Below are positions 1-36,049 of a stretch of 36,049 nucleotides of DNA, piece after piece (positions within the stretch are counted from its first letter, which is position 1; every line of letters starts with the position of its first letter). The notes below the pieces were generated by a model that saw nothing but the letters and a program-made list of their open reading frames with translations, was not told where the DNA came from and searched no databases. The DNA is taken from NCBI GenBank assembly GCA_905479635.1, contig CAJQNG010000040.1, positions 1 through 36,049 on the forward strand, in the 5' to 3' direction. The translations under genes were made by a program, and so were the position numbers. This stretch comes from an uncultured Boseongicola sp. (GTDB taxonomy: Bacteria > Pseudomonadota > Alphaproteobacteria > Rhodobacterales > Rhodobacteraceae).

Positions 1-63
1 ATGCACAATCAAGTGGCATGACGCGTCTATCGCTAAGGGACGGCGCGCCGCCATCCCCACCGC

Positions 64-205
64 CGGCGTTGTCACATTAACTTTTCCAAGTCAAAATATC
101 GAAGTTTTTCAAAATGCGTGTTGCTGGGTTTCAATGACTTACGAGATTTCAAGTTCTGTCAAAAAGACGAAATCTGCCGATTACTGCGTTAATGTGACAA
201 CGCCG
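64..205. repeat. Small element with 18-bp perfect terminal inverted repeats
   Basis: CGGCGTTGTCACATTAAC at 64-81 is repeated as its exact reverse complement at 188-205, enclosing about 106 bases of AT-rich sequence with no ORF. The size and structure fit a MITE or a solo remnant of an insertion sequence. I see no clear target-site duplication: the eight bases on either side (CCACCGCC and GATGCGAG) do not match. It lies just upstream of a truncated restriction-enzyme-like ORF, which fits a region that has suffered insertions. The inverted repeat is seen directly; the mobile-element reading is inference. Confidence 0.55.
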
Positions 206-241
206 ATGCGAGGCCGATCTGACGGTCGCTGGACGGCCTGA

Positions 242-757
242 GTGCAGAACGACGGAGCTGGCGCAGTGAAGTTCGGTGTGCTGGCAGATCTATTTGAGGG
301 CGCCGGGGCGAAGGTGCTGACCGAGGTTGAGATTAACCGACAGAGGTCAAACCAGCACGAGTTTCAGGGCGTCAGTGGGTTCCGGGAGTTTCTGGGTACA
401 CCTGCAGAAAAACAGACGTTTCCTGCGACCTTTTACTGGCTGGGGGATGACGAAGACACCGAACCGGTAAAGGTCGGTTCGCTCTGCGCCTTGAGTGATG
501 TCCGTCGTGAACAGCCCGGGCGCAGCCCCGAGTGTCATTTGTACTACGCGGCTGGCTCTGAGCCAGTCGTCCATCGAGCCCGTGCGGGGGATCAGGTTGT
601 TATTGCTCGCGGTAAGGACGGCCCTGTAGCTCAATTCAAACACTCCACTCAACTCGATCAGAGGCAATACACAGTCCAAAACCTGATTTTCGCGCGAGAG
701 AATAACGATCTGGATTCAGAATGCCTGATCTGCCAAAGGTCAGTGGTGACAGCGTAA
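242..757 (+). pseudogene. EcoRII-like type II restriction endonuclease, N-terminal fragment
   Basis: The first ~130 residues (VKFGVLADLFEGAGAKVL, then SNQHEFQGV, then FYWLGDDED and the ARAGDQVVIARGKDG stretch) resemble, from memory, the N-terminal region of EcoRII-type restriction endonucleases. In that family the region is a DNA-binding pseudobarrel placed before the nuclease domain. Family members run to about 400 residues. Here similarity stops near residue 135 and the last ~40 residues run antisense through the end of the convergent epimerase-like gene, so no catalytic domain is present. Start codons could be GTG 242 or GTG 266; the second removes eight non-family residues. No partner methyltransferase is visible. 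It is probably a non-functional remnant. The family call is moderate; truncation is clear if the family is right. Confidence 0.5.
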
Positions 758-1745
758 GATCTTGCTTTAGCAGAATCTTACCGAAAGCGCCTTCTCGGGC
801 TAGCGGGCTCTTGCCTAGTGCGTGCCCGACAGTCATCGCCGCTCGGGTTAGCAGACTGGTTTCACCCACGTGCGCCCCAAGAATCACGCTCATACCTCGA
901 GCGTGTGCAGCTTGCGCAAGCTCAATTGAGCGTAGAAGGCCACCGCATTTAGATACGCGGACATTTGCAACCCAGCTGTCTGGCTGCCCCGAATACTGAT
1001 CAAGTTGAGAGGCATTGATGAGGCTTTCATCAAGAATAATAGCGACACCCAGTTCTTGGGATATCCTTTGCATTCCAGAGACATCACCTACGGAAAGTGG
1101 CTCCTCAATAGCCCAGACATTGCGGTCAATTGCGTTGATGTGCTCTATGCATACCTCTGGTTCTTTCCACAGATTATTCGCATCGACACGAATTGTCGCG
1201 TGTTGGGGTAACCGGGCGAGCTTTTGCTTGTCACGCTCGAGGTTGGTGTTCAGCTTGATCTTGAAATCGGACAGCCCCACAACTGAGTATGCAAATGCCA
1301 CGATGCCGGTTTTTAGAGGTGAGCTGTCACCAAGCACAGCGCTGTAGCGCATCGGGGCACGCAAAGGCGGATACCCAAGATATTCCTCGATCGACAACCC
1401 ATCACGCCGCGCAAGAAAATCCAATAGCGCCATCTCGACGGCGGCGAAAGCCGCTGGATTCTGAGATACTTGAGTTTCATGAGATTCGATCCACTCCCGA
1501 ATTGTCGATTGATCCGCGCAAGACTCAACAAGGTTGGGCCCGTACTTAGAGACAAATACCTGAGCGGTTTCTTCAGTTTCTCCGGTAACATAACTTCGCG
1601 GGCAACCTTCACCAAATCCGCTGATCCCACTTCGATCGGAAACCTCCACAATAATATTAGATGTTGCTGCACGAGAAGCAGACGCATGAGAAAATCGGAA
1701 TCGAAATTTGCTGGGAAAATGCCCCCATCTCAGGACCGGCGACAT
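636..1745 (-). CDS. Enolase-superfamily enzyme, dipeptide epimerase / N-acylamino acid racemase-like
   Basis: This 369-residue protein is a member of the muconate-lactonizing-enzyme subgroup of the enolase superfamily. The capping domain is followed by the barrel with all expected residues: KIK (Lys162/Lys164), metal ligands Asp188 (RVDANN), Glu214 (IEEP) and Asp239 (ILDES), and Lys266 (VSKCGG). This two-lysine pattern is that of 1,1-proton-transfer enzymes such as L-Ala-D/L-Glu epimerase and N-succinylamino acid racemase, which invert the alpha carbon of an acylated or peptidyl amino acid; o-succinylbenzoate synthase shares it. Its ATG overlaps the stop of the upstream GH3 gene (TGATG), so the two are probably translationally coupled. 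The 3' end overlaps the convergent restriction-enzyme fragment. Superfamily and catalytic residues are clear; the substrate is not. Confidence 0.85.
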   Translation of the reverse strand: MSPVLRWGHFPSKFRFRFSHASASRAATSNIIVEVSDRSGISGFGEGCPRSYVTGETEETAQVFVSKYGPNLVESCADQSTIREWIESHETQVSQNPAAFAAVEMALLDFLARRDGLSIEEYLGYPPLRAPMRYSAVLGDSSPLKTGIVAFAYSVVGLSDFKIKLNTNLERDKQKLARLPQHATIRVDANNLWKEPEVCIEHINAIDRNVWAIEEPLSVGDVSGMQRISQELGVAIILDESLINASQLDQYSGQPDSWVANVRVSKCGGLLRSIELAQAAHARGMSVILGAHVGETSLLTRAAMTVGHALGKSPLAREGAFGKILLKQDLTLSPLTFGRSGILNPDRYSLARKSGFGLCIASDRVEWSV

Positions 1746-3433
1746 CAGCGTGACCCGTCAGGAGATGTTGCATCTTCCAAGACTACCCAGGGGGCAAGCT
1801 TTGCTGACCAGTCTCGCTGATAGCCTAGGATGACGGGTTTGTATTGCGCTTCTCGCACTCCTGCTGCCACGCTTTGGTCTCGCAATGCGCTCATTGTTCC
1901 CGGCTTTAGTCGTCGCCCAATCAAGGGATAAATTCGATCGCTTGCACGTTTGTCTGCGTATTCGCTGTTCACTACTTGAAGCTGCTGGTCCACGAATGCA
2001 GCAAAGGCATTTGGGTCAGCTCCACCATCAGTTTCGATCAGAAATTCATACCTTGCTGCCGTCTCGTCAGCGAGAAACATGTAACCACTGACAGAGAGCC
2101 CCAAAGAGGAGATCAACGTGGACGCAGCCGTAATTACTTGATGCTCGCTGAGCTTCTCGCCCGTAATATTTGTAACGCCGCGTCCCTTCTGCAGAAAGCT
2201 CAGGCTTGGACAGGCTCCGATGCCGGTTTTGGCGCGCAAAAGATCATTGATATTATAGCGATAGAGGCCTGACTGAGTTGTAACAAAGACATAATATTCT
2301 TTGCCGTGTACTAGCTCATGGATTCCCATGAAGTGTTGTCTGTTTTCATCCCAGTCTTCACGCAAAACGAATTCGTACACGTGCTCGGTAATCAAGGGCA
2401 TACAAATATTTGAAAGGGCATCGAAATTGAATGTGCCCATGAATTCGCTTGCGGCGTATCCGTATTCCACAACCTTCACTGAGGCGGGTAGATTGTGGCG
2501 AAGTTTTGAAAGAGCGACGCCGCAACTTCCGCCAGTCCAAGTTGCAATCGCCGCGAGTCTTGGCCACACGATTTCCGGCGACAATCGAGAGTCAGTCTCA
2601 AGCGCCTGACGCAGACTTAGCAATCTCCCAGGCTCTATTTTCTGAAAGATTTCGCCGACTACCGAAACAACGGATGGATGAAGGTTTTTGGCCGAGCGGG
2701 TTTCAAGCGCATCAAGAAGTAGTTCCTGATCAGCCTCAATAATCTCGCAGACTTTTAAAATAGAAGAAGGGTTCGCCGTTCCAATGCCGCTGATATCGGA
2801 GCGTGACAAAGCTGCTAGTGCGTAGACCTGATACTTCGCCGCGACGTCGCAAATCTCAAAGGTTTGAGCGGGAATAGCGAACTTTGCGGCGAGAAGGCGC
2901 GGGAGCGATTTATAGGCACTTCCCGAACTGGATCCGTAAGCGACACCGTTTTCCAGGCGCCCTTCGATCGGTGGGCTGGCCATTCCTAGAATTGCCCCCG
3001 AGAAGAACCCGGTGCTTTGCCATGTAGACAAAGACAATAGTCGTTGAGTTAAACGCATCTGACGCAGCCCGTTTTGGGTCACTGGTATAAACTTGCTTCT
3101 TCCAGTCGTTCCGCTGGTCTTGGCGCAATATACAGTTGGCTCGATGGTGAGAGCAGACTCACCTGATATTTGTCGTTCGATATACGGTTGCAGAGTATCA
3201 AATGTCTGCACCGGCACATTTTCACGAAACGATTTCATGTCGTGGATGGCTGCAAAGTTATGCCGTCTTCCAAAATCTGTTTCGGCATTTGCAGCGACAA
3301 TTTTCAACAATAGTTTTTCCTGCACTTTCGCAGGGTCAGCGAAGGCTTTTTCGATCGGACCGCGATACACAGACAAAATCCAATACATCCCGAGACCTAT
3401 CAGTCGGTTTGTGATCGCGCCGGAGGCAATCAT
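1745..3433 (-). CDS. GH3-family acyl-acid amido synthetase
   Basis: The 562-residue protein has the features of the GH3 family, adenylating enzymes of the firefly-luciferase superfamily that activate a carboxylic acid with ATP and join it to an amino acid amine. The three nucleotide-binding motifs are visible: TSGTTGRSKFIPV (about 106-118), VEYGYAASEFMG (about 322-333) and YRYNINDLLR (about 391-400). Plant members conjugate hormones such as auxin and jasmonate; bacterial members are mostly uncharacterised. The start ATG overlaps the stop of the upstream desaturase-like gene by 4 bases and its own stop overlaps the next start, so the three genes form a coupled unit. The acyl substrate and amino acid cannot be read from sequence. 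I see no frameshift or missing motif. Confidence 0.88.
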   Translation of the reverse strand: MIASGAITNRLIGLGMYWILSVYRGPIEKAFADPAKVQEKLLLKIVAANAETDFGRRHNFAAIHDMKSFRENVPVQTFDTLQPYIERQISGESALTIEPTVYCAKTSGTTGRSKFIPVTQNGLRQMRLTQRLLSLSTWQSTGFFSGAILGMASPPIEGRLENGVAYGSSSGSAYKSLPRLLAAKFAIPAQTFEICDVAAKYQVYALAALSRSDISGIGTANPSSILKVCEIIEADQELLLDALETRSAKNLHPSVVSVVGEIFQKIEPGRLLSLRQALETDSRLSPEIVWPRLAAIATWTGGSCGVALSKLRHNLPASVKVVEYGYAASEFMGTFNFDALSNICMPLITEHVYEFVLREDWDENRQHFMGIHELVHGKEYYVFVTTQSGLYRYNINDLLRAKTGIGACPSLSFLQKGRGVTNITGEKLSEHQVITAASTLISSLGLSVSGYMFLADETAARYEFLIETDGGADPNAFAAFVDQQLQVVNSEYADKRASDRIYPLIGRRLKPGTMSALRDQSVAAGVREAQYKPVILGYQRDWSAKLAPWVVLEDATSPDGSR

Positions 3434-4809
3434 TTGTCTGTCGCGTCCGTTGGCGTTGTAAACGGCGCCATGAGTTGGGCGCGAAAACTGTTGGGCCAGT
3501 TTCGATTTTCAATTCCGACGCGCCCAACTTCACGGTCCGCCGGTAGATACCGGGTTCCAAAAATCGTATCCCATATAATAAGGTTGTTGCCATAGTTCGA
3601 ATTTGCTTCTGATATCTTCGCTGAATGATGCCATCTGTGTAGCTCAGGGCCGGCAATGATATAGTTGAGCGGCCCGAGCTTAACCTCAGCGTTTGAGTGT
3701 TGATAAAAGCCATTGATGGCATAAAGGACAAAATACGTTCCGAACACTTCAGGGCTTACGCCCAGCAATAAGAAAGGCGCTGTGTCTCCAAGGAACTGTA
3801 TTGCTTTGTCAAATGGATGAAATCGACCAACATTGATCGTGTAAAGTTTGTCAGATGCGTGGTGTACCGCATGAAGACGCCAAAGTGGGCCATAGACATG
3901 AAGCGCCCGGTGTATCCAGTAGCGAAAGAACTCCGCCACCACCAACATTAGCATGATTTGAACCAGTATAGGCGCCTCGTGTGGCCAAAAGCCAGTTATC
4001 GCAACCACTTCGCTTTGGGAGACGCCCACAAGAATTGCCAAAGTCAGCGCTTTCAATGTGACCGGGACACCTATCTGAACAAAAGCAACGAAAAGCCCGT
4101 CCTGAACTACTTCCTTAAGAAGAGGGCGCCAGTCCTTGCGTGCAGGCGCAAGAGTCTCGTGCAGGATAATTCCAACCAACCCTAGAAGCGCGCTCAGATA
4201 AGATGAGAAGAGAAGTGGTGCGCCGGTGTCTCGCAGCCAGACGTACATTGTAAATCCGCTTATGATCAGGATCGGATAGGCAGCTACAGCCGCAATCTTG
4301 CGGGCCAAATGCTCCCAGAATGTGGAAGGTTCTTCGGCCGTTAGAAGCGTGCCCAATGTCAGCAGAAAAGCAGCCAATATGAAGTGAAATGCGGATGATA
4401 CCGCTCCATCAAACCACGACGATGAAGACAACTCGAGAAAGCCGACAACCATTCGCAAAAACATGACTAGTGCATAAACGAACGCTGCAATCTTGAGTGC
4501 GCGGCCAAGGCGAGGTCTCCGAGTATTTGGGCTAACCGCCCAAGTAACGGTGAGCATTGTCAAAAATATCAGTATCTGGAGGCCTAATAAAACCGGATAG
4601 GGCATGGTGTCGGTATGCCATAGATCAAAGCGCGGCAATCCGTCCAAATCGCGGTTGAGTTGCAGGTACTGCGCGATGATCCGGAGAGAAAATATGAAAC
4701 TGAGTGCTACCAGTATTGGCCGCAGAAGTTGTGAACAGTCGCCGTTTTGTGTCTCGTTCATCAAGGAAGCATCCCTTTGTTTTTGTTCGGGAACGGCACG
4801 TAGTTTCAT
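3430..4809 (-). CDS. Sterol desaturase / fatty acid hydroxylase-superfamily membrane protein
   Basis: A 459-residue integral membrane protein. The C-terminal half carries the di-iron histidine clusters of the family: HRALH (300-304), HAVHH (313-317) and HRWHH (391-395), plus single histidines in between (for example in GRFHPF). Members hydroxylate or desaturate lipids, sterols and related hydrophobic chains at the membrane. The first ~190 residues add several extra hydrophobic segments, making it longer than the common ~250-300-residue members. The start is uncertain: ATG at 4809 or ATG at 4761 (MNETQNG), the latter preceded by an AAAGGG about 11 bases upstream. It overlaps the GH3 gene by 4 bases (ATGA). 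The substrate is unknown; from context it may modify the acyl chain of the GH3 product. Confidence 0.85.
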   Translation of the reverse strand: MKLRAVPEQKQRDASLMNETQNGDCSQLLRPILVALSFIFSLRIIAQYLQLNRDLDGLPRFDLWHTDTMPYPVLLGLQILIFLTMLTVTWAVSPNTRRPRLGRALKIAAFVYALVMFLRMVVGFLELSSSSWFDGAVSSAFHFILAAFLLTLGTLLTAEEPSTFWEHLARKIAAVAAYPILIISGFTMYVWLRDTGAPLLFSSYLSALLGLVGIILHETLAPARKDWRPLLKEVVQDGLFVAFVQIGVPVTLKALTLAILVGVSQSEVVAITGFWPHEAPILVQIMLMLVVAEFFRYWIHRALHVYGPLWRLHAVHHASDKLYTINVGRFHPFDKAIQFLGDTAPFLLLGVSPEVFGTYFVLYAINGFYQHSNAEVKLGPLNYIIAGPELHRWHHSAKISEANSNYGNNLIIWDTIFGTRYLPADREVGRVGIENRNWPNSFRAQLMAPFTTPTDATDK

Positions 4810-4887
4810 GGCTCAAAGCCACGAACTATGGGCATTACTCAGTTTCCGTTGTGTTTGTGTCTCGAAGCAAGAGAGCTGATTGTCATT

Positions 4888-5199
4888 TCAACGAAATCTG
4901 CATTCCGCCGCCTGTCCGGCATATGCAGAGCTGCGGGTATCGTTGAAGCCGGGCAGAAGGCAGGCTGCGAAGGTGCTGAAAAGCGCGTCGCGGGTGGGCT
5001 TCATAAACTTAGTTGATGAAGCGCCGGGCAAGGGATTGTCTGCAGCGCACCCGGAAAGAGCGACTGCGGCTCCAAGCGCCGCCACGGCAAGGAAGCCTCT
5101 GAATGAGCCCCGGCGATCGGCGCAATCAAGATCAGCGGATCCATCAAGTGTATCTGAACCCGTGGTTCCGACTGGCTTTGTGGAGTAAATTACATTCAT
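4888..5199 (-). CDS. Small lipoprotein-like or exported protein, first gene of the operon
   Basis: The ORF track extends to 5271, but ATG 5199 is the likely start because it is preceded by a good ribosome binding site (GGAGG, 6 bases upstream) and lies just downstream of a recognisable promoter. The 103-residue protein has a 28-residue hydrophilic lead, then RRGSFRGFLAVAALGAAVALSGC. This is a hydrophobic segment ending in a lipobox-like LSGC, with a twin-arginine-like RR ahead of it. The remaining ~50 residues (KPTRDALFSTFAACLLPGF) match nothing I recognise. The long hydrophilic lead is unusual for a plain Sec lipoprotein. It may be the N-terminal remnant of a larger exported protein, since the C terminus ends without any visible domain. 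Confidence 0.5.
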   Translation of the reverse strand: MNVIYSTKPVGTTGSDTLDGSADLDCADRRGSFRGFLAVAALGAAVALSGCAADNPLPGASSTKFMKPTRDALFSTFAACLLPGFNDTRSSAYAGQAAECRFR

Positions 5200-5216
5200 C
5201 TCGACCTCCAGGTACT

Positions 5217-5237
5217 TATATGAACACCGTTCAAATA
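5217..5237. promoter_or_regulatory. TetR-type operator 1 (imperfect palindrome)
   Basis: TGAAC-ACC-GTTCA at 5221-5233 is a dyad with matching flanking bases out to 5217/5237. It lies immediately downstream of the -10 element of the minus-strand promoter, over the expected transcription start, where a bound repressor would block initiation. It shares the half-site TGAAC with operator 2. Assignment to a TetR-family regulator is inference from operator style; no regulator gene is seen in this window. Confidence 0.6.
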
Positions 5238-5239
5238 AA

Positions 5240-5268
5240 TTGTTACGCGCGCGGCGATCGCGAGTCAA
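5240..5268 (-). promoter_or_regulatory. Sigma70-type promoter of the GH3 operon
   Basis: On the minus strand TTGACT (5268-5263) is followed after exactly 17 bases by TAACAA (5245-5240), a good match to a housekeeping promoter. It points at the 103-residue lipoprotein-like gene and the coupled genes behind it. The two operator palindromes flank it on both sides. Confidence 0.6.
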
Positions 5269-5273
5269 CAAAT

Positions 5274-5292
5274 AAATGAACGACGTTCATTT
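5274..5292. promoter_or_regulatory. TetR-type operator 2 (perfect 19-bp palindrome)
   Basis: AAATGAACGACGTTCATTT is a perfect 19-base palindrome centred on 5283. It sits just upstream of the -35 element of the minus-strand promoter, with its centre 56 bases from the centre of operator 1. Spacing and shared half-sites suggest a repressor binding both sites. Confidence 0.65.
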
Positions 5293-5736
5293 TTGTAGCC
5301 AAGCCAACCCTATCAGGAATCGAAGAATTGAGGAGAAAGTCAGTCAAACTTCTTTACTTCAGGATATTCGCTCCGCTGCTTCACAACCAAAACGCGAATA
5401 TTGAAGCTCGTGATCACTTCCTCAGAGCCAGATACCTTCTAAGAAGGGTGGCGTGTGCGTTGGCGGCGCGGTTTAGCTTGAAGGCACCTCCGTTGGAAAG
5501 GCTGCACTCGTGGTTAAACACGGCGCCATAACACCCGCCATGAAACTGAAAATGGCCGCCGGAATTCCACGGCTGAGCCCCATTAAAAATGGGGGGATTA
5601 CCGAGTGATTGTTGATCTCGAACACATTTTAATCAGAAACTCTTGTGTCACCCAATACAATCTGGGCTGACTTCTTCCCTGCTCAGCGCCAACTGGCCGA
5701 GCCGCGAGGACGGCTCGGTCTCTTTTCGTGATGGAG
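5293..5736. other. Gene-poor spacer between the two left operons
   Basis: About 440 bases without a convincing gene. The 67-residue ORF at 5328-5531 has no recognisable domain and I do not call it. A small hairpin, CCCCATT-AAA-AATGGGG, lies at 5578-5594, and a terminator-like hairpin is listed separately at 5697-5726. Confidence 0.5.
5697..5726 (+). terminator. Rho-independent terminator-like hairpin
   Basis: CCGAGCCG (5697-5704) pairs perfectly with CGGCTCGG (5711-5718) around a 6-base loop and is followed by TCTCTTTT. The T-run orients it on the plus strand, yet the nearest gene end is the minus-strand hydrolase at 5737. It could work weakly for that operon or mark the end of a lost plus-strand gene. 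Confidence 0.5.
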
Positions 5737-6612
5737 CTAGGGCTTCGGCGAAACCACCTTTTTGGGCGCGTTAATCATGTCGATTGCTGTTCGAAATAGA
5801 CGTGTTTCAGGGTCTGCAAGATCAGCGATGACATCGAAGTGGTTGCGGTTGGGCACTTCAAATTCAATGACCGAGCCTCCGGCTTGGGAAACTTTGGCGG
5901 TGAAGTCCTGACTCTGGCGTTTGAACTCGGCGGTTTCGGTTTCACCCCAGACAACGACAAGAGGTACGTCGACGGGGGCCGGTAGTTGCATCGGGCTATT
6001 TAAGCGCGCCAAGGCTTTTGTCAGGGACAGCCAATCGTTCGGCTTGCAGAAGCGCAGGGGCTCCAAATCATACAGACCGCTTGCAAGAAGCGCGCCTTTG
6101 ACCGGGCTTCCTAATTCACGGGTGTCGGGCTGGAGTGCCATTGCTGCGAGATGAGCGCCCGCAGACGAGCCGCCGAGGTAGACACGAGCGGCGTCAAAGC
6201 TCAGACGTTGCGTATTTTGAGTGAGGTGCGAGACGGCGCGCCGGACTTGATCGACAATTTGGCCCAGAGACGCGGCCGGTGCCAGCGAATATTCGACAAC
6301 TGCAACACCGACACCCATCGAAACGAACGATTTCGCCATAAAGGCTGAGTCGGATCTGCCCAGAGCGCGCCAATAGCCTCCGTGGATGAAGACAAACAGC
6401 GGGCTGTTGGGCGCCTTGGCGGGAAAGAAATCTATGCGCTCGTCGTCGCCAGGGCCGTAGGCAATATCGCAGATGACCGAGAGGTTGGAATAGGCGCTAT
6501 TGCTGAGGCTGCGATAAGCGCGCATCTCGGCGTCGAAGTCGCTTACCGTGCCGCGGGCATCGTATTGTGTTTCGAGGTCGGCCATTGTCATGCAGCGATA
6601 GGGGTGTTCCAA
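5737..6612 (-). CDS. Alpha/beta hydrolase, animal-type arylformamidase (kynurenine formamidase)-like
   Basis: This 291-residue alpha/beta hydrolase carries the oxyanion motif FIHGGYW and the nucleophile elbow GGSSAGAHLAAM, followed near the C terminus by NRNHFDV with the likely catalytic His. HGGYW plus SAGAHLAAM, and the intervening VVEYSLAPAASLGQIVDQV, closely recall the animal-type kynurenine formamidases that hydrolyse N-formylkynurenine. The bacterial KynB family is unrelated. It is the last gene of the transporter operon, beginning 3 bases after livF, at a TTG (6612) preceded by GGGAG. ATG 6591 or ATG 6585 are alternative starts. The presence of 3-hydroxyanthranilate dioxygenase as first gene of the same operon supports an aryl-amide or ester substrate. 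Exact activity is unproven; a related carboxylesterase is possible. Confidence 0.75.
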   Translation of the reverse strand: MEHPYRCMTMADLETQYDARGTVSDFDAEMRAYRSLSNSAYSNLSVICDIAYGPGDDERIDFFPAKAPNSPLFVFIHGGYWRALGRSDSAFMAKSFVSMGVGVAVVEYSLAPAASLGQIVDQVRRAVSHLTQNTQRLSFDAARVYLGGSSAGAHLAAMALQPDTRELGSPVKGALLASGLYDLEPLRFCKPNDWLSLTKALARLNSPMQLPAPVDVPLVVVWGETETAEFKRQSQDFTAKVSQAGGSVIEFEVPNRNHFDVIADLADPETRLFRTAIDMINAPKKVVSPKP

Positions 6613-6615
6613 ACC

Positions 6616-7317
6616 TCAGACTCCCAAATATTTTTCAGCAAAGTTGTCTTCAGCGCGCATGGCGGCGACGTCTCCGTGCCAAGCGACCTGGCCTTTGACG
6701 AGAACGTAATTGTCATCAGCAAGGCGAGCCATATCGTCGAGGTTTTTGTCGATCACGAGGGTCGTTTGTCCTTCAGCTTTCAGTTCACTTAGGACGGACC
6801 AGATTTCCTGGCGGATAAGGGGGGCGAGGCCCTCGGTGGCTTCGTCAAGGATCAACAGTATGGGGTTGGTCATCAGAGCGCGTCCAATGGCCAGCATTTG
6901 TTGTTCGCCGCCGGACAATGAATTTCCAAGCTGGTTCACTCGATCCCTGAGGCGTGGAAAGCGCGCGAATACTTTGTCGAGATCCCATGGGCCGGGTCGG
7001 TTAGATCGGTTGGCAGCCGTCGCAACGAGGTTTTCGCGGACGCTGAGTGTTGGGAAAATCTGACGGCCTTCCGGGACAAGCGCTATCCCGGCGCGGCCGA
7101 TTTGATATGGGCGCTGTTGGGTGATGGTGTCGCCGTTGAATCGAATGGTTCCCGCTTTAGCGGGTGTCAGGCCAGTAATTGTGCGGACTGTTGTTGTCTT
7201 ACCCATGCCATTGCGACCCATGAGCATGACAAGATCGCCTTCCTTGAGTGTCAGGCTAATTCCGAAGAGAACTTGGGACGAGCCGTAGCTGGTTTCGACG
7301 TTTTCAAGGGTCAGCAT
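6616..7317 (-). CDS. livF: Branched-chain amino acid-type ABC transporter ATP-binding protein LivF
   Basis: A 233-residue ABC ATPase with Walker A (GRNGMGKTT), signature (LSGGEQQ), Walker B (LLILDEATEGLAP) and the short LivF form that lacks the LivG-type insertion. The H-loop region reads LVIDKNLDDM instead of the more common LVEQN, a small deviation. With LivG it forms the ATPase pair that powers uptake through LivH/LivM. It overlaps livG by one base and is followed after 3 bases by the hydrolase gene. The transported compound is not set by this subunit; by context it is probably an aromatic or amide compound and not leucine. Confidence 0.88.
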   Translation of the reverse strand: MLTLENVETSYGSSQVLFGISLTLKEGDLVMLMGRNGMGKTTTVRTITGLTPAKAGTIRFNGDTITQQRPYQIGRAGIALVPEGRQIFPTLSVRENLVATAANRSNRPGPWDLDKVFARFPRLRDRVNQLGNSLSGGEQQMLAIGRALMTNPILLILDEATEGLAPLIRQEIWSVLSELKAEGQTTLVIDKNLDDMARLADDNYVLVKGQVAWHGDVAAMRAEDNFAEKYLGV

Positions 7318-8087
7318 CAGGCGGAGTCCTCCTGGTGGAGTTCATGCGTTCCAAGGTAGGCTTCTTGCACGTCGCGGTTGGCTCGGATCGCTTGGGGTGT
7401 GTCTGTTGCGATGATTTTGCCGTAGACGAGAACGGAAATCCTGTCTGCGAGCGAGAAGACAACGTCCATATCGTGTTCGACGAGCAGCATTGTCGTGGTG
7501 CCGCGAAGGCTAGTCAGAAGGGTCGTGAGATTGCGACTTTCCTCGACGCCCATACCCGCCATTGGTTCATCAAGGAGGAGAAGTTTCGGGTCGGCGGCGA
7601 GGGCCATTGCGATTTCAAGTTGGCGTTTCTGGCCGTGCGCCAAATTTTCGGCGCGGCTGTCAGCTTCGTCCGCAAGGCCTGTGCGTTCAAGAATGGCGTC
7701 AGCTTTGGCGCGTTCGGCCTGATCTGAGCCTGCTTTGGCGAAAACCTGGAAGACCTGGTTGTCCAGAGATTGCAAAACAAGACCCACGTTGTCGCGAACG
7801 GTGAATTCAGGAATGACCGAGGTAATCTGGAAACTGCGGACCAGTCCGGCATGGGGGCGTTTGTGGGCCGGAAGCGCCAGGAGGTCCTGTCCGTCAAACG
7901 TGATCGAGCCGCTATCGGGCGTAAGATAACCGGAGATTTGGCTGATGAGGGTGGTTTTGCCTGCTCCGTTGGGACCGATCAGAGCGTGAATTGTGCCCTC
8001 ATTGACAGTGAGAGAGACGTTCTCGGTTGCTTGCAAAGCACCGAATGACTTGGAGAGATTCTTGATGTCCAGCATAGGGCGGCTCAC
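7317..8087 (-). CDS. livG: Branched-chain amino acid-type ABC transporter ATP-binding protein LivG
   Basis: A 256-residue ABC ATPase with Walker A (GPNGAGKTT), signature variant LAHGQKRQLEIAMAL, Walker B (LLLLDEPMAGMG) and H-loop LLVEHDMD, the combination usual for LivG. The C-terminal QEAYLGTHE is a LivG-like tail. Its start overlaps the livM stop by 4 bases and its stop overlaps the livF start, so the subunits are translationally coupled. It acts at the cytoplasmic face of the inner membrane. Confidence 0.88.
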   Translation of the reverse strand: MSRPMLDIKNLSKSFGALQATENVSLTVNEGTIHALIGPNGAGKTTLISQISGYLTPDSGSITFDGQDLLALPAHKRPHAGLVRSFQITSVIPEFTVRDNVGLVLQSLDNQVFQVFAKAGSDQAERAKADAILERTGLADEADSRAENLAHGQKRQLEIAMALAADPKLLLLDEPMAGMGVEESRNLTTLLTSLRGTTTMLLVEHDMDVVFSLADRISVLVYGKIIATDTPQAIRANRDVQEAYLGTHELHQEDSA

Positions 8088-9085
8088 CCGTTTTTCCTGA
8101 AGATGAGACCGTAGAGACCGGTTTTAGCAAAGAGGACGATGAGGATCAGAATTGGCCCGAATACAACGCGCCAATGTTCCTTGAGAAGGTCCATACCAAG
8201 TTCGTGGAAGATGATCGGCAGAAATTCTTCGAGAAGGAGAAATACGAATGCGCCCATGACGGGGCCGATGAGCGTTCCAATACCGCCAAGGATGACGACG
8301 ATCATCAGGTCTCCGGATTTGGTCCAGTGGGTTAGTCCGGGGCTGACGAATTCGGTGTGGTTTGCCATCAACGCTCCTGCGAGGCCCGCGCCCGCGCCCG
8401 CGATAACGTAGATCAGGAGCTTTGCGCTGTAAGGGCGGATGCCGATAGATGTCATGCGGTCTTCATTTTGGCGAATCGCAGCAAGGACGCGGCCGAATTT
8501 TGATCGGACGAGACGGTGGCAGAAAGCGAAGAACGCGGCGAAGATTGCGAGGCAGAAATAGTAGAACGTGATGCGATCGTTGAGGTCGATGACCGGCAGG
8601 ACGTTGCGGCCTTCGAACATCATCATGCCATCGTCTCCGCCGTAAGCTTCGAGGGAAACGAAGAGGAAGAACAGCATTTGGCCAAAGGATAGCGTGATCA
8701 TGATGAAGTAAACGCCCTTTGTTCGTAAAGCGAGTGCCCCGATTATGAGAGCGAAAAGGGCGGAGATCACAATGGCGAGGGGCAGCACGATGAGGCCTGT
8801 GAGAGTGCCGTCGAAGCCCAAAACCGTTGTGTCTTCGAAGTTGTGGAAGGCGAGGATGCCGACGACGTATGCGCCTACGCCGAAGAAAGCGGCGTGGCCG
8901 AAGGAGACGAGGCCAGTGTAGCCAATGAGGAGGTCGAGACTGACGGCTCCGATAGCGAAGATGACGAGGCGCGTGGCAGTTGAGATGAGGTAGGACGAAT
9001 TGGCTGCGGTGAGGATCCATGGCAGAACAACGAGGAGCAGCGCCCCGAGGGCGTAGAATGCTGGGAGGTGCTTTTCGCTGAGCAT
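8084..9085 (-). CDS. livM: Branched-chain amino acid-type ABC transporter permease LivM
   Basis: A 333-residue, very hydrophobic permease with the LivM-type signature SLDLLIGYTGLVSFGHAAFFGVGAYVVG near residues 48-75 and the conserved GGIGTLIGPVMGAFVFLLLEE loop near the C terminus. It pairs with LivH to form the membrane channel. It lies directly after livH (one-base gap) and overlaps livG. Nothing appears broken. Substrate identity depends on the binding protein. Confidence 0.88.
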   Translation of the reverse strand: MLSEKHLPAFYALGALLLVVLPWILTAANSSYLISTATRLVIFAIGAVSLDLLIGYTGLVSFGHAAFFGVGAYVVGILAFHNFEDTTVLGFDGTLTGLIVLPLAIVISALFALIIGALALRTKGVYFIMITLSFGQMLFFLFVSLEAYGGDDGMMMFEGRNVLPVIDLNDRITFYYFCLAIFAAFFAFCHRLVRSKFGRVLAAIRQNEDRMTSIGIRPYSAKLLIYVIAGAGAGLAGALMANHTEFVSPGLTHWTKSGDLMIVVILGGIGTLIGPVMGAFVFLLLEEFLPIIFHELGMDLLKEHWRVVFGPILILIVLFAKTGLYGLIFRKNG

Positions 9086-9086
9086 A

Positions 9087-10010
9087 TCAGACGGCCTTTA
9101 TGACAGGGAAAAGGCCGGTTGGTTTGAAGACCAGTACGATAATCATTAACAAGTAAACCGACATAGAGGAAAGCGCTGCGCCGACCCCGTTTGCTGTGGC
9201 AGGGTCGAGGAATTGTTCGAGGATGTCAGGGAGAAAGGCGCGACCCAACGTATCGACAAGACCAACCGTCAGCGCGCCTAAAAGAGCGCCTCGAATCGAA
9301 CCAATGCCACCGATCACGATACAGACGAAGCTGAGGATCAAAAGGTTCTCGCCCATGCCGACTTCTACCGATGTGAGGGGGGCGGAGAGACCGCCCGCGA
9401 GGCCTGCGAATAGGGCTCCGACGACAAAGATTGTGGTGTTTAGGGCCTGGATGTTGACGCCAAGGGCTCGGATCATTTCGGGGTTGGTTGTTCCGGCCCG
9501 GATACGCATGCCGGTACGGGTTTTTACGATGATGAACCACAAGACCGCGGCAACCATCAGGCCGACCGCGATGATAGTGATGCGGTAAAGCGGATAGGTG
9601 AATGTCTCGGTAATCTGCACCGCGCCAGAGAGCGCTTCAGGGACGTTCAGGAACAAGGGCGTGCGGCCAAAGACGATCGAGACGGCTTCGTTAAAAAATA
9701 AAATGAGGCCAAAGGTGGCCAGCACCTGATCGAGGTGGTCGCGGTGGTAGAGCGGACGGATGATGAGAAGTTCGATGACCAACGCGAAGGCGGCGACCAC
9801 TGGGAATGACAGGAGGAGTCCAAGGAAGAAAGAGCCAGTTAGGTCTGTAAGGACTGCGACGGCGTAGGCTCCGATCATAAAGAGCGAGCCGTGGGCAAGG
9901 TTGATAATGTTCATGAACCCGAAGACCAACGTAAGGCCGGCCGAGACGAGGAACAGGAACATGCCTAGTTGCAGCCCATTCAGCAGTTGCTCGAAGAAAA
10001 GCTGGCTCAT
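9087..10010 (-). CDS. livH: Branched-chain amino acid-type ABC transporter permease LivH
   Basis: A 307-residue permease of the LivH family. The signature GLTLVFGFMNIINLAHGSLFMIGAY lies near residues 25-49, GVNIQALNTTIFVVGALFAGLAGGLSAP in the middle, and GGIGSIRGALLGALTVGLVDTLG later; eight or so hydrophobic segments are evident. It is separated from the upstream binding-protein gene by a strong hairpin, which probably lowers its expression relative to the binding protein. The ribosome binding site before ATG 10010 is weak. Confidence 0.88.
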   Translation of the reverse strand: MSQLFFEQLLNGLQLGMFLFLVSAGLTLVFGFMNIINLAHGSLFMIGAYAVAVLTDLTGSFFLGLLLSFPVVAAFALVIELLIIRPLYHRDHLDQVLATFGLILFFNEAVSIVFGRTPLFLNVPEALSGAVQITETFTYPLYRITIIAVGLMVAAVLWFIIVKTRTGMRIRAGTTNPEMIRALGVNIQALNTTIFVVGALFAGLAGGLSAPLTSVEVGMGENLLILSFVCIVIGGIGSIRGALLGALTVGLVDTLGRAFLPDILEQFLDPATANGVGAALSSMSVYLLMIIVLVFKPTGLFPVIKAV

Positions 10011-10038
10011 TTTTTGGTCCGGGGGTGTTAAAATCGAA

Positions 10039-10060
10039 GGCTGGCCCGGGGAGGCCAGCC
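10039..10060 (-). promoter_or_regulatory. Intercistronic stem-loop between binding-protein and permease genes
   Basis: GGCTGGCC (10039-10046) and GGCCAGCC (10053-10060) form a perfect 8-bp stem with a 6-base loop in the only non-coding gap between the binding protein and livH. On the minus strand it is followed by TTCGATTTT. Such hairpins commonly act as partial terminators or mRNA 3'-end stabilisers, giving more binding protein than permease. Confidence 0.55.
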
Positions 10061-10086
10061 CTCTTTTGTCCTACGGCGCTTACAGC

Positions 10087-11253
10087 TTACATCGGGCACT
10101 CGGACGCGTAAGCGTCAGAATGGTTTTCGGCGATGATGCCAGTCGTTTTGTTACGGAATTCACCGTCGATTTCGACCACCTCACGCCCGTACCAGTTCTG
10201 GATGGGGTGGTTGTTGGTGTTGAACTTAAAAGGCCCGCGCACCGCTTCAAAGTCGGCAGCTTGCAGAGCGGCTCTGAAGCCATCCATATCAGCAGTGACC
10301 TTGCCGCCGGTGGCGCGCAGCGCGCTCGCGATCAGGCGCGCCGTGTCGTAGCCTTGGCTTGCGTAAACGGTTGGCGAACGATCGTAGGTTGCCTCGAAGC
10401 TTGCTACGAAAGCGATGTTTGCCGCATTGTCGAGGTCGTGGTTCCAATGCGAGGTATTTTGAACGCCCAGCATGGATGCGCCGACTGCGCGCAGGATGTT
10501 GATGTCGGCAGAGGGTGCGGCGAGAACAAGTGGAATTTCGTCACGCAGACCGGCTTGATCGTATTGCTTCATGAAGTTGATGCCCATCCCGCCGGGCAGG
10601 AACTGAAACACCATTTCAGGCTTGGCGGCGCGGATCTTCGCGATCTCGGCGGCGTAGTCGGTTTGACCAAGTTGGGTATAGGTTTCTTCGACGATTTCGC
10701 CTGTGAAGAAGCGTTTAAACCCGGCCAGTGCATCTTTGCCGGCCTGATAGTTCGGCGCGAGGATGTAGGCGTTGTTGTAGCCTAGGTTTGATGCTGCGAT
10801 TCCTGCCGATTCGTGGAGTGTATCGTTCTGCCAGGATGCTACGAAGTAGTTTTCGTGGCAGGCTTTGCCGGCGAATTGCGATGGCCCGGAGTTTGGCGAG
10901 ATGTAGAAGCGACCGGCGCGCAGCGTCAGCGGGGCAACCACAGGTGCGATGTTCGAGAAGATGACACCTGTCATGATCTCGACTTCATCGCGCTCGAGGA
11001 AGCGTTCCGCGATGGCGCGGCCATTTTCCGGCTTCAAGCCGTCGTCTTCCACGATGACTTCAACCGGCACGCCGCCGAGAGTTCCGCCTTCTTCTTCGAT
11101 AGCGAGAAGGAAGCCGTCGCGCACATCTGTTCCGAGATATCCGGCGGGGCCGGAAAGTGTGGTAATCATGCCGATCTTCAGCGCGTCTTGCGCCGTACCA
11201 GCCGTTGCGAGCGCACAAAGCGCTGTGGCGGCAAGAAGAGTTTTCAGTCTCAT
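10087..11253 (-). CDS. Periplasmic substrate-binding protein of the Liv-type ABC transporter
   Basis: The start is set at ATG 11253 (MRLKTLLAATALC...) because it has AGGGAG 6 bases upstream and begins a clean Sec signal peptide ending TAGTAQ|DALK; the ORF-track start at 11295 would add 14 unlikely residues. The 388-residue product is a Leu/Ile/Val-binding-type (Peripla_BP_6) protein with KIGMITTLSGPAGYLG at the mature N terminus. It captures the substrate in the periplasm for LivHMGF. Members of this fold also bind aromatic acids, amides and urea, so the ligand is not known. It is the second gene of the operon, about 100 bases after the dioxygenase. Confidence 0.85.
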   Translation of the reverse strand: MRLKTLLAATALCALATAGTAQDALKIGMITTLSGPAGYLGTDVRDGFLLAIEEEGGTLGGVPVEVIVEDDGLKPENGRAIAERFLERDEVEIMTGVIFSNIAPVVAPLTLRAGRFYISPNSGPSQFAGKACHENYFVASWQNDTLHESAGIAASNLGYNNAYILAPNYQAGKDALAGFKRFFTGEIVEETYTQLGQTDYAAEIAKIRAAKPEMVFQFLPGGMGINFMKQYDQAGLRDEIPLVLAAPSADINILRAVGASMLGVQNTSHWNHDLDNAANIAFVASFEATYDRSPTVYASQGYDTARLIASALRATGGKVTADMDGFRAALQAADFEAVRGPFKFNTNNHPIQNWYGREVVEIDGEFRNKTTGIIAENHSDAYASECPM

Positions 11254-11352
11254 TGTTATCTCCCTAGATATTTGCGCGCGTTTTGGCCGCGCCATTATTC
11301 TGATGAGGGTGCCGTTCCGAAAAACCTATCGTCAACGACTAAATTTCTGATT

Positions 11353-12100
<748 letters not shown>

Positions 12101-13534
12101 ATGGAATACCCAGAACTCTTCCTTTTTATCGATGGCGCATGGCGCAAGACCGCGAACACCCTGCCAGTCTTCAATCCGGCGACCGAGGCGGTGATTGGTC
12201 AGGTACCGGTCGCCGCTAAGACGGACCTTGATGATGCACTTGATGAAGCGGAGAGGGGATTTCGGATTTGGAGCAAGGTGTCGCCGCGGGAGCGGAGCGA
12301 CGTGATGCTTCGTGCCGCACGGCTCATGCGCGAGCGCATCGAAAAGATCGCATACTCGATCACGTTGGAGCATGGGAAACCCTATAAGCAAGCTCGCCTT
12401 GAAGTCATTCGGGGTGCTGAGTTTTTCGAGTGGGATGCCGGCGAGGCGCAAAGGCTGTACGGGCGGGTGATCCCCGGCGCTCAGGGAGTGTGGCACATGG
12501 TATTGCGACAGCCGGTTGGTCAGGTTGCTGCGTTTTCGCCGTGGAATTTCCCGATGAGCCAACCCGCGCGCAAGATTGCGGGGGCCCTGGCATCAGGGTG
12601 TTCGGTGATTTTGAAGGCCGCTGAGGAAACGCCTGCTGGTGCGCTGCATATCGCGCGCGCATTTCAGGATGCGGGGTTGCCGGACGGCGTGTTGAATTTG
12701 GTTTTTGGAGTTCCGGCCGATATCTCGGCCCACCTGATACCTGACAATAGAATTCGGTTGGTGGCCTTCACTGGGTCGACGGTTGTAGGACGCAAATTGA
12801 CAACTATGGCGTCAGAATACATGACTCCGGTTTTGATGGAGCTTGGTGGTCACGCTCCGGTTATTGTCTGCGACGATGTGGATCCTGCTGTGGTTGCTCC
12901 GATTTGTGCGGATCGAAAGTATCGCAATACAGGGCAGGTGTGTACGTCGCCTACTCGCTTCTATGTCGATGAGGGTTTGTTTGGCAGGTTCTCGGACGCG
13001 TTCACCGCCAAGGCGAACGCCACGATTGTTGGAGATGGCCTGATTGAAGGGATCGAAATGGGCCCCGTTGCGAATGATCGGCGACTTGAGGCAATGGCGC
13101 GGCTTGTTGAGGACGCGGTTGAGCAAGGGGCTGACTTGCTTGCCGGGGGCGCGCGGATTGGGAACAAGGGGTATTTCTTTGAGCCGACTGTTCTCGCGAA
13201 TGTTCCTGATACTGCGCGCATCATGGCGGAAGAGCCGTTTGGCCCGATAGCGATTCTAAATCCGGTTGGGTCATTGGACGAGGGGATTTACCAAGCAAAC
13301 CGGCTTCCCTATGGCCTTGCAGCCTATGGGTTTACACATTCAGCGGCCAACGCAGATCGTATGGCCGAGGGTGTTGAAGCTGGAAATCTGTCTATCAATA
13401 CGCTCGAAGCTTCGTTGCCGGAAACGCCCTTTGGGGGTGTGAAGTGGAGCGGGTACGGACGAGAGGGGGGCGAGGAAGGCTTGCACCACTACACGGTCGT
13501 AAAGAACGTGTCTCACAAGATGTCCATCGACTAA
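12101..13534 (+). CDS. NAD(P)-dependent aldehyde dehydrogenase, succinate-semialdehyde dehydrogenase-like
   Basis: The start is placed at ATG 12101 (MEYPELFLFIDGAW), where family similarity begins; the ORF-track start at 11990 adds 37 unrelated residues. The 477-residue protein has the standard layout: FSPWNFP, the cofactor segment VILKAAEETP, FTGSTVVGR, the general-base Glu in MELGGHAP and the nucleophile Cys in NTGQVCTSPTR, then EEPFGPI. KAAEETP replaces the usual KPAEETP. It most resembles semialdehyde dehydrogenases (succinate, alpha-ketoglutarate or related). Candidate roles are oxidising alpha-ketoglutarate semialdehyde from sugar-acid breakdown, or an aminomuconate-type semialdehyde from the neighbouring ring-cleavage gene. 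Confidence 0.85.
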   Translation: MEYPELFLFIDGAWRKTANTLPVFNPATEAVIGQVPVAAKTDLDDALDEAERGFRIWSKVSPRERSDVMLRAARLMRERIEKIAYSITLEHGKPYKQARLEVIRGAEFFEWDAGEAQRLYGRVIPGAQGVWHMVLRQPVGQVAAFSPWNFPMSQPARKIAGALASGCSVILKAAEETPAGALHIARAFQDAGLPDGVLNLVFGVPADISAHLIPDNRIRLVAFTGSTVVGRKLTTMASEYMTPVLMELGGHAPVIVCDDVDPAVVAPICADRKYRNTGQVCTSPTRFYVDEGLFGRFSDAFTAKANATIVGDGLIEGIEMGPVANDRRLEAMARLVEDAVEQGADLLAGGARIGNKGYFFEPTVLANVPDTARIMAEEPFGPIAILNPVGSLDEGIYQANRLPYGLAAYGFTHSAANADRMAEGVEAGNLSINTLEASLPETPFGGVKWSGYGREGGEEGLHHYTVVKNVSHKMSID

Positions 13535-13546
13535 TACGAGTCAGCT

Positions 13547-14320
13547 TTAGAACCTGATCGGTTTGCGATCCTCAAGAATTTTTGCGACCACGCTCATGGC
13601 TGCAAGGGCTGAGCTTCTCGGATTGTCCGGCAGGCTGTTGCCGGAGATTGCGAAGGTCAGGGCGCCGAAATCCCCTGTCGCGTTGACCTCATGGATGTTT
13701 GAGGTCGCAAAGGGGTCAGCGATCAATTCGACAGCTGTATTGTCAAAACCCAGTGACGATAGTGCGACGGCGGCGGCAACGTTTGCGTTCTTGGGGTATG
13801 CGAGCGAGGCCTCTCGGGCGGAACCTGAAAAATGAGTTGCGGCTTCGGACAGGTTGGCGAGATCAAGCTTGTCTTCTGCAGGAGATCCCATCCAGCCTTT
13901 CGGTGGTTTGCGTCCTGTGTAGGTGACCTTATCGAGTGTTCCGGCACGGCCTGCCCGCAAAGCGTCAAGCGCGCCGATTGCGCCGCTTGCCAGATGCAGC
14001 ACAGACCCGCCTTCCTGCGCAGCGTCGCCGAGTTCCGCTTCAAGTTTGGCATCGGCAAGAGCCCCAATGGAGACGGTCACGACATCGATGCCCGCGCGCA
14101 GGGCCTCAACGCCGTGAGTGCGAAGGGCTTCGTGGCCGGCGCAGTCGATCAAAAGTTCAATGCCGCGCGGTAGGTCAGCAACGGTGGAGACATGAGGCGT
14201 TGGGCCATCGCTTTTCTTGCCGGGCCGCACAACAATCGCGGCGATCGGGAGCCCTGCTGAGTTGAGTTGGGCGCGGACGTATGACGCAATGGCGCCGGTG
14301 CCGATAAGTGCGATGGACAT
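13547..14320 (-). CDS. nadX: L-aspartate dehydrogenase (NadX family)
   Basis: ATG 14320 (MSIALIGTGAIASYV) is chosen because it starts the Rossmann motif GxGAI and is preceded by AGGA 6-7 bases upstream; the longer ORF-track start adds 47 residues lying over the divergent promoter. The 257-residue product has the aspartate dehydrogenase layout: N-terminal NAD(P) fold, LIDCAGHEA, GALDALRAGRAG, KNANVAAAVAL, then DPFATSNIHEV with the likely catalytic His. The reaction is aspartate to iminoaspartate/oxaloacetate; iminoaspartate feeds quinolinate and NAD synthesis. It is convergent with the aldehyde dehydrogenase and divergent from the DHDPS-like gene. A catabolic dehydrogenase of another amino acid is possible. 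Confidence 0.85.
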   Translation of the reverse strand: MSIALIGTGAIASYVRAQLNSAGLPIAAIVVRPGKKSDGPTPHVSTVADLPRGIELLIDCAGHEALRTHGVEALRAGIDVVTVSIGALADAKLEAELGDAAQEGGSVLHLASGAIGALDALRAGRAGTLDKVTYTGRKPPKGWMGSPAEDKLDLANLSEAATHFSGSAREASLAYPKNANVAAAVALSSLGFDNTAVELIADPFATSNIHEVNATGDFGALTFAISGNSLPDNPRSSALAAMSVVAKILEDRKPIRF

Positions 14321-14424
14321 GGGTATCCTGACGTTGTCTTTTGCAGACAAGTGTATGGGGCGGGGTCGTTGCGCGCTATCCATTTCGCCAGAGCGGATCG
14401 GTCGAAGGAGGAGGGAAAACAGCC

Positions 14425-15378
14425 ATGAAGTATTCCAAGGCACAGGCAAAGGAATATGCACGCGACCAAATGCGAGGCATTTGGGCCGCGGCTTTGAACC
14501 CGTTTGACGGTGATGGCGCCCTCAACGAAGAGGGATTACGGGCGAATATCCGGCACTGGGTGGATGATCTGGATATCCAGGGCCTGTTTATTGCGGGCAA
14601 ACAGGGCGAGTTTTTCTCGATGTCCATGGACGAGCGCAAGCGCAATATGACCATTGCCGTGGAAGAGTGCAGCGACCGCGCCGGTACGATCATGTCGATC
14701 TCGGACCAGAATGTGAGCAACGTGCTTGAATTGGGGCTTCATGCCCAAGCCTGCGACGCCGATTTTGTGGTGGTTCATGCGCCGGTCCTGAGCTTTTGTC
14801 ATGATCGTGATGAAGTTCTATTCAACTACTACAAATATCTCTGCGATCGGCTCGATATCGGGATTGCGATGTGGAGTCATCCCGACAGCGGGTACTTGAT
14901 GGAGCCGGAGCAATGCGCTCGGATTGCGGAATTACCGAACATCGTTGCGATCAAATATTCAGTGCCGCGTGAGATGTATGTGCGGTTGAGCCATATGGTC
15001 GGAGACTTGATACAGGTTTCCACGTCGCTTGAAGATGATTGGCTGGACAATATCGAGGAGTTGGGCTGGCAGCTCTATCTCTGTTCGTCGCCGCCCTATC
15101 AGCTACAGACAAAAAACGACAAACGGATGCACGAATATACCGAGCTAGCTTTCTCGGGGCGGTTCGACAAGGCGCGGATGGTGCGCGACAGCCTGGAGCC
15201 TGTGCGGCAGGCCATCCGTTCAACAAGGCCGGGGGGTAAGCCGACAGCGCACGGCAAGTATTGGCAAGAGCTGCTGGGACAGGCAGGCGGCTTTGTGCGT
15301 CATCCGATGTTGGAGTTGAGCGAAGAGGAAAAGAACCGCACGCGCACGGCCTTCGAGGGGTGTGGTTTGAAGCTTTGA
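14425..15378 (+). CDS. DHDPS/N-acetylneuraminate lyase-family aldolase or dehydratase, non-canonical active site
   Basis: ATG 14425 has a strong AAGGAGGAGGG upstream and starts 28 codons inside the ORF-track frame. The 317-residue protein is a class I TIM-barrel of the dihydrodipicolinate synthase superfamily. The Schiff-base lysine is at about residue 177 (VAIKYSV). The usual GTTGE pyruvate-binding motif is GKQGE, the Tyr-bearing PPYY is replaced by HAPVLSF, and YNxP by WSHPDSG. It is therefore not a lysine-biosynthetic DHDPS. Relatives act on 2-keto-3-deoxy sugar acids or other pyruvate-like substrates. Convergence with an IlvD/Edd dehydratase gene and the nearby aldehyde dehydrogenase suggests sugar-acid catabolism, but this is not proven. 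Confidence 0.8.
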   Translation: MKYSKAQAKEYARDQMRGIWAAALNPFDGDGALNEEGLRANIRHWVDDLDIQGLFIAGKQGEFFSMSMDERKRNMTIAVEECSDRAGTIMSISDQNVSNVLELGLHAQACDADFVVVHAPVLSFCHDRDEVLFNYYKYLCDRLDIGIAMWSHPDSGYLMEPEQCARIAELPNIVAIKYSVPREMYVRLSHMVGDLIQVSTSLEDDWLDNIEELGWQLYLCSSPPYQLQTKNDKRMHEYTELAFSGRFDKARMVRDSLEPVRQAIRSTRPGGKPTAHGKYWQELLGQAGGFVRHPMLELSEEEKNRTRTAFEGCGLKL

Positions 15379-15408
15379 GGGCGGTGATGTTTCGCCCTCA
15401 CGCTTGAT

Positions 15409-17193
15409 TCAGTGATTGTCGCGCGGCGTGCCTTTTGTCCTGGCAATATCGCGGTATTCCGTGGCGCCTCGCAGGACCATGCCTTCGCTGAGAGGGCCGA
15501 CGCGTTCGCGGAAGATCTCTTGCCAAGGTGACTGGCTTTCCGGGGTGAAAGGATGATCTGGAAGTGCGGCGCGACGCGCCTCAAGCTCGGCTTCATCGAC
15601 CAGCATATCCGCAGAACAGGCGGTTAGATCAATGCGCACGCGATCATCTGTCTGAACAAGGGCAAGACCCCCACCAGCTGCGGCTTCGGGCGAAGCATTT
15701 AGGATCGAGGGTGAACCGGATGTGCCGGATTGGCGTCCATCGCCGATGCAAGGCAGCGCCGTCACGCCCCGCCTCAGAAGATAGGAGGGCGCGCGCATGT
15801 TCACGACTTCTGCAGCGCCCGGGTAGCCAATCGGTCCTACGCCACGCATGATGAGAACACAGTATTCGTCGATGCCGAGTGACTCGTCATCGATCCGCCT
15901 GTGGTAATCTTCTGGGCCGTCGAAAACGATAGCACGGCCCTCAAACGCGTTGGGCTGATCGGGGTTCGACAGGTAGCGGTCCCGGAACTCCTTGGAGATC
16001 ACGCTCGTCTTCATGATGGCGCTGTCAAAAAGATTACCCTTGAGATTGATGAAGCCCGCGTCATTCAGCATTGGTGCAGAGGCAGACTTAATGACATCTA
16101 TATTGTCGCTTCTGACGCCCCCACAGTTTTCTCGCATGGTCTTGCCGTTTACCGTCACAGCGTCAGGATGTGGCAGAAGCCCGGCTTCCAGCAATTCACC
16201 GATGACAGCCGGAACTCCACCTGCCCGGTGGTAGTCCTCGCCCAGATACTCGCCAGCCGGCTGCAGATTTACGAGCAGTGGCACCTTGTGCCCAAGCGCC
16301 TGCCAGTCGTCATTGTCGAGCGGCACGCCAAGGTGTCGCGCAATGGCATTGAGGTGGATAGGGGCGTTGGTCGACCCGCCGATTGCTGAATTGACAACCA
16401 CTGCATTTTCGAAGGCTTCACGTGTCATAACGTCGGAGGGCCGGCGGTCTGAATTGACCATCTCGATAATTCGCTGCCCGGTTTGATAGCTGATTTGACC
16501 ACGTTCACGGTATGGGGCAGGGATCGCCGCGGAGCCGGGAAGTTGCATGCCCAGCGCTTCAGCGAGGGAGTTCATCGTGCTCGCGGTACCCATGGTGTTG
16601 CAGTAGCCAACGGACGGGGTGGAAGACGCGACCAGGTCCATAAAGCCATCGTCGTCAATCTCGCCAGCGGCCTGCATTTCGCGAGCTTTCCAGACGATCG
16701 TTCCCGAGCCAGTCCGCTTTCCCTGGAACCACCCGTTCAACATCGGACCGACAGAGAGTGCAATGGCAGGGATGTTGACGGTTGCGGCCGCCATGAGAAG
16801 CGCAGGCGTAGTTTTGTCACAGCCGATGTTTAGGACGACGCCGTCGATCGGGTAACCATAGAGTGTTTCGACAAGGGACAGATAAGCAAGGTTACGGTCA
16901 AGTGACGCGGTCGGGCGTTTTCCGGTCTCTTGTATCGGGTGAACTGGGATTTCGATGACTGTGCCACCCGCAGCGATGACGCCGTCCCGCACACGTTTGG
17001 AAAGCTCGATATGATGGCGGTTACAGGGGCTTAGATCACTACCCGTCTGTGCGATACCGATGATCGGCTTGCCGGACTGAAGTTCTTCTCGGGTAAGGCC
17101 ATAGTTCAGGTAGCGTTCAAGGTAGAGCGCGGTCATCTCCTGATTGTCAGGATTGTTGAACCATTCTTGCGAGCGCAGCTTGGGTTTGGTCAC
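15409..17193 (-). CDS. IlvD/Edd-family sugar-acid dehydratase (pentonate dehydratase-like)
   Basis: GTG 17193 ([11 protein letters not shown]) is the likely start, with AAGGATAGG upstream; the ORF-track start at 17265 adds 24 non-family residues. The 594-residue length and the iron-sulfur cysteines Cys57 (SPCNRHH), Cys125 (GCDKTTP) and Cys198 (YCNTMG) match the spacing of L-arabinonate and D-xylonate dehydratases, not IlvD proper. SGTSGSPS near the C terminus carries the expected catalytic serine. These [2Fe-2S] enzymes dehydrate aldonic acids to 2-keto-3-deoxy acids. It is convergent with the DHDPS-like gene, which could act on its product. Substrate stereochemistry cannot be read from sequence. 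Confidence 0.85.
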
Positions 17194-17438
17194 GGCACCT
17201 ATCCTTTGATAAATTGTTCTTATTGGCGTAATCCAAAGATGAATAGGTTTCCAGAGGGTCAGCAAAAATGTGTCATGTTGGCTTGGACAGCTTTCGGGCG
17301 ATTGACCGCTTGCTCAAGGCTTTGGGATAGATCGATTTCGGGGGCGTACGTGGGGTGGATTATGTCCGCAGTGTCCAATGCGCCGATGATTGTTAGGGAA
17401 AAAAGGGTTATCGCTGCAGGCCACCATGAGTGTGCCTG

Positions 17439-17481
17439 GAAGGATGCCCATGCCGATGCTGTAGGGGCATGGGCATCCTTC
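17439..17481. other. Strong 16-bp perfect hairpin
   Basis: GAAGGATGCCCATGCC (17439-17454) pairs perfectly with GGCATGGGCATCCTTC (17466-17481) across an 11-base loop. It is followed on the plus strand by TTTCC, a weak T-tract. It lies in non-coding DNA and could be a terminator, a structured small RNA or a repeat-element core. Confidence 0.6.
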
Positions 17482-17571
17482 TTTCCGTTGATACGGCTCC
17501 TTGGCGCCACAAAGGAGAAGCAAAGGGTTATCAGTGGCCGAAGAGATTTTTTTACCAGCTAAGTTCTTCCC

Positions 17572-17816
17572 CTGAACGGCGACCTAAGTCTTTGGGGTGG
17601 TATCGGCGCGGATGGGTCTCCGCTTGCAAATGGCGCATATGTTTCCGAGTTAGAAAGCGTGAATAACGGTGAGGTCACGAGTCCGAAATCTTTCGACCAC
17701 TGCGCAATGATCCGCGAAGCCCGGCTTGGCGCTAGCGGTGTTGAAGTTGTTCTATCCGAGGGCGCCACGATCCCATCTTCGGAAGTGCTGGCTTTTAGAG
17801 TGCCCGAATTGTTAGG
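17572..17816 (+). pseudogene. Possible C-terminal remnant of flagellar hook-capping protein FlgD
   Basis: One frame reads as plausible protein: LNGDLSLWGGIGADGSPLANGAYVSELE, then IREARLGASGVEVVLSEGATIPSSEV. This resembles the end of FlgD-type proteins, where a W-G-DG-P-G-Y repeat (FlgD Ig-like) is followed by a V-L-G-V-dV tudor-like strand pattern. There is no start codon with a ribosome binding site, the upstream frame is closed by a stop at 17560, and no other flagellar gene is present. The frame runs on into the end of ubiB. Treat it as a weakly supported relic. Confidence 0.3.
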
Positions 17817-19346
17817 CTATAGCGCGAGACCAACCAGTACTCCGACCGCAAGCAAACCGCTTCCTGCAAGAACCAAAGCTCCCTTCTTCAGCCATGAGTT
17901 AGGCTTGATCGTCTTGGGAGTCGCTTGCTGTTGGATAAGAGCTGCCTCAACAATCTGTGGCAACCTAGGACCAAACCTTCCGACGACGCGCAGGGTGCGT
18001 CCCAGATCCCGGATGAGTGCTTTGGGGCCGATGCTCTCGGCGATATAGCTTTCTACGATGGGCTGCGAGACGGTCCAAATGTTAATATTGGGGCTGAGCG
18101 AGCGTGACACGCCTTCGACCACGACCATCGTGCGCTGCAGCAAAATCAGCTCGGTTCGCGTTTCCATGCCAAACCGTTCTGTAACCTCAAACAAGTAGCT
18201 TAACAGGCGCCCCATGGATATCCGGCTTGCATCCATTCCGAATATTGGCTCGCCCACGGCGCGCAGAGCGCGCGCAAACTCATCGACGTCCCTATCCGCG
18301 GGAACATAGCCCGCCTCGAAATGGACTTCGGCGACCCGCCGATAGTCCTTTCGTATGAACCCAAACAAGATCTCGGCGTAGACACGGCGTGTATACTCGT
18401 CGATGCGCCCCATGATCCCGAAATCCAAGGCAACAAGCGTCCCGTCCTCGGCAACTTTTAGATTGCCCTGATGCATGTCGGCATGAAAATAGCCATCTCG
18501 CAGCGCATGGCGCAGGAACATAGTCAAGATGCGCTCACCTAGGGCGCTCGTGTCGTGTCCGGCTGCCTCAATCGCTTTAACGTCCCCGGACGAAAAACCA
18601 CCGACCCACGCCAGCGTCATGACACGACGCGATGATAAAGACCACTTTACCTCAGGAACCGCGAAACCTTCGTCGCCAGCCGTATTTGCTGCGAATTCCG
18701 CAGCAGAGGCGGTTTCGAGACGAAGATCCAACTCACCCATTACCACGCCCTCGAAATGGGTAATGACTTCCGTGGGTCGAAGTCGGCGCGTTGAAGGAGC
18801 CAGCGTTTCGATCATGCGGGCCGCGAGAAAAAACGCATCGATATCGCGACGGAACGCTCTTTCAATCTTTGGTCGTAGAACTTTGACTGCGACCTCCTCG
18901 CCGGTTCCCAAAAGCTTTGCTTTGTGGACCTGCGCAATCGAAGCAGCGGCAACGGGTTCGGAAAACTCGCTAAAGAGCTCTTCTACTGGAAGGCCTAGCT
19001 CCTTTGCGACGGTTGCCTTGGCAATATCTGTTGGGAATGGTGGGAGCTTGTCTTGTAGCACCCTTAGTTGAAGCGCCAATTCGTCGCCGACGACGTCCGG
19101 GCGAGTCGAAAGGAGTTGGCCAAATTTGATATAGGCAGGGCCAAGTGCGGTTAGCGCACGCGTTGCGGGCGGCTGCTCGGGGTCACCTTTGTAGCCAAGC
19201 CATTTGAACGGCCAACCCAGAACACGTGCGGCAATTCGCAGGGAAGCCGGCGCGTTGAATGCTTCAAGAACCACCCCCATTGCGCCGGTTCTCTCGAGAG
19301 TCGCGCCGGTACGGATAAGCCGCAGGATATTGTGGGGACCGCGCAC
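17817..19346 (-). CDS. ubiB: UbiB, atypical kinase-like protein for ubiquinone biosynthesis
   Basis: A 509-residue ABC1/UbiB (ADCK) family protein. It shows the KxGQ-type motif (AYIKFGQLLSTRPD), the Ala-rich loop (AAASIAQVHKA) that replaces the usual glycine loop, AVKVLRP, HADMHQGN and the DFG-type LDFGIMG. The C terminus ends in a membrane anchor (ALVLAGSGLLAVGVLVGLAL). It supports coenzyme Q synthesis at the inner membrane, probably by extracting or handling lipid intermediates by ATP hydrolysis. The start is a GTG (19344-19346) placed one base pair after the ubiE stop codon TAG, so ubiE-ubiB form one operon, as is usual. Confidence 0.93.
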   Translation of the reverse strand: MRGPHNILRLIRTGATLERTGAMGVVLEAFNAPASLRIAARVLGWPFKWLGYKGDPEQPPATRALTALGPAYIKFGQLLSTRPDVVGDELALQLRVLQDKLPPFPTDIAKATVAKELGLPVEELFSEFSEPVAAASIAQVHKAKLLGTGEEVAVKVLRPKIERAFRRDIDAFFLAARMIETLAPSTRRLRPTEVITHFEGVVMGELDLRLETASAAEFAANTAGDEGFAVPEVKWSLSSRRVMTLAWVGGFSSGDVKAIEAAGHDTSALGERILTMFLRHALRDGYFHADMHQGNLKVAEDGTLVALDFGIMGRIDEYTRRVYAEILFGFIRKDYRRVAEVHFEAGYVPADRDVDEFARALRAVGEPIFGMDASRISMGRLLSYLFEVTERFGMETRTELILLQRTMVVVEGVSRSLSPNINIWTVSQPIVESYIAESIGPKALIRDLGRTLRVVGRFGPRLPQIVEAALIQQQATPKTIKPNSWLKKGALVLAGSGLLAVGVLVGLAL

Positions 19347-20102
19347 CTAGATTTTCCATCCCGAATGGAGTGCGGCAATTCCCATAGAAAGGTTCCTAAA
19401 TTTAACCTGACCAAAGCCAGCCGCCTCAATCATATCTGCAAATTTAGCCTGGTCCGGGAACTTTCGAATCGATTCTACGAGGTACTGATAGCTGTCTCGA
19501 TCTCTGGCGATCAGTTGGCCCATCCGCGGGATCACGTTGAACGAGTACAGATCATACAACCTTTGCAGGCCGTCTACGGGGAGTTGCGAAAACTCGAGGA
19601 CCATCAGCCTGCCGCCTGGACGCAACACGCGATAGGCTTCGCTGAGCGCGTCCGGAATACGCGTCACATTCCGAATTCCGAAAGAGATTGTGTAAACGTC
19701 AAAAGAATTGTCCGCGAAGGGAAGGGCCATCGCGTCGCCAGTCACCCAGTTTAGCTGCGCTGACATCTCAGAGGCCTCAGCGCGCTTGCGACCCTCTGTT
19801 AACATCGATTCTGTTAAATCGAGAACGACGGCTTGCGAGCCCTTCGCGCGTTTCAGAAACCGGAACGAAATATCCCCTGTTCCTCCTGCCACATCCAAAA
19901 GGCGCTGGCCCGACCGTGGGGCGAGCCAGTCCATCATCGCTTCCTTCCAGAGACGATGAACACCTACCGACATGACATCGTTCATCACATCGTATTTAGA
20001 CGCCACATTTGTGAAGACATCATGCACCAGCCCGGCCTTCTCGTCCTCGCGAACGTCTCGGGCGCCGAAGTGGGTTCTCTTTTCAGTTTCGTTTTCTGTC
20101 AT
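19347..20102 (-). CDS. ubiE: UbiE, demethylmenaquinol/2-methoxy-6-polyprenyl-1,4-benzoquinol methyltransferase
   Basis: ATG 20102 ([17 protein letters not shown]) is the family start; the ORF-track start at 20327 adds 75 unrelated residues. The 251-residue product has the class I SAM-methyltransferase motif [14 protein letters not shown], the UbiE signature [17 protein letters not shown] and the second signature [15 protein letters not shown]. It performs C-methylation in ubiquinone synthesis. It is first in the ubiE-ubiB operon and divergent from the mutM side. The ribosome binding site is weak. Confidence 0.95.
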
Positions 20103-20326
20103 GGCTATGCGCCCAAGGTTTTCCACACTTCCGATATAGCCTGCCCGCGAAAGACACAAACGTGTTGAATGGACGCGGAGGGAGGGTGAGGCTGCCCTCA
20201 CTGAATTCTCCATATTCTTTCTGTGCAAACTGGAATGTAAACGCTTTGCATTGATCCCCTTATCCAACCCAACAGTAAGCCTCCGAAGAAAGGCGATGTC
20301 CTGATGAAACAGCTGCTTTTTGGACA

Positions 20327-20959
20327 ATGCTGGGTCTTCTGGGGTCCGGAGCCGTCTACGGCGTTGCGATTAACCGTGTAGTCGCGGCGCCGCTCTTGCG
20401 ACAAATCGGTATTGATCCTGACGGATTCTGGACGCGAAGTGTATTGACGGTCATTGCTATTCCTCTTGCCGGACTGCCGGTTGCGGGTCTGATGCGATCT
20501 ATCGCCAGCCTGGGTTTCGATCGGGCGGGTTGTGATGTTCACGGGTCTTCCGCCTTGCAGCCTCGTTAGGGCGCGCGATATTTCTTCACACTTGCGTCAC
20601 TTGCGTCACTTGCATTGACCGACCTGATCATTTTCGTCGGCGCAGACCCGCAAGAGCGCCTGATATTTCGCGGTTTCATGACGGTTTTCGGAGCAGCCGT
20701 TCTCTTCGCAGGCCTTTGGATTTTTGAGGCGCGCGTTCGCTACGATAATTCGACCCTTTTTGCGACCGACTATTCAGGCCGTGAGCCGCGACACGAAGGA
20801 GCGAATTTGGAGGACATTCAGATCAACGCTGACGCAGGGGACTACCATCTTCTGTTTCGCAGGAGGCGAAAAGCGCGTATCTCGTTCTTCTATTCTGGAG
20901 CGAACGACATGATGACACTGGTCTGGCAGAAATTAGAGACAAATGCCCGAGCTTCCTGA
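20327..20959 (+). pseudogene. Membrane protein gene interrupted by an in-frame TAG
   Basis: ORFs 20327-20569 (80 residues) and 20615-20959 (114 residues) lie in the same frame and are separated by a single TAG at 20567-20569. Read through the stop, the frame gives two hydrophobic parts (SVLTVIAIPLAGLPVAGLM, then FFTLASLASLALTDLIIFV and FGAAVLFAGLWIF). A soluble tail of about 65 residues (LEDIQINADAGDYHLLFRR...) follows that is reminiscent of bacterial PH-like domains. Between the parts is a triple 9-base repeat. The end overlaps the mutM start by 17 bases. It may be a recent pseudogene, or two small genes; an assembly error could also create the stop. The PH-like idea is weak. Confidence 0.4.
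20589..20615 (+). repeat. Three tandem copies of a 9-bp unit
   Basis: CACTTGCGT CACTTGCGT CACTTGCAT in direct succession. In the reading frame of the interrupted membrane-protein gene this encodes the repeat LASLASLAL inside a hydrophobic segment. Nine-base units keep the frame, so slippage here would add or remove three residues. Confidence 0.75.
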
Positions 20960-21794
20960 GGTAGAAACAGTCCGAAAAGGACTTTTGCCGGTGATGGAAG
21001 GGTTGGTGATCCGGCATGCGGACGTGCGTCGACCGGATTTGCGATGGCCGCTACCGGAACGCATGTCAGAACGGCTGTCCGGACAGCGCGTCCTCAGGTT
21101 GCGTCGACGGTCCAAATACATCCTTGTTGATCTTTCAAGCGAAGAAACGCTGATCATACATCTTGGAATGTCGGGACGTATACTTATTTCCGAAAAACCT
21201 CTTGGCGTATTTCATCACACGCTTCCTGCACCTGAAAAGCACGATCACGTTGTTTTCGAGATGGAGACCGGCGCACGTATCGCGTTTAACGATGCTCGTC
21301 GCTTTGGCGCCATGGATCTGGCACCGACAGAGCTTGTCGAGGCGCATTGGTTGCTGAAAGATCTTGGACCAGAGCCCTTGGGGAATGTCTTCAACGAAGA
21401 TTATCTTGAGGCACGGCTTCGCGGTCGGAATATGCCAATGAAAACAGCGCTGTTAGATCAGAAGATTGTCGCTGGCCTTGGCAATATTTATGTGTGCGAG
21501 GCGCTGAACCGTGCCGGCATATCGCCCCGGCGAAAGGCTGGAAACCTGTCGCGCCCTCAGATAGCTCGGCTGGTTCCAATCATCCGGGACGTTTTGAACG
21601 AGGCGATTGCAGCGGGTGGATCGTCTCTTCGGGACTATCGGCAGACAGATGGTGAACTTGGGTACTTCCAGCACGCTTTCCGCGCTTATGACCGCGAGGA
21701 TCAGCCTTGCAGAACGCCCGAGTGCGACGGCACTATTGTGCGGATCGTTCAATCCGGGCGGTCGACGTACTTCTGTCCCGGGTGTCAAAGATAA
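20943..21794 (+). CDS. mutM: Formamidopyrimidine-DNA glycosylase (MutM/Fpg)
   Basis: A 283-residue base-excision repair glycosylase/AP lyase that removes 8-oxoguanine and formamidopyrimidines. The N terminus MPELPEVE supplies the catalytic Pro2 and Glu3. IHLGMSGR follows, and then [18 protein letters not shown] as the helix-two-turn-helix. The C-terminal zinc finger is complete: [26 protein letters not shown]. Length is normal. Its start overlaps the preceding broken membrane-protein ORF. The classical position near ubiE supports the assignment. Confidence 0.96.
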
Positions 21795-21857
21795 CTTGAT
21801 CGCAAAAATTTGAGTGCTAAGCCTTTTTGTCTAAAGTAACCGCCAAAGCGGGGTTTC

Positions 21858-22634
21858 ATGGCTTACAATACAATCGTCGTAGACGTTGAAGACCAAATTG
21901 CAACCATTCGGCTAGATCGGCCGGATGCGCTGAACGCGCTGAACGCGGAGCTGCTTTCTGAACTTGCGCAGGCCGTCACCGAGATGGATGCCAACGTTAA
22001 AATCAGATGTATGATCCTGACTGGTTCTGAAAAGGCGTTTGCCGCTGGAGCGGATATCAACGAAATGGCAGACCTCAACTTCGTTGATGTCTTTGCCACC
22101 GACTTTCTCGCAAATGACGCCGAGGCGATTATGCGGTGTCGCAAGCCAATTATCGCGGCGGTCTCAGGGTATGCGCTGGGCGGTGGATGTGAATTGGCCA
22201 TGATGTGCGACTTCATACTTGCGTCGGACACTGCCAAGTTTGGTCAGCCAGAGATAAATCTTGGTGTGGTTGCAGGGCTGGGTGGTTCGCAGCGCCTGAC
22301 GCGTTTCGTTGGCAAGTCAAAGGCCATGGAAATGCATCTGACCGGTCGCTTTATGGACGCCGACGAAGCCGAGCGCTCGGGTTTGGTAAGTCGTGTCGTT
22401 CCGGTCAAGAAATTGATGGAAGAAGCTCAGTCTGCGGCGCACAAAATTGCTGAAAAGTCGGCGATCGCGACTATGGTCGTGAAAGAGGCCGTCAACCGAA
22501 GCTACGAAACGACCCTGCGCGAAGGCCTCCTTTTTGAGCGCCGCGTTTTCCATTCTTTGTTTGCGACCGAAGACCAGTCAGAAGGCATGACCGCCTTCAA
22601 AGAGAAGCGGGAAGCGCAGTTTCGCGACAAGTAA
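21858..22634 (+). CDS. Enoyl-CoA hydratase
   Basis: A 258-residue crotonase-family protein that hydrates trans-2-enoyl-CoA in fatty acid or related acyl-CoA degradation. The oxyanion hole segments [11 protein letters not shown] and [13 protein letters not shown] are present, as are both catalytic glutamates, one in GGCELAM and one in GQPEINLGV. The C-terminal [17 protein letters not shown] is the common hydratase tail. It sits 63 bases after mutM. The ribosome binding site before ATG 21858 is weak. The family has many activities, but both glutamates favour a true hydratase. Confidence 0.9.
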
Positions 22635-22646
22635 GCCTTTTTCGTG

Positions 22647-22685
22647 TTTAGGGGACTTCCATTTGCGGGTCGAATCCCCTAAACG
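22647..22685 (+). other. 10-bp perfect hairpin between enoyl-CoA hydratase and rpsT
   Basis: GTTTAGGGGA (22647-22656) pairs exactly with TCCCCTAAAC (22676-22685) over a 19-base loop. It begins 12 bases after the hydratase stop. There is no T-run on the plus strand, so it may be a 3'-end stabiliser or a weak terminator. The loop contains GGGTCGAATCCCC, which superficially looks like a tRNA T-arm. Confidence 0.5.
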
Positions 22686-22798
22686 GCCCCGTACATGCGC
22701 GTGAGGCCCGCTTCGGCCAGATGAATCCGGTTGGTAAAACCCGGAGTTGGGCTCTTGCGCAAGAAATTTGATCTAGGCCCGACGAAAGGGAAACCACC

Positions 22799-23062
22799 AT
22801 GGCGAATTCGCCCCAGTCCAAAAAACGCGCACGCCAGAATGAGCGCCGTTTTGCCGTAAATAAAGCACGCCGTTCTCGTATCCGTACGCACCTTCGCAAA
22901 GTAGAGGAAGCAATTGCTTCAGGCGATAAGGATGCGGCAACTGCTGCGCTCCGCACTGCCGAGCCTGAATTGATGCGCGGCGTCACAAAAGGCGTTTACC
23001 ACAAAAATACAGCTGCCCGGAAAATGTCACGGCTGTCTTCCAGGGTCAAATCGCTTAGCTGA
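22799..23062 (+). CDS. rpsT: 30S ribosomal protein S20
   Basis: An 87-residue basic protein starting [17 protein letters not shown], with the expected helical regions [14 protein letters not shown] and [22 protein letters not shown]. It binds 16S rRNA early in small-subunit assembly. AAAGGGA precedes the ATG, and a strong terminator follows 21 bases after the stop, so it is probably a monocistronic unit. Position just before dnaA is common in alphaproteobacteria. Confidence 0.96.
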
Positions 23063-23083
23063 ACTCAGCCTAGAAGATTTTTT

Positions 23084-23112
23084 AAGCGCGCCCATTTTGG
23101 GCGCGTTTTTTT
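23084..23112 (+). terminator. Rho-independent terminator of rpsT
   Basis: CGCGCCC (23087-23093) pairs with GGGCGCG (23099-23105) around a 5-base loop, extended by AA/TT pairs, and is followed by seven T residues. It lies directly after rpsT. Confidence 0.9.
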
Positions 23113-23276
23113 GTTAACTGATTGACCTGATAAGACTCTCCCTGGAACATTTCTTCCACCCGCTTGAGATTCGCAACGGCAATAAATGAGTCAAGCGTAA
23201 AGGTCTGTTGCGCGCGGCGGGAACACCGTCCTAATTTGATCGAGCGATTCACATCGTCCTTGGGGGGACATGGTCA

Positions 23277-23726
23277 ATGAGCGGGGCATCTGGTGTACTC
23301 GTCGGAGAGGTAAATCCCGACGTAGTTTGGCAGATATTGGAAGGCGATCCTTCTGCTATGCTGATTGACGTCAGGACGCGCGCCGAATGGGGTTTTGTCG
23401 GCGTACCTGATCTTGTGGAAGTTGGCCACACGACGACGTTCGTCGAATGGGCCGTCTTTCCTGACATGTCTGCAAACCCGCAGTTCGTGGCTGAGGTGAT
23501 GGAAGCAATCGGGGATAATATCCCGAGCATGCTTCTGTTCATTTGTCGGTCCGGCGTGCGTTCCCTTCGGGCTGCAACAGCAATCGCCGACCACTTCGCA
23601 ACTGTCGGAGTGTCGGCCGAGTGTCTGAATGTAGCCGAAGGTTTCGAGGGCGATCTGGATCCAAAGGGACACCGGGGCGGCCATAATGGATGGAAGGCCC
23701 GGGGGCTGGCTTGGCGCCAGTCCTAA
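23277..23726 (+). CDS. Rhodanese-like sulfurtransferase
   Basis: A 149-residue single-domain rhodanese. It has the LIDVRTRAEWGFVGVPDL substrate-entry motif and the active-site loop CRSGVRS, whose Cys would carry the persulfide. The domain ends with AEGFEGDLDPKGHRGGHNGWKARGLAW, a tail typical of bacterial stand-alone rhodaneses. GGGGGGAC lies about 7 bases before ATG 23277. It is placed between rpsT and dnaA, 31 bases ahead of dnaA, so the two may share a transcript. The sulfur acceptor is unknown. Confidence 0.88.
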   Translation: MSGASGVLVGEVNPDVVWQILEGDPSAMLIDVRTRAEWGFVGVPDLVEVGHTTTFVEWAVFPDMSANPQFVAEVMEAIGDNIPSMLLFICRSGVRSLRAATAIADHFATVGVSAECLNVAEGFEGDLDPKGHRGGHNGWKARGLAWRQS

Positions 23727-23757
23727 ATGAAACGAGAGCACGACGGGTCGTAGGCGC

Positions 23758-25107
23758 ATGATAGAAGAGACTTGGGGTAACATCCGCGGCGAGCTTTTGA
23801 AGTCCGTTGGTAGGAACAACTACGCAAATTGGATCGAGCCCCTTGAATTTTCCGCGCTGACGGATGGCGTCGCGACGTTCCTGGTGCCAACGCAATTCAT
23901 GGGAAATTGGGTTTCGCGCAACTTTGGCGAGCAAATTTTGCAGGAGCTGTCGAATGCCGGGCAAAGCGTGTCGCGGGTAGAGTTTTCTGTCCCAAGGCAA
24001 GCGTTGGCGCCGCGCCGCCAACCCGCCGTGAGGCCGAAGCCGACAGTCATCAACGATGGGGAAGATCTGCCGGGAGCGCCGCTTGATGGACGCTTTACGT
24101 TCGATACCTTTGTCGTCGGGAAGCCAAATGAATTGGCTCATGCGGCGGCGCGCCGTGTGGCCGAAGGCGGTCCGGTCACGTTTAATCCACTGTTTCTCTA
24201 TGGCGGCGTAGGGCTTGGTAAGACGCACCTGATGCATGCTATTGCCTGCGAGCTTCAGCGTCGCGAGCAGGGCTTGCGGATTGTGTATTTGTCGGCCGAG
24301 CAGTTCATGTACCGTTTTGTGCAGGCCTTGCGCGACAAAGATATGATCACGTTTAAGCAGCTATTCCGGTCGGTCGATGTGCTGATGATTGACGACGTGC
24401 AGTTCATTGCTGGCAAGGATGCGACGCAGGAAGAGTTCTTTCATACGTTTAACGCGCTTGTCGATCAGGGAAAGCAAATCGTTATCTCGTCAGACCGTGC
24501 TCCGACAGAGATTACCGGGGTCGAGGACCGTATTCTGAGCCGGCTTCAATCCGGACTGGTCGTCGATCTACACCCGACAAACTACGAGCTTCGGCTTGGA
24601 ATTCTTCAGCAGAAAGTTGAACATTACTCTGAGCAATTCCCGAACCTGGAGATTGCGAACGGTGTGCTTGAGTTCCTTGCCCATCGTATCTCGTCGAATG
24701 TTCGGGTTTTGGAAGGCGCCATGATGCGGTTATTTGCATTTGGCGCGCTTGTCGGGCGTGAGATTACACTCGAGCTGGCTCAGGATTGTTTGTCTGATAT
24801 CCTGCGGCACTCGGATCGAAAGATCACGGTGGAAGAAATTCAGCGCAAAGTGAGCGACCACTATAATATCCGGCTTAGCGATCTTATCGGACCAAAGCGC
24901 GTGCGAACCTTTGCGCGCCCGCGTCAGGTTGCGATGTATCTTGCGAAAACGATGACAAGTCGTTCGCTTCCTGAGATCGGGCGCCGTTTTGGCGGGCGCG
25001 ACCATACGACTATTATGCATGGCGTGCGCAAGATCGAAGAGTTGAAGCAACAAGACAGCCAGATAGCAGACGATCTTGAACTTTTGCGCCGGTCTCTCGA
25101 GGGGTGA
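23758..25107 (+). CDS. dnaA: Chromosomal replication initiator protein DnaA
   Basis: A 449-residue initiator. Domain I (WGNIRGELLKSVGRNNYANWIEPLEF) is at the N terminus, followed by a short linker. The AAA+ domain has Walker A (GGVGLGKTHLMHAI), Walker B (VDVLMIDDVQFIAGK) and sensor segments, and domain IV carries the DNA-recognition signature GGRDHTTIMHGVRKIEEL. It opens the replication origin as an ATP-bound oligomer. ATG 23758 is preceded by TAGG 5 bases upstream. It is followed by dnaN after a 166-base gap containing two hairpins. I did not see a cluster of TTATCCACA boxes around it. Confidence 0.97.
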   Translation: MIEETWGNIRGELLKSVGRNNYANWIEPLEFSALTDGVATFLVPTQFMGNWVSRNFGEQILQELSNAGQSVSRVEFSVPRQALAPRRQPAVRPKPTVINDGEDLPGAPLDGRFTFDTFVVGKPNELAHAAARRVAEGGPVTFNPLFLYGGVGLGKTHLMHAIACELQRREQGLRIVYLSAEQFMYRFVQALRDKDMITFKQLFRSVDVLMIDDVQFIAGKDATQEEFFHTFNALVDQGKQIVISSDRAPTEITGVEDRILSRLQSGLVVDLHPTNYELRLGILQQKVEHYSEQFPNLEIANGVLEFLAHRISSNVRVLEGAMMRLFAFGALVGREITLELAQDCLSDILRHSDRKITVEEIQRKVSDHYNIRLSDLIGPKRVRTFARPRQVAMYLAKTMTSRSLPEIGRRFGGRDHTTIMHGVRKIEELKQQDSQIADDLELLRRSLEG

Positions 25108-25110
25108 CAG

Positions 25111-25131
25111 GCGGGGGACGCTGTCTCCCGC
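25111..25131 (+). terminator. Stem-loop immediately after dnaA
   Basis: GCGGGGGAC (25111-25119) pairs with GTCTCCCGC (25123-25131), a 9-bp stem with one G.U pair and a 3-base loop, beginning 4 bases after the dnaA stop. No T-run follows, so it would be a weak or factor-dependent terminator, or an mRNA-stabilising structure. Confidence 0.45.
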
Positions 25132-25173
25132 GCGCTGCTGAGTATTCCAGTTAAAAAGAAAGCCACCGAGGCA

Positions 25174-25193
25174 CTTGACGCTTTGGCGTCAAG
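25174..25193 (+). promoter_or_regulatory. Stem-loop in the dnaN leader
   Basis: CTTGACGC (25174-25181) pairs perfectly with GCGTCAAG (25186-25193) with a 4-base loop, 80 bases before the dnaN start. It could be an operator-like dyad or leader structure. Function unknown. Confidence 0.4.
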
Positions 25194-25273
25194 GCAGGAA
25201 AGTCCCTCAAATTCCATTGCATGCAGCGGAAAACCGGATAAGTTGTTCGTCCGGCATCTTAGGGAGCGTGGAC

Positions 25274-26392
25274 ATGAAATTTTCTATCGAACGTAGCGCT
25301 TTGCTGAAGGCCGTTGGTCAGGCGCAATCGGTGGTCGAGCGCCGCAATACCATCCCAATCCTTGCGAACGTTTTGATTGAGGCCGAGGGTGATCAAGTCA
25401 GGTTTCGCGCGACCGATCTCGATATCGAGGTCGTTGACGAAGCGGCTGCGAAGATTGAACGTGCCGGCGCCACGACAGTAAGTGCTGTGACACTTCACGA
25501 GATCGTTCGAAAACTTCCTGACGGGTCTTTGGTGACTCTCACGGACGACGGAGCGTCTGGACGCCTGACAGTTGAGGCAGGACGGTCGAATTTTTCGCTT
25601 GCGACGCTGCCGCGCGAGGACTTCCCGGTCATGGCTTCGTCAGAGTACGAAGCAAACTTCGTTTGTCCCGCCCCGGTTTTGCGGCGGTTGTTCGATAAGT
25701 CTAAATTTGCGATTTCGACCGAGGAAACGCGATACTATCTGAACGGTGTCTATATGCATATTGCGGATGCAAATGGCGGGCAGGTTCTGCGTTGTGTAGC
25801 AACCGATGGCCATCGACTGGCGCGGATCGATGCGGATATGCCGGCGGGCGCCGAGGGCCTGCCGGGCGTCATCGTGCCACGCAAAACGGTTGGTGAGTTG
25901 CGCAAGTTGCTGGATGACGACGAAGCTGAGATCGCTGTATCCGTTAGTGAAACGAAGATCCGCTTCGCGGCGCCAGGAATCACGCTGACGTCTAAGGTTA
26001 TCGATGGAACATTCCCCGACTATACGCGCGTCATTCCTACCGGAAACACGCGTCGTCTGGAAGTAGACGCAGCTGAGTTCGCGAAGGCCGTTGACCGGGT
26101 CGCGACAGTTTCATCCGAACGCTCGCGGGCGGTGAAACTCTCGCTGGATGAAGATCGGCTGGTTTTATCTGTAAATGCTCCTGATAGTGGAGCCGCAGAA
26201 GAAGAGCTGGCGGTGGCTTATGGCGACGAAGCTCTCGAGATTGGATTTAATGCGAAGTACTTGCTTGAGATTGCAAGTCAGGTTGATCGAGAAAATGCGG
26301 TATTCTTGTTCAATTCTGCGGGTGACCCCACATTAATGCGTGAAGGCAACGACGAATCTGCAGTTTATGTTGTGATGCCAATGCGTGTCTAA
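25274..26392 (+). CDS. dnaN: DNA polymerase III beta sliding clamp
   Basis: ATG 25274 (MKFSIERSALLKAV) is the family start, with AGGGAG 7 bases upstream; the track start at 25175 adds 33 residues read from the leader hairpin. The 372-residue product has three clamp domains. Recognisable parts are ERRNTIPILANVLIEA near the N terminus, YYLNGVYMH and VATDGHRLA in the middle, DGTFPDYTRVIP, and the C-terminal YVVMPMRV that helps form the partner-binding pocket. It encircles DNA to make the replicase processive. Confidence 0.97.
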   Translation: MKFSIERSALLKAVGQAQSVVERRNTIPILANVLIEAEGDQVRFRATDLDIEVVDEAAAKIERAGATTVSAVTLHEIVRKLPDGSLVTLTDDGASGRLTVEAGRSNFSLATLPREDFPVMASSEYEANFVCPAPVLRRLFDKSKFAISTEETRYYLNGVYMHIADANGGQVLRCVATDGHRLARIDADMPAGAEGLPGVIVPRKTVGELRKLLDDDEAEIAVSVSETKIRFAAPGITLTSKVIDGTFPDYTRVIPTGNTRRLEVDAAEFAKAVDRVATVSSERSRAVKLSLDEDRLVLSVNAPDSGAAEEELAVAYGDEALEIGFNAKYLLEIASQVDRENAVFLFNSAGDPTLMREGNDESAVYVVMPMRV

Positions 26393-26455
26393 GCACCGCT
26401 CGGTACCATCCTCGCAACGAGCGGAAGTGGTATTGCAAAAAGGAAGGGCAGGGTG

Positions 26456-27556
26456 ATGCCCGGTTGTTTTGTCACATCATTGACGATTTCTCATTTTCGG
26501 TCTCACAAGGTGACGCGGCTTTCGTTGGATAGCCGTCCTGTTGTCTTTCATGGAGCGAATGGCGCCGGAAAGACCAACGTTCTGGAGGCGGTATCGCTTT
26601 TGTCCCCGGGGCGCGGGTTGAGGCGCGCGGGCGTTGAGGAATTGATCCGAAGACCCGAAGCGCTGGGCTGGAAGATAAGCGCCGAGGTCGAAGCGGATGG
26701 CCGTTTGCATGAACTTGAGACTGGCGCTGAACCGGGGCAGTCTCGAAGCGTTCGGGTTGACGGCAAAGCGCATCCGCAGCTGGCCTTGGGCCGTGTAGCG
26801 CGCGTTATTTGGCTGGTGCCTGCTATGGATCGCCTGTGGCTTGAAGGTGCGGAAGGTCGGAGGCGCTTTCTGGACCGGATGACTATGAGTTTCTTGCCGG
26901 ACCACGCCGAGACTGTATTGGCTTATGACAAGGCAATGCGAGAACGGAACCGATTGTTGAAGGACATGGTCCGCGATGCGCATTGGTATCAGGTTCTGGA
27001 GCGCCAAATGGGCGAGGCCGGTGCGACGATTATGTCGAACCGGCGCGCGACTTTGGAGCGATTGGCGCAAGCACGGGATGGCGCAGAAACCGCATTTCCG
27101 GCAGCGGAGCTTTCGCTGACGCACCCGAACGAAGATTTGCCTGTAACCCCAGGCGAGCTTACGGATGCGCTGCAGACTGGGCGCGTGGCCGATTTGCGGG
27201 CCGGGCGCACCCTTGTCGGGCCGCACCGGATAGATATGCACGCGGTCTTTGCTCAGAAAGCAATTGCAGCAGAACAGTGTTCAACCGGCGAGCAAAAGGC
27301 TCTGCTGATATCACTGGTGCTCGCCAACGCACGGGCCTTGGCTGAAGACACAGGTGCGCCGCCTTTGATCCTGTTGGACGAAGTTGCAGCGCATCTGGAC
27401 GCCAGACGGCGTCAGGCCCTCTATGATGAGATTTGTGCGCTCAGAGCGCAGGCCTGGATGACCGGCACCGGGCCGGAGTTGTTTGACGGACTTGGCGCGC
27501 GCGCACAGATATTCGAGGTCGTTGACGCCAACGATGCGTCACAGGTCCGACCATGA
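26456..27556 (+). CDS. recF: DNA replication and repair protein RecF
   Basis: A 366-residue SMC-like ATPase that helps load RecA at gaps. Walker A is GANGAGKTNVLEAV near the N terminus, the signature is CSTGEQKALLISLVLA and Walker B is LILLDEVAAHLD. ATG 26456 follows AGGAAGGGCAGG; a GTG three bases earlier is the ORF-track start. Its last four bases (ATGA) overlap the start of the LysE-family gene, so those two are translationally coupled. Confidence 0.95.
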   Translation: MPGCFVTSLTISHFRSHKVTRLSLDSRPVVFHGANGAGKTNVLEAVSLLSPGRGLRRAGVEELIRRPEALGWKISAEVEADGRLHELETGAEPGQSRSVRVDGKAHPQLALGRVARVIWLVPAMDRLWLEGAEGRRRFLDRMTMSFLPDHAETVLAYDKAMRERNRLLKDMVRDAHWYQVLERQMGEAGATIMSNRRATLERLAQARDGAETAFPAAELSLTHPNEDLPVTPGELTDALQTGRVADLRAGRTLVGPHRIDMHAVFAQKAIAAEQCSTGEQKALLISLVLANARALAEDTGAPPLILLDEVAAHLDARRRQALYDEICALRAQAWMTGTGPELFDGLGARAQIFEVVDANDASQVRP

Positions 27557-28173
27557 CGATCTCACTTTCGGATGCGGCCCTCTATGCTGGGGCATTGTTC
27601 ATCCTGTTTTTGACGCCGGGGCCCGTCTGGGTGGCCCTTATGGCCCGTGCTATGTCAGGTGGCTTTCGGTCGGCGTGGCCACTTGCGATGGGCGTTGTCG
27701 TGGGGGATGTCATTTGGCCGTTGGTAGCGATCCTGGGCGTGACTTGGATTGTCTCGGTATTCGACGGGTTCATGGTGGTTCTAAAGTGGGTTGCCTGTTT
27801 CACTTTCTTGACCATGGGCTACCTCCTTATTCAAAGTGCCGGAAAAGCCATCGCCAAAGACAGCCGATTGACCCAGCCGGGAATGTGGGCGGGGTTTGTT
27901 GCCGGGCTCGCCGTGATCCTTGGCAATCCAAAGGCAGTCCTTTTCTACATGGGCGTTTTGCCAGGCTTCTTTGATCTTACGCAACTGACTGGCGCGGACA
28001 TTGCGGTGATCTGTGCGTTATCCTTTGCTGTGCCGTTGGCGGGAAACCTAATTCTTGCTGGATTTGTCGACCGAGCGCGTCGGTTGCTGACGTCTCCAAA
28101 GGCGCTGAAACGGATGAATATCGTATCGGGCGCGTTGCTTATTACGGTGGGAATTATCATTCCGTTCACCTGA
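27553..28173 (+). CDS. LysE/RhtB-family amino acid exporter
   Basis: A 206-residue inner-membrane protein with about six hydrophobic segments. It has the family N-terminal pattern FLTPGPVWVALMARAMSGG, GVVVGDVIW and the conserved LGNPKAVLFYMGVLPGF. Members export amino acids or related metabolites by proton exchange. The gene overlaps recF by 4 bases and sits between recF and gyrB, an unusual insertion into a conserved replication block. Its substrate cannot be predicted. Confidence 0.88.
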   Translation: MTISLSDAALYAGALFILFLTPGPVWVALMARAMSGGFRSAWPLAMGVVVGDVIWPLVAILGVTWIVSVFDGFMVVLKWVACFTFLTMGYLLIQSAGKAIAKDSRLTQPGMWAGFVAGLAVILGNPKAVLFYMGVLPGFFDLTQLTGADIAVICALSFAVPLAGNLILAGFVDRARRLLTSPKALKRMNIVSGALLITVGIIIPFT

Positions 28174-28188
28174 GGTTTTGCCAGATAG

Positions 28189-30714
<2,526 letters not shown>

Positions 30715-30721
30715 AAATCTG

Positions 30722-30749
30722 GCGAGCGGGACCTTGTCCCGCTCGCTTT
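30722..30749 (+). terminator. Terminator hairpin after gyrB
   Basis: GCGAGCGGGAC (30722-30732) pairs perfectly with GTCCCGCTCGC (30736-30746) over a 3-base loop and is followed by TTT. It begins 8 bases after the gyrB stop. The T-run is short, but the 11-bp stem is very stable. Confidence 0.8.
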
Positions 30750-30804
30750 GCAGACCTGTAACGCTGTCCGCGAAAAGTTAACCGCCGCGCAAAGCTGCGG
30801 TCGA

Positions 30805-31719
30805 TCAGGTTTTAGCCGCGTCCCGAAAATGGGTTTCGCCTCGACTGCGAGCGAGTTCGATCTGTTTTTGACGTTCGCGGAAGCGTTTGCGGTCAGACTC
30901 GGACGTTTCGTTGATGCACTGATGGCATGCGATGCCTTGTTCAAAAGCCGCGTGCGTTTTGTCATCTTCACTTATCGGGCGGCGGCAGGCATGGCAGAGG
31001 TCAAAACTGCCTTTTTCGAGACCGTGGCCTACGGAAACGCGGCCATCGAAGACGAAGCACTCGCCGTTCCACCGGCTTTGGGTCTTTGGCACCTCCTCTA
31101 GGTAGTTCAGGATGCCGTCCTTGAGGTGGAACACTTCGTCCACGCCCTGGCCGAGGAGATAGTTTGTCGCTTTTTCGCAGCGAATTCCGCCTGTGCAAAA
31201 CATCGCGATCTTTTTGCCCTCGAAGCGCAGCGCGTTCTCGGCCCACCACGCGGGGAATTCGCCGAAGGATTTTGTGACAGGGTCCTCGGCCCCCTCAAAA
31301 GTGCCTATGGCCACTTCGTAGTCGTTGCGCGTGTCAATGACGGCAACGTCTTGGGAAGAGATAAGGGTGTTCCAATCCTCGGGCGCGATATAGGTCCCGA
31401 CGCTTGCCGTTGGGTCGATATTTGGTTGACCCATGGTAACGATTTCGCGCTTTAGCCTGACCTTCATGCGGGGGAAAGGCATCGCTTCTGCGGTGCTTTC
31501 TTTCCACGCTATGTCGCCGCAACCGGGAAGGGACTTGATATGTCGTAGCGCGGCGTCGATCCCGTCTCGGCTTCCCGCGATCGTGCCATTTATTCCTTCT
31601 TCGGCAAGAAGCAGCGTTCCTCGCACGCCATTCGCGCAGCAGACTTTTGCCAGAGGGACTTTGAGGAGCTCCGGGCGATCAAATGAGGTGAACTTGTAGA
31701 GAGCGGCAACGATAAACAT
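30805..31719 (-). CDS. trhO: tRNA uridine-34 hydroxylase TrhO (YceA/UPF0176, rhodanese domain)
   Basis: A 304-residue protein of the YceA/TrhO family, which hydroxylates uridine 34 of certain tRNAs to 5-hydroxyuridine using oxygen. The N-terminal acylphosphatase-like part contains GTLLLAEEGINGTIAG. The rhodanese domain has VIDTRNDYEVAIGTF and the active-site CTGGIRCEK. The C-terminal tail carries CHACRRPI and CHQC, a likely metal-binding pair seen in the family. It is convergent with gyrB across the terminator and divergent from pncA. Confidence 0.93.
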   Translation of the reverse strand: MFIVAALYKFTSFDRPELLKVPLAKVCCANGVRGTLLLAEEGINGTIAGSRDGIDAALRHIKSLPGCGDIAWKESTAEAMPFPRMKVRLKREIVTMGQPNIDPTASVGTYIAPEDWNTLISSQDVAVIDTRNDYEVAIGTFEGAEDPVTKSFGEFPAWWAENALRFEGKKIAMFCTGGIRCEKATNYLLGQGVDEVFHLKDGILNYLEEVPKTQSRWNGECFVFDGRVSVGHGLEKGSFDLCHACRRPISEDDKTHAAFEQGIACHQCINETSESDRKRFRERQKQIELARSRGETHFRDAAKT

Positions 31720-31816
31720 GGGCGTATCCGCTAGCCCAAATAACCGCCGGGCTCAAGGGTGACAGTTGACGCTGCACACGATGATTTCTAGGCAAGGGTA
31801 AATCAAGGAGATCTGC

Positions 31817-32422
31817 ATGCGCCCTGTCACCGAAGCTATTCTGGTTATCGATGTTCAAAACGATTTTTGCCCGGGAGGCGCGTTGGCCGTCGCGGGAGGC
31901 AATGAGATTGTTGCTCCGATCAACGCGATGGTTCCCCAGTTTGCTGTACGGGTTTTCACGCAGGACTGGCACCCGGCAGGTCACTCGAGCTTTGCGTCAC
32001 AGCACGAAGGCGCAGCACCTTATTCCATGACAGAGATGGCGTACGGGCCGCAGGTTCTTTGGCCAGATCATTGCATTATCGGATCAGAGGGTGCCGGGTT
32101 TCATTCCCAATTGGATACCCGTGGAGCGGATGTGATCATCCGGAAGGGATTTCGGCGCGAGATTGATAGCTATTCAGCGTTCTTTGAGAATGACCAGACA
32201 ACTCCGACAGGGCTCGCGGGCTATCTTCGAACGCGAGGCATTGAGTCTGTCATTTTGGTTGGCCTTGCGACGGACTATTGCGTGAATTTCTCTGCGGTAG
32301 ATGCGGCCAGGCTTGGGTTTCAGGTTACCGTTGTTGAAAGCCTGTGCCGCGCGATTGATCTGGACGGATCGCTGTCCGCGGCCAAGGACGGAATGGCCGC
32401 GGCAGGGGTTCGGTTTGCCTGA
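31817..32422 (+). CDS. pncA: Nicotinamidase PncA
   Basis: A 201-residue cysteine hydrolase of the isochorismatase-like fold, converting nicotinamide to nicotinate in NAD salvage. The catalytic triad is visible: Asp in VIDVQNDFCPGGAL, Lys in IIRKGFRREIDSYSAF and Cys in LATDYCVNFSA. The metal-binding set is DWHPAGHSSF. AAGGAGAT precedes ATG 31817. Its stop TGA abuts the stop of the convergent sulP gene, with no spacer. Confidence 0.94.
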   Translation: MRPVTEAILVIDVQNDFCPGGALAVAGGNEIVAPINAMVPQFAVRVFTQDWHPAGHSSFASQHEGAAPYSMTEMAYGPQVLWPDHCIIGSEGAGFHSQLDTRGADVIIRKGFRREIDSYSAFFENDQTTPTGLAGYLRTRGIESVILVGLATDYCVNFSAVDAARLGFQVTVVESLCRAIDLDGSLSAAKDGMAAAGVRFA

Positions 32423-34036
32423 TCAGTGGCCGCCAGCAAGGATACCAGTGCGGATCGAATAGTCAGTTGCAATCTCGTAGTCGGGGTCATCGTCGCTGTC
32501 GACGATGAGTTGACCGGCCTTTGATAGCAGCTGATGGCAGTCGTGGCTGAGATGGCGAAGTTGCAGAGACTTTCCTGCAGCTTCGTACTTCTCCGCGACG
32601 GCTTCGATGGCTGTCAACGCCGATTGATCAACGACGCGGCTATCGGCAAAATCCACGATGACGACAGCAGGGTCGTCCTTTGGCTCAAACAGTTCGGCAA
32701 AGCCTTCGGAGGAGCCGAAAAAGAGCGGGCCCTGGATTTGGTAGACCCGTGCGCCTTCTGGCGTGTCGTAACGTTTGGCGTGGATACGGGTTGCGTTATT
32801 CCACGCGTAAGTGAGGGCCGAGACGATCACGCCCACGACCACTGCCGTGGCGAGGTCGTACATCACGGTGACAATGGTCACCAAGACGATAACGGCCGAG
32901 TCCGAAAGCGGGACGCGGCGCATGATGTTGAATGAGTTCCACGCGAAGGTACCGATCACGACCATGAACATGACGCCGACAAGCGCGGCCAGTGGTATTT
33001 GTTCAATAAGGGGTGCTGCGACGACGATAAACATTAGCAAAAACAATGCTGCTGATATGCCGGAGACGCGGGTGCGACCGCCTGATTTCACGTTGATCAT
33101 CGACTGACCGATCATGGCGCAGCCGCCCATGCCTCCGAAGAAACCGGTGATGGTGTTGGCTGCTCCTTGAGCGATGCACTCGCGGCTGGCTCCGCCGCGC
33201 TTGCCAGTAATTTCGCCGACGAGGTTCAGCGTCAGGAGGCTTTCAATCAGGCCGATGGCCGATAGGATCAGCGCATAAGGCAGGATGATTTCGAAGGTCT
33301 CGAAGGTCAGCGGCACGACTGGCACGTGGAACAGGGGCAGACCGCCTTCGATGGAGGCGAGATCGCCGACGCGCGGCACATCTAAGCCGAAGACGATGAC
33401 GACCAAAGCGACGATTCCGATGCCTGCCAGCGGGGCAGGGATGGCGTTGGTAATCTTGGGCATGACCCAGATGATGCCCATCGTTGCAACAACAAGCATG
33501 AGCATCAGAGAAAGCGGCCAGCCTGTCATCCATTCACCACCGCCGATACCGTGACCGGAGGCTTCGGCTGTGCCTGGGACCTGAAACTGTGTGAGCTGTG
33601 CCAGGAAGATCACAATGGCGAGGCCGTTCACAAAGCCGAGCATGACGGGGTGCGGGACGAGGCGGATGAACTTGCCCCATTTGAGCACACCGACCGCAAT
33701 CTGGATCGCGCCCATAAGGACAACGGTTGCAAAAAGGTATTCCACCCCATGGGTTGCGACGAGGGACACCATGACGACCGCAAGCGCACCGGTTGCGCCC
33801 GAGATCATGCCGGGGCGACCGCCGAAGACGGCTGTGATCAGACCAACGATGAAGGCCGCGTAGAGTCCGACGAGGGGATGGACGCCTGCCACGAAGGCGA
33901 AAGCGACGGCTTCGGGAACGAGCGCGAGCGCAACGGTTAGGCCCGCAAGGAGTTCCGTCGGCAGGTGGCCGGTATCGGCTTTGCGGACGTAGCCGGGCAA
34001 GTCGGAAAAGATCGAGCGGCGGGCCAGAGCGGCCAT
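32423..34036 (-). CDS. SulP-family anion transporter with STAS domain
   Basis: The ORF is open up to 34132, but ATG 34036 (MAALARRSIFSDLPGYVRK) looks the most natural start; no good ribosome binding site is visible, and a TTG a few codons earlier with AGGA upstream is an alternative. The ~537-residue protein has a long membrane part with ELLAGLTVALALVPEAVAFAFVAGV, GGRPGMISGATGALAVV and GFFGGMGGCAMIGQS. A C-terminal STAS domain (VYQIQGPLFFGSSEGFAELF, VVDQSALTAIEAV) follows. It imports sulfate, bicarbonate or a similar anion. It is convergent with pncA. Confidence 0.9.
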   Translation of the reverse strand: MAALARRSIFSDLPGYVRKADTGHLPTELLAGLTVALALVPEAVAFAFVAGVHPLVGLYAAFIVGLITAVFGGRPGMISGATGALAVVMVSLVATHGVEYLFATVVLMGAIQIAVGVLKWGKFIRLVPHPVMLGFVNGLAIVIFLAQLTQFQVPGTAEASGHGIGGGEWMTGWPLSLMLMLVVATMGIIWVMPKITNAIPAPLAGIGIVALVVIVFGLDVPRVGDLASIEGGLPLFHVPVVPLTFETFEIILPYALILSAIGLIESLLTLNLVGEITGKRGGASRECIAQGAANTITGFFGGMGGCAMIGQSMINVKSGGRTRVSGISAALFLLMFIVVAAPLIEQIPLAALVGVMFMVVIGTFAWNSFNIMRRVPLSDSAVIVLVTIVTVMYDLATAVVVGVIVSALTYAWNNATRIHAKRYDTPEGARVYQIQGPLFFGSSEGFAELFEPKDDPAVVIVDFADSRVVDQSALTAIEAVAEKYEAAGKSLQLRHLSHDCHQLLSKAGQLIVDSDDDPDYEIATDYSIRTGILAGGH

Positions 34037-34401
34037 TGTCAGTTTGGTCAAAACATGTCCTGGAGTTTTATCAAATTTGGTCGGGACGTAACATACTGAG
34101 CCTGAATTGCACGGTCTATCTTGGCATACCAACGTTGCGGTGTGGTAAATGGGGCGCGGCGGCGCAGCCCGTCCGGGTTGTGCGCTGAAGTATTTATCAA
34201 GGGGTGAAATTGGAGTGGTTAACGAGGCCTTGCCGCAACGGGCGTGTGTTGGGTGTTGTTTCTAATAGCCCAAGTCGAAAATGCCATGATTTGCAGAGGA
34301 AACGGGATGAAAGCCGATCTTGGCACCGCGTCGGTGCGTCTCGGTGCGAGCGGCACCGAAAAATAGCGCGTCATTAGGGAGGAGCCGGGTGGCGCTCGGC
34401 T
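34037..34401. other. Spacer upstream of sulP
   Basis: About 365 bases with no convincing gene. It must hold the sulP promoter. Near 34341-34359 there is a small hairpin, TCGGTGC-GAGCG-GCACCGA, and near 34382-34402 another, GAGCCG ... CGGCTC, adjoining the end of the MFS pseudogene. Confidence 0.45.
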
Positions 34402-35578
34402 CTAAAAGCGCAGGCGGGAGAGCCCGTAGCGGAAGAGACCGACTGATGCCGCTGTCACGACGAAATAGGGCATGCGCATCGCCATTTCTGCTCTCAAAGA
34501 GCATGTGACAATTGAGACGATCCCAGCCCCTGCAAGCACCGCAACTGCCATCAGGACCCAACCGAAGAAACGATAGAGAAAATCCACCCGGCCAGGCAAA
34601 TCGTCGGACTGAGACGTTGGCAATACGATACGGTAACACCGTTCCAAAGCTGAGCTGTGATCATCTCGCTCAAGAGTGCGAACCCCATAACATATGGGTT
34701 TGACGTCAGCGCTATGATCACGAAAGGGACGGCCATCATTGTGGGGGCAAGGAAGACGCTGCTTTGTGCGCCGATCCGTGCGACAAACCCTGGACCGAGA
34801 AGCTGCCAATCACACCACCGGCAGCACCCGGCCTGAGGCGGGTGCCATAACCGATCGTACTCAGCTCGAATATGTCCTGCGAACAAGGCACCAGGATGGT
34901 CATCGCCATCGTCGAGGCCGCGTGGATGAGACCAAGCATGACAGCGAGACGCAGGATCGCAGGGTGCGCGCGCATCCACGTCCAGCCTTCGAAAATTTCG
35001 GGCGAGACCTTGCAACGGAGTGCTGACTTGCGGTGGGGCATCGAGATTGACCAAGCGAGCCATGCCGCCAGAGCGAAGGTTACCGCATCCAATTAAAACG
35101 GCGCTGGTAAAGAGAAAGCCAGCCAGCGATGGGTCAACGAAGGAGCCCATTATGTGCTCAACGCTCACATTTGGCCGTTTGCGACCTCAAGATCGCCTTC
35201 GCCAGCGTGAGGGCAACACCGTTTGCACGGCGTTAACACGCAGCACTTGTGCGGAACCAAGGAGCAGCGCGCGGCCGGGCAGTGGCAGAACCGGCAGGAA
35301 CGGATCACTCGGCGGTGGAAACTCGGGGGGTGTGAGAATCGGGTCGATGACGCCCATGGTGAGGAGGAAACGGAAGATATCGGCTTGCACCATGAGATGG
35401 CGGCGATCGACCAATACTGCGACGAGATTGGATAAGAGGAGCCAGTGTAGTTTCGTCGAATGGGCAACGAGCGCGATCAGGTCAGGGTCACGGGTGATGA
35501 GTGTGGCGAGCCATGGGAAGGCGATCGCGGAGAGCTATCGCCCAGATTTGAGATGGCGGTTGCGGAAAAGAGAAGTTC
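34402..35578 (-). pseudogene. MFS transporter pseudogene (MFS_3/EntS-like), multiple frameshifts
   Basis: Segments of one major-facilitator protein can be followed in order across changing minus-strand frames. They are LLFSATAISNLGD (near 35578), AIAFPWLATLITRDPDLIALVA, LVDRRHLMVQADIFRFLLT, GDLEVANGQM, SVEHIMGSFVDPSLAGFL, DAVTFALAAWLAWSI, EGWTWMRAHPAILRLAVMLGLIHA, PGFVARIGAQSSVFLAP, and FFGWVLMAVAVLAGAG through to SRLRF (stop at 34402). Together they cover nearly a whole ~400-residue transporter, with at least five frame changes and internal losses. DRR-LM-AD is the typical MFS loop motif. It was probably a drug or siderophore exporter. A functional product is very unlikely. Confidence 0.75.
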
Positions 35579-35664
35579 GTAAGACCGGTTTGTACGCACA
35601 AGTTGTATCGCAAGCCAAAAGGCGGCATCCCCGATGGAAACTCATTGGATGCGCCAAATGAAAT

Positions 35665-35688
35665 GGGCGGCAGATTGCTCTGCCGCCC
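35665..35688 (-). terminator. Terminator of the outer-membrane protein gene
   Basis: GGGCGGCAGA (35665-35674) pairs perfectly with TCTGCCGCCC (35679-35688) over a 4-base loop. On the minus strand it is followed by ATTTCATTT, and it lies 40 bases after the stop of the barrel-protein gene. Confidence 0.75.
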
Positions 35689-35727
35689 TGAGTTTGCTGA
35701 TCCGCCTTTACGAGAGAACGTGTGGTC

Positions 35728-36049
35728 TTAGTTAAACGAGTAGACCAGCGACACACCGAATGTATTGTCCGTGCTTTTAAAACCGGCTTCGGGATCGGTG
35801 TGGTATTCGGTCAGAATGCTCGTACGGAGCGCCATCGCATCAGTCATGGAAACGTTCAGCGCGAGGTCGTTGAAGACCACGGTGTCGCTGCTCGAAGTGA
35901 TCACGTCCGTGTCGTTGGTCACGAACACGGTGTCGTTCAGCTTGTGTGCATAGTCAGAGGCAAAACCAACCGCGCCTTCGCTAACGTCGGCCGAAGCCAC
36001 GTCGCTGAGTTTGGCGAAGCGGTAACCGGGACCGGCTTGAACTGACCAC
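35728..36049 (-). CDS. Outer-membrane beta-barrel protein, DUF481/YdiY-like (C-terminal part)
   Basis: The gene runs off the window end, so only the last 107 residues are seen (WSVQAGPGYRFAKLSD ... GVSLVYSFN). They show alternating polar/hydrophobic strands such as TVVFNDLALNVSMTDAMALRTSILTEYHTDP. The end is near-aromatic (YSFN), as expected for a barrel inserted by the BAM complex. The GPGYRF opening and the TEYHTDP-plus-SLVYSF ending recall DUF481 (YdiY) proteins. Function in that family is poorly known. A porin-like protein of another family is possible. Confidence 0.55.
   Translation of the reverse strand, partial: WSVQAGPGYRFAKLSDVASADVSEGAVGFASDYAHKLNDTVFVTNDTDVITSSSDTVVFNDLALNVSMTDAMALRTSILTEYHTDPEAGFKSTDNTFGVSLVYSFN

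What the first reader, a model, noticed from the sequence alone, without database searches (positions are those of the whole stretch)
5217..5292. Promoter bracketed by two TGAAC-N3-GTTCA operators
TTGACT-17-TAACAA is flanked by a perfect 19-bp palindrome upstream of -35 and a related dyad just after -10. This is the layout of a tightly repressed promoter, probably by a TetR-family protein. No regulator gene is visible in the window, so control is from elsewhere, possibly by a sensor of a fatty acid, quorum signal or the pathway product.
Basis: partly seen in the sequence, partly recalled or inferred. Interest (0 to 1): 0.6.

Follow-up and report, generated by a model that had tools for sequence, protein, structure and literature searches.

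The report
Membrane-stress TetR switch drives lipid operon
The two mirror-image DNA sites around this promoter match the sites of a family of bacterial repressor proteins (TetR type) that usually sit beside the membrane-repair gene pspA, so this lipid-making operon is probably switched on together with membrane repair.

Summary
Two exact TGAAC-N3-GTTCA dyads (5277-5289, 5221-5233) bracket a sigma-70-like promoter reading the minus strand. It drives a 103-aa lipoprotein, an OlsE-like di-iron hydroxylase, an OlsH-like GH3 enzyme and an enolase-superfamily enzyme. The assembled genome (70.8% complete) holds three exact copies, two of them here.

The TetR assignment, a guess in stage 1, is supported by independent genomes. 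A search for the core palindrome in 347 alphaproteobacterial genomes led to a TetR gene flanked by two such sites. Of 32 loci around it and its relatives, 29 carry exact sites: 91 sites in 110 kb against 0 for the reversed control. In 24 loci pspA is adjacent, and the outer sites typically bracket its promoter 56-58 bp apart; the window has 56.

In the 99%-complete same-genus genome G004, six sites occur in the 1.86 Mb read. They mark pspA, the unlinked TetR gene, and a two-operator promoter for a homologue of the window's lipoprotein, followed by LplT-Aas, a lysophospholipid-repair fusion.

The operon is therefore most likely part of a TetR-controlled membrane-stress and lipid-repair regulon. 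The TetR gene is missing from this incomplete assembly. Binding, repression and inducer are inferred.

The parts
5274..5292 (.). Operator O1, 19-bp palindrome AAATGAACGACGTTCATTT, upstream of the -35 box
   Evidence: exact match; same 20 bases beside a tetR gene in G1034; R-N-Y centre fits the subfamily sites
5221..5233 (.). Second operator TGAACACCGTTCA, just downstream of the -10 box, over the expected transcription start
   Evidence: exact match; 56 bp from O1, as in 22 site pairs 56-58 bp apart at tetR-pspA loci
5263..5268 (-). -35 box TTGACT
   Evidence: sequence and promoter scan; TTGAC at the same place in the L069 pspA and G004 lipoprotein promoters
5240..5245 (-). -10 box TAACAA (or AACAAT 5244-5239 with an 18-bp spacer)
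   Evidence: sequence and promoter scan; weak hexamer
4888..5199 (-). Predicted lipoprotein, 103 aa, first gene of the operon
   Evidence: RBS GGAGG and lipobox-like LSGC; homologue under the same two-operator promoter in G004, 58% identity over 72 aa; no family match
3430..4809 (-). Fatty-acid-hydroxylase-superfamily membrane enzyme, nearest OlsE
   Evidence: PF04116; NCBIfam OlsE 192 bits, cut-off 475; histidine boxes HRALH, HAVHH, HRWHH
1745..3433 (-). GH3-family enzyme, nearest OlsH (N-acyl amino-acid ligase)
   Evidence: PF03321, PF23571, PF23572; NCBIfam OlsH 87 bits, cut-off 620
636..1745 (-). Enolase-superfamily (muconate-lactonizing subgroup) enzyme, epimerase-like
   Evidence: PF02746 and PF13378; closest solved chain dipeptide epimerase 3jva, 2e-22; catalytic-type motifs KIK, D188, E214, D239, K266

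Best explanation
The two dyads are operators of a TetR-family repressor of the subfamily that, in this bacterial family, is usually encoded beside pspA (solved relative 3CJD). Dimers on O1, next to the -35 box, and on the second site, over the expected transcription start, would shut the promoter; a membrane or lipid signal bound by the TetR would release it. The operon then makes a small lipoprotein and three enzymes that plausibly build or tailor an N-acyl amino-acid (ornithine-lipid-like) membrane lipid. It would thus belong to a membrane-stress and lipid-repair regulon whose other members in the genus are pspA and lipoprotein-LplT-Aas. Shown here: the sites, their strong association with this TetR subfamily, the shared promoter geometry, and the homologous lipoprotein under the same promoter in G004. 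Inferred: binding, repression, the inducer, the lipid product, and that this genome's own TetR gene lies in the unassembled part.
For: Core palindrome in 347 alphaproteobacterial genomes leads to a tetR gene flanked by two exact sites. Around it and its relatives, chosen by protein similarity, 91 exact sites in 110 kb against 0 for the reversed control; 29 of 32 loci have sites and 24 of 24 loci with adjacent pspA have them. Outer sites bracket the pspA promoter at 56-58 bp, window 56. In same-genus G004 all six exact sites in 1.86 Mb lie at pspA, at the TetR gene, and around a promoter for a homologue of the window's lipoprotein followed by LplT-Aas. Both window sites have the R-N-Y centre of the subfamily sites.
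Against: No relative of this TetR and no PspA was found in the assembled 70.8% of this genome. None of the nine TetR genes detected has an exact site in its flanks. Cassette relatives elsewhere lack the sites. No binding, expression or ligand data. The lipoprotein operon sits at a different chromosomal place in G004.
Confidence: 0.82

Rival explanations
1. A pathway-specific TetR paralogue with the same DNA specificity, acquired with or evolved for this operon, controls only it and senses the pathway's substrate or product.
Against: No TetR gene was recognised among the larger ORFs of the window; cassette relatives lack the sites; the lipoprotein and promoter, not the enzymes, are what G004 shares.
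Confidence: 0.09
2. The sites are a relic: the species has lost the TetR and the promoter is now constitutive.
For: TetR and PspA absent from the assembled part; only this pair of sites remains in it.
Against: The assembly is only 70.8% complete. Both dyads keep all ten core bases and the preferred centre, which is unlikely for sites without selection.
Confidence: 0.06
3. The dyads bind a regulator of another family and the resemblance to the TetR sites is coincidence.
For: GAAC/GTTC half-sites occur in several regulator families (from memory, not tested).
Against: The same ten core bases, centre preference and 56-bp promoter bracket recur beside one TetR subfamily in other genomes, and a homologous lipoprotein has the same promoter in G004.
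Confidence: 0.03

Closest known systems
TetR-family repressor with solved structure 3CJD (TetR_C_33 domain), no function found
   Same: The G004 TetR matches it over nearly its whole length, E 2e-68.
   Different: No operator, target or ligand of 3CJD was found in the papers searched; here operators and targets are proposed.
Phage-shock-protein (PSP) membrane-stress systems
   Same: The central target is pspA, the PspA/IM30 membrane-repair protein.
   Different: Known systems use PspF, LiaRS or ClgR (PMC11237479); here a TetR repressor with paired operators, and lipid-enzyme operons as further targets.
LplT-Aas lysophospholipid repair
   Same: In G004 it stands behind the homologous lipoprotein and the same two-operator promoter.
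   Different: In the window the hydroxylase-GH3-enolase cassette follows the lipoprotein instead.
OlsH (GH3) ornithine-lipid pathway of planctomycetes, and OlsE hydroxylase
   Same: Nearest named families of the window's GH3 and hydroxylase proteins; OlsH makes N-acyl ornithine (PMC12493201).
   Different: Both score far below the family cut-offs; no OlsI or OlsG beside them, instead an epimerase-like enolase-superfamily enzyme.

Membership tests
Operator of the pspA-linked TetR subfamily | Exact TGAAC-N3-GTTCA core with R-N-Y centre | tested here: met
   Both sites
Operator of the pspA-linked TetR subfamily | Two sites about 56-58 bp apart bracketing the promoter | tested here: met
   56 bp; 22 pairs at 56-58 bp in relatives, 54 bp at the G004 lipoprotein gene
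Operator of the pspA-linked TetR subfamily | Cognate TetR encoded in the same genome | tested here: inconclusive
   Not in the assembled 70.8%; present in same-genus G004
Operator of the pspA-linked TetR subfamily | Binding and repression by the TetR | not testable with these tools
   Needs gel shift, footprint and reporter
PSP membrane-stress regulon | pspA in the same genome under the same operators | tested here: inconclusive
   No PspA in this assembly; met in G004
OlsH ornithine-lipid synthetase | NCBIfam NF052613 cut-off 620 bits | tested here: not met
   87 bits
OlsE ornithine-lipid hydroxylase | NCBIfam NF052566 cut-off 475 bits | tested here: not met
   192 bits
Dipeptide epimerase / N-acylamino acid racemase | Catalytic lysine pair and D-E-D metal ligands of the superfamily subgroup | tested here: met
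   KIK, D188, E214, D239, K266 read from sequence; defines the subgroup, not the substrate
Dipeptide epimerase / N-acylamino acid racemase | NCBIfam equivalog cut-off | tested here: not met
   All equivalog models below cut-off

The most novel reading that the evidence does not exclude
A lipid-sensing TetR, not a PspF-type activator, runs the PspA membrane-repair response in much of this alphaproteobacterial family. Its regulon takes up exchangeable lipid modules behind a conserved promoter and lipoprotein: lysophospholipid repair (LplT-Aas) in one species, synthesis of a new N-acyl amino-acid lipid by an OlsE-like, GH3 and epimerase-like enzyme set in another.
Probability: 0.4. Interest if true: 0.7.

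Novelty: new variant of a known kind. Interest (0 to 1): 0.55.

Why it matters
It gives a testable regulator, operator and target set for the membrane-stress response of a large alphaproteobacterial family, where I found no described TetR control of pspA. It ties an uncharacterised lipid-synthesis operon to membrane damage, which suggests what its product is for. It also proposes a role for a TetR subfamily that has a solved structure but no function that I could find.

Tried and rejected
This genome's nine detected TetR genes: none has an exact site in its flanks. Near matches to TGAACGNCGTTCA with up to 2 mismatches: 186 against 149 for the reversed control, mostly noise. Cassette relatives in Alphaproteobacteria, Verrucomicrobiales and a Chromatiales MAG keep the enzymes but not the sites, so the operator does not travel with the cassette; a one-mismatch site just before the L009 gene was judged too weak. 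Plasmids searched with the promoter DNA and with the lipoprotein: nothing. Viral contigs with the GH3 protein: nothing. The third exact copy in this genome (C236) and the G970 hit lie inside ORFs and are taken as chance. Literature searches for the motif, for 3CJD, and for TetR with pspA in this group gave nothing relevant.

Full report
OBSERVATION. They are the only exact TGAAC-N3-GTTCA in the window. The 3.16-Mb assembly holds three exact copies against two for the reversed control, so a single copy is near chance, but two copies 56 bp apart around one promoter are not. The extended form AATGAACGNCGTTCATT occurs in none of the 396 other family genomes sampled.

WHAT THE PROMOTER DRIVES. The operon is a 103-aa predicted lipoprotein (4888-5199), a fatty-acid-hydroxylase-superfamily enzyme (3430-4809), a GH3 enzyme (1745-3433) and an enolase-superfamily enzyme (636-1745), the last three with overlapping ends. 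NCBIfam places the hydroxylase nearest OlsE (192 bits, cut-off 475) and the GH3 enzyme nearest OlsH (87 bits, cut-off 620). The enolase-type enzyme is nearest a dipeptide epimerase (3jva, 2e-22) and has the KxK, D-E-D and K motifs. OlsH was shown to make N-acyl ornithine (PMC12493201). A pathway to a hydroxylated, possibly epimerised N-acyl amino-acid lipid is therefore plausible, but it is inference. The three-enzyme cassette recurs in other Alphaproteobacteria, Verrucomicrobiales and a Chromatiales MAG. Two more genomes of the phylum have a GH3 enzyme at 35-38% identity with similar neighbours. Its GH3 gene was not found in 396 other genomes of the family at E 1e-40, nor in four same-genus genomes, three of which are incomplete.

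WHO BINDS THE SITES. A search of 347 alphaproteobacterial genomes for ATGAACGNCGTTCAT gave three genomes: the window's own; G970, where the match is inside a coding sequence; and G1034, where it lies just behind a tetR gene that has a second exact site just before it. The G1034 site shares 20 consecutive bases with the window's. With that TetR as query, 52 of 199 genomes of the window's own family have a relative at E 1e-10. Around 32 such loci there are 91 exact sites in 110 kb and none of the reversed control. Of the 32 loci, 29 have at least one site; the three without include two of the most distant TetRs. Except for the first, these loci were chosen by protein similarity, not by DNA site, so the test is independent of the window. 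The centre of the sites is R-N-Y in about 90% of half-sites and both window sites fit; the ten core bases are fixed by the way the sites were collected and prove nothing by themselves.

WHAT THE TETR CONTROLS. In 24 of the 32 loci pspA is adjacent. Twenty-two pairs of sites lie 56-58 bp apart, most of them bracketing the pspA promoter, often with a third site at the -35 region. The L069 pspA promoter (TGAACAGCGTTCA, TTGACC, TGAACAGCGTTCA, pspA) has the window's layout.

SAME-GENUS GENOME. G004 (99% complete) has three operators before pspA, with no tetR beside it. Its TetR lies elsewhere (L142:13761-14357, 36% identical to the G1034 TetR, E 2e-31) with an operator just upstream. A third place has two operators 54 bp apart around a TTGACT promoter, followed by a homologue of the window's lipoprotein (58% over 72 aa) and then a 1131-aa LplT-acyltransferase-Aas fusion. 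These six are the only exact sites in the 1.86 Mb (about 46%) of G004 that could be read; the control gave 0. Promoter and lipoprotein are therefore a conserved unit, and the lipid enzymes behind them differ: lysophospholipid repair in G004, the hydroxylase-GH3-enolase cassette in the window.

WHERE IT SITS. The window from 5812 to 34160 is largely collinear with G004 contig C38 at 75-80% DNA identity. At the place of the operon G004 has an integrase-like ORF (L124:1493-2734; named by eye, not by a family search). The operon thus stands at a variable site, consistent with acquisition.

MECHANISM. Best reading: TetR dimers on both dyads exclude RNA polymerase, one being next to the -35 box and the other over the expected start, and a membrane or lipid ligand releases them. 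Shown: the sites, their association with one TetR subfamily, the geometry, and the conserved lipoprotein under the same promoter. Inferred: binding, repression, inducer, product, and presence of the TetR gene in the unassembled part of this genome. Neither that TetR nor PspA was found in the 70.8%-complete assembly.

KNOWN OR NEW. Repression by a TetR from paired operators is well known. A TetR-controlled PspA and lipid-repair regulon was not found described: the 2024 survey of phage-shock systems has no occurrence of TetR in the text searched (PMC11237479), and other searches were empty or irrelevant. The library is open-access only, so this is weak evidence of absence. The tools did not name the family; Rhodobacteraceae is my inference. 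In Ruegeria pomeroyi, loss of aminolipids raises membrane-stress proteins (PMC9938194), which makes a link between aminolipids and membrane stress plausible.

Noticed in passing
L124:1493-2734 (G004:C38), opposite window ~5737: In the same-genus genome an integrase-like ORF occupies the place next to the alpha/beta-hydrolase gene where the window has the lipid operon, suggesting a variable insertion site.
   Followed up: partly
window 4800-4830, minus strand: A strong RNA hairpin covers the annotated start codon of the hydroxylase gene (101-nt fold z-score -3.3); possible translational control or repeat element.
   Followed up: no
window 636-4809: Conserved hydroxylase-GH3-enolase cassette found in Alphaproteobacteria, Verrucomicrobiales and a Chromatiales MAG; possible new N-acyl amino-acid lipid pathway.
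   Followed up: partly
L043 and L044: Two other genomes of the phylum (G514, G717) carry a distant version of the cassette; in G717 hydroxylase-like and GH3 sequences lie in one open frame of 860 aa.
   Followed up: no
window 23758-30714: dnaA, dnaN, a RecF-like gene and gyrB lie in a row, so the window probably lies near the chromosome origin.
   Followed up: no
L053-L055, L062, L063: Upstream of the tetR in several relatives is an enolase-superfamily-like gene (named by eye), unrelated in place to the window's one.
   Followed up: no
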